From Siphonodentalium dalli (Eukaryota > Mollusca > Scaphopoda > Gadilida > Siphonodentaliidae): a stretch of 64,000 nt of DNA. Shown piece after piece: positions 1 through 64,000 of the stretch (position 1 is the first letter of the stretch; each line of letters starts with the position of its first letter). The stretch covers positions 189,831,794 through 189,895,793 of the forward strand of contig CP136064.1 of assembly GCA_032622095.1 (NCBI GenBank). The letters are read 5' to 3'. The notes beneath the pieces are model-generated. The model did not search any database. It was not told where the DNA came from and saw only the letters and a list, made by a program, of their open reading frames with translations. The position numbers and the translations under genes were made by a program.

Positions 1-189
1 CTTAGTAGTCCCATATACTCATTTAAGTTAGTGTATGGTCACTAGTCAATGAGTGGCTTGGGTTTTCTCCCCGTATAAGCATAATGTTTCAAACGATCGT
101 GTGTGCAATTGTTTTATTAATCCAGTATCCCTCAATTATAATTTGATTACGTTTTGTACACGGAAATTCCAATTTTAAGAGACGCCATT

Positions 190-375
190 TTATGGCTGGA
201 GCCATAAAATCAATTTATATTAAATTATTAACTTTTAAATTATTAAATTTTAAGATAGCCTATTAACCTGAGCGTTTACAGAATACATCTTCGACTCAAA
301 TTACTTATATTTCTATATAGTATCGATAATAGATCGTTGTTATCACCGGGAATTTATTGAAAATGGCGTACATTA
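190..375 (+). repeat. Diverged partial copy of the 5.6-6.3 kb TTAA element
   Basis: This stretch matches the right half of the element at 5637-6290 in order and orientation. Shared landmarks are a CCATAAA(A)T block, TTTATATTAAAT, GATAGCCT(A/G)TTAAC, GACTCAAATTA and CCGGGAATTTATTGA. The left half and a clean TTAA end are missing, and the right terminus is eroded. It is a dead fragment with no coding content. Confidence 0.6.
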
Positions 376-1273
376 CCTAATCTAAGATCTAAGGTGGATC
401 TTATGATGTAAATTTTCCGTTTCAAGAACGCGTTTCACAAAACAAGATTAAGTCCTACTTAAGTAGTAATTTAAGTTCGCGCGCTTTTAGACTGGCTCTC
501 GACAATTTATTACAGCTATGCACAGAAAATGTTGGTTCTGTGTATGTTATATGCCTAGGTACAGTGTCTGGTGACTAGGGCGTGTCTAAGAATAATTATG
601 ATATTTTAATGCAAGGGCGATAGTCAGTATAACGACTGGTGCATACTTAACTGCACGAGCGCGCCTTTTAACTGTGTTTTCGCGTCAGACCCCATCCACA
701 CATAGCTGCATGCTCCCAATGCCTATTTTATACAAACGTAACAAGCTCAAATATATTATTTCAGTTATTAAAGGGACTTATACATTGTAACTCAGAATGT
801 GAACCTTCACCCATATAGCATGCCATTAAGGCGACGCGAGACATATGTTCGCTCCTTTCAATGCTGATATTAGGTTCTAATACATTATACTTCTTTGAAG
901 CATCTATAATACCAGGAAACCGAATATGTCGCCACGACGCATACACATACAATACACCACAATGGAAGCACTGAGATAAACGCTCTTTATTGATTGCCAA
1001 CATTCATGGAATACTAACACAAAACGCTCTTTATTTATATTGCTATAATGTGAATAGGACTTCATATCGTGCTCCAAATAGACTTATTTCCAATCTGAGA
1101 CATACTTGTAGAAGCCATATATAAATGATGTTAATGCCATTTGCTCTGGTTTTGTTGACAAATGTGCTAAACGCCTGTTATAATTAACAAACTGCGTATG
1201 AACTTCGAAAGTACGTTACGTTGAACGACATTCTGCATATATGTTTTATTAAAAAAGAAATCAACGACTTCTA
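376..1273. other. No recognised gene; two copies of the AAACGCTCTTTAT motif
   Basis: AT-rich sequence without a credible coding region. Exact AAACGCTCTTTAT copies lie at 978-990 and 1022-1034. The reverse complement follows just outside, at 1274-1286. The 80-codon minus-strand frame at 761-1003 has no recognisable domain and overlaps the motif, so it is not called. Confidence 0.5.
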
Positions 1274-1323
1274 ATAAAGAGCGTTTATAATTAACAACAC
1301 GTGAACAGACGGCCGGTTCACAG

Positions 1324-1410
1324 GCCCCTGGGGAAAATTACTAAAATACCAATATAGACTATACCACTGGTATAGTCTATATTGGTATTTTAGTAATTCG
1401 CCCAGGGGTC
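1324..1410. repeat. Near-perfect hairpin with arms of about 43 bp
   Basis: The two arms are reverse complements with only a few mismatches near the outer end, and they meet at the single base 1367. The pairing ends in CCCCTGG / CCAGGGG. The flanks add a further imperfect copy of a GCCGGTTCACAG motif on both sides, so the full foldback may reach 1310-1428. This is typical of a short palindromic MITE. A hairpin RNA precursor cannot be excluded. Confidence 0.8.
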
Positions 1411-1499
1411 TGTGTGCCGGTTCACAGTGATATTATATGTTCTTTCGCGGATCCCGGTGTGACCGCGCGGTCCGTATACTATATACATGCTATATATCT

Positions 1500-1654
1500 T
1501 TTTATTTCATAGTTAATAGATTATGATAATATACATAATAATAATAATAAAATAACACATATTATGTATTATTATCTTGCCGATATATATACGGGGTACA
1601 TATACAATACATTTTACAATCAAATTATAACATAATAATATATAAAGGCGAGTA

Positions 1655-1685
<31 letters not shown>

Positions 1686-1700
1686 GCTGACATAAGCATT
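1500..1700. repeat. AT-rich block with (AAT)n microsatellite
   Basis: A pure AAT run lies at about 1654-1685, with shorter ATA/TAA runs from 1535. The tyrosine-rich minus-strand frame crossing it (1620-2006) is a product of the triplet repeat. Confidence 0.8.
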
Positions 1701-2093
1701 TATAAATAAAACTGAGTATAAATCATTCACTATTATCCTCGATGTGAAAATGTTCGGACTAATTGTCTCAACATGATTATTGTCTACAGTGCGATTGGGT
1801 GATTTGAATCGCAAATGATGTTCAACTCTATGTAAATATATTCTTTTTGTTACAGCAATTAGAAATGTATATATAGTTCGGTCTTGGCGGTTTACAGTAG
1901 TAGCGGACACCCCGCCAATCTTGCAACCACTGGCCACGTCACTGCTATAGCTTACCAGTTGGTTATTAATTACTACCATTTCTGAAACACCCCTCCGTGC
2001 TAGCAATGTGTTATTCAGTTAAATGTGTTTATAATAATATATACATGAACTAGATCCCATCCACATTTCGGACCAACTGCGGATCACAACGTA

Positions 2094-2149
2094 GGTCTTA
2101 ACTTTAAGATTATCTTATGACACCTCACACCAGTCTTAAAGTTAAGACC
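2094..2149. repeat. Inverted repeat with perfect 16-bp arms
   Basis: GGTCTTAACTTTAAGA at 2094-2109 is the exact reverse complement of 2134-2149, with a 24-bp loop. Diverged further copies of CTTAA(A)GTTAAGAC follow to about 2180, so this is probably the end of a small foldback element. Confidence 0.75.
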
Positions 2150-2319
2150 AAAGTTAAGACAATCTTAGGTTAAGACTTTGTTCGTGAAACGCACTTATGA
2201 CTGAAGTTTGAACTTATGACCATCTTAAGTCCCAACTATGTCATAAGTTGCCTTCATGAAACAGGGCCCTGAACTTTAACACGAGAATCTTACGAAACAC
2301 AAAGCGCTAAGTTCACCAA

Positions 2320-2577
2320 TATGTTTTATATATACTAAACACTCATTGAGCCGTTATCCCTTAGGAAATGTTCAGATAATAAGTTCAACAAATGTTCAAA
2401 CGACCATCTAAACTTATTATCTGGACATTTCCTTCAATATATAGGACTCCTTCTGCACTTGTATTAGCTGTCGTCTGCTTATATTGCCTGAACACCCATA
2501 GATATAAATACTAGACTATTCCAATGTATACTTTTATAACTGAGTGGGAGAATCCATTCAGTATAGAAAGGGATAAC
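2320..2577 (+). mobile_element. Degraded piggyBac-like MITE, family of 60147-60362
   Basis: This segment aligns along its length with the better-preserved element at 60147-60362. Shared blocks include ACTCATTGA, CCCTTAGGAA, TGTTCAGATAATAA, TATTCCAATGT and CATT(C/T)AGTATAGAA. The terminal TTAA motifs have mutated here. The 105-codon frame starting at 2524 begins inside the right end of this element and is probably fortuitous. Confidence 0.6.
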
Positions 2578-3440
2578 ATTCCATATATGGGACATGCATT
2601 TTTTGTGTCAAGCCCCGCCTTCTATCAGAAGCTCATGTCTAAAGACCTCATATTATGTTATGTGGTGAACAAACCTGCGAGATTACTTGCATGTTGTGCC
2701 CAAAGCGACCGCTTGATTTTAACCATAATTAAAGACCCACTTAATTTTCGAACCCCCAGTTCACATTATATCAAATATATGCCATATTATATACCATTTG
2801 AAAGAGTAAGCTCCAACACATTGTATTTTCAACTTATTTGATGCAATAAACTGTGAGCATGTTGTTTTTATTGAGAAACTGGCATCTGTTCTGTGATCAA
2901 GTTTATGCACAAAGTCAATTATTTTCAATGGAACTCTATATATTTAGATATAGTGTTTTCCCCTTCCATTGAAAATAAACTACAGTTTGAATTCTGTTGC
3001 ATTCTTTGAGCCAAAAGGGGGAAATTATTTTATGATTTCAGCTATTTTCTATTACCCTATGGTCACCTTATGAGACACAGACACAGACAAATGGTGATGA
3101 ATTATAGTATTTTAATCATATTTTATGGCATAGAGTGTTATTGAAACCGTATATCAAGGCACTATCAAAAAAATAATCGGTGACTCGAAAATTAAGTGGG
3201 CCTTTAAACACCAAGCTTTGTTAAGTCACTGCGGCCTATATATGTCTGAGCAAACCTAGTTGTATATATGGTAGCTTTTTCTTTTTATTGTTTTATTTTC
3301 TTGGTTCCCATTAAGCCCCCAAACATGTGCCCACTCCAGACCACATTAAAGTAAGCCTTCTTTGTGAACTATAGAATGTACTGATAACAGCACTATTGAG
3401 AAATAAAATAAGTTTACACCGAAAGGAAGTCCTTCTCTGA
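2578..3440. other. No recognised feature
   Basis: No protein domain, RNA gene or clear repeat boundary was seen. A short imperfect inverted pair, TTTTCAATGGAA / TTCCATTGAAAA, lies at about 2920-2970. Confidence 0.4.
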
Positions 3441-3620
3441 CAATGTCCACGCTGGTCATCCGTGTAGCGAGGACCCGCATAAGTAATTAATGGCGGACGC
3501 GACCCCAGCGTGCATGTTTGCATTGTCACTGGTTGCTCAGGAAAACGGCGACTAACCAGGGACTAACTGTCTTTAAAATATAGCAACCTATATTTTAGTG
3601 TGTGTTGTGTTCTGGTACAA
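3440..3620 (-). repeat. Inverted copy of the repeat at 6360-6500
   Basis: The block around 3453-3505 (TGGTCATCCGTGTA ... GGCGGACGCGACC) is the reverse complement of the block at about 6448-6495. A second landmark, TATATTTTAGTGTG near 3590, matches its complement near 6361. This is one dispersed family in opposite orientations. A TGGAATGTTCCAACTG-type motif follows near 4010-4070 and recurs diverged near 58977, 61605 and 63709. Confidence 0.5.
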
Positions 3621-5632
3621 CCACCGCCAAGCAACCAGTTTCAAGAAATCCGAATATTTTGCTTAGCAATTTGTAACGAGGACCCGTAGAGATTTTTGCG
3701 GGAAAGTAACTGGACGCGAAAATTGGTAACGATGGACGGGCTTTTTTTCTCGAACATACTTACCTTCACACGACATGACATATGTATATATAGCCCATTA
3801 TGGAGATGTTTGAAGAACAATAAATGTCCACTTTTGTGATATGGCCATTATATAATCCGATCATATTTTGTACACAACATAATGAGAACTAGACAATAAC
3901 ACAGGGGCGTGGTCAGAGCGTCTCCGTTGGTGGCTACCCACCCAACTTTATCCCATTGAGCCAGACATAATTTCCCCTTCCAAGTTTTTGAAATTCCATT
4001 CTCACCACCTTCTTGTGTTGGAATGTTCCAACTGGTACCGCAAACTTTCCAACTGTTGGATATTTCGCTCTAACACACTTCCCATCTGGAAAATATCAGA
4101 CTGATGTCGATTTCAGTACAAAGGTGTAACCAAAATCAGGGGGAGGGGGTCCCAAATAAAACACAGTTGTCCTGGTGGGTGGGTCATTTTCTGGCCTTCG
4201 ATCGCAATTTACCACGTTTAAAGACACGTTATGACTACTAAAAAATTCTGGGGCTTTCCCTCAAGCTGACATGGCCGACATTTCATCCGCAAGTTTATTT
4301 AAACTATTTTACTGTGCATCATTGACATTATTTGTCTGCCTTATTCTATTTTTACAATTTCCATCAAACTTTGGGGAGTGGGTCCCCAATTTTCATTGGA
4401 AACAAACTTGCGTTGGACAAAATATTTGCACCCAAAATATTACATTTGCTATCCCCTTGGAATTCTCTCGAAATTTCCCACTGGTTATAATACATGTTAA
4501 TGTATATAACTTAACTAATCTTACAGGCCGGACTCGTCATATCCACTTTAAACCTCTGGATTTAAATCTGGTTTAAGCATGCACTGACGGACCAGCAAAA
4601 CCGGGTCTAAGGAGGCGTTTGTGGTCGTTCAGTGCCTAGCCGATCAGTATGCAATGAAGCTGCCCACTTACCATGGGGACCACAAGCAGGCCGCTAGAGT
4701 GGTTACTGCCACGCCCGCAATTACCACGAACAAGCACACACATGCTGGTGTGAGAATAAATCAATTGGGACACGATAATACAAAGTAGTCAATCTCAGCT
4801 TATAGATACGCCGTCAATCGATATTAAGTGCAACTCCACCCATGTAAACCGCGGTCCAGAAAAGACGGATTCGTCATCCCAGGTCAAGTCTCCCTAAATC
4901 GGGTTTAGCTGGACTGTCGAATTATGGTTCAGTTACCTGTTTATGGTTATAAAGCGCAAAAATAAAATCGCAATTGACAAAACAAATTTATCACCGTAGA
5001 CTTTACAAATACGAGTACTTCTCGCTTATAATGTTCCATTCAAAATATGTATAATTATGAATTTTAGCCGTGAATTGAAACGCGGCGGTTCGCATGAGGC
5101 AATTTGGTATACGTTGGTCCGAAATCCACCCAACCATGCACGTGCCTCTCGATAGCAAACAATCATATACACTCTTAGTTGTGCAAAAATAAATAGTTCG
5201 TGGAACATCGAGGAAACACCCAAGTCTCCTGACAGCGTTTCGTCTGTTTAAAATTTGCTATGAAACAGATGGTTAACAATGCGACTAATATTGATAAAAC
5301 ACATAAACACGTGATTCCTTATACATTCAAAACATTAATGTTTCTAAATAAATTGCTTGTCGGAATATTCGCGTCCGCGGTTAATCAATGTGATATCTGA
5401 AGCGCGTCCAGCGTTACATACTAACGGGTGCTCGTACTCGTTGATAATGCTAAATATTCGAATTGCTGGTAAGTGGTTGCTTGGCGGTGGTTGTGTTACT
5501 GATATTTCAATGACCGGGATCCCGGCGGTACCTCAACGTCACGATTTGTTCTGATTTGCCCGTGATAACAATATTTTTTTGGTCAATTTGCGTGCAATTT
5601 CAGGATTTCGCCACAACTTTCCTCCAAATACG
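3621..5632. other. Mostly unassigned; two diverged copies of a GATTCGTCAT repeat
   Basis: No gene is called. Two related segments, about 4531-4577 and 4868-4917, share a (G)ATTCGTCAT...TAAA(C/T)...GGTTTA pattern. It reappears near 52882-53005, suggesting an old dispersed repeat. The 101-codon frame at 4271-4576 starts with a hydrophobic stretch but has no domain and runs into one of these copies. It was not accepted. Confidence 0.4.
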
Positions 5633-5636
5633 TTAA

Positions 5637-6290
5637 AGGGGTACTGTACACAGGGATAGACAATTTTTTTATTTACTTCCATTGAAATAACTTTCAAGTT
5701 AGATTGTGTTCATGTTATATGAGTTTCGTATAAACCTAATTTACCGAAGAAAATATTGATCTTGGAAACGAATATATTACGATTTCAAAGTACGCGCCAT
5801 GTTTTTGACCTTCACCGGAGAATACTCAGGTCGCAGGAAGAACCGGAAGTTCATTGTTCACATCTTCAATTGATGTCTTCAATCTCTTCCATCGAACAAT
5901 CTCACTCCCTATACAAATACTTGACGCTTTATGACTCTTGTTTCTTTCTCTTTTTTTCTTCCGAATCGGTTATAGCGGCCTTTCTTTTGCAGGTAACATG
6001 TTTGATGTTTTGTTTGCAACTCAATAATGTTCGCGAACGGCCGTCGATAAAAGACACGCAACAGATACGATTTCAAGAACGGTAACTCGTACTGGCATAA
6101 TACTCCATTTTATGACTCCAGCCATAAATTAATTTATATTAAATAATTCAATTTTACTTTTGTGATAGCCTGTTAACAGGAACGTTTTCAGTAGACATCG
6201 TCGACTCAAATTAGTTATTTTAAAATATACTATTGATATTAGATCGCTATTGTTACCGGGAATTTATTGAAATTGGGGTACAGTACCCCT
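5637..6290. mobile_element. 654-bp non-autonomous TTAA transposon (AGGGG ends)
   Basis: The element begins AGGGGTACTGTAC and ends with the reverse complement GTACAGTACCCCT. It is bounded on each side by TTAA (5633-5636 and 6291-6294). TTAA target duplication with termini starting AG fits Kolobok-type transposons; piggyBac also targets TTAA but usually starts CCC. No transposase is visible: the 109-codon frame at 5756-6085 shows no known domain. Its right half recurs as a fragment at 190-375. Superfamily assignment is inference. Confidence 0.72.
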
Positions 6291-6294
6291 TTAA

Positions 6295-7082
6295 ATGTGG
6301 ACACGCTGACATAAATTTAGCACCCACCGATTAAGACTAATATTGTCACAAAACACCACGCACACTAAAATATAGGTCGACTAATTTTAAAGGCATTTAC
6401 TCACCGTTTTTCTTAACTAACCCGAGACAATTTAGTCTCACGGAAGTCGCGTCCGCCGTTACTTATCCGGTCCTCTTTACACGGATGACCAGCGTGATGT
6501 CACATCCATTCCAATCGTCGGTCGGCCGGGCAGATATATTATAGAGTTACCCTTCCTAGTTTGCTATAGTTAGTGTTTGAGTGTGCGTCCGAACTCCAGT
6601 CGGTGGTCATGAAATGTCAGATATTCAAATGGTTAGATTGTTCATCACTTATAGCGACTACTCTTAAAGTGACATGTAATGTTCGCGATTGACTGTTATA
6701 CCTGACTTGATTTAAAGGGAACCAATGCACTCGTAGTGTGTATATATGTGTGCAAAAATATAAATGTCTGTAAAAACTTCACCACCAGTCGAAGAACATG
6801 GAGATACACACACTTTGTTCTTATATTAATTATTGATAGCTCTCCAATAACGAAAGTTTGCGTTATCAAACCATTGTTATATAAACAAAACTGTTGCAGT
6901 GATTTGTCAACAAACTTAACTAATCGAGCGGTATGTTCAAATATTTTAGTCTGAATATGGTTTTCAGAATAGATATGTTTTCGATGCTTTCACCTTTTCC
7001 CATGTTTAAGTCATGTTTGGTTAACTTTAAATGGTATCGTATTGCACCAATTGAACTGGTATCGGTAATACGCCTGTCACAA
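6295..7082. other. Dispersed-repeat copy at the start, then no recognised feature
   Basis: The first 200 bases include the plus-oriented mate (about 6360-6500) of the repeat at 3440-3620. From about 6500 to 7082 there is nothing identifiable. Confidence 0.4.
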
Positions 7083-7288
7083 ACTCGCGGCCATATTGGA
7101 TCCACCATGTCCGGTTCCGTGGTTTTACTTAGCTTTCCATATATGGAAGTCATGAATAATTCAAAAGCTTCATATATGGAAATGCTACTTCAAAACTTTG
7201 ACATGTAGCACCAAAAACACGGAACCGGGGCTGGATGAATATATGAAACCACGGAACCGGACCTGGTGGATCCAATATGGCCGCGAGT
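7083..7288. mobile_element. Foldback MITE, ACTCGCGGCCATATTGGATC ends
   Basis: The outer 40 or so bases at each end are near-perfect reverse complements (ACTCGCGGCC ... GGCCGCGAGT). A second inner palindrome is built around CATATATGGAA. Length is about 206 bp with no coding capacity. A diverged relative with the same architecture lies at 31911-32110. Confidence 0.75.
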
Positions 7289-7922
7289 AAGTAACGTGGC
7301 CTATTGCACAGTAACAGTAATGTTTACATAACAACACAGACTACCTGCCTATATATATATACCTTAACATGCATACAGACCTGTTCCGACCCTATCAAAT
7401 TTCACGTTCATTTATAAATGAAGGTTTCTGTACACTAAAGGTATGGTATCGTTTGCAACCCACGCAAGGAAATGAGATTTCCATTGTCATGAAATAAGCA
7501 ACAAACTTATTTTGAGGTTCAAATGAGCTATGTCCGTTCAAGCCATAGCAAATAAACTACTGCAGCTGTACAACAAAGGGTTTACCTCATCTCAGTCACA
7601 ATGTCGACACTTTGGAGGTATAGTCGTTCTGATGGTAGTGTTTGCTATTGACGCGAAGATCAAAACATACACACCCTTGGCCAAGTGGTCCTGCTGAATT
7701 GCTTTGATGCGGGTAGGGAAAACTGATGCCGTTACGAAAAAGTGCCATTATTAGTTTGGCTAATCCGAGCGATTTGAAAAAAAACAATACAGTGTATGTA
7801 TGAAACATTCAAGAACATATATATTTTTGATAAAATATAATAATACATGCGCTGGTGTTTCTAAAACGACGTGAATAACCATCTTGGTTATAATCGATTT
7901 TCAACAACTAATACAATCAGTA
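7289..7922. other. No recognised feature
   Basis: Nothing identifiable. The 70-codon minus frame at 7596-7808 lacks a domain or neighbouring exon signals. Confidence 0.35.
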
Positions 7923-8144
7923 TTAACCCTTTGAGTGCCAGGTCCGATTTTTGTATCGACCCATATACCCTGTGCCAATGCATTCTCTTATATATGCGAG
8001 TCGACCATAGGTCGCCTCGCATATATAAGAGAATGCATTGGCCTAACCCAAAAATAAAAAATAAAATAAAATCATTTTATTAGGGCACTCTACAGACCAT
8101 AAATTAGGGCCGATGAGATCGGCCCCTGGCACTAAAAGGGTTAA
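7923..8144. mobile_element. piggyBac-like MITE with a 67-bp hairpin
   Basis: The element is bounded by TTAA at 7923-7926 and 8141-8144, with termini CCCTTTGAGTGCCAGG and its complement CCTGGCACTAAAAGGG. TTAA followed by CCCTTTG(A/C)xTGCC is the usual end of piggyBac-superfamily elements. The interior holds one copy of a hairpin module (7975-8041) and an A-rich tract. There is no transposase. The hairpin is shared with elements whose ends and other interior sequence differ. Confidence 0.8.
7975..8041. repeat. 67-bp hairpin module, copy A
   Basis: Arms of 26 bp (7975-8000 and 8016-8041) are exact reverse complements starting CCAATGCATTCTC. The 15-base loop holds a further CGACC/GGTCG stem at 8002-8014. 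The same sequence, in either orientation, recurs at 25388, 25512, 47834 and 47982. Confidence 0.92.
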
Positions 8145-8756
8145 ACATATTTCGCAATATATGTTTTTGAATGTTTGATAAGCATACTGGCTTTTCCTGA
8201 TACGTTCAGAATATCGAACACCGCGAAAACGACAAATTAAAAAAATTTATAACGGTACTTTTTGTTAACAGCATCACTTTGCCCTAACAGCATCATATAA
8301 TTAATTCAGCAGACTCAACAGCATCATAGCGCATTAGTAGGACAACTTGACCAGGGGTGATACAGGCAGTATATTGCTGGGATTATATGATATGAAGACA
8401 CTCACGAGGGGTGAAGAAAAGGGAGCCTTTATCGGCCATTTCGACCATCCAAGTGTTAGCCCCCCCCCCCCCCAACACCAATTATATAAAGACACCCACT
8501 ATACTTCGCTATCGTCTGGTGAAGATCAAAGACAGTCTGACTGCAGTCAAACACGTATTAAGAGATCGTGAGATAATTAATAGTCATAATCTGTACTAAT
8601 CAATTACATCATAACTTTGCCAGAGGTGGTTTTATTGAACCACAAGGTGCTATTATTAAAGATACATGGTGTGGCTGTTATCTTGGGGGTAAGAAATAGA
8701 CCATCAAAGTGTTAACGATTCCCCGACTGAATATATATAAACACCTCTAAAAAGTA
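8145..8756. other. No gene; poly(C) tract
   Basis: A run of 14 C lies at 8460-8473. The two overlapping frames across it are not credible. Nothing else was recognised. Confidence 0.4.
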
Positions 8757-9032
8757 CCCCCCCCCCCCCCCCTTTAGCTCATATATTATTCGTTCGATAT
8801 TTTGAAGGAATTGAGAACATGGTAAACGCAGTACATTGTGGGAGTCAACTATTCCGACAATTTTCTAACCTTAATGTTGCTTAATTGGAGAATTTGTCAT
8901 TTTCAAAAATCTCACATTCAACTTTGCCGCTCAACATAATCGCGTGTCGATGTGTTAATTGCGTGATCAGTGGTTGTTAAGTGTCACCGCGGGAGATTTT
9001 CTTGAACTGACCAGTTATCAGTCTGTAGAAAT

Positions 9033-9475
9033 TTAGGAGCATGATTTTGAACTACCACCATATCTGGTCCACTGCATTCACTCGAAATGACCCCTGCCAT
9101 TATGGCAGACAAAAAAAAAGTGTTGTCGCCTGTTGTCGCCATATATTTGTTAAAGGCAAAAAAAAAACCCTCACAAATCAGGTCGCTCGAAGGATGTGTG
9201 TTTCGTCGAATGGGATAATAAAACTCGGCCACTTTCAATAAACTGGCTTCGAGAAAGATCGCTTAAAAATTAGACTTCACGTAGCCAGTTTCTTGACAAT
9301 TAGTTTTCTTGTTGCAACGAGTGACACGGAGTGATACGGAGATGTTTACAACAAACAAATATATGGCGATATAACCATGCATTGCTTGGTCCGCCATTAC
9401 GGGACAAGTACCCTTTCGAGTGAATGCAATGTACCAAATATGGGGGTGGTTCAAAATCACGCCCCTAAGTTCCCA
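9033..9475. repeat. Inverted repeat, arms of about 90 bp
   Basis: The sequence from 9033 (TTTAGGAGCATGATTTTGAA) pairs with the reverse complement of about 9385-9475. Both arms carry CATTCACTCGAAA-type and CATTATGGC-type blocks. The spacer shows a further weak inversion. The short frames on both strands mirror each other because of the symmetry and are not genes. Confidence 0.65.
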
Positions 9476-9528
9476 CAACTGCTTAATATCAAGAAAAGCA
9501 CAAGCAGTAATAAGGCCGGGACACTTTT

Positions 9529-9974
9529 AGGCCGGCGCACACTGGAGCCCGATTGTTGAGCCATCGGTCTCTGAGACCGATTGCTCGGGCGTCGCTGTAC
9601 CGCGCACACTAGCGGGTCAGAATGCTCAGCACTTATTGACCTTATCGCCATCAACCATAAGCACGTGACTTACTATCGACAGGTGGTCGCTCATGTGATA
9701 CGGGCTTGTTGATTTGCATACAAAATGGCACCGCTGTCGTAACTTGATTGATCAGACTCGCACTGGTAGCTCAGCAAACGGGCTCGCATCCGCGCAAACT
9801 TGAGCAATTTGCCTCACGAGTCGAGAAAATATCAAACATGCTTGATGTGCGAGTCCGATTGCTCTGATCAATCGAGCTCATATATCAAGCATGTTTGATA
9901 TTTGCCGGACACACCTGTAGCCAAATTGCTCAGAGACCGATAGCGCAGCAATCGGCTCCAGTGTGCGCCGGCCT
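9529..9974. mobile_element. 446-bp palindromic MITE, AGGCCGGCGCACACTGG ends
   Basis: The 17 outermost bases at 9529 are matched exactly by the reverse complement ending at 9974. The next few bases (AGCCCGATTG / CAATCGGCT) match with a slip. An inner palindrome built on ATCAAACATGCTTGAT lies at 9829-9901. I could not find an obvious target duplication, so the superfamily is left open. The GC-rich ends contrast with the AT-rich surroundings. Confidence 0.75.
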
Positions 9975-10220
9975 CAAGAAGCACTGATCACCCAGTTATC
10001 CGATCAACAGGCAATTCTGTTGACTGTCAAAGTTGAAAATTGGATTTTTGAAAACGGCACATTTTCCAATCAAGCGACATTAAGAAGAAGGTTAAAAAAT
10101 CGTCCGGATAATTGAATCCTACAATGTACTGCAATTACCATGTTCTCAATTCGTTCAAAATTTTAATCGGGCGAATAACATAGGAGCTACTTGATGTTAT
10201 ATGGCGGGGGGGGGGGGGGG

Positions 10221-12218
10221 TTGCTTGCTTTTTGTATTTGTTACTATATTTCAACCAATTTTACAGTTTGGTGTAAACATTTCTTTCCCCGTCGGTACGT
10301 TCCAGTTACAATACAAGTTACATCTGGTAAATCAACGAGAAATCGAATTTGGCATCAAGCGGATCGATGCTTATGGTGGTGTATAATAAATTCGGTGGTA
10401 GTATATGGTATGTGAAGAATAGACATCTTTCGCACAATGACTAAGAATCACGAATAGCTTGTAGTGGTCGTAAATATTTCGGACGGTCCAAAAACCTTTT
10501 CGCAGATCTGATGACTACGAGTCCGTTTGTGAGAAAATTGTGGCGTTCAAACTTCTTGCCACTCGCAATAAGGCGATATCGTGCTGTTTGTCGTGATTAT
10601 TTTGTACTTAATTGTGTTGTTATCAGGTCATATATAGCTTAGATATTTGTGTTTCGCAAGATTCTTTTGTTTCACGCGCGGCGAGGAACGATTTGTTTTG
10701 CATCTATGAGATATAAATTAAGGCCAAATGGCGATTACAATTTAAGATGGAGATGCACGTTTTGCACAAATACAACCAAATATGGCAAGAGATTTTCAAC
10801 AAAGAATTTCTCTGGATCTATCTGGTGAAAAATCTTGAATTTCACATTTCATCATCTTCATTGTTTGAAGAATCTGAGCAATGATTAAGAGGTGACAAAA
10901 ACAATGGATTTTAATACATTTGAGAGTTTGAAAATATAATTTTCTTTGTTGTCCCTTTCGGTACCAAGAACTGCTAGAATAATTAATAATATCACACAAC
11001 ACTCCAATCACCAATCATCTTATTGTCTTGGCTCCATGAGAGGAGGCTTAATTTGTATCAATATGTGGAGTTAGATTTTTTTTAATTACATAATATAGTG
11101 TCATACTCCCATATATTATAATGAAGAATAAAGCAGTCACAAATTTCCAGCCCAATGAAAACACACGTTGATATGTAATGTGATCCACTCAAGTCTCAAG
11201 CAGTGCACAATCAACAGGAAATTAAGCCACAGTAAAGATATATGGTGGTAAGCTTTAACTTGGTCATGAAGCCATAACCCAGAACTAATCTCAGCCCAAT
11301 TTTTCGTTGAACAACATGAATGACATGAAACTATTCAAATATAGAAAACTATTTGTTGGTAGTTGTCTTCTAAGTGAAAATAATCATAAAATGTCATGAA
11401 TCAAGAAAAATTAAGTCTCCTCTCATGATCTTCAGATATGATATCATGGATATATGAACTGCACTTTTTAAACAGATTTAATTTACAGAAGTTCTTGGTA
11501 CATGAAAACGCAGTGATGAAAACGGTGAAGTTTTAATATTGTCCATGCCATAAAAGTGAGTAAATGAGTTTATAATAACCGATTGTTCTTACATATTGTA
11601 TCACAATAATCGCTTGTACCAAATTTCACAAATAAATTCATGACAGATTTTGAGAAAAACCATTTAGAAATACCAGGAAATTTTGGCCAAAGGTGCATCT
11701 GACCCTTAAGAACACAATCTCATAGTCAACTGCCAAATTGAGGACCAGAGAAACGATTACGATATGATGTATTTGTGAGTTTTATTGAAACACCGAAACC
11801 GTACACATGTTATATCGTCGTTTCGGATATGGAAAAACAACTGATAGATTCGTTCAGCGAAAGGTGTCTAACGTTAACTTATAGTTTCGCCCTTAACTGG
11901 TTCATAATACCACGTGACATTCGCCTGGTGCGGGTATACCCTAAATAGAATCACCGGACCGTGGCCATTCCCGACCACAGCAATGCATTCTTTTTTCAAG
12001 ATATGCTTGTTTCGATGACCAAACAAATTGACGAAATTTCATGGCGTATAATGAGGTTTCAAACCATTACGTGCGTTTAAACATGGTAGCTGTCACTTTC
12101 CGTGGATCGACATAGGTCAATACACATGAAATAAGCATGAACTGACTTCCTATACGTATTAGAAAATTTATTAAAATGAAAGAAATGATCGCACCGGGTC
12201 ACATCAACACTAAAGAGT
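10221..12218. other. 2 kb without recognisable features
   Basis: AT-rich single-copy-looking sequence. The frames of 60-74 codons here show no domain. No tRNA-like or rRNA-like sequence was seen. Confidence 0.4.
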
Positions 12219-13889
12219 GTTATAGTTCGGGAGCCCGCATATGTTCTATTTACACTTTTGCATACAAAAGGTTTGACCCCCTAAAGTTGGTACCAATAAT
12301 GGAACATTCTGAAAAACCGATTTCTTAAGTTGCGCATTCCTGGGGTTTAGGGGCTGCTGAACCCCAAAAAGTGCCAAAAATCACTTCTATTTACACTTCC
12401 GCGTACATCGATGAATTTTGGTTTGTTGATACTCCTAAGTGTACTGATTAAGAAAACACAACTTAAGAAAGGGATTTTCCTGGGGTTTTCAGATAAGAAA
12501 GGGTGTCCCATGCTGAACCCCAAAACGTGATTTTTCACTTTTTATTTACACTTTCGCGTACATCCATAATTTTTGGTCTCAAAGTACTTTGATATATACT
12601 AATTATAAAAACACAACTTAAGAAGCAACTTTTCCTGGGGTTTTAAGATAAGAAGGGGATCATCGGGTCACCCCTCAAAACGTAAAAAAATAACTTTTAT
12701 TTACATGATTGCATTCGTCCAACGTGTGTGTATGTGCGCACACCCCTGGAACGTTGCACTATTACAACCAATACATCCCTAAATCGATACGATCAACTTA
12801 AGAAATATATATTCATGTCGTTTTCTGATGAGAACGAGACTTGTTACCACCCCCCCCCCCCACAACTCGATCCATTTTCTAGAACTATAAGTGAGCCAGT
12901 TTTATGAAAATAATAGCTGGAAAATATAGTAAAATGTATACAAATGTATATATGGAACTGGTTGAGTAATGTAACTTTATGTTGTGTTTTGTATATTAAC
13001 TGATCATTGGAGCAATTAAATATGCAATTATTGGGGTCCTAACCCCTTCCGATCCCTCAAAAATTTGATTGTACAGAATGCGGTGTAAAATGTTACCCAA
13101 AGAAATCACAATTAGGATTCTAGTCATATTTCAACAAGAAATGAATAGAACTTTGTAATGTGAGTGAGGCATATAATTACCTATGCATATTCCAAATCAC
13201 TGGAAATAAAATTCTTACTTTGGGCTCAAAATGTGTTGATGTATAAAATTGGCCATTCTGCATTCTTTACATTGAATACTAACATGTCTGATGCACCATG
13301 GTTAATTGTTACTATTTTCACCACTGACATCGTCACAAATATTGGACTTTTCTCTAAAAAACTTGACATAAATATTGGCAAAAATTCAGTTTTCAGGTTT
13401 GGACCATTTTTTTCAGGTAAAATATAACTATCTTTGGATTGAAAGGTGTTTATTGTTTTGGTCTATCTTAAATGTGTCACACTACGGTTTTTATAGACCA
13501 AATCGCTCAAGATGGCTTCCAAAATGGCAACCAAATTTGTAAAATGCTAATTTTTTACATATATCCCGAACATTCTCTGCATTATACGAAAAGGTAGCAA
13601 ATTGTGACTCACTTGGTTATTATACGTGTTAGTTAATTAACTGACAACTACATGTTCTATTCCCAATTGTCCCAGTTCCGTGTGGGGCATGACAAATTCA
13701 TTTTAAAGTATGTAATTTTGCCGAGAACCTATTTTGGTGATTTTGGCCATATTTATTGAAAGGAAATGGGCAGAACTTTGAGACAGAACTGAGATGGACC
13801 ATACTCTTTGGCTATTCTGGTCCATTATGATAACAAAAATGTCTACAGGATACAGTGTGGATGCCAAGATCGTAGCCAGGGAGTTACTC

Positions 13890-15157
13890 TGTGATCATAT
13901 GTGAGGTGAATAGGTATACAGAGAGTTATTGTATGTCATGACTGACGTGAGTAGGGATACAATGAGTGACTATATGGTTATAAGTGGGTTGTCCACGGTA
14001 AGATGCATCTAGGTATACAGGGAGAGGTCATGGTCAGGTGTGAGGTGAATCGGTATGCATGGAGTGACTGTATGGTGTATGATTGTGTATATCCAGTACG
14101 GGTGCATCCGGTGTGCCTGTATGGTCATTAGTGTGGTGTATGGATATAGCTACATGGTCATCTATGTGTTGATTATGTATATATGGAGTGACTGTAAGGT
14201 CATGGGTTGGATGTACATGTGTTGTATGTATGATCATGGATGGGGTGTGTGGATAGGTAGGTAGGGAGTTTATGGTTACGGGTAATGTGTATAGGTATAC
14301 ATGGAATGACTGTACGGTCATGATTGAATATGAATACCTGGAGTTAGCTGGGTGGACATTATCGAGCGTGTGGGTACATAGGGGGTGTCCTTGTGGTAAC
14401 GGGTGGGATGTATATTTATATATATCGTATTATCATTGGTGGGTGTATAGGGCGTGTATGATTATACAGTGAATTGCTGAATTGTCATGTGTGAGGTGTA
14501 TATGCCAGTATGGATTGTTTGATTGGTCGTATGTGCGGGTTTTTTTGTATATCTGGAAGGGCTGAATGGCCATTAGTGAGGGTTACATGTATACATGGAG
14601 TGAATCTATGGTCTAGTGTGGGCTGCATATGTATATCGAGTGGTTATATGACTATGTGTGTCGAATAGGTATACATGTAGTGACTGTGTTGTTAATGGTG
14701 AGATGAGTACATGTAGGTATACAAGTAGTGACTGTATGATCATAAATGTATTGGACATATATACAGGGGGAGGCAGGCGTATGAGTATACATGTACCTGG
14801 TGTTCATGTTTGGTGACTCGTGTCGCTATAGTCATGTGTAGGTTATACCAGTACACACACGTGTTGCTTTATTGTCATGGGCGAGGGATATGTGTATATA
14901 GCGAGTGGCTATATGGCCATGGATGAGGTGCATATATACAGGTATACAGGGGATGACCTTATGGCCAACGGTGAGATGAGTCGGTATACATGGAGTGACT
15001 ATATGGTTATGGGTCATGTTTAGGAGTATACCCGGTGTGCCTGCATTGTAACGCGTGGATGTATGGTCATCCGTGGTCATGGGCCAGGTGTACACGTGGG
15101 TAACTATATTGTTATGTCTGTGGTGTTTATGTATATATGTAATGACTGTGTGATAAT
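13890..15157. repeat. Degenerate minisatellite of about 42 bp, left inner arm
   Basis: Repeated units follow the pattern GAGGTG(A)ATAGGTATACA(T)GGAGTGACTGTATGGTCAT, with spacing near 42 bp and much drift. The complement occurs in the right inner arm. Because 42 is divisible by three, several frames stay open through it on both strands and give histidine- and tyrosine-rich translations. These should not be read as genes. Confidence 0.8.
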
Positions 15158-15242
15158 GGGTGGCTATCGCTTTCCACGATATGACATAACCTCTCTATTG
15201 ATTAACATATCCTTGAGTTATTGTGGAAAGCGATAGCCACCC
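15158..15242. repeat. Central stem of the giant palindrome
   Basis: GGGTGGCTATCGCTTTCCAC at 15158-15177 is the exact reverse complement of 15223-15242. The two are separated by a 45-base loop. This is the axis of the whole structure. The diverged second palindrome has the related halves at about 44197-44206 and 44684-44702. Confidence 0.92.
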
Positions 15243-15910
15243 AAGGTACACATGCACAACCCACCCATTACCCCAGTCACTCCATATGTACATAAACACC
15301 ACACAAATGACAACATAGTCACCCACGTTATACACGTACATGTATTAGTACACCTGATCATACAGCCATACTTGGTTATACCCGTACATACCACAAATGA
15401 GATACAGCCACGAGTCACCATGCATGACCACCAGGTATACACCTACACCCGACCACTTAGTCACTCTGTGTATACATATTCACTACATTCACGATCATAC
15501 AGTCACTCATTGTATACATATTCACCTCACCATGGACCATACAGTCACTCATTGTATACATATTCACCTCACCATGGACCATACAGCCACTACATGTATA
15601 CATATTCGACATACCCATGACCATGGAGTCAATCCAGGTATATATATGCACATCACCAATGGTGAGCCCTTCCAGATATACCAATATCCGCACATACGAC
15701 CATTCATAAGTTCCATACTTGCCATACTCATACACGCCATCCATGATAATAAATCTACTCCCCATACACCACCAATGATAACACATCCACAACATATATA
15801 AATATACGTCCCACCGTTACCAACATGGCACTCCCTATATACCCACACATCATTCATGACCATACAATAACTCCCTGTATACCTATTATCCTCATCTATG
15901 ATCATAACTC
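15243..15910. repeat. 42-bp minisatellite, right inner arm
   Basis: The clearest tandem units are at about 15465-15610. Two consecutive 42-bp units there are identical (CACTCATTGTATACATATTC...), and others are diverged. Overlapping frames at 15252-15620 and 15397-15801 arise from the repeat and encode a 14-residue period rich in His, Tyr and Ser. Confidence 0.82.
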
Positions 15911-17038
15911 CCTGGCTACCATCGTGGCTTATCCAGTTGATAATTTTTTATCATAATGGGCCAGAATACCCACATATAATGGTTCATCTCAGTTTAGTCT
16001 CAAAGTTCTGCCCATTTCCTTTCAATAATATGGTTCTCCGCAAAATTCCATACTGCAACTTTAAAATGAATTTGTCATGCCCCATACGGAACTGGGACAA
16101 ACATAATAGAACGTAGTTGTCAGTTAATTACATTGTAACTAACACGTACAATAACCAAGTGAGTCACAATTTGCCACTTTTTTTTTCGGATAACGCAGAG
16201 AATAATGTTCGGGATATCTTAACTTTTAGCTTTTTACAAATTTGGTTGCCATTTTGGAAGCCATCTTGAGCAATTTAGTCTATAAACACCGTAGTGTGAC
16301 ACATTTAAGATAGACCAAAACAATAAACACCTTTCAATCCAAAGATAGTTGTATTTTACTTGAACGAATGGTCGAACCCTGAAAAGTGAATTCTTATGTC
16401 CAATATTTCTGGTAAATGTCAGTGGTGACAAACTGACAATAGTAAATATGATCCATGGTGCATCAGACATGTTAGTATACAATGTATAGAAAACAGATTA
16501 GTCAATTTTGTACATCAACCACAACTTGTAAGCGATTGCAGGACACCCTGGGGCAATATTTACCATTTTCCATATTTTAGCGGCCATTTTCGCAGCCATT
16601 TTGAGCCAAGGTAAGATTTATGGTTCCAGAGATTTGGAATATTCATAGGTAATGATATGCCTCACTTAAATTACAATTTTCTTTTCATTTCTTGTTGAAA
16701 TATGACTAGAATCCCAATTGTGTTTTTTTTTTTAATTTTGTACTGCGTTTTGTAAAATACAATTTTTGAGGGATCGGAAGGGGTTAGGACCCCAATAATT
16801 GCATATTTAATTGCTCCAATGATCAGTTAATATAAAAAACACAAAATAAAGTTGCACTACTCAACCAGTTCCAAACAGCATGAATTGATCTAGAAGTTAT
16901 TTGTGAAAAAATGTCATATTTTCAACTTCCGGCAGCCATTTTGGCGGCCATCTTGAATGGTGAGTTTCAATTTTGGCCTAAAAAAGTGTCATTATGTCTT
17001 AGCTTCACGAAAATATATACATTTGTATACATTTGACT

Positions 17039-18906
17039 AGATTTTCCCGCTATAATTTTCATAAAACTGGCTCACTTATAGTTCTAGAAAATGGATCGTG
17101 TTGTGGGGGGGGGGGGGGGGGGGGTAACAAGTCTCGTTCTTATCAGAAAACGACATGAATATATATTTCTTAAGTTGATCGTATCGATTTAGGGATGTAT
17201 TGGTTGTAATAGTGCAACGTTCCATGGGTGTACGCACATACACACACGTTGGACGAATGCAATCATGTAAATAAAAGTGATTTTTTTACGTTTTGAGGGG
17301 TGACCCGATGACCCCCTTCTTATCTTAAAACCCCAGGAAAAGTTGCTTCTTAAGTTGTGTTTTTATAATTAGTATATATCAAAGTACTTTGAGACCAAAA
17401 ATTATGGATGTACCCGAAAGTGTAAATAAAAAGTGAAAAATCACGTTTTGGGGTTCAGCATGGGACCCCCTTTCTTATCTGAAAACCCCAGGAAAATCCC
17501 TTTCTTAAGTTGTGTTTTCTTAATCAGTACACTTAGGAGTATCAACAAACCAAAATTCATCGATGTACGCGGAAGTGTAAATAGAAGTGATTTTTGGCAC
17601 TTTTTGGGGTTCAGCAGCCCCTAAACCCCAGGAATGCGCAACTTAAGAAATCGGTTTTTCAGAATGTTCCATTATTGGTACCAACTTTAGGGGGTCAAAC
17701 CTTTTGTACGCAAAAGTGTAAATAGAACATATGCGGGCTCCCGAACTATTATCTTTTAGATATTCCATCCACGGTCACATAAAGAGCGTTCACTTCTGAG
17801 TCCAACGGAGTCAGTTACAATCTGTTGATAAATGTCTACCAATATACCACGACAGTGAGTTTTTCTGGTGGGATATAAAGTCCGCATATCAGTATTCTAT
17901 GTATTTATCGAGCCATATTTCAAAGCCACATGGCGTTTTGATGTTGAGACCCATATTGTACCTAGACATGTTCGTTTGTGTCACATTCCCGTCCGGTTCT
18001 GGGGATCAAAATAGTTTAAATTTACAGGGGCCGATTTTACACCAAATATGTCTAACTGACTATTCAGCTTTCCAGACAAGAGAAAAAAGAAAAATACTTG
18101 CATTCACATTTGTGTGACACAGGCATCGTGAAACTCCACATATGAATCCATCAGTTTTAAAGATGGATTATCTCTTCATATAACAAATTTGAATAGTTGC
18201 CTGGGTATAAAATAATAACTATGAATTGAAGACCCCTCTCCGGAAACGCTTCTATCAATTAAAGATACGGGCGGCGTTGGCGGTGGGTATGCTGTTAAAA
18301 TATTCAGCTCCGTCAAAAACCGCCATAAACAGAAAGAATAGTAAAATATAGACATACCTTGTTCTTATACCAATCAGATATATGGCATAAACAGTACGTT
18401 ATTGTCAAATGTTTTTCCTTTGGTATGTAAACAAAAGCAAAAAAAAAAACCTTACAGAATCTGGCTTTTGTTTAGATCCGGATATGGTAAACATAAAGAG
18501 TGTTATTTGTTACTGTTTTCCTGATATGGAAATAATAAAGAGCGTTTATATCATTTGTGTGTGATTAACCGGACAGGGGTCTTCGATTCACATGTAATAT
18601 TGTATACCCCGGTAACTACACATGTCTACAAAGAGATAGACCATCTTTAAGCTGAAAACGAGTACATTGAAACAAACTTCAGCCCAAAATTTACTCGACG
18701 GGGAAGTCGTGTGAGATTGCCGATAATAATTTAGGAACTTTCTTTTTATCTACTGATTTTGGGAAACGGAAGCATGGACGCTCTTTATCAGGACCGATTA
18801 TTGACAATATAATGATTGTAAGTCTCTGTTTCTCAATATCCGTTATGTACTGATTTGGATTTTGGATACAGTGAGAATAAAGCATAATATATCTGCCTAC
18901 AAAATA
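17039..18906 (+). repeat. Tandem duplication, unit 1 (1.87 kb)
   Basis: Unit 1 starts AGATTTTCCCGCTATAATTT and is repeated almost base for base from 18907. The offset is 1868 bp before the poly(G) tract and 1866 bp after it. Visible differences are the tract length (20 versus 18 G) and a few substitutions and indels (for example near 17411/19277 and 18885/20750). The first 0.7 kb is the right outer arm of the giant palindrome. Confidence 0.92.
18161..18646. mobile_element. 486-bp TTAA element (AGATGG ends), copy 1
   Basis: Flanked by TTAA at 18157-18160 and 18647-18650. Termini are AGATGGATTATCTCTT and its imperfect complement AGAGATAGACCATCT. Inverted similarity continues inward to GAAGACCCCTCTCCGG / CCGGACAGGGGTCTTC. 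The interior carries variants of the ATAAAGAGCGTTT motif at about 18492 and 18534. There is no transposase. TTAA plus AG ends again suggests a Kolobok-like origin (inference). Confidence 0.72.
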
Positions 18907-20770
18907 AGATTTTCCCGCTATAATTTTCATAAAACTGGCTCACTTATAGTTCTAGAAAATGGATCGTGTTGTGGGGGGGGGGGGGGGGGGTAACAAGTCT
19001 CGTTCTTATCAGAAAACGACATGAATATATATTTCTTAAGTTGATCGTATCGATTTAGGGATGTATTGGTTGTAATAGTGCAACGTTCCATGGGTGTACG
19101 CACATACACACACGTTGGACGAATGCAATCATGTAAATAAAAGTGATTTTTTTACGTTTTGAGGGGTGACCCGATGACCCCCTTCTTATCTTAAAACCCC
19201 AGGAAAAGTTGCTTCTTAAGTTGTGTTTTTATAATTAGTATATATCAAAGTACTTTGAGACCAAAAATTATGGATGTACGCGAAAGTGTAAATAAAAAGT
19301 GAAAAATCACGTTTTGGGGTTCAGCATGGGACCCCCTTTCTTATCTGAAAACCCCAGGAAAATCCCTTTCTTAAGTTGTGTTTTCTTAATCAGTACACTT
19401 AGGAGTATCAACAAACCAAAATTCATCGATGTACGCGGAAGTGTAAATAGAAGTGATTTTTGGCACTTTTTGGGGTTCAGCAGCCCCTAAACCCCAGGAA
19501 TGCGCAACTTAAGAAATCGGTTTTTCAGAATGTTCCATTATTGGTACCAACTTTAGGGGGTCAAACCTTTTGTACGCAAAAGTGTAAATAGAACATATGC
19601 GGGCTCCCGAACTATTATCTTTTAGATATTCCATCCACGGTCACATAAAGAGCGTTCACTTCTGAGTCCAACGGAGTCAGTTACAATCTGTTGATAAATT
19701 TCTACCAATATACCACGACAGTGAGTTTTTCTGGTGGGATATAAAGTCCGCATATCAGTATTCTATGTATTTATCGAGCCATATTTCAAAGCCACATGGC
19801 GTTTTGATGTTGAGACCCATATTGTACCTAGACATGTTCGTTTGTGTCACATTCCCGTCCGGTTCTGGGGATCAAAATAGTTTAAATTTACAGGGGCCGA
19901 TTTTACACCAAATATGTCTAACTGACTATTCAGCTTTCCAGACAAGAGAAAAAAGAAAAATACTTGCATTCACATTTGTGTGACACAGGCATCGTGAAAC
20001 TCCACATATGAATCCATCAGTTTTAAAGATGGATTATCTCTTCATATAACAAATTTGAATAGTTGCCTGGGTATAAAATAATAACTATGAATTGAAGACC
20101 CCTCTCCTGAAACGCTTCTATCAATTAAAGATACGGGCGGCGTTGGCGGTGGGTATGCTGTTAAAATATTCAGCTCCGTCAAAAACCGCCATAAACAGAA
20201 AGAATAGTAAAATATAGACATACCTTGTTCTTATACCAATCAGATATATGGCATAAACAGTACGTTATTGTCAAATGTTTTTCCTTTGGTATGTAAACAA
20301 AAGCAAAAAAAAAAACCTTACAGAATCTGGCTTTTGTTTAGATCCGGATATGGTAAACATAAAGAGTGTTATTTGTTACTGTTTTCCTGATATGGAAATA
20401 ATAAAGAGCGTTTATATCATTTGTGTGTGATTAACCGGACAGGGGTCTTCGATTCACATGTAATATTGTATACCCCGGTAACTACACATGTCTACAAAGA
20501 GATAGACCATCTTTAAGCTGAAAACGAGTACATTGAAACAAACTTCAGCCCAAAATTTACTCGACGGGGAAGTCGTGTGAGATTGCCGATAATAATTTAG
20601 GAACTTTCTTTTTATCTACTGATTTTGGGAAACGGAAGCATGGACGCTCTTTATCAGGACCGATTATTGACAATATAATGATTGTAAGTCTCTGTTTCTC
20701 AATATCCGTTATGTACTGATTTGGATTTTGGATACAGTGAGAATAAAGCACATATATCTGCCTACAAAAT
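18907..20770 (+). repeat. Tandem duplication, unit 2 (1.87 kb)
   Basis: Near-identical direct copy of 17039-18906, ending CCTACAAAAT at 20770. The join between units is clean, with no extra bases. The similarity implies a recent duplication, local gene conversion or an assembly duplication. The repeated short frames in both units are identical only because the DNA is. Confidence 0.92.
20027..20512. mobile_element. 486-bp TTAA element (AGATGG ends), copy 2
   Basis: Same element as 18161-18646, carried along by the tandem duplication, so it is not an independent insertion. Flanking TTAA is preserved. Confidence 0.72.
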
Positions 20771-21756
20771 TAATGATAGTGATTTCAAGTATTTTTATTT
20801 TGCTAAAAGTTACCCTAGGAATGTTCGGTTAATTTAGTATCAAATCGGACCGTGTACATGCTCTTTAGTAAGAGCATCGAAGAAAAACAGAAACGAACAA
20901 GATAACTGCTGTTGTTCAACATCTTCATCATGGAAACGAATTATTGTTCTTATGCCAAAGTGGTGTGGCGGTGCCTCTTTCAACATGAGCAATATTTCAT
21001 GTTGTATCCGTTTTCTTTGTCCTGGTACACATATTCCTGTTGGAAAAACAATAGATCAGCCAGTTTCCATTTTTTATATTTAAATCACACGTCTAATTTT
21101 GTTAACAAGGGTATAATATGCCATTGAATGATCCGTTAAGAAGAATATTCATTCAAATATCTCCAACAAACCGTAACTAACGACAATCAGTCTGGTTCTG
21201 TGTGGTATACAGAAATACATTATGTATGGTGAATCAATACAATGAGTTGGGAAATCACTAATATTGTTACCAAAATGATAATTTCCACATTCTCCTGTTG
21301 ATTGCTGGCAACATCTCATATACACCCCGGAGATAAAGCAGACGAATTTGAAATTAGTTACCCAATATTTGACCATAAGTGTTCGATGCTTCCTGACCCA
21401 TACACAATCATGTCTATCTCGCATCACTATATTTACATGTATAAGAAGAGCAATATTGTTTATAAGCTAAAAGAACCAATTCAGTATTCGAACCGCCCCG
21501 CGATATTAATGCAGCTAAATTTTGTTTAGTGTAATTCTCGGAATGGGACTCTTGTGTGTTTCTCTGTCTGCCGTCTGTTATCTGAAGATCACAGCCCTCA
21601 TTCGAAGAATCTATGTAGACTAATACAAATATTTTACCATTTAATGACATTTAAAATGCAAATTTCAAACTTATGAAGTAACAAAACCCTACGTGACGTA
21701 TACATGATATGTCTAATCCCATATCAAAGCAACATAAAATGAACTTAAAATAAATG
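20771..21756. other. No recognised feature
   Basis: Several overlapping frames of 60-92 codons on both strands, none with a domain. No repeat partner was noticed elsewhere in the window. Confidence 0.35.
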
Positions 21757-21917
21757 ATATAGAGGATCTCCAACGAGATGTTGGGATATTATTTTATGAA
21801 ACGGGGTTTGATAAATTTGATTCACAACGAGTCGTAGACGAGTTTTGAATAATATTTATCAAACGAGTTTCATAAAATGTTATATCCCAGCATAACGAGT
21901 TGAAGATCTTATATATC
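21757..21917. repeat. Foldback repeat of about 160 bp
   Basis: The left arm (GAGGATCTCCAACGAG ... TTTATGAAAC ... TTTGATAAAT) is the imperfect complement of the right arm (ATTTATCAAA ... GTTTCATAAA ... CGAGTTGAAGATCTT). The central spacer contains ACGAGTCGTAGACGAG. Non-coding, MITE-like. Confidence 0.75.
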
Positions 21918-22433
21918 AAATGAAAAAACTAGAGCTTTATGCCTTTTTAACAAATCAAAATCTTTAAAAGAAGCTGAAAAAATGCATGTAAAATGCATAC
22001 ATGCACGGCGTTGGCTGAGACGCTTCACAACCGCATACGACAGTATTGCGCGCTCTGCCTTGCGACGAAACGTATAATCCCCCAATTTTCCTCTTTGTTT
22101 TTGTGCCTATTTTCGTTAGTGCAACGATGTTGGACAATAATTGAACTTTCACGAACAAAGCAATCGTTTTGCAATGTATGGTATTGGTGTCAAGCGCGGC
22201 TTTTCTAAATAGTATTAATCCGCGAGGTAATTTTCTTGGCGCGATGCCAATTATCCCGGAACTAGTGAGAGATAAGAAAATATCTAATGGATTTTTCAAT
22301 GATATTATAGGAGTTTCATGTAATATAGGCATATCTCATTGGACAGTTTAAAATATCTAGTAAATAACTGAGTTTTTCAGAGATTTAAAATGCGAATTAT
22401 ATTAATCAAATAAAAGCATTAAAGATGCATAAT
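21918..22433. other. No recognised gene
   Basis: A 122-codon minus frame at 21964-22332 is the longest here but has no known motif. Overlapping plus frames are equally plausible. It is left unannotated. Confidence 0.35.
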
Positions 22434-22640
22434 CCGATTAAGCCTTCGGGGGTAAAACATATTTGATTCGAGTCGATGTACCCACCTATCAAAGCTCAGA
22501 GTTATTAGATATCGATTTTTGAAATCTATTATTTTTCACCATCGAGACTTATTAGTGGCTCAGTAAAAAAGTCGACGGGCCGACGGTCTCGGACCAAATT
22601 GTAGGTGAAGATGGATAACTCTAAAATCAAGAGGCTTTGT
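22434..22640 (+). repeat. Partial copy of the 25704-26141 TTAA element
   Basis: It shares GCTTCGGGGGTAAAA, ATTTGATTCGAGTCGA, AAAGCTCAGAGTTATTAGAT, GGATAACTCTAAAATCAAG and neighbouring blocks, in the same order as 25793-25980. The terminal inverted repeats are absent. Confidence 0.7.
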
Positions 22641-23389
22641 GTTGATAATAAGGCAAAATTTCGTCGCACAACATGTTGATAAATAACACGTTTCGGACAA
22701 TTTTATACTATAGTTGACAGTGGTTAACATTATTTTTGGGCAATTAATCGATTATGATAACGGAAGCGACATTTCTAAAAATGTTGTTGTTGTTGTTGTT
22801 GGAATCTGATTATATGGGAACCATCGAATCAGATTAAGTACATTTAAACTTAGAACCAACATCTATCAATACAGGTTTACATGTGGTGTAACATAACATA
22901 TTCTCACGATATACCCATTTCAATTAAATTGAATTTATTGTCGCCGTATAACCTGGTATAACGACATTTAATTGGCAATTATGGCAAACGTGTATGAGAA
23001 TCTGAAGATCTCATACTGTATGCATACATTTATTGCAAATCTTATTGCAGATATCGCCATGTGCATTCATTATATTAATTCATTCATACATATTTACTAC
23101 ACCCCTTCAACACACACATATATATAGTGTCTATATGATCAAATTGCCTATCATTTCTGATCTACAAGTAATCAGTATCCTCGTATACTTACCACCAGCA
23201 TCTCCACTTATTAGCGTTTACGAAATTGCCTATTAATTAAAAATATTTGCTGAGTGAATTCTCACGATGCACCAATGCACAATTTGACTTATGTTCTCTT
23301 TAATATAACACTCAATTGAATTGACAACCATGACCACAAGTATAGAAATTGTAAGTTGCAAAATTACTTTTCATGCGTCTGTTGCAAAT
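22641..23389. other. No recognised gene; short (TTG)n run
   Basis: A TTG microsatellite lies at about 22783-22800. Nothing else identifiable. Confidence 0.4.
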
Positions 23390-23392
23390 ATT

Positions 23393-24087
23393 GGCTGCGG
23401 ACACACGTATCACAGTTGCGATGACATAGTAGGTGTGACAATTTATTATGTTGGAGTTTGGTGACAATGGGTTGTCATAATTAATATGCCATAGCTAGCC
23501 ATGTCGCCCGTTGCATATTCACACAATGAATCATCCAAAGTTCGTTATAATCAGCCTTTTTCTTGATTTTGGTCCTTGTAGAGTTCGACTTGTTTATTCC
23601 AGATACTTTCTCGCAGCTGCGTTTCCTCCAACAGTTCCGACACAGCTTCATCGGTCCACGTGATAATATTAGCGGAATTTATGAGTAAAACTATATACGT
23701 CGTACGCAATTGGGGAACTGTCTTAATACGCATGAAATTAATATAAGTGGACAAACATGAAGTGAGATCATATCAACAAAACGCACTACGTGCATGATAT
23801 GTGAGTGAATGAGGGATTGCCACGGTCGAACACAATTATGGACGATCGATCGTATACAATTGTATATATCGTACAGATTTACAATGTAGCAAAACGTAAT
23901 GAGTAGAGATAAACCTTGGTGAAACGCAATGGGTTAATTGGTCGAATCGACTCATTGTGTGGTAACTCAGCGGGCAACATGGCTAGCTATGGCACAGAAA
24001 TATGACGACCAATTGTCACAAAACTGCACCATAATAAATTGTCAAACCTACTTTACCATCACTACCGTGGTACGTGTGTCCGCAGCC
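23393..24087. mobile_element. 695-bp inverted-repeat transposon, probably PIF/Harbinger-like
   Basis: The termini GGCTGCGGACACACGTA and TACGTGTGTCCGCAGCC are exact reverse complements. Inverted similarity extends about 120 bp inward, including GACAATTTATTATG and GCCATAGCTAGCCATG. The element is flanked on both sides by ATT (23390-23392 and 24088-24090), a possible 3-bp target duplication. The interior contains a minus-strand MADF/Myb-like fragment, the type of DNA-binding protein PIF/Harbinger elements encode beside their transposase. No transposase remains, so it is a non-autonomous derivative. Confidence 0.7.
23551..23754 (-). pseudogene. MADF/Myb-like DNA-binding domain fragment (transposon ORF)
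   Basis: The 67-codon frame contains ITWTDEAVSELLEE followed by ESIWN and a lysine/aspartate-rich tail. This is the pattern of the first two helices of MADF or Myb/SANT-like domains (W-T-D-E...LL/I...LW). It ends early at a stop. One base earlier in another frame the sequence reads on as ADYNELW, like the start of a third helix, so a single-base frameshift in the AAAAA run near 23558-23562 probably broke the gene. A full MADF domain is about 80-90 residues, and only part is present. It lies wholly inside the inverted-repeat element 23393-24087. The first 30 residues look unrelated and may be intron or leader sequence. The family call rests on motif recognition only. Confidence 0.45.
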
Positions 24088-24745
24088 ATTAGGGTGCTGT
24101 CATTGCTTACTTACACTATCCCTATCCAAATATTGTCTATCATAAAATGTATAACATACTTCCACGACTGATAAATATCTCCTTTCTGTTCTTTTTCAGA
24201 AATTAAAAACATGGTTTCCAATTGTGATATATGAGGGTTCAAAGTCGATGCATTTCATGTGACACATCGAACGGCAACTATTACACTATGTTGATGATTA
24301 AAGTTATTAACAAAGATAAGTGTGTTCAAATTTACAGTGGCGAATTATTTTATCGCTGCGAGTGCCAGTCGAGCCGAAAAAATAGAGAAGATGGATATCG
24401 AACTGAAACTACAATACATTGACCACGGAACCAAACGGTTATTAAAATCTCCAGATACAAGTGACGAAAAGGTCAATTAAACAAACTAAAGCTGATACTG
24501 ATGTGACGTTTTATAACAACAATAAGTTGACAGTCGGGTTGATGATCAGGAAAGCCATCTCTCACCCAACCCTAGGCACACAAACACTGTCCTTGGTATG
24601 TCTACTATATATACCACTGTACTGAACTTACCATGCAGTCTTACATATCAACCTGTTCTGTCAGTCGGGGTTTAAGAGACTTTGAAGCTTGTATTTTTAG
24701 CGGCTGATGATCCCACTGGGACAGATATGTCTAACATTTTTCGTG
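24088..24745. other. No recognised feature
   Basis: Short frames at 23938-24171 and 24231-24422 have no domain. A serine-free, cysteine-containing stretch in the second is not a known motif. Confidence 0.35.
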
Positions 24746-24749
24746 TTAA

Positions 24750-25244
24750 AGACACGGTTGGCCTTGGCGGTGGGTATCCTGTGAAAATATCTCCACCCGT
24801 CAAAAAACCGCCACAAACAGAAAGAACATAAAAATGTAGATAGACTTTGTCCGTATACAAATAAGAAATATCGCATAAACAGTATGTTATGGTCATATGT
24901 TTGACCATTGTTATGTAAACAAAAGCATAAAAAGTAACTTTTCTGGTGTTTGTTTATATTATGATGGTAAACATAAAGAGCGTTCTTTGTTGGTGAATAC
25001 CTGATATGGAACTAATAAAGAGCGTTTATGCCATTTGTGTGTGATTAGCCAGTAGCATTGTGCTGTCTTCTGTAACACAATCAGGCTCTTGCTTAGGTAA
25101 AATATAGTAGGTCTTTATGATAACATGCTGTTTACGCGATGGTCATGGTGTATATGAACGAAACTGTATGCGTTTTAATGTTTTTCTGTTTACGGTGTTT
25201 GGAACAAATATGAATATTTTCGACAATTAAGGCCGCACGTGCCT
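24750..25244. mobile_element. 495-bp TTAA element with two ATAAAGAGCGTT motifs
   Basis: Bounded by TTAA (24746-24749 and 25245-25248), with imperfect ends AGACACGGTTGGCCTTGGCG and AGGCACGTGCGGCCTTAATT. An inverted copy lies at about 44229-44667, and part of the interior (GCGGTGGGTAT...GTAAACAAAAGCA) is shared with 18161-18646. Motif copies are at about 24973-24985 and 25015-25027. Non-coding. Confidence 0.68.
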
Positions 25245-25387
25245 TTAACCCTTTACCCAACAGAACGCCCAGAAACGCCCTAACAGCCTAAATTATCTTC
25301 GGTCTGTCTCAATAAAACCATGGAAATATGGGTATCATTGGAACCGGCTCATTGAGCACATTGTGATAGTTACAGTTATGCCCTGTG

Positions 25388-25454
25388 CCAATGCATTCTC
25401 TTATATATGCGAGTCGACCATAGGTCGCCTCGCATATATAAGAGAATGCATTGG
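25388..25454 (+). repeat. 67-bp hairpin module, copy B
   Basis: Same 67 bases as 7975-8041. Confidence 0.92.
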
Positions 25455-25511
25455 CCTAAAAAAAACTTTTTTTTAACACTTTTTACCATTTTTTCTTTAA
25501 TATGTGTTAAG

Positions 25512-25578
25512 CCAATGCATTCTCTTATATATGCGAGGCGACCTATGGTCGACTCGCATATATAAGAGAATGCATTGG
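25512..25578 (-). repeat. 67-bp hairpin module, copy C
   Basis: Reverse orientation relative to copy B, distinguished by the loop (GCGACCTATGGTCGA). Confidence 0.92.
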
Positions 25579-25703
25579 CACAGGGCCGTTCTGTTGGGTA
25601 AAGGGTTAAAGGTTCTGCAACTGAATCAAACTATCTTACTGTCACTTGCTTTTCAAGTGATACACTGTTTGATTGATTGTTTATTTGCAAAGCCAATATT
25701 TAA

Positions 25704-26141
25704 AGGTACTCAACCCGTAAAGAGGGTCCCCATCTCAACAGATTCCAACAACAACAATCCGATCGGAGGGTCCTATATTACTATTTCTTTGGCTTCGGGG
25801 GTAAAAAATATTTGATTCGAGTCGAGGAACCCATCAAACAAAGCTCAGAGTTATTAGATATTGATTTTTGAAATTTGTTATAAACTCGAGATGTGTACTA
25901 CTAACTGCCGTAATCTGCTCTGGATGTGTTCTCCAAATCTATTCAAACAGACAAGGATGGATAACTCTAAAATCAAGTGGGCCAGATAGTATTCCCGATA
26001 ATGAAAAATAATAGATTTCTAAAATCGATATCTAACAAATCTGAGCTTTGATGGGTGACTTCCTCGACTCGAATCAAATATTTTTGACCCCCGAAGCCAT
26101 TGAAATAGTAATTGAGAGGAGTTTTATCGGGTTGAGTACCT
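25704..26141. mobile_element. 438-bp TTAA element (AGGTACTCAACCC ends)
   Basis: Flanked by TTAA at 25700-25703 and 26142-26145, with exact terminal repeats AGGTACTCAACCC / GGGTTGAGTACCT. Inner inverted blocks are GGCTTCGGGGGT / ACCCCCGAAGCC and TTTGATTCGAGTCGAGG / CCTCGACTCGAATCAAA. There is no transposase. A partial relative lies at 22434-22640. The AG start and TTAA target match the 5637-6290 family, though the interiors differ. Confidence 0.78.
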
Positions 26142-26339
26142 TTAAGTTGGAACATGCAACGACATATGTACATAATATACACAAGGCAATCACACATAAC
26201 ATATAAGTCATATCAATAACAATACATAGAAATTATATTGTAATGTAATGTGACATCTAACGTTGTAACCTTTTAGAAATAGTTTTATAAATATGCTTAC
26301 CCTTTTAAGAAGGCTAAATTTTTCTATTGACAGTAATAT

Positions 26340-26935
26340 AAACAATGAAAGATATTTCTGTTAGGGTTCTCCCAGTAACATTTTGAGATGTGAATTTCGC
26401 GCAGAGCTTTTGACATAGGATCATAAAGTGATATTCGTCCCAAGGACTGTTTTCACATGCACGAAGCACATCTATATATTGTCTGCGGAATTTGTGGTTT
26501 CTAATTGTCCATCTATTTTTTTTTTACTGGTAATGAGATGGCAAATAAACTAAATAGCGACTCATCTTCACAGACTACTTTGTCTCTGTAAAATATGGCA
26601 CGCGATGCAGTGGAAGCATCCAGGCTGTCAAAGAGGTTATGTTCATACCGTTTAATCAGTAGCGATTTTATGTTTCCTAACTCTGCTTTGCTAAACGCTG
26701 ATTGGTTTGTCCACACATTTACCATGTGAACGTCGAGAAGAGTTCCTTCTGTACAAAACATACCCATTTCATCTTATTTTGCAGTTTTGTATCCGTTTCA
26801 TTAATATAATTATCATACTGACTATATTGAACAGATTGCTGATTTATCAACATGCTTCGAGATTTGTTTCTCTGCTTTAAATTTTGTATTTCAAAGTCTC
26901 GAATGGGGTATGCATGATCAATTCGCTGAGTGTGC
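26340..26935 (-). pseudogene. Non-LTR retrotransposon ORF2 C-terminal fragment (1)
   Basis: On the minus strand, frames at 26935-26719 and 26767-26513 overlap across a frameshift. The second contains the pattern VNVWTNQSAFSK...LLIKRYEHNLFDSL...SRAIFY, then a small acidic stretch and LPVK. This layout (W-x-x-Q, a short helix, then an F-Y pair) precedes the terminal zinc-binding segment in the RT-like polyprotein of invertebrate LINEs. After an A-run frameshift near 26520 the reading continues as RNHKFRRQYIDV and WDEYHFMILC, resembling the GDExHxxxxC terminal motif. Reverse transcriptase and endonuclease domains are missing. It is a dead 5'-truncated copy. Homology is judged by pattern only. 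Confidence 0.5.
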
Positions 26936-28799
26936 CCCAAGCCAGAATAATTGCCTCATAAATTGTGACCAATAATGTGGCCTTTTAAGCAGCGGACACA
27001 GACAAGACAACTTAGATACCTAATATACAGGCAGTTATACGATATCAGAAAGAAGCGAGAAAAACAACCATAATTCTGAGAATGACAGTATGACAGCGGA
27101 AATACAATTAGACCGTGTTTCAGTTCAATCAACTTACGGTCTAAATACTCTAATGGTTAAAATTAATTGTGAAGTTATCGAATAAACTGCACGTTAGCGT
27201 CGTGTATCTTAATTGACCAAAATATCTTCAAAATCATTATTCATAATTGGGGAATGATCAAACAGAACAAGTATACATCATAGAATTGTATTTGCAAAGT
27301 GCAAAGATATTAAAAAGAAAATAGTATTTTCTCCTAAGCTATGGATATTACGTCACGTGCTGAATAACGATCATTGCAACTTCGAGCAATCGTATATCAG
27401 GGGCACTAAACTCGGTCACGTGATGGGTAACGAAACACTCATAACAAATCGCTAATTCTCGCTTCCGATGCTTATTTCTCGAAAACAACAAATATTAGCG
27501 AATGAAGAACTATATATTTCTTGTGTCCATTGAACAAAACCGCTTTTAGAAATATAGTCCCGTATAAAGCTGATGCCTCGCACAAATTTCAATCTCTTAC
27601 TTCTCACCCATTTTCGCGCTGGTGGCTTTTATTGATAACGCCAACACATTTATCCCACTTTCACCAGTAAGAAGCATCTGAACTTTATTTAGAACATTTG
27701 TCCATCCGGTATAATAGACAAAAATTGAGAAACTTATTCCTGCATGAATTTCAAAATATATCTTGCAAATTTGCGCACCTATATCCACTCTCTGTGCCTT
27801 CAAATGTAATATTGGTAACGCTCGGACAACAGACGAGGCATGATAACGCCCAACACAGTAATATAATATCGGCTAGCTTTATTCACATGGAACAAAGCCG
27901 AGAACGCCTACGAGCAATGAACGATTCTACTATCGGACAATATTGCAGGGATAGTCCTACAAATGGAACAGATACATTTTTACGGTATATTATCCATTTA
28001 CAATAGAAACAAAGTAGGTTTGGAGTTTGGGATGATTCCCGGGAAGATTTGGTAGGGCAGTATGCCCTCCCCTACAACCCGCCAATAGAAACAAAGGAAC
28101 GAATTCCCCGTTATATACACAAATAATTTGTGAAACATGTCATTATTAGAGTTGTGTGAAAACAGTTGTATTATAATGCAATCCAAACCTAATTGTGCCC
28201 AGAAAAAAAACTTAATTGTTATGGAGCACAATCGGAACGGTACATGTTTTTCGGGGCACTGATTATTGGTAATTTTTCGGCAAGGGGAGATGGTCAAAGT
28301 TGTAATTTGCAATTTCACCTCGCAGATAAAAATTCACAATTGAAAATACTCCATTTGTACCCCTCTAGTTGTAGTTATATATCCACCTAATCCCCCACGT
28401 TTCCCAATAGGTGGAAATGTCCACGTCACAATCGAAACTTGAAGAAATTATTCTAATCTATATATATCTCAAACGACATAATTATATTATACTATAAAGA
28501 ATGGCGGAAAGTCAAACTATCGGTGCAATCTCAACAACACATATTCGGTCTGAAGTATCTGGCTGCTGCTGCCCCCTATCACCACGACCATACGGAACAT
28601 TTGACTCCTCACCATATATCCGAGTTACAATTGTTGCAGAATAGTTTATTCTTCACCAATAGAAATGGTACAAAGAATGGATCAATCAATACACGATACG
28701 ATGCCTGCATACAAGACAATAGACAACAGTGTGTGTGCATCCGATTAGGGACAAGACAGCCCACCCGTTGTTCGCCCCCAACGCACGCCCACCGCCACT
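26936..28799. other. No recognised gene
   Basis: A 102-codon plus frame (27698-28006) and a 106-codon minus frame (27998-28318) have no recognisable motif. No repeat partner was seen except a short CTGAGAATGAC-containing stretch near 27073, shared with the 39415 and 46800 repeats. Confidence 0.35.
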
Positions 28800-28873
28800 G
28801 AGTTCGGCTCTTAGAGTCGAACAGAGTTCGGCTCTTAGAGTCGAACAGAGTTCGGCTCTTAGAGTCGAACTCA
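28800..28873. repeat. 24-bp tandem repeat, three copies
   Basis: The unit GAGTTCGGCTCTTAGAGTCG plus AACA is repeated three times. The unit itself is partly self-complementary (GTTCGgCTCT / AGAGtCGAAC). The minus-strand frame across it shows an 8-residue period (FDSKSRTL) for the same reason. Confidence 0.9.
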
Positions 28874-28943
28874 GTAACCCTGGTTATACGATGGTAGCGC
28901 ACAACGATATGAGCCATAGTTCAGAATCAGCTATGTTCAGATG

Positions 28944-29325
28944 CTAAATTATGGAAAAGACAGTGTATAACGTGCGGGTGCATCTCAACCGTTTACTCGG
29001 GAGAACTACCATGCAGTTTTGTTCATTTAAAAAATTAACAAATTTACTCAGTTTCTTCAACATTGATATCTTTTTCGAGGAGAGCAAGATACGGAATTTT
29101 GCGCTGTTAGGATATTTGTGGTATGCCTTCGGGATATACTGCTCTCTTTCGTGAGATATTTCTGTGCAATGAAATATATAGTGCAATTCATCTCCCAACA
29201 AGTTCTTATTACAAAGTTTACAGGCTCTTTTGTTACGTGTCGTCCCATTCCAACAGCCTGTTTCGATCGGTAATTGGTGATTACTAGTCCTAAACCTGGC
29301 TATGGTGCATGTTCGATCACATATA
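28944..29325 (-). pseudogene. Non-LTR retrotransposon ORF2 C-terminal fragment (2)
   Basis: A single minus-strand frame is open from about 29325 to the stop at 28944. It reads, in order, ARFRTSNHQLPIETG, WNGTTRNKRACKLC, GDELHYIFHC, then ERE-YIPK-Y and a lysine-rich FxxLL..KK..LKKL.KFV tail. This is the classic end of LINE ORF2: a C-x2-C...H...C zinc-binding segment followed by a basic helix. Only the last 125 or so residues survive. Reverse transcriptase is absent, and the upstream frame is closed by a stop. This is a 5'-truncated retrotransposon insertion on the minus strand, distinct in sequence from the 30.5-31.9 kb copy. Confidence 0.8.
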
Positions 29326-29959
29326 CATTACACACCATTTTATTCAATAACAAAATTACCATAGGTCCAGGTCATTTGTTGAACTTGGTATCTGAACATT
29401 TCCCACCAATGATAAATTAAATTCCTCTAATTTCCTCTAGAATATAGTCTAAAATGCATCCAATGAACATAAAGTCAAACCTGTCACGAAATTGTCCTGT
29501 CATAGTTCTTCCAAGTTATAGCTGACAAAACACTTCCGCTAGATAACATAGCTATTTTACTGTGGATTGATGTTATCAATTGGTACTGATGCATAAAGAA
29601 TACAGGGATGCGGTACTCGAATGACGTTAAGTGGCAAAAAGCAAGACGGTACACATTGATGACGTGGATATTTATATTTCGAAACACTGTAACCAGGTCT
29701 GGCACATCCTATACTGATTACGTATAGTTATATTTATCGATAAGAGTTGAATGTGGATATCGCCGTTTCGTGAATTTGATAGAAGGTGCATAACGAACAT
29801 AACGTATTTTACAAAAACGAACCAAACACAGCGTCGCAAAAGATTGTACCATGCATGCTTGTTTCTCCGTGCATGTGAATGATTAATCATGGTGCCATAC
29901 ATGTATGTCACGGTAAGGAAGTCAATTAGCACTGGTATTGGTATAGATATTGCAATTGT
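29326..29959. other. No recognised feature
   Basis: Overlapping minus frames at 29484-29705 and 29672-30007 have no domain. Confidence 0.35.
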
Positions 29960-30445
29960 ATTAGGTATAAAATAATAAAGACCAATGTCCGAAAACGCTT
30001 CTATCAATTAATATTGATTTTATTTCAAATAATTTATTATAAAATGAGATGATTTGATGGGACACTTTATTGTTCTATTTTAGAACGGACCATTCAGGCC
30101 ATACTATATAGCGATAGAGATCTTTAGGGTGTTCCCATAGCTATGCTCCGAACGTCAACTGACACATATTTAATGTTTGTATTGTTTTATTACATAGTCA
30201 TAAGCGACAATGAGTCTAATTAACGTTTATTTGTGACAAAATTACACAATAACATTTCTGGTCTCTGTTAACAGTAACACTATTGTTCGTTAACTAAACG
30301 ACCACACGTTTTTAGACCAGAAGATATTCGATTATAATCAATATTAATCGATAGAAGCATTTCTTGACAGGGGTTTTTGGTTCATATCTAATATTTTATA
30401 CCCCGGTGACTATATAACACATGTTTACACAGAGATAGACCATCT
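29960..30445. mobile_element. Diverged third copy of the AGATGG-ended TTAA element
   Basis: The right end matches 18566-18646 (CAGGGGT...CCCCGGT...AGAGATAGACCATCT) and is followed by TTAA at 30446-30449. The left side shares GGTATAAAATAATAA and ACGCTTCTATCAATTA with 18209-18262. The left terminus is lost. Interior inverted blocks are GCTTCTATCAATTAATATT / AATATTAATCGATAGAAGC. Confidence 0.6.
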
Positions 30446-30459
30446 TTAATGACACTTAG

Positions 30460-31895
30460 AAAGGCTTAGTTGTGCGATTATTGAATAAAAAGCTTGCGCA
30501 AAAGGCCGCACAGAATTATATATGGATAACGAAGCTTGGTCTTCAATCGATGTGTAATTTATGTGTACAATACAGTAATAAGTGGAGATATCGTTTTAAC
30601 CCAATGAAAACACACGTTATCGTCTTTAATGAAACAGACAATGAAGCATCTAAAGCGAAAAGATGTTGGCACCTTGGAAAAAGCCAAATAATGGAAACAG
30701 ATGAAGTAACACATTTGGGGATACCTCTCAATAAGTCCCGCTTGATGAGCTCTTTCGTAGAAACCATTGTTGATAAAATCAGATCAGTTTACTTTATGTT
30801 GTCCAATTGTGGCGTGTACTCAGGTTGTTTGGCACCTATTAGCTCTAAGAAAATTTATGAATCAATTGTTTTACCTATAAAGGGTTGTACGGTTCAGAAA
30901 TACTCGCCGGTCTAAATTCAACAGACTATAATCGCCTTGAAAAAATTCATAGGATGTGTTTGAAGCACATCCAAGGTTTTCATACAAGAACCAGAACTGA
31001 TATGGCATTGGGTTTCATAGGAATGCCACCACTGTATCCAATCAACGTGACTGGGATAATAGAGTATCATCCGACACCGAATTTTCACGTTTTTTTGCGA
31101 TCCACCTGTTCTTTCTAATCTATGGCGCATTTGTCATAAGCATCCTCGCGATAAACATAAATATGTGCTTGTTGTGCAACTTATATGTTCATCAAATAAC
31201 TCAATGCAACAAATGTGAAGTGACCATATCGGATCTAGCGGAGCATCTCGTGGAATCATGCAGATTTCTCACATCTATACGAAACAATATATGGTATGAT
31301 ATCATAAATATATTCGGAATTTCATTTTATCACGTACTAGATAACATGAGCCCGGAGCAAATTATTCATGTGTTTTTGGGTCATATGCCCCTCACATTAG
31401 AACCATTCGTCGAAGACAAGCTTGAATATGTGCAATTTTTTATTAACGCTACTTACTCACTGTGGTGTCGATGGTCGGATAATGTATGTCAGGATTTATA
31501 TGTCGCACGGTAACATTTGCCACATTTTCCGCTGTTACGACTGAAGGTCTATCCGCCATATATATAAATCAACAGTTTTGTGGAATCTGGTTTGTTAGTC
31601 CAGCCCGAGTACACCGGAACACTGAATGATTTGGGGCAGCTGTAGACCGCAATGGGGGGCACACATATATGCATCCCTGCGGCTTGCACAACTCCTTATA
31701 CATCAAGTGTTCCGGTGTGTCTCCGGGGGTTTTGCATGCCAGGTTCACAATTTATAGAAACACAGAATCGTGAATATAAACTTTTTTTCTTCATTTCATT
31801 ACATGTTAGTCTGTAAATATTTTTGCTTATTCCATGTATGTTTTTTTGTTTGTTCAGTTATACTCTCCTGAATTGGAGGAAATAAAGATATATAT
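30460..31895 (+). pseudogene. 5'-truncated, frameshifted LINE ORF2 with 3' tail
   Basis: Three plus-strand frames form one broken protein. The first (30472-30915) resembles the thumb and connection region after the RT catalytic core: KWRYRFNPMKTHVIVF, W-HLGKS, then VTHLGIPL. The second (from 30885) starts LYGSEI and continues LEKIHRMCLKHIQGF and MALGFIGMPPL, a very typical LINE block. The third (31163-31513) has CLLCN, CNKCE and a final H-x3-SC zinc-like pattern. Frameshifts lie at about 30870-30885 and 31080-31163. The catalytic YxDD box and endonuclease are missing. The stop at 31511 is followed by about 350 bp of 3' sequence ending AGGAAATAAAGATATATAT, a plausible retrotransposon tail. Confidence 0.85.
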
Positions 31896-31910
31896 AAGCG
31901 AGATAACCGA

Positions 31911-32110
31911 GTCGCGGCTATATTGAATTCATGAAGCCCCCTCCCCATTCTGCGGTTTAAGTGCTACAGGTCAAAGTTCTGGAGGTGCATTCGATGTATA
32001 TGGAATCATGAATATTCAAAAGTTCCATATATGGAATGCACCTCCAGAACTTTGACCTGTGGCACTTAAACCGCGGAACGGGGGCTGAATGAATCCAATA
32101 TGGCCGCGAC
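31911..32110. mobile_element. 200-bp foldback MITE, relative of 7083-7288
   Basis: Ends GTCGCGGC(T/C)ATATTG and complement. The inner arms (AAGTTCTGGAGGTGCATT / AATGCACCTCCAGAACTT) are exact, with a CATATATGGAA core as in the relative. It sits 15 bases downstream of the LINE tail. Confidence 0.78.
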
Positions 32111-32502
32111 TTTTAACAATACCACTTGAATATAACTATAATAGTTGAACTTAGGATTTGCCAAACCTGATAATAATTTGCCTTATTAATTAGATATGAC
32201 ATTTTTGTCCAGAACGGCCTGTTATCGAATTTTTTGTGAATATCGCTTCAATTTGCCCTTAAACCGAATAATATCATTTTATCACACATCCGAGTAACAT
32301 AGTTTTCACGACATGCGATAATTTATCTACTTCACTACTAAACAACGTGTATATCGATTTGGTGACGTCACTCATATGAAAGAGTTGTCAGTTACTAAGA
32401 GGCAATCTAATTAATAATTAGGATATTACATATAGGCCTGATATCAACCATCGATAACCTCATTTCAGCCTTCGGCCTTTGGTCTCAGGCTGATATGAGG
32501 TT

Positions 32503-33512
32503 ACCTCGGGCAGAGGCGGACTGGGTCAAAAAACCGGCCCGGGAAATTAATATAATACCGGCCCATCTGTTGGGGGGGGGGGGGGAGGGGGCGTCCACAG
32601 TCCACCTTGGAACATTCCAACTGCACCCCCCCCCCTTGAATCAGAATCAGACCAAATACATATTTTTGCATAATTCCATTTGCACCCCCCTCTTGAATCA
32701 GATGCAGACCAAATACATGTTTTTGCATAATTCCAGTTGCACCTCTGGTCTAATATCCTATATATTCATAAACCATGGTTCTCTATATATTCCCGGTATG
32801 AAACCATTCAGATATTTTTACCTGAAAAATTGCATAAAATCTAACATCTAGCGGTCTAACTCCAGACAAAATATGCACACGGCTACGGACAAGAGACCAG
32901 GACACACCGGGCTGTTCATGGTTGTTCGGCCCGGGGTGAGAACATTTTGAAAACTATACAAGAAAATCTCGAATCCGATAAACTAGACTGGCATCAACTG
33001 AAACGTTCCTATTTTCTTGTAAATTTCAATTGGGGGAGGGGTGCGTAAGAATTTTTTTGGGATTTACGGCTGGGAGTTACCGTTAAAATCTCGAGATTAA
33101 TGGGGTCTTTGCGTGGTGTTATATGATGCCGACAAGTTCATTTAATGTCAAAATTACGATTAGCCAATTCGGCTGGTTAAACAACACATGTGGCGGCCCA
33201 CGTCCGGAATTTTCCCGGTCTCCCGATCGGCCATGCAGTCCGCCTCTGCCCTCATGAATTTATGTGAGAAGAGTACCATCTTATTGGATACACGGCTGGT
33301 TAAACAACACATGTGGCGGCCCACGTCGGTTTCATTTGCGGCCCAAGTTGTGGTTGGGCGGCCCAACCACATATACCCCCCCCCCAAACCGTAAAAAAAA
33401 CCCTCGGATTCTCGCTTGATAGAAAATCACGTGGAATCAAAAAAATTCCGGCCTCCGGCCCATCGGGAAATTTCCCGGTCTTCCGATCGGCCAGTCCGCC
33501 TCTGACCTCGGG
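32503..33512. mobile_element. hAT-type non-autonomous transposon with perfect 8-bp target duplication
   Basis: The element proper is 32511-33504. It starts CAGAGGCGGACTGG and ends CCAGTCCGCCTCTG, and is flanked on both sides by the identical octamer ACCTCGGG (32503-32510 and 33505-33512). CAGxGGCGGA termini and 8-bp duplications are diagnostic of hAT. No transposase frame is present in the 994 bp. The right half holds a repeated module, GGCTGGTTAAACAACACATG, at about 33171 and 33293. An internal copy of the right end (GTCCGCCTCTG, about 33236-33246) suggests partial internal duplication. A G14 tract lies at 32572-32585. Confidence 0.92.
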
Positions 33513-34079
33513 CTGATATGGGGCCTAATATCAAACCAACCAAGTAATATCCTATAAATAGTCCCTGGTGGACAAGCATCGCATTTTGCACGGAGAACTG
33601 TATTATATGTACATCAATAATGTACTGATATTTCAGTCTTTTGATTATCACTTGGATAGTATCGGTATTAGAATTGGAATGAAGCTTTCATCAGAAGTAC
33701 ATGCATGTGTACTTCAAAATGTATAAAAAATAGTCCCCATGCAATACATTAAATTGGTATGACTATACGCACACATTTGGGTTCTTTCAGAAGCATATAT
33801 ATAGTTATGCATGTTGTTAATAATAAACACATCCCTGGGCATATATCTAGAAATTATAATAAAGAATGATTGTGTAACTTAATAAGACACTTTAATCAGT
33901 TAAGTAAAGAACTGTCGATCGTTTGATAACATGCATGAGTATGAAACTGGCAACGATTCGTTCCATTCGCTTCCCCACACTTTCCTGAGTAGATTGTTCG
34001 TAGGACACCATATGCACACTTCTTTTGAGAATTTGGTAGTGATGACTCTGTCATTGCGACATATATAACCTGTGGAAGA
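33513..34079. other. No recognised feature
   Basis: No domain or repeat partner seen. Confidence 0.35.
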
Positions 34080-34293
34080 TATAAAAATCATTCGTCTCGA
34101 TATCCCCAGTTTCCGAGCGAGACGGTCAAATGCCGTATTCTTCCATTTCGCCCGTCTGGTGGCGTCCATTCTTCGTCTAGTGGCGTGGCGTTTTACCCTT
34201 AGATACGAAGTTTGGGCTCAATCTGTCGAGCCGTTTTCGAGTCTATAAAGGACATACACATATATATACGGAAGTCTTAAAATATATAACAGA
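34080..34293 (-). mobile_element. Helitron-like 5' fragment (minus)
   Basis: On the minus strand the segment starts TCTGTTATATATTTTAAGAC at 34293 and runs to about 34080. Its far part (CGTCTCGATATCCCCAGTTT...GAGACGGTCAAATG, about 34094-34132) is shared almost exactly with 39223-39262. It abuts the 3' CTAG end of the next unit. Confidence 0.55.
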
Positions 34294-35405
34294 CTAGCAG
34301 GTTAGCCCGCCACTGGCGGCATTCGTCCCATGGCTTTGTTTCAGAAACATGACATTTTTGAATATGAATTTAATGTTTTTTAAATTTAATATATTTTGTT
34401 TCTGAATTGTTTTTTTATTGTTAATTTTTTTAAATTTTAAATTGTTTTAATTAAATTGTAAATTGTTTTAATTATTTTTTTTGTTTCTGGCGGAAAAATT
34501 AACCCGTAGAAATCCCCCCTTCCTAGGAACGACAGACAACGCATTCTTTGTTTCGTGAAATCTCTCTACGATAACATTGCATTGAATTTAAAACAAACGC
34601 TTCCCGTCGGGAAATCTGTCTGCATAATATTTTGAGTCTGCCGTACCCGTCGTAATGTCGTGAAATCTCTCTGCATAATAGATAACATTGCATTGAATCT
34701 GTTGTTGGCATTCAGGGCTTCGGGTCGTTGTTGTTGGCATCACGGCTCCCCCGAAAACTCTCACATTGCCGAAAACGTGTATTTAGTAATATCGTTGTTG
34801 TTGATATTTACGGCTTGGGGGCTATTTTCTTATTTAGCAAGTTAGAGCTCAATCGGTTCGAGTCTATAAAGGACACACTCATATATATGACACTTCCCGT
34901 GGGTAGCAAGTTTGAGCTCAATCGGCATTCCCTGGAATTTCCCGTAGATTGGCAGATTCCAGTAGCTTTATAACGGTATATCTGGGGAGAAATCTGATGC
35001 TATATTCGTGATTATCTGGGATGATTTCGGTATATAACTATATACTGTAAAAACAAAGCGCGCCATCCGTGCTCGCAGGGAATAAATTTCGAGCGATAAC
35101 GTTTGCGTTCCCGTATAACTCTGCAGATGCGAATAACGTTGAATGGGAAACAGACGCTCTTTATAGAGATGCGTCAAAAACAAACGCTCATTAAATGATC
35201 ACTTGATTACCCACCGCCGTGCCTTTGCGGTGATTTGAGATTGGAGAACAGGTGCTCTGAGCTTCCCTAAACCGCGACCACGGTCGTGTCGGTGGGATTT
35301 GACACTTACATAGGAAGTTTGAGCTCAATCTTTACACGCGTTTTGGATTCTATGAAGTACATACATACATATATATATACGAAGTCTCAAAATATATAGT
35401 ATAGA
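34294..35405 (-). mobile_element. Helitron-like unit M1 (minus), 1.1 kb
   Basis: Read on the minus strand, the unit begins TCTATACTATATATTTTGAG at 35405 and ends CTAG at 34294-34297. A perfect CCGCCA-g-TGGCGG hairpin (34307-34319) lies about ten bases before the end. TC start, subterminal hairpin and CTAG end, with no inverted repeats, are the marks of Helitrons. There is no Rep/helicase coding. AT-rich tracts at 34380-34490 and short AACGCTC motifs near 35155-35190 lie inside. Confidence 0.62.
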
Positions 35406-36237
35406 CTAGCATGTTAGCCCGCCACTGGCGGCGTTAGTCAGAAACATGACAATATTGTTTTTTTTTTAATTTCCAATTTTTTTAATTAATATTTTAATAA
35501 AATTTTTTTTAAACCGATTTGACCTTGATTTGATCATTTTCAAGGTCAAGGTCAGGTCGGGGTCACAATTTAACCCGTACATTACACTTCCCGTAGGTAG
35601 CAAGTTTGAGCTCAATCAGTTCGAGTCTATAAAGGACACACACATATATATCATTTGTGGGTACCCGTTTCAAGGTGAAGATCACCTAGGGCGGATAAAC
35701 TGACCCGATCCGCGTTCCTAGGAAGCCCTAAGTACGTAAGAATCACACAACACGCTCATGTCTGTATTCTAACGCACACGCCCAGACCAGGTCAAGGTCA
35801 GGTCGGGGTAACAATTTAACCCGTCCACGACAATTCCCGTAGGTAGCAAGTTTGAGCTCAATCAGTTCGAGTCTATAAAGGACACACACATATATATCAA
35901 TTGTGGGTACCTGTTTCAAGGTGAATATCACCTAGGGGGGGGGGGGGGGGGACTGACCCGATCCGCGTTCCTATGAAGCCCTAAAGTACGTAAGAATCAC
36001 ACAACACGCTCATGTCTGTATACTAACGCACACGCCCAGACCCAGACGTAAGAATCACATTACGCACATGCGCTCTTTATCAATTACACTGCGGATAGGA
36101 ACTATCAACGCTATTAACCCCCACCGTGTTTGCGGTGATTTTATTGATTGGGAGTGGAGAATGAGTGCTCAGAGCTTGTCCAAAGATCCGACCAGTCGTT
36201 TTCGATTCTATAAAGTACCCACACACATCTCATATAT
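35406..36237 (-). mobile_element. Helitron-like unit M2 (minus) with a 246-bp internal direct repeat
   Basis: The 3' end is CTAG at 35406-35409, preceded on the minus strand by the same CCGCCA-g-TGGCGG hairpin as M1. A direct repeat of 246 bp (about 35545-35790 and 35791-36040) carries GGTCAGGTCGGGGT, AGTTCGAGTCTATAAAGGAC and GACCCGATCCGCGTTCCTA. In the second repeat a G17 tract (35935-35951) replaces the CGGATAAA-type spacer of the first. The 5' end is truncated against unit H0. Confidence 0.58.
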
Positions 36238-36888
36238 ATTTTGAAGACCTCTGTCTGTTTGTTTGTCTGTCTGTCTGTCTGTATGTTTGTCTGTATGTTT
36301 GTCATTAATACAAATCTACGATTCTCGACCGATCGGGACGAAACTTGGTACGTGTGTGTAGTTTGACCAGGCGGTGGACGTTGTCGTATTGGCGAGCCCG
36401 TGCGACGCCCGTGCAGCGCATGCGCAGACGAGATCTCGGAAACGGGTGGAGCTATCGACTTGAAATTTGGTATGTGAATGTATCCTGCCCCGGATACGAA
36501 TTTTATCGGGTCGCCGAGCCCGTGCGACGCCAGCTTCGCGCATGCGCAGACCAGATCTCGGAAACGGGTGGAGCTAACGACTTGAAATTTGGTATGTGAA
36601 TGTATCTTGCCCCGGATATGAATTTTATCGGGTCGCCGATCTCGTGCGACGCCAGATTCGCGCATGCGCAGACGAGATATCGGGAACGGGTGGAGCTATC
36701 GACTTGAAATTTGGTATGTGAATGTATCCTGCCCCGGATACGAATTTTATCGGGTCGCCGAGCCCGTGCGACGCCAGCTTCGCGCATGCGCAGACCAGAT
36801 CTCGGAAACGGGTGGAGCTAACGACTTGAAATTTGGTTTTTGAATAGCCCGGATGAATAGCCCGGACAACGTCGGGCTCATCGGCTAG
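36238..36888 (+). mobile_element. Helitron-like unit H0 (plus) with 122-bp tandem repeats
   Basis: Starts A|TCTCATATATATTTTGAAG, runs through a (TCTG)n microsatellite (about 36244-36300), and ends with the hairpin CCCGGACaacGTCGGG and CTAG at 36885-36888. The body holds four tandem units (starts at 36394, 36516, 36638 and 36760) of exactly 122 bp. Each contains CGTGCGACGCC, GCGCATGCGCAGAC and ACTTGAAATTTGGTATGTGA. Minus-strand frames that repeat with this unit are not genes. Confidence 0.68.
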
Positions 36889-37510
36889 TCTATTATATAT
36901 TTTGGAAGATCTGTGTGTCTGTGTGTCTGTCTGTGTGTCTGTCTGTGTGTTCGCGATGAACTCAAAAACGGCCCACCCGATTTCGATTAAACTTGGTATG
37001 TGGGGGTATTTTCGGCCGGGGACGAACATAAGCATATTAATTTGTCCGTGCGACGTGACCTTGACCTTGAAATCGGGTCATTTCAAGGTCAAACGCCCGA
37101 ATATCACGGGATTTCGATGAAACTTGGTATGTGGGGGTACTTTCTTATGGCGAGTCTCATAAGCATATTCATTTGCCCGTGCGTCGTGACATTGACCTTG
37201 AAATCGGGTAACTTCAAGGTCAAATCGCCAATTTTGATGGGATTTCGACGAAATTTGATACGTGGGGCTAGTTTTGTCCACTGATTGTTTTGGATGGGTC
37301 CAGTCATGACCCCGACCAGACCTTGACCTTCAAAATGATCAATTCAAGGTCAAATCGGGTAAAACCGGATGGATTTCGACGGGCACGTTTGTCGGGTACT
37401 TTTGTCCGGGCAGTGTTTTTGAACTGGTCAAATCGTGACCCCACTTGACCTTGACCTTCAAAATGGACAATTCAAGGTCAAAGCCCGGACGAAGTCGGGT
37501 CACCTTCTAG
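36889..37510 (+). mobile_element. Helitron-like unit H1 (plus)
   Basis: Starts TCTATTATATATTTTGGAAG directly after the CTAG of H0. Then come a (TGTC)n tract, TTCGCGATGAACTC, three diverged modules with GATTTCGA(T/C)GAAA(C/T)TTG, and an end hairpin CCCGGACgaaGTCGGG with CTAG at 37507-37510. It contains at least seven exact TCAAGGTCA/TGACCTTGA sites. Non-coding. Confidence 0.72.
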
Positions 37511-38131
37511 TCTATTATATATTTTGGAAGATCTGTTTGTGTGTCTGTGTGTCTGTGTGTGTGTCTGTGTGTTCGCGATGAACTCGAAAACGGTCGAGCC
37601 GATTTCGATGAAACTTGGTATGTGGGGGTATTTTCTGTCGGGAAGTGGCATAGGCCTATTAATTTGCCCGTGCGACGTGACATTGACCTTTAAATCGGGT
37701 CATTTCAAGGTCAAACGCTCGAATATCACGGGATTTCGATGAAACTTGGTATGTGGGGGTAATTTCTTATGGCGAGTCTCATAAGCATATTCATTTGCCC
37801 GTGCGACGTGACATTGACCTTGAAATCGGGTCAATTCAAGGTCAAATCGCAAAATTTTATGGGATTTCGACGAAATTTGATACGTGGGGTTACTTTTGTC
37901 CACTGTGTGTTTTGGACGGGTCAAATCGTGACCCCAACCTGACATTGACCTTCAAAATGATCAATTCAAGGTCAAATCGGGTAAAACCGGATGGATTTCG
38001 ACGGGCACGTTTGTCGGGTACTTTTGTCCGGGCAGTGATTTGGACTGGTCAAATCGTGACCCCACTTGACCTTGACTTTCAAAATGGACAATTCAAGGTC
38101 AAAGCCCGGACGAAGTCGGGTCACCTTCTAG
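37511..38131 (+). mobile_element. Helitron-like unit H2 (plus)
   Basis: Direct tandem copy of H1 (621 bp), with the same TC start, hairpin and CTAG end. The 199-codon frame at 37753-38352 spans the H2/H3 boundary and is an artefact of a repeat with few stops. Confidence 0.72.
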
Positions 38132-38738
38132 TCTATTATATATTTTGGAAGATCTGTCTGTCTGTGTGTGTGTGTGTGTGTGTTCGCGATGAACTCGAAA
38201 ACGGCTCAGCCGATTTCGATGAAACTTGGTATGTGGGGGTATTTTCGGCAGGGGGTGGCATGGGCCTATTAATTTGTCCGTGCGACGTGACCTTGACCTT
38301 GAAATCGGGTAATTTCAAGGTCAAACGCCCGAATATCACGGGATTTCGATGAAACTTGGTATGTGGGGTCCTTTCGTATGGGGAGTCTCATAAGCATATT
38401 CATTTGCCCGTGCGACGTGACCTTGACCTTGAAATCGGTAACTTCAAGGTCAAATCGCCAATTTTGATGGGATTTCGACGAAATTTGATACGTGGGGTTA
38501 CTTTTGTCCACTGATTGTTTTGGACGGGTCATATCGTGACCCCGACCTGACCTTGCCTTCAAAATGATCAATTCAAGGTCAAATCGGGTAAAACCGGATG
38601 GATTTCGACGGGCACGTTTGTCGGGTACTTTTGTCCGGGCAGTGTTTTGGACTGGTCAAATCGTGACCCCACTTGACCTTGAACTTCAAAGTGGACAATT
38701 CAAGGTCAAAGCCCGGACGAAGTCGGGTCACCTTCTAG
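38132..38738 (+). mobile_element. Helitron-like unit H3 (plus)
   Basis: Third tandem copy (607 bp). Ends CTAG at 38735-38738, followed by T, as expected for insertion between A and T. Confidence 0.72.
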
Positions 38739-38786
38739 TATATATATATATTTTATATATATATATATATATAGCTATATATATAG

Positions 38787-38835
<49 letters not shown>
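38739..38835. repeat. (TA)n microsatellite
   Basis: About 95 bp of nearly pure TA with two GC interruptions, directly after the H3 terminus. Confidence 0.9.
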
Positions 38836-38843
<8 letters not shown>

Positions 38844-39280
38844 AAGTTTCAAAATATATAGTAGACTAGCAGATTAGCCCGCCACTCGCGGGATTGGTCC
38901 CATGGCTTTGGTCGATCCATTAATTTTTGTTTTTCAAGGTAACCCCGTACGTCGCTGCCACAGCTGATGTCCGAAATATCGCCAAGGTCATTTGCGGGTA
39001 CCCGTGTCCAGGTCATGTTGGGTGGACAAAATAACCCGACAATGATATTTCCCGTCCCGAGTTCACCATACATAACAAATTTCACATCGATGTCACCGCT
39101 GACTACCGATATATCACCCAAGGTCATTTGTGGGTACCCGTTTCATTATCAAGGTCGAGTCGGTGGACAAACTGACCCGACGAAAATCTCCCCCGTCCCT
39201 TGGAACCCCTAAGTACGAAAAATCGTCTCGATATCCCCAGTTTCCGAGCGAGACGGTCAAATGTCGTATTTTCACTAAAG
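38836..39280 (-). mobile_element. Helitron-like 5' and 3' fragments (minus)
   Basis: On the minus strand a TC start (TCTACTATATATTTTGAAAC) lies at 38865 and runs left into the TA repeat. Just right of it, CTAG at 38866-38869 is the 3' end of another unit, with a CCCGC/GCGGG hairpin at 38878-38891. That unit extends right to about 39280 and ends in the block shared with 34094-34132. Confidence 0.55.
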
Positions 39281-39414
39281 TAGATAAACGCTCTTTAATA
39301 GCGACGCCTCATATACAGAAAGAAGCTTAGTGCATGGACAGTATGGTCAACAAAACCATTATCTGTGGTGGGGGGGGGGGGGGGTCATATTGAGTTTCCA
39401 GGTATAATTATGAA
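39281..39414. repeat. AAACGCTCTTTA motif and G15 tract
   Basis: The motif lies at about 39286-39298 and the poly(G) run at 39370-39384. Confidence 0.7.
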
Positions 39415-39615
39415 CGACCATCCACACTTCAGAGAATGGCATTAAGACAGCAGCGTGTAGTGGACAGAGGATTCTGCATCGAATACTTACTCTCTCTTTG
39501 ATATGACAAATGATTTCCACTTTATTTTGCACACTAATTGACATGGAATGTGAACTATACACGGAATGCTCTGAGACAACAACAAGTATGGCACATTTAT
39601 ACCATACAATAAGAC
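39415..39615. repeat. Dispersed repeat shared with 46795-46995
   Basis: Both copies share GAGAATG(G/A)CATTA, TTTTGCACACTAATTGACAT, GGAATGTGAA(C/A)TATAC, GGAAT and GAGACAACAA in order. No inverted ends were seen; possibly part of a larger element. The minus frames over it have no domain. Confidence 0.65.
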
Positions 39616-40547
39616 ACAAGCGATACAGGGATTTGGCAGTAAGCCCATATGCCATTTCCGCGATATAAAAATTACTTCATGATTTGTTTTTGGTCTCAAT
39701 AATGAATTGTCCGCTCCACAAACACCCGCCAGCATACCCGTGTCTGATCACTGCAGGTCCACTCCCACACACTACATACTCTTGCTATGTGAATGGGAGA
39801 GCACTCTTATTTGTTTTCACTACTCCTTAGATGAGTTATGTATATCAGTTCGTGATGGTGCTCAGTAAAATCATTTGGTTCTATCTGTGAACGTTTGTAG
39901 TGAAATGAAAATGACTGCATTTTCACTGTATACGTAAAGTTAACCGATCCATTAAACAAAGTGTTCACATTTAATGTCCTATTAAGACCGACAAGACAGT
40001 TAATGGAAAATTGACTTTCGTTGCACCCCGGGGGGGGGGGGGGTCAAAGGTTTTTTGGTGTCTATGGAAAGCTTATAGCACCAGGAAAAAAATTTGTCTT
40101 GTTGGCCTTGACAAAAAGTGTCCGTTCGGCCGCTAGGGGGCGTAATCCAAGATGGCCGCCAATATTCCCGCCAAAATAGGAAATCATAGATGGGAAAAGA
40201 CTGTGTGTCAATCAAAACGGGTTTTGCCGCCAATTGAGTTTCATGAAACATTTTAAACACATAAACAAACATTTAAGACATTAAAGTGCTGTAAATAAAG
40301 AGCATTTTATGATTTTATATGATGGGAGTTGTTGGGTTTTTGTGCTTTCTTGCACCTTAATATGACAGTCTGGGAGCTAATGGCGGTACCCTTGCACCCC
40401 AATGGGAGTTAACTGTACCCCACCCATTTTGTTCTTTATTATGTCCTTCAACTTTCTTTTAATGTTAACAAGAACAAAAAGTGGCCGTATAGACTCCAGA
40501 CAAGATGGCGGCCATGATGGCCGCCGTTTTTCAGACCAGACCCCAAG
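39616..40547. other. No recognised gene; G14 tract
   Basis: Poly(G) lies at 40030-40043. From about 40130, GCTAGGGGGCG and AAGATGGC(C/G)GCC motifs suggest old repeat sequence related to the following palindrome. Confidence 0.4.
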
Positions 40548-41172
40548 TCAGTTTGATGCAAATTATAGCTGGAAACTCTAGTAAAATGTATACTAATGTA
40601 TATATTTTCGTGAAGCTAGGACACAATGACACTTCGATAGGGCAAAATTGAAACTCCCAATCCAAAATGGCTGCCAAAATGGCCACCGAAAGTTGAAAAT
40701 ATGACATTTTTTCACTTACATCTTCTAGATCAGTTTATTTTGTTTGTAAATGGTTGAGAAATGAGACTTTATTTTGTATTTTATATATTAACTGATCATT
40801 GGAGCAATAAAATATGAAATTACTGGGCTCCTAGCCCCGTCCGATCCCTCAACAATTCGATTTTACAGAATGCGGTATTAAATTTCACAAAAAATCACAA
40901 TTGGGATTCTAGTCATATTTCTACAAGAAATAAACAGAAATTTGTAATGTAAGTGAGGCATATCATTACCTATGAATATTCCAACTCATTGGAACCAAAA
41001 TTGTTACTTTGGCTCAAAATGGCTGCCAAAAAGACCGTCAAAATATGGGAAATGGTAGATACTGCCTCAGCGTGCCCTGCAATCGCTTACAAGTTGTGGT
41101 TGATGTATACAATTGGCTATTCTGTCTTCTATAATTGAATACTGAATACTGATGCACCATGGTTTATTGTTA

Positions 41173-42128
41173 TGTGCGCTCGCGCAACAGTATGGCGATC
41201 AGACATATTCGTACGTTGGTGTCACCCTACTCCGTTTCACTCCATGACGTCACCAAATACGGCGTAAAACCTCGTGGCGTTCTGAAATTTTTACTGTGCC
41301 GCGTTTTTGCTATGTTTATTTTATGTGTTGTTTTCGATTATTTGTTTGTCGCCGATATCGCCATTTGTCGGGATTCCCTGTTTCTATATTTAAAACTGGC
41401 ATGCTCGTAGTGAGCCTCGATTTCGATTTTTTCTCCCAGGTCAAAATACGTCAGAGTTATGACAAAAATAGATCGACCTACATTTTCTCCATCAGAACTC
41501 TACATCAAAGAGTCTATAGACTATAGATAATTGGGAAGTTTTATCATTTTTGGTTCGTGCGAAGACCTCTTTTTATCGTGCGGGAAAAGAGAGACATTCA
41601 CAACGCGATTTCGTAATTCGACGCAATAGGCTGAATAGCATAACCTTCAGCCGAGTTCCGGGTCAAATACGACGAATGACGTAACACAAAACAAAACGCA
41701 TTTGTTGACACAAACACCGTTTGAAGAGTTTATTATTACATAAAATGATCGTTATTGATTAATTATTGATATTTATTGTTGCATATTGGCTGCTATCAAT
41801 ATTTACACAAATAGTATTAATTATTTCTTATAATTGCTCCTTTGGTCAACTTTGACTATCGGAAGATCAAAATCAAAATATGCCGCTGAAAAAAATGTAA
41901 TCGATATTAAAGTCTCATCCTTTCGGCAACGTGGAATTGGTTTTAATTACTTAAATGATTAATATAGTAATTTGCCTTTTATCTGTGATGAAATGAGAAA
42001 TGGTAATTGTCTTTTTTTGCTAACATTAAATTAAATTAAATAAATTAAGTAAAATACAGTGAAATTATTTTTTTAAATTATTGTTTATTACATTTTTGCG
42101 CACGTTGGCATCTCTCTGAGTGCATTCT
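41173..42128. other. Insertion of about 956 bp inside palindrome copy 2
   Basis: The palindrome sequence breaks after CATGGTTTATTGTTAT and resumes at AGTTACTATTGTCACCAC. The inserted DNA has a CpG-richer left part (GTGCGCTCGCGCAAC) and a very AT-rich right part. Frames at 41159-41410 and 41296-41526 lack domains; the first has two hydrophobic stretches. No inverted ends were seen. Confidence 0.5.
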
Positions 42129-42599
42129 AGTTACTATTGTCACCACTGACATTACCAGAAATATTGGAGTTTTCTCTCACAAACTTGTCAAAAAATATCG
42201 GCAAAAATTCACTTTTCAGGTCTGGATCATTTGTTCAAGTGAAATGTAACAATCTTTGATTTGAAAGGTGATTATTGTTTTGGTCTATCATAATTGTGTC
42301 ACACTACGGCATTAATAAACCATTTTCTCAAGATGGCAACCAAATTTGGTAATAAAATTAATTTCTTTTACATATATCCCGAATATTAATCTCTGCGTTA
42401 TCCGAAAAAGTTAGCAAATTCATTTTAAAGATGCAGTATGGAATTTTTCCGAGAACCTCTTTTGTGATTCTGGCCATATTATTGACAGGAAATGGGCAGA
42501 ACTTTGCGACGGAACTGACATAAAACACAATATGTGGCTATTCTGGCCCATTATGATAAAAATTGATCAACTGGGTACAGGGTGGATGCCAAGATGACA

Positions 42600-44190
42600 G
42601 CCAGTGAGTTACTGTTTGATCATTGGTGAGGTGAATAGGCATATAAGGATTGATTATATGGTTATGAGTGGGGTGTCCATGGTAAGATGTGTAGGTATTC
42701 AAGGAGTGATCGTGATCATGTGTGAGGTGAAACGGTATGCATGGAGTGACTGTATGGTGTATGGTTATATGTACCCAGTGTGGGTGTACCCGGTGTGGCT
42801 GTATGTCCATTGCTATGGTGTATGGACATAACTAGATAAGCTATATGGCCACCTGTGTATTGTTCATGTATATACATAGTGACTGTAAGGTCATGGGCGG
42901 GATTATGACAGGTGGGGTGTATATGTAGACATGTGCTGTATGTATGGCCATGGAGTGTGTGGATAAATCGGGAGCGATTTAATGGTTATGGGTAATATAT
43001 AGGTGTATATGTGTGCATGGAATGACTGTATGGTCATGTTTGAAGTGTATATACATGGAGTAAGCTGGATGGTCATTTGCTATGCGCGTGGGTATATAGG
43101 GCCTGTCATTCTGTTAAAGGGTGGGATGAATATTTACGCGCACCGCGTGTATAACTGGTGGCGAGATTCTATTTTCTCGTGGGCGCTTACATTATCAATG
43201 GGTGTTTTATTAGTTTTATTTATAGAATGGGCATTTTTGGGATGATTAAAAGTCAAACTCAGTGCGAGCTGGAGACAGAGTCCGTTAAAAGGTGTAGTTG
43301 GGGGATTTCAATTTCGTTTATTGTCGTTAATCAACGTTGATTAATTTTGATTTTTGGTTTGTGATAAACTATATGTCAATTACAAATAAAAGAAATTTCT
43401 GCAGCCCACTGGGGGTTGTGGTCGGAGACGGTCGAGTCGGCCGCCGGTTCGTTAATTAGGTGCTGGTTGTTATTGTTATTTTAACGGAATTCTGAGTTGG
43501 CCATTCGCAAAACCAATATATTTTATATTCTACAATTACATTCTTGGGTTTATAATATATGATCTTGAGCGCGTTACCATTTCTGACATTGGTTATATTG
43601 TTATATATGTCGTGGATGGATTATCATTGTGGGTGTGTAGGCAGTATATGTGTGATGATGGATGGCGTGCATGAGTATACAGTGAGTTGCTGAATTGTCA
43701 TGTGTGAGGTGTATATGCATGGAAGGTATGAGTGGTCGTGGTGCTGGTATTGGTATATTGGGAAGGGCTGAATGGCCATTGGCGATGTGTATATGTATAC
43801 CTGGATTGAATCTATGGTCATGGGTGGGCTGTATATGTATTTATTGAGTGGTTATATGACTATTGAGGTGCCGACTATGTATACAGGTAGTGACTGTATG
43901 GTCAATGTTGAGGTGAATAGGTATACAAGGAGTGACTTTATGATCCTGAATGTAGTGCATATGTATACAGAGAGTGACGATATGGTCATATGTCAGATAT
44001 ATGAGTATGCCTGATGTGCATGCACGGTGACTCGTGACTGTATGGTCATTTGTTGTGTGTACGGTATAACCAAGTATGGCTGTGTGGTCATGGGTCAGGT
44101 GTACGGCTATAAAGTGGGTGACTATATATTGTCATTTTTGTGGTGTTTCTGTGAGGTAATATGTGGGTTGTACATGTGAAACCTTGGGTG
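42600..44190. repeat. Minisatellite arm of palindrome copy 2
   Basis: Same degenerate GGTATACA...GAGTGACTGTATGGTCAT units as 13890-15157. It is interrupted at 43137-43615 by unrelated sequence that has no counterpart in the first copy. Confidence 0.72.
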
Positions 44191-44228
44191 TCTCTATCGC
44201 TTTCCAAAATAGCTCAAAGATATGTTAA

Positions 44229-44667
44229 AGGCAAGTGAGGCCTTAGTTGTCGAAAATATTCATATTTGTTCCAATCACCGTAAACAGAAAAACATTAACA
44301 CGCATACAGTTTCGTTCATATATACCATGACCATCGCATAAACAGCATGTTATCATAAAGACCTACTATATTTGACCTAAGCAATAGCCTGATTGTGTTA
44401 CAGAAGACAGCACAATGCTACTGGCTAATCACACACAAATGGCATAAACGCTCTTTATTAGTTACATATCAGGAATTCACCAACAAAGAACGCTCTTTAT
44501 GTTTACCATCGTAATATAAACAAACACCAGAAAAGTAACTTTTTATGCTTTTGTTTACATAACAATGGTCAAACAGATGACAATAACATACTGTTTATGC
44601 GATATTTCTTATTTGTATACGGACAAAGTCTTCTACATTTTGATGTCAGAGTTCTCCATCTTGGTGG
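44229..44667. mobile_element. Inverted copy of the 24750-25244 TTAA element
   Basis: Begins after TTAA (44225-44228) with AGGCAAGTGAGGCCTTA and follows the complement of 25244-24815 closely. The other end is truncated and eroded. It lies at the centre of palindrome copy 2, where the first copy has a 45-base loop. Motif AAACGCTCTTTAT is at about 44447-44459 and AACGCTCTTTATG near 44490. Confidence 0.7.
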
Positions 44668-44995
44668 TCTTTATGTACAATGGAGGAAAGCAATAGCCAC
44701 CCGTTACCACACAGCAACCCCATATATACATAATCACCACACAAATGACAATATAGTCACCCACCGTATACACGTACACCTGACCCATGACCATATAGCC
44801 ATACTTGGTTATACCCGTACACACCACAAATGACCATACAGCCACGAGTTACAATACATGAACACAGGGTATGATCCTACACACGACCCATAACCATATA
44901 ATCACTCCCTGTATACATATTCACCATGTTCATGAACATAAGTCAATCCCTGTATACCCATTCACCTCACCATTGGCCATACGGTCACCACCCTA

Positions 44996-46007
44996 CTAAG
45001 TATATACCTTTTATACACACCCATCAAGATGTATGGAGATAAATTTACTGAGTTACAAGACCTCAAAAATGGCATTTCGTCACGCGACCCCATGTCACAA
45101 AGCCAAATTTGACCAAGTCCATGTTATGGAACGCACATTTCATCGGCATATTTTTTCTCATTCTTTACCATAAATGGATGAAAAATTTGATTTATGTGCT
45201 CAAACCGGTAGGTTAACCACTTAATTAGTGAAAAAACACAAAATTATTATGTATTTTAACAAATAATTGATCCTAAAATCTGCTTTTTAGCTTATTTTGA
45301 AAATACGCCGAAAATGGGGGCTCCGAAATCTGAAAAACGACCATTTTTTTGGTACCGAAATGTCCATAACTCAAAAAATATTTGACGAATATTACAACGG
45401 TTTACGGTTCTGTGACCAGCATGGTGAGTTCTACAAAATAAGCTCAAAATTGAAAAAGATTAGTCCAATTTGAAATGTTCATGAACATCCCTAACCTAAG
45501 CAATGTGACAAAATCGCAAATATTTTGGGTCATTAATTCTATATTTTTTTTTAAACGGACACCTAAATCAAGGGCCAACAAGTGAGATTTTGATCAGAAC
45601 ATATCTTACTATCATATTAAGCAATAAAACCTTTGCCCCCCTTGGGGTGCAGCCAAAATTTTATTTATGCATTTTCACAGTTCTATCTCATGAACTATAT
45701 ATAAACATATCTATAAAGATAGGACGGTATAGTATTGCGGTTTTGCTAGAAATTGTGTCCCAGCCGGTTTATTGTAATCAATGTTCCTTACTATAGCTTC
45801 TAGTATTCTAGAAATACATCCACCGAAACTATATATGTCATTTACATATAACATATATAGCCATCTATACGGCGAATTAGCCTGTATATGTGTGTGTGAA
45901 TGAACACCACCTGGACCAGGCCGGTCTGGACCCGCCCGGACCGCCCTTGTTGTGTCTAGGTTGATATTAGTCATGTCGCCTTCGTGCCACTAGGAAGTCC
46001 TGACATA
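44996..46007. other. No recognised feature
   Basis: Unassigned AT-rich sequence. Short frames at 45590-45796 and 45711-45974 have no motif. Confidence 0.35.
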
Positions 46008-46680
46008 TGTAGCGGAACTATACCGTCGACTATACATTCGTAAAGAAACAAGGGCGAGACCACCAAAGCCTGACAATTAACACTCGAAATGCAGCCATCG
46101 GTCGAATGTGTTTCCCGCGAATGAAGCTAATATTCCGATACATATATGAGTTCTTAGCGATCGGTGTACAAATACGTGCGTGCCATGTTATTGCAGCACA
46201 ATATTGCAATACTGGCAAGTTAGGGGTTAATATAGCGGAACTTCTGTGTGGGTGGCCACGACCCCCGTCCGTATATACGTGGATGGGTTTTCACGAGACC
46301 CCCGCAATATTCAGGCGACTAAAATCACCACTATATAGACACCACAGGTATTCGACGATGGCGACATTTCGGGGGGTTAATTTCCAGGTTTGTGTGCGAT
46401 TCACCATTGTTTCTTCGCGAATGTAGTCGACGGTAGTTCCGCTACATATATGTGTGGAGTTCTTAGCGGGTTGGGGGCGACGTGGGGATCCGGTCTGCGT
46501 GTCGTGTTTTTGCAGGCACAATATTGCATATCTGGCACAAGGTAGGGGTTAATATCCCCAATTATGTGCGGCCTGGGTCGTGCGTAATGGGTTTTCATGA
46601 GACCCCCGCATTGTCATAGCCGCTAAAACCGTCCAACATAGAGAGCACCACATGCAGGGGCAATCCTGGCGTATGTAGTC
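46008..46680. repeat. Foldback plus diverged direct repeat of about 310 bp
   Basis: TGTAGCGGAACTATACCGTC at about 46013 is the near-complement of about 46408-46446 (GAATGTAGTCGACGGTAGTTCCGCTACA). In addition, two direct units share TTCTTAGCG, GCACAATATTGCA, TAGGGGTTAATAT and GGGTTTTCA(C/T)GAGACCCCCGCA, offset by about 303-321 bp. The frames over it are short and shifted by the repeat. Confidence 0.6.
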
Positions 46681-46794
46681 ACACCGGCTTTGATGTGAGC
46701 ATATTCGGCAGTCTCGTATAGTGCGGACAATGTGAATTATAGAGGTAAATGGCAACCATTCTTCAGGCAGTTATGAAATCGAAAGGGAGAAAAT

Positions 46795-46995
46795 CAACCA
46801 ATACTTCTGAGAATGACATTACGACAATGGCATGTAGCCTATATAGTGTGCAGACAGAAAAAATGTACACCATTAGCTTTATGCGTCAAATTCTTACACC
46901 CTGTTTGATCTAACAACATGATTTCTGCTTGATTTTGCACACTAATTGACATGGAATGTGAAATATACGGAATATTCTGGAGACAACAAACCGTT
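46795..46995. repeat. Dispersed repeat shared with 39415-39615
   Basis: See 39415-39615. Same order of blocks, same orientation. Confidence 0.65.
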
Positions 46996-47556
46996 TTACA
47001 TGTCTCTGTGAGTACAATGAGATACACTTACATTCCCCAGCTTTATTACTTGGCTCGAGTTTTTGATTTTGACGCACGATGTTTCAGCAAATCCAACACC
47101 ATGAGATTTAATGACGGAAAGATCCAGGAAGGAAATTAACGTCAATATCACACAGCAAGATTGTCTGGGATGACCTTCACATCCCAAGTGCTTCATATAC
47201 CCGGTAATCTATTTATGTTACCTAGAAAGAGACCATTCACCAATAGCACACGCGACGGTTGAGCTGTGGTCCGATAGTTACTGAAGAGATTTACACCGTA
47301 CCAACGGATGGAATTCTGCGATATTCGTTTGAGATTTGGAACTGCCCCAACTCGATCGTTTGCCGAGTGGGGTAAGTGCTGGTCCCTGCTGCGACTGCGG
47401 GCGTTATGGTCTAAGATTTCATTAAGTTAACTGGAGATGTATAAGTTATAGGTACATCATAGCGGATGTGGACGGCGTGATTAAGACAACGCGGGCGTAC
47501 TTAGAAATCGGGTTTTACTTACATGGATTTCATCTGATAAACAGGTGATTCATAAT
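46996..47556. other. No recognised feature
   Basis: Nothing identifiable. Confidence 0.35.
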
Positions 47557-47672
47557 CACCGCAAGAGCAAGTTCATTCACTGGTTTACACAGGTAGTTTG
47601 ATAACACGAGTTGACTGTTGAAGGATTGGTCGTATGCATGTTATGCACTAATCGTTGCATCATTTCTGTCTG
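47557..47672 (+). repeat. Dispersed repeat shared with 50135-50255
   Basis: Shared blocks: AGTTCATTCAC, ACACAGGTA, TTTGATAA, GGTCG(T/C)ATGCATGT, TTATGCAC(T/C)AA and CGTTGCAT. The second copy is about equally diverged. Confidence 0.6.
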
Positions 47673-47833
47673 AGATAATTTAACCCTTTACCCAACAAAC
47701 CGGCCAAAACCGGCCAAATAAAGCTTCAACAGCCTAAAATATCTTCGGTCTGTCTCAATAGAACCATACAAATATGGATATCATTGGAACCGGCTCCTTG
47801 ACCACATTGTGATAGTTACAGTTATGCCCTGTG

Positions 47834-47900
47834 CCAATGCATTCTCTTATATATGCGAGTCGACCATAGGTCGCCTCGCATATATAAGAGAATGCATTGG
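47834..47900 (+). repeat. 67-bp hairpin module, copy D
   Basis: Same 67 bases as copy A. Confidence 0.92.
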
Positions 47901-47981
47901 CCTAAAAAAAATCTTTTTTTAACACTTTTTACCATTTTTTCTTACATTCTTTAACAATTTTATAATTTTTAATGTGTTAAG

Positions 47982-48048
47982 CCAATGCATTCTCTTATAT
48001 ATGCGAGGCGACCTATGGTCGACTCGCATATATAAGAGAATGCATTGG
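47982..48048 (-). repeat. 67-bp hairpin module, copy E
   Basis: Reverse orientation, same as copy C. Confidence 0.92.
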
Positions 48049-48079
48049 CACAGGGCCGTTCTGTTGGGTAAAGGGTTAA

Positions 48080-49440
48080 CCGCGAAGAAAACCCAGGTGT
48101 GTAGCGATAGGTGGCATGAGGTGGTTGTCTCACCTCATCAATTGGGAACGCGTGGGTTAAAAGACCGCGAAATCAGGGACCAGCCTATAGAGTTTTCAAA
48201 TTGGGAGAAGTCACTTCTCCTTGTTTTGGTTATTAGGGAGAAGTGGGCTGTTATTATAGGGAGAGGAACAATGACTGAAGTTCAATTGACACCCAAACAC
48301 CACCCTTCTTTTGAAACCAATATAAGTATATATTATGCAACGCAAGAGCCCATGCATTTATAAAACCATTATAGTGAGTAAGAACACCATTATATTCAGA
48401 GATATACTTTAAATATGTTGTTGGGACATAGGCATACTGCCACATGAGAGAGAAGTCACCTGGGACAAACATACTAGATAGAAGTCTCTGCTGGAGATGT
48501 GGCACATTTAGGGAGAAGATGTCTCCCAAGTCGCCCTCTATATGGGCTGGTCCCTGCGCAAAAGATATCAAGAATAAACGAGTAGGCTTTCAACGTGGTA
48601 CACACGAACTCAGTCGATCGGATTTACAACTCTATATTGTATCTCACGTGACTTTGTTATTGAAATCAAGCTTTCCGATTGGTTGGCTACTCGACTCTAT
48701 TAGTCGTAGTTGTATACTACGCCTTCAAGTCTCTCCCATCGTGCACTTTGCATATGTAGTTTTGACTACTAAAAATAGTAACGAACACTACATCAAACTT
48801 TGTTCCGAAACTACTTGTTATTTCGCCGCTGATCCAAATTAAAGCTTCAGTAAGGCGAACATCAATTGTCTGAACTTAGTAAAAGTTGAAAATAGTAGTT
48901 TCCTACTGCTAAATCAAAATTACAAAGGTTTTCTCTGGAGTCCCGTTACGTTTCCTAAGTTCGCGATACCCCATTCCTATACCGGTAACACTAAAACGTG
49001 TGATCGGTTGCCGTACCCGAACAACTAATAAAATGAACCGAGAATACAATTTGCCGATTACAGCTTGTTTTAGCAGTCTCTTGTAAATAAATAATACCCC
49101 TATGCTGTATACTAAGCGTTGAAAAAACAAGCTACTGCAGATTTTCATGGCCCAATAACACCAATCATACGTTCATGTTTCCGGAGTTGGGTACACTTTT
49201 TTTTGTAGCCGTAAATTCTTTGCTTCCGATCAGTCACGTGACCGCTCGGTTCGAAAATAATCAATAATTTCGCGGCTCAATTATTCTGATAGTTCCGTGT
49301 ACAAGAGCGACTTATACTAATAAATGACCAAACTTAATACATTCTTCGTTCATCCGGGCACCAATTAAGAGTGGGTAAGTGGTTGAAATGTGTTGACGTT
49401 GGTCTAAATGTTCTTGAGTTTGGTCACTGGTCACCACAGG
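48080..49440. other. No supported gene; overlapping frames of 105-132 codons
   Basis: Frames overlap on both strands (48254-48571 minus, 48444-48842 plus). Neither shows a domain I know. The plus frame contains CWRCG near its start, and the minus frame is rich in aromatic residues. Both are too weak to call without a search. Confidence 0.3.
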
Positions 49441-49750
49441 TACAACAAAAAAATTAATTTAAAAAAACAAACAAACCTGAACAAAGGGGAATTTAAAAAA
49501 AACAAGTTTTTTTTAAAACAGGAAAACAAACATGAAAAATAAACAAACAATAAATAAACATTTACAACAAATAAAAATAATTAAAAAAAAAAAAAATAAT
49601 AATTAAAAAAAACAACAAACAGGCAGCCAAAGTTTTAAAAAAAACAGGAAAACAAACATTGAAAAAAAATAAAAAATTACAAAGAATTAATTTAAAACAA
49701 AAAAAAACAAACAAACCTGAACAAAGAGGAATTTAAAAAAAAAAAAATGG
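49441..49750. repeat. A-rich simple sequence with a repeated CAAACAAACCTGAACAAAG block
   Basis: The block occurs at about 49467 and 49708, embedded in long A runs and AAC/AAAT repeats. It may be expanded poly(A) tails or simple satellite. Confidence 0.75.
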
Positions 49751-49806
49751 TGTTTGCCCACTGGTTTGCCTTTAATTTCTGCATTTGTTCGATACAATAT
49801 CATAAT

Positions 49807-49938
49807 TAGAGCATGACTTGTCGTGAAATACGCCGATATAGTGCATAGTGCGGTTGTGTAGTTCACTCCGCTTCGCGTCGTGAACTACACAACCTCACTA
49901 TGCACTATATCGGCGTATTTCACTCCAAGCCATGCTCT
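49807..49938. repeat. Foldback hairpin with arms of about 58 bp
   Basis: The left arm (AGAGCATGACTTG ... GTGTAGTTCAC) and right arm (GTGAACTACACA ... CATGCTCT) are almost perfect complements. The 14-base loop is TCCGCTTCGCGTC. Strong candidate MITE or hairpin-RNA source. Confidence 0.88.
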
Positions 49939-50134
49939 ATTTATTAAATATATCAGTCAATTCGTGGTCGTATATTGAAAACCCCACATTTGAATTCTAC
50001 AGATTCTTCATAATTATCGAGACTATATGTTCTCTAAACTTGAATAAGTAATGCGTTATATTGATATACTATATAGAGTCTTATGAATAAAAATGTCAAC
50101 ATCTACACGGCAAACTGTACTGTACATGTTTCCG

Positions 50135-50255
50135 GTGTTAGTTCATTCACCGGGTCACACAGGTATTTTGATAATATGAATGGACTGATAAGGGATGGTC
50201 GCATGCATGTTTAATATTTGTTATGCACCAACCGTTGCATTTTTCCTATATCTGA
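50135..50255 (+). repeat. Dispersed repeat shared with 47557-47672
   Basis: See 47557-47672. Confidence 0.6.
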
Positions 50256-52211
50256 GTTAAAAGTGCGACAATTCCAAAGACAAGCCAATTTATGGTACAC
50301 ACGAACGCAATACAGTTTTACCAAAGTTACTATATAGTTAGAAAATTCTTCGATCACATAATTAAATTCTTCGCTTAGAAAATGTGGCAAGAATGTTGGA
50401 GAAAACTGTTGATTATTTCGGCATGGGGTATGCACGTGCATTGGGAATATAATTTGTCATATATTCAAATAGCTGTATAACTTGCATCACCTATACCTAT
50501 ACAAGAAAATACCTCGTTGTTTTCTGTTCATATTTCAAACCCCGCCATTTGCATTTCAACATGAGACCACGTGATTACCAACCGTGTTTTAATATAGGTG
50601 GCACAAAGTAAGCCTGTTCGTTTATTTAACCAACGATAAAGTTACATATAATGGCTGAACACGCATAAGCCAAGATGGAACTAGACCACAAGATGAGGAA
50701 CGGATTCTGTGTTGTGTTGAGGTAAATCTTATTTTATCTTGATCAGTTAATAAACCATGTTTGTCAAGTTCAAACTGTATGGATATAAGAATTCTAGCCT
50801 GTGTACTGTCATGTGGTCGATTTACCCCAGCGATGCATTTCAAAGTGTCTGGACAACGACCTGAGGACAAAGCCGCAAACGGCAACATCGTCCCCAATAC
50901 GTAATTTGGTCAGGAGTCTTATGACTCAGAGAGCGATAATCCAGCTATTGTTTGGCAAGCACCATGAGACAATACACAAAAAAGATTAACTCGATTATTG
51001 TGTTTTTTGTTGCTTTCGCCGACAGATGGTATAATGGCATAGCGGAAGAAATACAACCATCTCCACTGACAAGACAATGATAGTTTTTCAGAAAGATAAT
51101 CAGCAATATATGACCCCGATATTTCCGGTTGTTTGCTGGCAAACAGGTTGGATAATCAATTAGCGATTAGAACAATAAAATAGACTTCATATCTGCGAGT
51201 TAATATTGATTGGGTTTTCAGGTCTGGCATCTTGTTTTTATTAATCGTAGAGGGCAACCACGTGTAACCGACTCGCGTAATAATCTGTGCAGCGAGAAGT
51301 ATAGTTGAAGACCAGATAATCTCTTGGAAGCGCTCCAGGCTCCAGAAGAGTTATCCTGTGAAAGAAGTTTATGGGTAATCATAACCCTCTTGCAGATAGT
51401 CCGGTACTCGTATATATGTATGTAATCGGCGGGTTCATGAATCATGATGACACCCAGTCATGTTTTGGTTTTTCATCGTTTCAGTAGCTATGTCACATCA
51501 TCACAATTTCCACTGTGTGTGGACGGAAGTGAACGCTGGTTTGCGGTAAACTGTTGCAAACTAAAGCCGTTCACCTCAGATTTAGTACGGTACGTATTTT
51601 GTCATGTTTTCCCCAACTGTGTAACAATACCAGCCCTGGTGCCAACCTGCCTCGATGAGAGCTGTGTTCGTACTAATTTGGTTTCATTGTCGTTTCTTGT
51701 TCTCTCGTAATTGAATATTGAATCTCCCATTTTCGTGCTAAAGACACGACACGTTTGCGATCAAAAGCACATTTCCCAAACTATACGATGTCGTATTTAA
51801 TAACAGGGACGTGACTTGGGTGCCCTAATATCCTATTGAAAGTCACCCGGGGCGTTTGGACCATGTTTCCTGTGATTTTCGATATTCGAGCCCGATTTCA
51901 AATCGTGGTGCTAAACAAAAATTGGGCCTGGTAAAGTATGTATGACCCGATAAGATCAGAAATGAGGTATGACTTTGCGCTAAGGTAGAGATTGCCATTT
52001 TGTTTTGAAATTCAGCAGCAACTGCACACCGAGCACGGGACGTACAACTACCATGAGTGTGATGCGGCACGGTATCGCATTCGCATTAAGAGTTTGAATA
52101 ATCGGATAATACACAGACATCACAAGGAACTCAAAAGAGCACCCAAAACATAAGCGGAACATGTATAGCATAAACCTATATTTTAGAAACGCTCTAATAT
52201 TTTAGAAACGT
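50256..52211. other. About 2 kb without recognisable features
   Basis: Frames of 60-91 codons on both strands lack domains. No repeat structure was seen. Confidence 0.35.
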
Positions 52212-52246
52212 TCTCATACTCACTAACGGAGTTAGTGAGTATGAGA
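52212..52246. repeat. Perfect 16-bp stem hairpin
   Basis: TCTCATACTCACTAAC (52212-52227), loop GGA, then the exact complement (52231-52246). AAACG(T/C)TCT copies flank it, linking it to the AAACGCTCTTTAT motif family. Confidence 0.88.
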
Positions 52247-53259
52247 ATAATGAACGCTCTTATGAGATCTAATGTATCGACTTGTCCCATCCAACATTAC
52301 GCCATAACACTTACTATTGTACGCCCTATATTGTTTCGACAATTGCGATGTCGAACCTATGAGCGCATTCGTGACAGCTTTCAATTGTCAGCTATGCCAT
52401 ATTTACCATGTTTCGACTCTGCGGGCTCACACAGGCTCGGACAATAACATGTTATAAAAAGCGGTTATGCTTTTTTGTTTACAAATAGCGGTACCTATAT
52501 TCGTCCGGTGACAGGAATAATATAAGTTCAGGAAATGTGTACTAATACAGCGAACGCCAAGTCGAAGAAGCATTTCAAGCAAAGGGGTCCAGGGTATTTA
52601 TTTTTTATTTTTATTATATATTACAAGAAGGGTCTCATTTAGATTTTGAATGAAGTCACATCAATTCAGGTAAAATGGCTCCAAACACTCTTTTCAATAC
52701 ACATAATTTGATGATAGCATGTACTGTATAATCCCTTCCTTAGACAGTATTCTTCATAATTGATATGCATAACATACGATATGATGAAAAAGGTGGCAAT
52801 GGAAACAATATTGGCAAGGCGACACGTTCACAAACTTGTTTTCAGACTCGAATCTCTGAATATCAACTCAACAGAGTGACCGGATTCGTCATGTCCGGTT
52901 TAAACGCGGTTTACGGAAACATCTAGGCTTAAACCTGTCGTTTAACAGTTAAACCCCGGGCAACAATGTCTATACAAGTGATGCGTTCGTCATCTCTGGG
53001 TTAAGTCCAGTCAGACCAATTAATTAGCAGTAGCATCTCAATATCATCGAGCTAAATAATCGTACATCCCTAATGCGGACAGCCGCGTTCTACCGACAGC
53101 GAAAATCGATAATTACGACAAGCAGAACTTTTTTATTGGAAATTTATTAGCGAGAAACGCTCACACATGTAATGTAGGAGGGATAAGCTTTTTGTGAATT
53201 GCGGTATTTTGTTTTGCGTTTTATAACCTAAACTGGCATATAAACGATATCATTATCTA
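52247..53259. other. No gene; GATTCGTCAT repeat near 52882-53005
   Basis: A degenerate copy of the repeat noted near 4531 and 4868 is present. Otherwise nothing recognised. Confidence 0.4.
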
Positions 53260-54041
53260 TCTATTATATATTTTATAAGATCTGTTTGTTTGTTTGTGTG
53301 TAATCGATGAACTCGAAAACGGCCGACCCGATTTCGATGAAACTTGGTATGTGGGGGTATTTTCGGCCGGGGAGTGACATAGGCATATTAATTTTCAGAT
53401 CCGTGGTCAAATTTTCACGTGCCGAGGTCAAATCTGTTTTTACGCTGTGTTACGGGACTTTCATTTGAGTTCGGTGCTTACAAATCGATTCGAAACAGCG
53501 CGAATAATAAAATGCCAGTCATAATAATGACACTGTGAGAATCTTTCGTGTTTCCTCTTTCCAACAATATATAATGAGTATGTATCCGTTTTAGTTATCT
53601 GCCTCAATTATCAAGAAGAAGTGGTACTATCTTCCATCAGGATAAAAACAATGCGTAACTTCTATGACGTCGTTAGAGGTCATAACGTTAGATCACGTTA
53701 ACGCTTAACCGGCCGATGCATTTGACTGTTTCAGACGTCATGGTGATATCTCGGGCACCGATGATAATTTATCTTTACGTTGAAACTTGATAATTAATGA
53801 GCGTGTGTATATGAGGCGCGTTTATATACTTGAGTGGAAATCAAATCGGGTTAAACTGGCGGATTTTTACGGACGAAATTTGATGCATAAGGTATCTCGG
53901 TATTCGCTGGGCCGATTTCCCGGTATCCGCTGGGCCGATTTCCACCATTTTTGGGGTGTTGGTGTTTTACCCCACCTGACCTTGACCTTCAAAGTGGTCA
54001 ATTCAAGGTCAAAGCCCGGACGAAGTCGGGTCACCTTCTAG
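53260..54041 (+). mobile_element. Helitron-like unit H4 (plus), internally diverged
   Basis: Starts A|TCTATTATATATTTTATAAG and ends with CCCGGACgaaGTCGGG and CTAG at 54038-54041, followed by T. The first 140 bases and last 200 bases match H1-H3. The middle (about 53400-53830) is unrelated, either captured host DNA or a nested insertion. Confidence 0.62.
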
Positions 54042-54096
54042 TACTATATATTTTGAGACTTCCGTATATATATACAACGTCGGGCTCATCGGCTAG
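54042..54096 (+). mobile_element. Short Helitron-like 3' end
   Basis: It begins with an ACTATATATTTTGAGAC 5'-like piece and ends ACGTCGGGCTCATCGGCTAG, matching the H0 terminus. This is a 55-bp remnant trapped between H4 and H5. Confidence 0.55.
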
Positions 54097-54707
54097 TCTA
54101 TTATATATTTTGGGAAATCTGTGTGTCTGTCTGTCTGTGTGTTCGCGATGGACTCGAAAACGGCCGAGCCGATTTCGATGAAACTTGTATGTGGGGATAC
54201 TTTCGGCCGGGGAGTGGCATGGGCATATTAATTTGCCTGTGCGACGTGACCTTGACATTGAAATCGGGTAATTTCAAGGTCGAACGCCGAGTATCACGGG
54301 ATTTCGATGAAAATTAGTGTCTAGGGATACTTTCGTATGGGGAGTGTCGTAAGCATATTCGTTTGCCCGTGCGACGTGACATTGACCTTGAAATCGGGTC
54401 AATTCAAGGTCAAATCGCGAATTTTGCTGGGATTTCGACGAAATTTGATACGTGCATGGGTTTACTTTTGTCCACTGAGTGTTTTGGACGGGTCGAGTCT
54501 TGACCCCGACCTGACCTTGACCTTCAAAATGATCAATTCGAGGTCAAATCGGGTAAAACCGGATGGATCTCGACGGGTACTTTTGTCCGGGTAGTGTTTT
54601 GGACCACCTGACCTTGACCTTCAAAATGGACAATTCAAGGTCAAATCGCGCAATTCGCCAAAAAGCAGAGGGGAAACAGCCCGGACGAAGTCGGGTCCAC
54701 CTGCTAG
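54097..54707 (+). mobile_element. Helitron-like unit H5 (plus)
   Basis: TC start after CTAG, CTGTCTG tract, TTCGCGATGGACTC, and modules as in H1-H3. The end hairpin is CCCGGACgaaGTCGGG with CTAG at 54704-54707, followed by T. It contains multiple TCAAGGTCA/TGACCTTGA sites. Non-coding. Confidence 0.7.
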
Positions 54708-57700
54708 TAGTTTATATTAAGCCCGAATTATAGGGAGCCTAAACACGATATAGCGAATCGGCATTTTTTGGACCGCTTAAGTATATAATTGTTATACTAT
54801 TAGTTCTATGGGTGGAGCTGTCTATAATCTCGATTGACGGGTCTATATGAGAGAGTGGTGGGTTGATGTTATCATATGCGCATGCTCCACAAAGCGGTTG
54901 AGACAGAGTTCTACTATATGTGCTGCTAGCTGCGAATTTACAATTCAGTATATAGTCGGTGACTTCATGTATACTCAAACATCACACTGAGCGGTAAATG
55001 AGTAAATATACAAATATATAGGTAAATGCCTCAAGTTTGAAAACGGTTGTTTAAAACAAATACAACTTTACTAAAATATACTTGCATGGATGGATATGAT
55101 ATGTTCTCGAGTCTTATGGGCGCATGATATTCATCGCTTGCATTGCATTACTATACCATATGTAAAGTTCAAATGGGGTTAGTAAATTATGATAAAATGT
55201 TTATATAATAGTTGCCCCCAGGTGCCCCGGGATTAGGAGAAATGAATATAAATGACTGTGTTATCAACTGTGCTTACGCGAAATGCATTAACAGCGAAGA
55301 AATAGAAATGGTTTGGCAATAATATCCACTGGATGTACGATTTAATTGCATATCATACAAATTATTCCCTCCCATGTTCCTCGAGCTTCGTAACCGAGTG
55401 TCACCTTGAATCTCACCTACTATAAACATATGCCATTCCACTGATTCCAGCAAACCAAATGCAACATGCCTGTAAAATCGGATGTTTATACCACACATGT
55501 CGTGGAATAATAGCAAGAAATGATAGTATATTTGCTGAGGCATGGATAAGTTCTTTCACTATATACTGAAATTGGGTTTATACATTTCATTTTTGATTCC
55601 CAATCCGATATTACCAATTGGATTATATTTATTATATATGGTAGAGTATTATTGTGATGAATATCATGCGCCGATAAGATTACAGTTAACAGTCATATCC
55701 ATCCATGCAATAAGACAGGAAATTGTATTGGTATAAATGTATTTTATTCCAATCCTAACAATAGACATATACAAATATAACATAAGTTGAGACAATAAGA
55801 AATATAATAGTAGATATAGACGGAATGATTGGAAAGGGCATTAAACAACAAGCCCAAAATTAAGGGCTTATGTTATGTTTGTTATGTTGTTTCGCGCACC
55901 CTTTCTATTAAGTGGAGATGAGAGGGAAGTGCATGACAAAGTTGTAAGTTGTAAGACTGCAGATTATTCCTGAATGCAGACACCGTGCAAGGGAGGGGGT
56001 CTACCTTAAATATATAAACACTAGCTGGAACAGGCTCCATATGGGAGCCTTTATACGGCGTCGGAGGGGCATGCGCGTTATGAGCTTATGGCACCTGTGT
56101 GCGATTCGAGCACATTTGGGCCTAAATATTCAAATGTATAGGTTCATATTCGACCTATTTTATTTATCATGCAGTATAGAGTGTTCTCTGGAAGGATAAC
56201 GTTTGGAAGAGATTCAAAGAGTATTTTTCTTTGTTCTTGGTAGAATGTATACTCCAAGAAATAGTGGTATGATGTTTTAAGTTCCCCACACAAACAAATG
56301 ATATTGATAGCCATTTTGAACAACAGTTTTCAGTCTAGGAGCAGTTAAATGTAGCTATATAGTGTATACAAAATGCGCAGCACGTATTTAATAGAATTCG
56401 GTCTCGATCGCTTGGTGGAGCAAATACATGTACCGGAAAAGTTCGTTCACCTTTACTTTAGTGACATAGGACGTAAATATACAGGTTTACTTTGTTATTC
56501 CAGATCGTTGGGGCACATTGCGCACTAAATGTGCCCACAACCGCCACAGCGCCGTATCCCCCAGTATCCACACACACAATACATTCATTTTTTTTATATT
56601 TATATAGCTTTTTGATGATGTATTCTGATAAAAAGCTGAGTGTAATCCTATTTATTTTCAAGAAATTTGCCGATAATTTTAGACTAGCTCACGCAGCACA
56701 TTAAGTCAGCCCAATATAAGATTTCCAAGCTCTTAGCTACGATAACGTGATCGATATAAATAAATGGCTTCAGATACAATTCGGCTGAACTTTTAAAAGC
56801 ACGCCGAATTATTCTGCTGTCCGCGTTATTCATTAGTTCAGATTAGGTCAACATTTTGTAACTTTCTGTTCGTGATACACTCTTCACATTATTGGGATGT
56901 AAACCGGGTGGCCCAATTGGCAATGGGACAATCACCAAACAGGATTTACTGTAACACAAGACGGGTTATGCAAATATAATCATACATGCGCTGATAAGAT
57001 TGCAGAACAAGCACATACTGCAGGTGTTGAAAGTATAAGTAATTTGTATTATGCAGTCTTAAACAACCGTACTCGGTCTTTGGGCATATAGTCATGCATG
57101 TATATATTACATGCATAGACTGGGTGATACACAAAACACAAATTTAGTAGAACTCGGTCTCAGTTTGATTCTTGCGATCTTGCTTCAGTGGCACCTACAT
57201 TATATATAGCACGATTGGTGAACACCATTGCTAAGCTGCACGAAGTTACAGGAACATACATTATATAGGTGGTAAAAGGTGATTCGCATGCAAGCTGAAA
57301 ACATATCAAGACAAACCTTTGCGTGAGCAGATACGAATTTTATTGCGGTCGAGTACAAATAGAGTTCAATTTTGATTTCTATATTCCAGAACATATATGT
57401 GTTATTTTGTGTCATTATCATTCGATAAAAAATATTATGGACTTATAGCATCTTCTAGTGATTTAAAACGAGTCCAATATATTGGAATGAAATTATATGA
57501 TACAGAAGAGAAAGAATAATGACCTCCCAACTAACAAGACACTACGTTTCACATTACGCGGAGGCAGCAAAGTTACATTGTTGTCTCGTGCGGTAGTCCC
57601 AACGCCAATTTTCACAGTTGTTGGAAAATATATCTGAACCCTACAAGGCGCCAAAAGTCCTAATCAACCGACCCCACGTCGGCCATCTTTGACGATGATT

Positions 57701-59098
57701 GATATTTCAAAGGATTCATCAAAGAATTCTATAACTGAGATATGTGGTATTTGCCACTGTGAAAAACTCCAATTATTATCTTTGTTTGTTCGACATCCCA
57801 GTTTGACAACAAACAGCTGAACAGTGATGGTGATATTGGGTTCCAAATTGTATATATGTTTTATGCGCATGCTCACAGCAGGGGAGGTAATTGATGGGTT
57901 GTTTTTGCTGTTTTCAATACGAAGATCAGTGACGTAATTATCTCCCCGCATGCGGAGCTTGTCTGTTGGATATCATATATACACGTGGTTCCTGAAACAT
58001 CCTACTGCCACTAATTGCCCCCATTACTGATCATTGCTGCATATATAGGAAGCGCTCTTATTGAGACGATTTTTTCTTATAATGTTCGGTACAAGCATGT
58101 GGCTATTCGCCACCCATAACCAGGAAAATAAATTGACATTGACAAAATGGCTATTTGCTACTTCCTGTGTGGACAGAACTTTGCACATGTGTTTGAGAAG
58201 TTTATTCGGTACCACTATTCTATAGAATTTCCTTAAAAAATAAAATTTCGATGCAAAAAAGTGATGCTTCGCACACATCCACAAATCCTCCTCTTCTCAA
58301 TCACTTCCATTGAGTTGGAATGTTAACATGGTGTATGAGTTTCATTTTCTGGGGAGGGGGTACTGCCATGAAAATGATATCATCCAAAGTAACGCCATCG
58401 GGTTATCATCAGGCAAACGTGTACCATGAGTCCCCCTACTCAGGATCGAATACTGCCACGGTCGACATAACTTAATTATGCCAAATAAGATTTATTTCAA
58501 ATAAAAATAATTTCTATTAGCAAATTTGCCAAGTGGTAGCGCGATCCCTGGAAATAAACAACATAAATAATATGAGGTGGATGTTGACATTTAACCATCA
58601 TAAAAAAAACATCTTATCGCACGTCAGATAATCGTGTTGACGCGATGGAAATGTGATATCCCTAAGTTCTATTCAGTTCTTTTTGGATTGTATTACGGTG
58701 GAATTCATTGTGTCATCTCTGAATAGAAATTTACCGTAGGCGAACATTCACCAGGTCTTACTTATTCCATCTCAGCAATGGCACGCCGACGTGATATCGC
58801 AACAGTAAACTGATATCTCGTCATAGTCACTCAACTTTTTCCGCCACCATTCTTCTAGCAGGGGAACTATATTGATACGCTGAGCATGGCCGTCACGGTG
58901 GCCATATATAGGGATGCGTTGGGTGATTGGCCACCTTGGTATTACCAACTGAACACACACGAAGAAAGCCCGAGTTTCCAATGTTGCAATGTTCCAACTG
59001 ATACACCAAACTCTCTGACTGTTTGAGATTTAAAACCTAACACGCCTTGAAATTTACAAGTACCATACCAGTCCAACATGTAACCGAAAAACATTATA
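54708..59098. other. 4.4 kb without supported features
   Basis: AT-rich. Frames up to 95 codons (57664-57951 minus) have no recognisable domain. A short AGGCTCCATATGGGAGCCT palindrome lies at about 56031-56049. No RNA gene was recognised. If host exons exist in this window, this interval and 10.2-12.2 kb are the places not already explained by repeats. Confidence 0.35.
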
Positions 59099-59244
59099 CA
59101 CTTGTTGCATGGTTTCGAGGTTGACATGAGGCTTTATTAACCCGAAGAAGTTAATATTCACCGAGGCCACAGGTCGAGGTGAATATTAACTTCCAAGGGT
59201 TGATAAATCCTCATGTCAACCTCGAAACCATGCAGCAAGTGTTT
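59099..59244. repeat. Foldback hairpin of about 146 bp
   Basis: The outer arms (ACTTGTTGCATGGTTTCGAG... / ...CTCGAAACCATGCAGCAAGT) and an inner stem (GAAGTTAATATTCACC / GGTGAATATTAACTTC) are separated by partly paired bulges. A related GGGTTAATAT motif near 59489 suggests a neighbouring remnant. Confidence 0.85.
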
Positions 59245-60146
59245 TATTATATGAACTAGCGGCATTCGTTTATACCTGGTAGCCAATTGGAGTACTGCTG
59301 TAGGATTTGAACAGACAAATGTGTTCAACAAACATCAGATTTACTGAAACTCTCTTCCGAAAATCAACGACAAATTAGTTATGTATAAACAATTTTGATT
59401 GGCTGGTTGCAAAGCTATGCGTAACGTGATTGGACAGCCACCTCTTACGCGTGACGTAACACATATTTTGTTATTAACCCCACGCCGGGTTAATATCGTG
59501 ATTTATCAACCCGGCCACGTCAATCAATTACTATAGGGTTCACGGGAGAAAATTAATGATCATATAATAAACTAGTTTGAATGTCAAACTAGCAGAAATA
59601 ACCCAACTTATACTTTTGTCTGAAATTTCCAACAAATGTTGTGCCAGGAATGAAATATCTGACATAACTGATTGCCAACCCATGTAGTCCATAATGTAAC
59701 ATAAAAATCTACTGTTGGTCTTACACGTTTCACACTAAATACTGATTGACATATGTGGGTATACTGGACTGATGTCGTCCGTCTGTCCAGCAGGACATAC
59801 ATCTCAGTCATTGTTTAATGTGCATGTGTGAATTAAATTTGATGCGGAGGTTCACCAACAAACGCGCTTTCAAACAAGTGCATAATTGCGTTGTTCCAGA
59901 TGTATCCCCCTTGTTCATCTGGTTCGTTTGTCCAAGCATTTACATTGGGAACTACTGTTCCATTCTGGGCACATTAGTACCACTCGAGACCCTGTTATGG
60001 AGGTTGACGTATGGGATCTGTATGGGTACAGGTATAGTCCGTCGCATAGATGGGCAGCATGAGTCAAAGTGTAAAGGGGCACTTAGACATCAACCGTGGT
60101 GGAGATATTATCTACATGTAAGATCTGGTAAAAAAATAACAACGAT
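59245..60146. other. No recognised gene
   Basis: The 110-codon plus frame at 59818-60150 ends in the adjacent MITE and has no domain. Confidence 0.35.
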
Positions 60147-60362
60147 TTAACCCTTTCTATATTGAATACTCATTGACGAGTAGTTCCCTTAGGAATTGTT
60201 CAGATAATAATTTCAACAACTTATTCAATGGATATGAATAATTCTGTTTTTCTGTCTGCTGCTTGCTTTTATTACTTGAACACCTTTCCAAATGAATTAG
60301 ACCATTCCAATGTGTACATTTATAACTGAATGTGAGAATCCATTTAGTATAGAATGGGTTAA
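60147..60362. mobile_element. piggyBac-like MITE, TTAACCCTTTCTATA ends
   Basis: TTAA at 60147-60150 and 60359-60362. Ends are CCCTTTCTATATTGAAT and complement ATTTAGTATAGAATGGG. 216 bp, non-coding. A degraded relative lies at 2320-2577. Confidence 0.75.
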
Positions 60363-60862
60363 TGTCGTAAGGAACAACTTATGATACATGGACTGTCACA
60401 TAAACAATGATATTCATATTCTCATTAACACGGTGTACCCCAGTCTGAGTATAAACTCATACCTAAATATTCATTACAACATTGAATATAAGGTCTGACG
60501 GATAACATCGCTATCTCATTTCCAAGTCCTCGGGATTCCGTAATCTGATTGATTGCGTAAATTATTTTCCGTCCAATGAAACCGTATGGGTTAATAAACA
60601 AGTGTTAGTGGGCGGAGACTCCCATAATGTCACCTCTAAATATAGTAACAGAGCGGAATTTCTCCGATCGAAAGCGATGCTTGCAAATACAACAGAGACA
60701 ACAAGGGCTTCGAAATTATATATTCGGATTAATTTGAAGGATGTGCTAGACCTGATAGATAGGCCTGCGCATGGTACCAATTTGGCCTCCCATAAATATA
60801 AATAGAACTCACTCATGTCCGTGTATTTGATTTACTTTCATGATTGTACCATGGTTTGCAAA
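60363..60862. other. No recognised feature
   Basis: Overlapping short frames on both strands, none with a domain. Confidence 0.35.
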
Positions 60863-61195
60863 TCAAATTATTTGTCGTAAAAAAGTCATCTGAAAGTTAA
60901 CACCGAGGAAATGACTTAATTTTATGCTTTTAAATAGTTCTAAAGCATCATTTTTGATGACGACCTTATTTTTTGCTCTCGGGTGCAGCTTTCCGGTTGA
61001 TGCAGCGAGTTCATCTCCCGAAAAAGAATAGTCGCACACACGACAAATATTATCTGCTGTAAGTTTATGTCGCGACATAGGCCATTGCTTGTCAATCATC
61101 GATGTATTTTTTTTAATCCGTGACGTCATTTTGGGGAAGCTCTTCGCTGAATAGAAATGGTTTTGGCCACATAAGCTCCAGACTCTATATTTCAA
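60863..61195 (-). CDS. Hypothetical ORF or exon with a CRVC motif
   Basis: A 110-codon minus frame. Its centre reads HKLTADNICRVCDYSFSGDE, followed by a basic segment and a short amphipathic stretch (ALELFKSI). A CxxC pair after a basic leader (SRxKL) resembles N-terminal zinc-finger segments of some invertebrate transposon-associated proteins, where a second cysteine pair would lie downstream. No second pair is seen here, so it may be an exon, a truncated remnant or chance. There are no neighbouring exons I can connect. Function unknown. Confidence 0.2.
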   Translation of the reverse strand: MKYRVWSLCGQNHFYSAKSFPKMTSRIKKNTSMIDKQWPMSRHKLTADNICRVCDYSFSGDELAASTGKLHPRAKNKVVIKNDALELFKSIKLSHFLGVNFQMTFLRQII

Positions 61196-61269
61196 ATATA
61201 GAGTCGACGTTCACCCAGACTGGGTGTACCCCTTTATTTCGAATACATTTAAACAAGTCATTCAATGAT

Positions 61270-61365
61270 TGTTGAGTCGATAACCTGACTGTAAAGGCTG
61301 AGAAGACTGGGACTCTGAAGACTATAACAATGAGTACTTGTCAAAATAACTTTAAAGCAAGTATT
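61270..61365 (+). repeat. Dispersed repeat shared with 63465-63560
   Basis: Shared blocks: GACTG(T/C)AAAG, AAGACTGGGACTCT, GAC(T/C)ATAACA and ACTTTAAA. Same orientation in both. Confidence 0.65.
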
Positions 61366-61448
61366 TCTAAACAGGGACGTATCTCGAGAGTCCCCGTTAA
61401 GCAGTGGAGGATATAACGCGATATCCAACTTGACATTTCCAACTGCAC

Positions 61449-61545
61449 ACCCCTGACAACCTCATAACTCACCCTGACCACCCAATAACTCACACCTGAC
61501 CACCAAATAACTCACCCCTGACTACACCATAACTCACAACGCGTC
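61449..61545. repeat. Short tandem repeat of about 25 bp
   Basis: Four diverged units of CCTGACCACCxAATAACTCAC-type sequence. Confidence 0.7.
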
Positions 61546-61599
61546 CCCTCACAACCAGACCAAACTCCCGAGTTCGTAAAATTATTTTTGCACCCCCCC

Positions 61600-62705
61600 C
61601 CTTTGGATGGCATTTTACAACTGATACATCAAGCTTTCAGAACTGTTGGAAATATTCAAAATGACATTATCCTTTTTTAACTGACCGACCCCATTAAGTC
61701 ATATTTGAATCCCAACTATCCATGGATCCTACAGCCCAAATTTCAGATTAATCAGCCAGGTGGTTCAAGAGAAGATGTTTAATGAGTTTCATATATCAAT
61801 TATTTCATTGGACAGAAAAGTGGTAAGTCCCCCCCCCCCACAAGTTCTTGCCTGGTGGACCCCCAATAATTTTAACAACTCTGAATCCCAATCACACAAG
61901 GACCCTCCATACTATATATGAGCTAACTGGGCATGATGCTCTTAGTGAGAAGACGTTATAAGAACTACTATGGGGGAAAAGAGTTATGTCGCTGACCTTT
62001 TTGAACATATATATTGTTGCCCACAACGTATATATACATTACACATGTTATTATAGACATAGATAGTTGTGTGGGCGCAGAGGATCGGAACACAAGTTGC
62101 GGAATGTCACTGGCCTCTCATCTATTTTACCTGATGGCCATATTTGAACAACTCTGAACCCCAGTCACAAAATAACCCCCATTTAAATATAAGCTAAAGA
62201 TACCTGATGGTTCTTGTGAAGACGATATTTTAAGAATTGTTTCTTAAAGAGTTATTCCCTGGCTCCGCCCCTATTTGATCTGGTGACCAAATTTGAATAA
62301 ATCTGAATATCGGTTACAGAATGACGTAAGTACCAACTACAAGCTAAATAGGTCTGATGTTTCTTGGAAAGAAGATGTTTTAAGAATTATTAAGAGTTAT
62401 GTCCCTGGCTCCGCCCCTATTTGACCTGGTGAGCTAGCCCATTTGAACAAGTCGGAATCTCAATCACCAAAGGACCCTATAATATAGATACATGGCTGAT
62501 GGTTCTTGAGAAGAAGACCTTTTAAGAAATACTATAAAAATAAAGAGTTATGTCCCTGGCTCCGCCCTTATTTGACATGGCGACCACATTTGAACAAATC
62601 TGCATCTAAATCACACACGGAATCATCCACACCAAATATGACTCTATTCGGACAGACGGACGACGGACGAGTAGTGATGACTATAGTTTCACCGGAGACT
62701 TCGTC
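61600..62705 (+). repeat. Degenerate tandem repeat, about 150-bp units
   Basis: Recurring blocks are GGCTCCGCCC(C/T)TATTTGA (62261, 62407, 62568), GAACAA(A/G)TC(T/G)GAAT, TCTTG(A/G)(A/G)AAGA(A/C)GA and TTTTAAGAA. Spacing is about 146-161 bp. More diverged units lie upstream. It ends near GGACAGACGGACGACGGACG. The family resumes at 63660-64000. Confidence 0.7.
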
Positions 62706-63187
62706 TCATATGAGCTAAAAGGGATAACGATTAGCACTAATCAGAAGGTTAACGTGCACGGATTGACCTCTACCAATGCCGCGTTAATGGACGCCTGAAC
62801 CAGTATGCATTACTAATTACAAGGCACTGGGCCAGTGTAGCTCCAAACAAATTATATCAGTTCCATTCCGGAGGGACATACTCCATGGACTTTAAAATTG
62901 CATTTTGCAGCAATCGTTCTCACCCATAATGCTCATTTCGTGCATCGACTTGATGCAGCTGAGTACGCTGGTAGTAACTGTTGCCTATTTGTTAGGCCAA
63001 TATAAATAAATTGCTAGATTTACACCCATTTTTAGAAAAATGAGGCGGGAGGGCGAATTTTATTTTTTATATTTTATTCTTCCTAACATAAATGGCCATG
63101 GACAGTTCTAGATATTGAAAGAGTATCATATTACATGTTATATAATACAAGGTGATTTAGATCGTCCAATGTGATCAAACTAGTCTC
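62706..63187. other. No recognised feature
   Basis: Nothing identifiable. Confidence 0.35.
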
Positions 63188-63424
63188 ATTAAGCCTTTCG
63201 TGACGGAAGCCGCGCTGGTGCAGCATTAAAGACCCTGTGTCGGTGCATTCTCTTTTATATGCGAGTCTCCCACAGGGAGCCTCGCACATATAAGAGAATT
63301 CACTGCCTTACGAGAGCGAGGCAAATATTGTTAGGCCAATGCGTATATCGAGGCCAATGCCTATATCGTAGGCCATTGCCTATATGGGCGACTCGAATAT
63401 ATAAGAGAATGCATTGGCACAGGG
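63188..63424. repeat. Degenerate hairpin-module element
   Basis: A diverged 67-bp hairpin module lies at about 63243-63305 (CATTCTCTT...GCGAGTC...AAGAGAAT). One half of another is at about 63389-63418, ending GAATGCATTGGCACAGGG. Between them are three 18-bp tandem units GGCCAATGC(G/C)TATATCG(A/T)(G)A (about 63335-63379). A TTAAGCCTTTCGTG sequence at about 63189 may be the decayed TTAACCCTTT end. No right TTAA was found. Confidence 0.65.
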
Positions 63425-63464
63425 TTTACATAAAAGATATCCAAATAAAAAACAAGACAGTCAA

Positions 63465-63560
63465 AGACTGTGGGGTCGCTCACCAGACTGCAAAGACTGA
63501 TAAGACTGGGACTCTTGAGACCATAACAGTCAGAACTTTTCATAATCACTTTAAAAGAAG
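63465..63560 (+). repeat. Dispersed repeat shared with 61270-61365
   Basis: See 61270-61365. The 133-codon frame 63259-63660 crosses this and the hairpin element and is not called. Confidence 0.65.
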
Positions 63561-63659
63561 CGGATCAACACAGGATATGTGGCTAGAGAGGCTTCATGTC
63601 GATCAGCGAATATCTACCTTTAAATTACCAATGGAACACTACAGATCCCCCTCCAGCTA

Positions 63660-64000
63660 AACATATCCCCTCCTGACCGGGCTCCAGATTCCCAAGTCTT
63701 AGGTTAGAATTTCACAACTGACGTCTCAAACTTTCTCAATTGTTCGAAATTTCCAATCTCACAAGCACCGTTTTATAAACTATTTAGACATGTTTGAAGC
63801 CCAATTATCCATGAACCCGAAAACAACATATATATGTCAAGATTAATCAGTCAGGTAGTTCCAAGGTAGATGTTTTAAGTGAAGTCCCCATAGCCCCGTC
63901 ATTTCTTGACAGGTTGACCTCATGTTAACAAATCTGAATCTCAGTCACTAAAGGATCCTCCATACTATATGTAAGCTAAATAGTCCAACCTCTTGAGAAG
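63660..64000 (+). repeat. Degenerate repeat related to 61600-62705, runs off the window
   Basis: Shares CAACTGA...TCAAACTTTC...AATTGTT(C/G)GAAAT, TCAGxCAGGTxGTTC and CTGAATCTCAGTCAC...AAGGA(T/C)CCTCCATACTATAT with 61610-61920. Continues beyond the right edge. Confidence 0.6.

Follow-up and report, generated by a model that had tools for sequence, protein, structure and literature searches.

The palindrome near the left end of the window (the whole 64,000-nt stretch of the Siphonodentalium dalli genome analysed here) raises the question of whether such a structure is real and, if so, what kind of element it represents and how its two long arms have remained alike. The mirror stretch is real. 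It is a single copy of a mobile DNA element that is common and carries no gene, and it belongs to an already known general kind, the foldback transposons. The original prediction described a giant palindrome with mirrored arms, a 42-bp minisatellite on each inner side and a 20-bp perfect stem at the axis, all of which are present as described. Its interval of 12219..17748 was exact at the right end but not at the left, where the element, assigned here to family A, begins at 12223. The whole element spans 5,526 bp (12223..17748, no strand assigned), has the termini TAGTTCGGGAGCCCG... and ...CGGGCTCCCGAACTA, and is flanked by the target site duplication (TSD) TTA at 12220..12222 and 17749..17751 (likewise unstranded).

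The left outer arm (12223..12953, plus strand) matches positions 17013-17749 in inverted orientation with 97.4% identity, corresponding to the right outer arm (17013..17748, minus strand), and includes two direct sub-repeats of ~155 bp (12385-12503 and 12540-12658, plus strand) and a C-run at ~12850 (plus strand). Two inverted repeats were detected here, one of 640 nt that is 99% complementary (12222-12861/17110-17749) and a second with 94% identity (12847-12953/17013-17119). The left inner arm (12953..13949, plus strand) has right-side inverted matches of 88% (12953-13233) and 78% (13235-13949), and the right inner arm (15846..16873, minus strand) is likewise delimited by inverted-repeat matches. 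Mirror identity in the window copy is 97-99% for the outer arms and about 78% for the inner arms, with values of 85-94% in the middle and inner blocks. The degenerate 42-bp minisatellite occupies 13870..15157 on the left (plus strand; direct-repeat families D1, D3 and D5) and 15243..15930 on the right (minus strand; D6-D8, with a TRF call of period 42 at 15459-15658). Between them stands the axis stem, GGGTGGCTATCGCTTTCCAC at 15158..15177 (plus strand), paired over all 20 bp with 15223..15242 (minus strand) around a 45-nt loop.

The outer arms had been described as unique, and they proved to be repetitive. A third outer arm lies directly beyond the palindrome, in a tandem duplicate (18907..20770, plus strand, 99.6% identity) of positions 17039-18905, which comprise the right arm and its flank. 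Additionally, a genome search returned 1,005 matches to a 33-bp pattern of the A terminus (two positions free) in the 2.23-Gb genome and none for the reversed control. Among the first 100 terminus sites listed, 72 formed 36 facing pairs with a median length of 6,067 bp. Of 16 further loci that contain the core, 14 also have both ends. Mirror symmetry, whose lack in other copies was named in the original prediction as evidence against it, is thus retained elsewhere in the genome, although intact structure is over-represented among the fetched copies because the best-scoring ones were taken (40 scored of 1,317 candidates). Exact 3-bp TSDs flanked 19 of the 24 A elements tested (shuffle mean 4.0, maximum 12), the remaining five having no matching TSD, and these duplications establish the past mobility of family A. 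The element further combines long inverted terminal repeats (TIRs) that make up most of its length, tandem repeats within the arms, and independent copies flanked by TSDs, namely the 19 A elements and 7 of 10 elements of a sister family, C. Window positions 12223-17748 are thus very probably best explained as a member of a non-autonomous foldback DNA transposon family that is present in many copies. Elements of the foldback kind can bring about rearrangements, among them inversions.

The prediction that the element lacks a transposase and carries tandem repeats in its arms also held, as none is visible in its sequence. No convincing coding frame was found in the fetched loci and 12 kb of the window, where the longest was 228 aa; the frames shown resemble minisatellite or repeat frames, judged by their appearance, and three ORFs of the window scanned against Pfam had no match above the cut-off. 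No autonomous partner was found. Searching for the 15-bp A terminus with any base other than C after it gave 8 sites, all of them mutated A termini, and the 10.9-kb pair L049/L050 was not such a partner, consisting of an A element with an insert of ~4.4 kb that has no frame >153 aa.

It is quite possible, if short of probable, that family A is a non-autonomous relative of a 3-bp-TSD superfamily other than PIF/Harbinger (Zator, AcademX or a CMC group). Zator has an ISAzo13-like transposase, and AcademX one with a nuclease. TSDs are given as 3 bp for Zator and 3 or 4 bp for AcademX in the available part of PMC10045372, and as 2-4 bp for CMC in that of PMC4482050, lengths that are compatible with A, but no coding copy was found, and the PF07592 profile had no match in this genome, a negative that is uninformative as the control genomes were equally silent. 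Another possibility, though a somewhat doubtful one, is a non-autonomous element of PIF/Harbinger type (PHIS group) whose subterminal regions are filled with VNTRs, like those of Medicago MtPH-A6-4. The 3-bp TSDs agree with it, 10 of the 19 matched A insertions having a TWA target (TAA or TTA), and DDE transposases of the PF13359 type are abundant in the genome. Of 910 candidates, 150 were scored, and many of these have open frames >400 aa. However, the other 9 of 19 matched TSDs in A and all 8 in C are not TWA, and the A terminus begins with T, whereas PIF/Harbinger TIRs usually begin with A or G according to the available part of PMC4482050. In the sole PF13359 family examined, the homology between the two copies compared begins at TATGCACT, unlike the A terminus, and 0 of 17 C1 matches to PF13359 lay closer than 31 kb to a listed A or C terminus, the nearest being at 31 kb. 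MtPH-A6-4 itself (PIF/Harbinger-like, Medicago truncatula) shares the 3-bp TSD with A, but its family includes putative autonomous elements, and the available part of its description mentions neither a 5-6 kb palindrome nor an axis hairpin.

The likeness to FB/Galileo-like foldback elements suggested in the original prediction stands as a structural resemblance but not as membership. FB of Drosophila melanogaster is a Mutator-related element which, like A, has internal tandem repeats in its foldback arms, but its TSD is 9 bp, and the 3-bp TSD of A does not correspond to the 8-10 bp of FB and Mutator foldback elements. Because its TSD is 3 bp, A falls outside FB and also outside Galileo, for which the available part of PMC3573991 gives 7 bp. 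As described there, Galileo (P superfamily, Drosophila) resembles A in its very long, internally repetitive TIRs, in its many two-arm copies without an ORF, and in that one subfamily can have its centre enclosed by TIRs of a different subfamily, a TIR exchange for which recombination and conversion are proposed. Unlike Galileo, for which a transposase is known, A has yielded none, and the whole A element is a single palindrome. Tetris of Drosophila virilis is, like A, a non-autonomous foldback element with tandem repeats in its TIRs, but its TSD is 8-10 bp and its authors place it in Mutator, as stated in the available part of PMC4079207.

The original prediction left out an older relative in the same window, a family B element (39983..45697, no strand assigned) with an inner arm and minisatellite core of the same kind and another outer arm. 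It has TAT on both sides and a degenerate left terminus (TAAGACC), and most of its right arm has no mirror match. Family C has 767 termini in the genome, and 3 of its 10 elements have no matching 3-bp TSD (cross-element control for matches, 8/90); a further C element, L055, does have a matching TSD. The core and the terminal pattern TAGTYNNNGAG are common to A, B and C, and the outer arms differ. An inner fossil terminus, 'D' (TAGTCAG, the start of A-C homology), was considered and dropped, as only L060 breaks at this boundary. TAGTCAG with A/T-only flanking triplets has 5 genome matches, and amongst the 4 cut out as loci a degenerate C-like shell was found in L057 and L059 and about 20 bp of one in L058. 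In flanks fetched for 12 of 39 non-self matches, all 12 scored higher against the shell of C (33-110) than against that of A or B (14-24).

How two very long foldback arms stay matched can seldom be tested. Here, end-anchored arm conversion is open to a direct test, given hundreds of young copies, a left-right identity gradient and sister families whose ends differ. Left-right identity is 99% at the ends and drops inwards to about 80%, while same-side identity between copies stays at 93-99% along the length (11 left and 10 right halves from 14 elements, both halves from 8), the arm alignment near the axis being unreliable because of the minisatellite. Alternative outer-arm statistics that included L009, L012, L027 and L028, with poorly aligned right arms (58.7-89.6%), were set aside. 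In the outermost part common to A and C, the two arms within each family are most alike, whereas further in each arm resembles its same-side counterpart in the other family; 4 A elements were compared with a single C element, and the result for the second block (columns 200-400) was mixed. Of 36 elements, 17 carried the same diagnostic letters at both ends where 7.6 were expected, an excess that may stem partly from shared subfamily descent. The gradient and the crossed A/C similarity fit a putative arm-to-arm conversion starting at the ends.

In the proposed explanation, a transposase supplied in trans would recognise the TAGTY...GAG ends, and the element would be excised and inserted by cut-and-paste, producing a 3-bp duplication of a target that is mostly A/T-rich. 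The palindromic core is probably old, with left/right arm divergence preceding the split of A and C, and conversion beginning near the ends would re-match them, for example if a broken or excised end were repaired with the other arm as template. Conversion could also let an end that acquires a new terminus pass it on to the opposite end, and one kind of core would thereby come to lie within the differing outer arms of A, B and C. We regard as rather unlikely the broader proposal that full palindromy is a survival strategy in which the arms are mutual repair templates, the axis hairpin is retained, a new terminus is copied across, the transposase source is switched and the old non-coding core is kept.

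A nested composite, in which the core inserted into the centre of a separate short foldback MITE that supplied the outer arms and no arm conversion has taken place, appears improbable. It could draw on L029, a 1.17-kb element that consists of two A outer arms set back to back and has a TSD of its own (CAA), and on the homology of B to C, which starts at the second base of C. However, L029 resembles a product of internal deletion, no inner TSD is visible at the junctions, which are mirror copies and not direct repeats, and simple nesting yields no left-right gradient continuing through the junction.

The foldback palindrome centres on a hairpin that is itself widespread, with 335+336 genome matches by strand to its pattern and 0 for the control. 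Its loop was 45 nt in all 14 oriented A elements, and the central 241 nt folded as DNA gave z = -11.7, with 0 of 200 shuffles folding equally well. Left-right identity is 94.6% (265/280) in the axis stem versus 82.9% (733/884) in the adjoining arms; the stem was dropped as a specially conserved element, there being no demonstrated excess of between-copy conservation over the loop. Palindromes are a classic assembly artefact, and the right arm here has an adjoining tandem duplicate, but a head-to-head join of two haplotypes or of a foldback read, the former also raised in the original prediction, has a negligible chance of being correct, given the same palindrome and axis loop at many unrelated loci, the independent insertions bounded by 3-bp TSDs, and the ~22% difference between the inner arms of the window copy, which is unexpected from read foldback.

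Tandem arrays formed by some copies (L012, L013-L015) may be a route by which a transposon end becomes a satellite. These can be compared with Tetris, whose TIR repeats seed satellite-like arrays according to the available part of PMC4079207.

The palindrome at 12223-17748 (5,526 bp), flanked by the target site duplication (TSD) TTA, belongs to a family of palindromic, non-autonomous transposons, here termed family A. Its outer arms (12222-12953 and 17013-17749) match in inverted orientation at 97.4%, and its inner arms (13235-13949 and 15846-16519) do so at 78%. A degenerate 42-bp minisatellite lies on both sides of the axis in opposite orientations, and the GC skew changes sign at the axis itself, where a perfect 20-bp stem (15158-15177/15223-15242) encloses a 45-nt loop; folding of the central 241 nt gave z = -11.7. 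At 5.5 kb, this copy is somewhat short compared with the median of 6.07 kb for 36 terminus pairs. A 1.87-kb tandem duplication (17039-20770, 99.6% identity), with its left breakpoint within the right arm of the element, supplies a second copy of that arm and its flank.

The A terminus pattern TAGTTNGGGAGCCCGCATATGTTCNATTTACAC was matched 1,005 times in the genome (2.23 Gb, 9 contigs searched), and its reversed control 0 times. The first 100 sites listed, all on contig C1, comprised 36 facing pairs (72 sites) and 28 sites without a partner, and 17 of the 36 pairs were 5.9-6.2 kb long. Twenty genomic stretches, picked from the best of 40 scored among 1,317 candidates, were fetched. Three (L013-L015) were a tandem array of outer arm only, and the remaining 17 represented 16 loci bearing the core. 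Both inverted ends lay within the stretch at 14 of these 16, some with inserts or deletions, and a single end was seen at L019 and L024. Exact 3-bp TSDs flanked 19 of 24 A elements (TAA 8, ATA 3, TTA 2, six others once each), compared with 4.0 on average, and 12 at most, under shuffled pairing. Of the 36 C1 pairs, 15 were among the 24 elements tested. The five without were L021, L022, L027, L031/L032 and L033/L034. L016 and L026 fell outside this count because a mutated end was missed by the exact search. Across the fetched loci and 12 kb of the window, no open frame exceeded 228 aa, and the one or two longest frames per locus resembled, by appearance, minisatellite, terminal-array or arm frames. 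Additionally, an A arm at L030 carries a 782-bp insert (408-1189) that starts with CTGGTTC, ends with GAACCAG and is flanked on both sides by TTAA, a pattern as for a TTAA-target transposon.

The element at window 39983-45697, with TAT on both flanks, is an older relative (family B); its pieces match the A core at 69-86%. The reading of its ends and flanking TAT leans on three other loci (L052-L054), whose homology begins at TAGTCCATGAGATAG, because the left terminus of the window copy is degenerate. Its right arm shows little mirror match except in the last ~140 bp. With the outer left arm as query, 2,529 first-look candidates were returned, and the 40 scored, the window itself among them, had 86-100% identity. 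A short dispersed repeat with AGAGCG-type motifs occurs at 18343-18570, 24746-25050 and 44423-44641 (79-81% to the 18.3-kb copy), and one copy sits within the axis of the B element, enlarging its loop.

A third family, C, is represented by a 5,131-bp element at L055 that starts with TAGTCCGGGAGC and has the TSD ATA. In its core, 4.8 kb align to A at 90% identity, and the first 181 bp of the element have no match to A. The C terminus had 767 matches in the genome, and 7 of 10 further elements chosen from listed pairs had 3-bp TSDs (TAT 3, ATA 2, AAC, GGT), compared with 8/90 in a cross-element control. As B-C homology starts at the second base of C, B resembles a C element to which a further outer layer was added, or else C resembles a B element trimmed back to an inner end. 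The termini of all three families have TAGTYNNNGAG in common, the sixth base being variable among A copies.

The exact-stem axis pattern gave 335 and 336 matches on the two strands genome-wide, a perfect hairpin scoring on both, and 0 in the control. The sites listed for C1, which extend to 185.1 Mb, number 31. Of these, 26 have a listed A terminus no more than 4 kb away; the three with a 53-nt loop are located inside, or some 2 kb away from, listed C termini; and two fit neither. The stem halves of 14 A elements agree at 265/280 positions, compared with 733/884 in the adjoining arms.

Arms of A were compared using 11 left and 10 right halves, with eight elements contributing both. On the same side, copies were 93-99% identical to one another throughout. 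For the eight elements, the left-right identity was 99% over the outermost 300 columns and 98% from there to about column 750, then 94-96% at 750-1,200, 84-92% at 1,200-2,100 and 80% at 2,100-2,250; in the minisatellite, where alignment is unreliable, it ranged from 63 to 83%, apart from one window with sparse alignment at 90%. Together, these values indicate that the source elements had arms that differed in their inner parts and not in their outer ones. Four A elements and one C element were also compared over their common region. In columns 1-200, left-right identity within families (95.3 and 97.8%) exceeded same-side identity between them (92.3 and 93.5%; A-left to C-right 93.6%). Columns 200-400 were mixed, with left-right values of 92.4 and 88.9% and same-side values of 90.4 and 92.4%, and in columns 400-1,200 the pattern was reversed (same-side 90.5-96.2%, within-family left-right 86.2-91.8%). 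This crossed pattern indicates that the inner left/right divergence predates the A/C split and that the outer parts were matched afterwards, within each family; it is evidence for conversion of one arm by the other. The same pair of diagnostic letters occurred at both ends of 17/36 A elements, compared with 7.6 expected; a count this high arose in 8 of 20,000 shuffles, though part of the excess comes from common ancestry inside subfamilies. Exchange and conversion of TIRs have already been proposed for Galileo in PMC3573991, to which the present analysis adds the identity gradient and the cross-family test.

Family A works like a foldback element. The original prediction of an FB/Galileo-like palindrome holds for foldback-like behaviour; from FB and Galileo themselves, A is set apart by its TSD length of 3 bp. 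PIF/Harbinger, Zator and AcademX would each fit a TSD of this length (PMC4482050, PMC2213677 and PMC10045372). The TSD sequences here are looser than a TWA target. No transposase for the A ends was found among A-terminus variants genome-wide, 17 PF13359 hits on C1 and the ends of one PF13359 family. PF13359 transposases are abundant genome-wide, many with open frames; two copies of one such family (L073, L074) are 98.6% identical over 3.2 kb, with homology starting at TATGCACT. A text-based literature search, without sequence matching, subscription journals or repeat databases, found no description of a 3-bp-TSD palindromic family of this kind.

Element ends in tandem DNA and loss of the core were seen at three places. 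At L012 (8505-9000), the last ~33 bp of an A element are repeated in tandem just beyond the terminus, with 15 right-end matches; here the end of a transposon has become the unit of a minisatellite. The L013-L015 array (C8:67.01-67.04 Mb) contains, in the fetched stretch, eight outer-arm segments in one orientation, 2.8-5.4 kb apart, which match window 17238-17752. L029 is a 1.17-kb derivative consisting of two outer arms, with the TSD CAA. Separately, tandem arrays of 122-bp and 130-131-bp units occur in the window at 36393-36845, 36979-37274, 37601-37896 and 54171-54445, the first three near TCTG/TGTG simple repeats.
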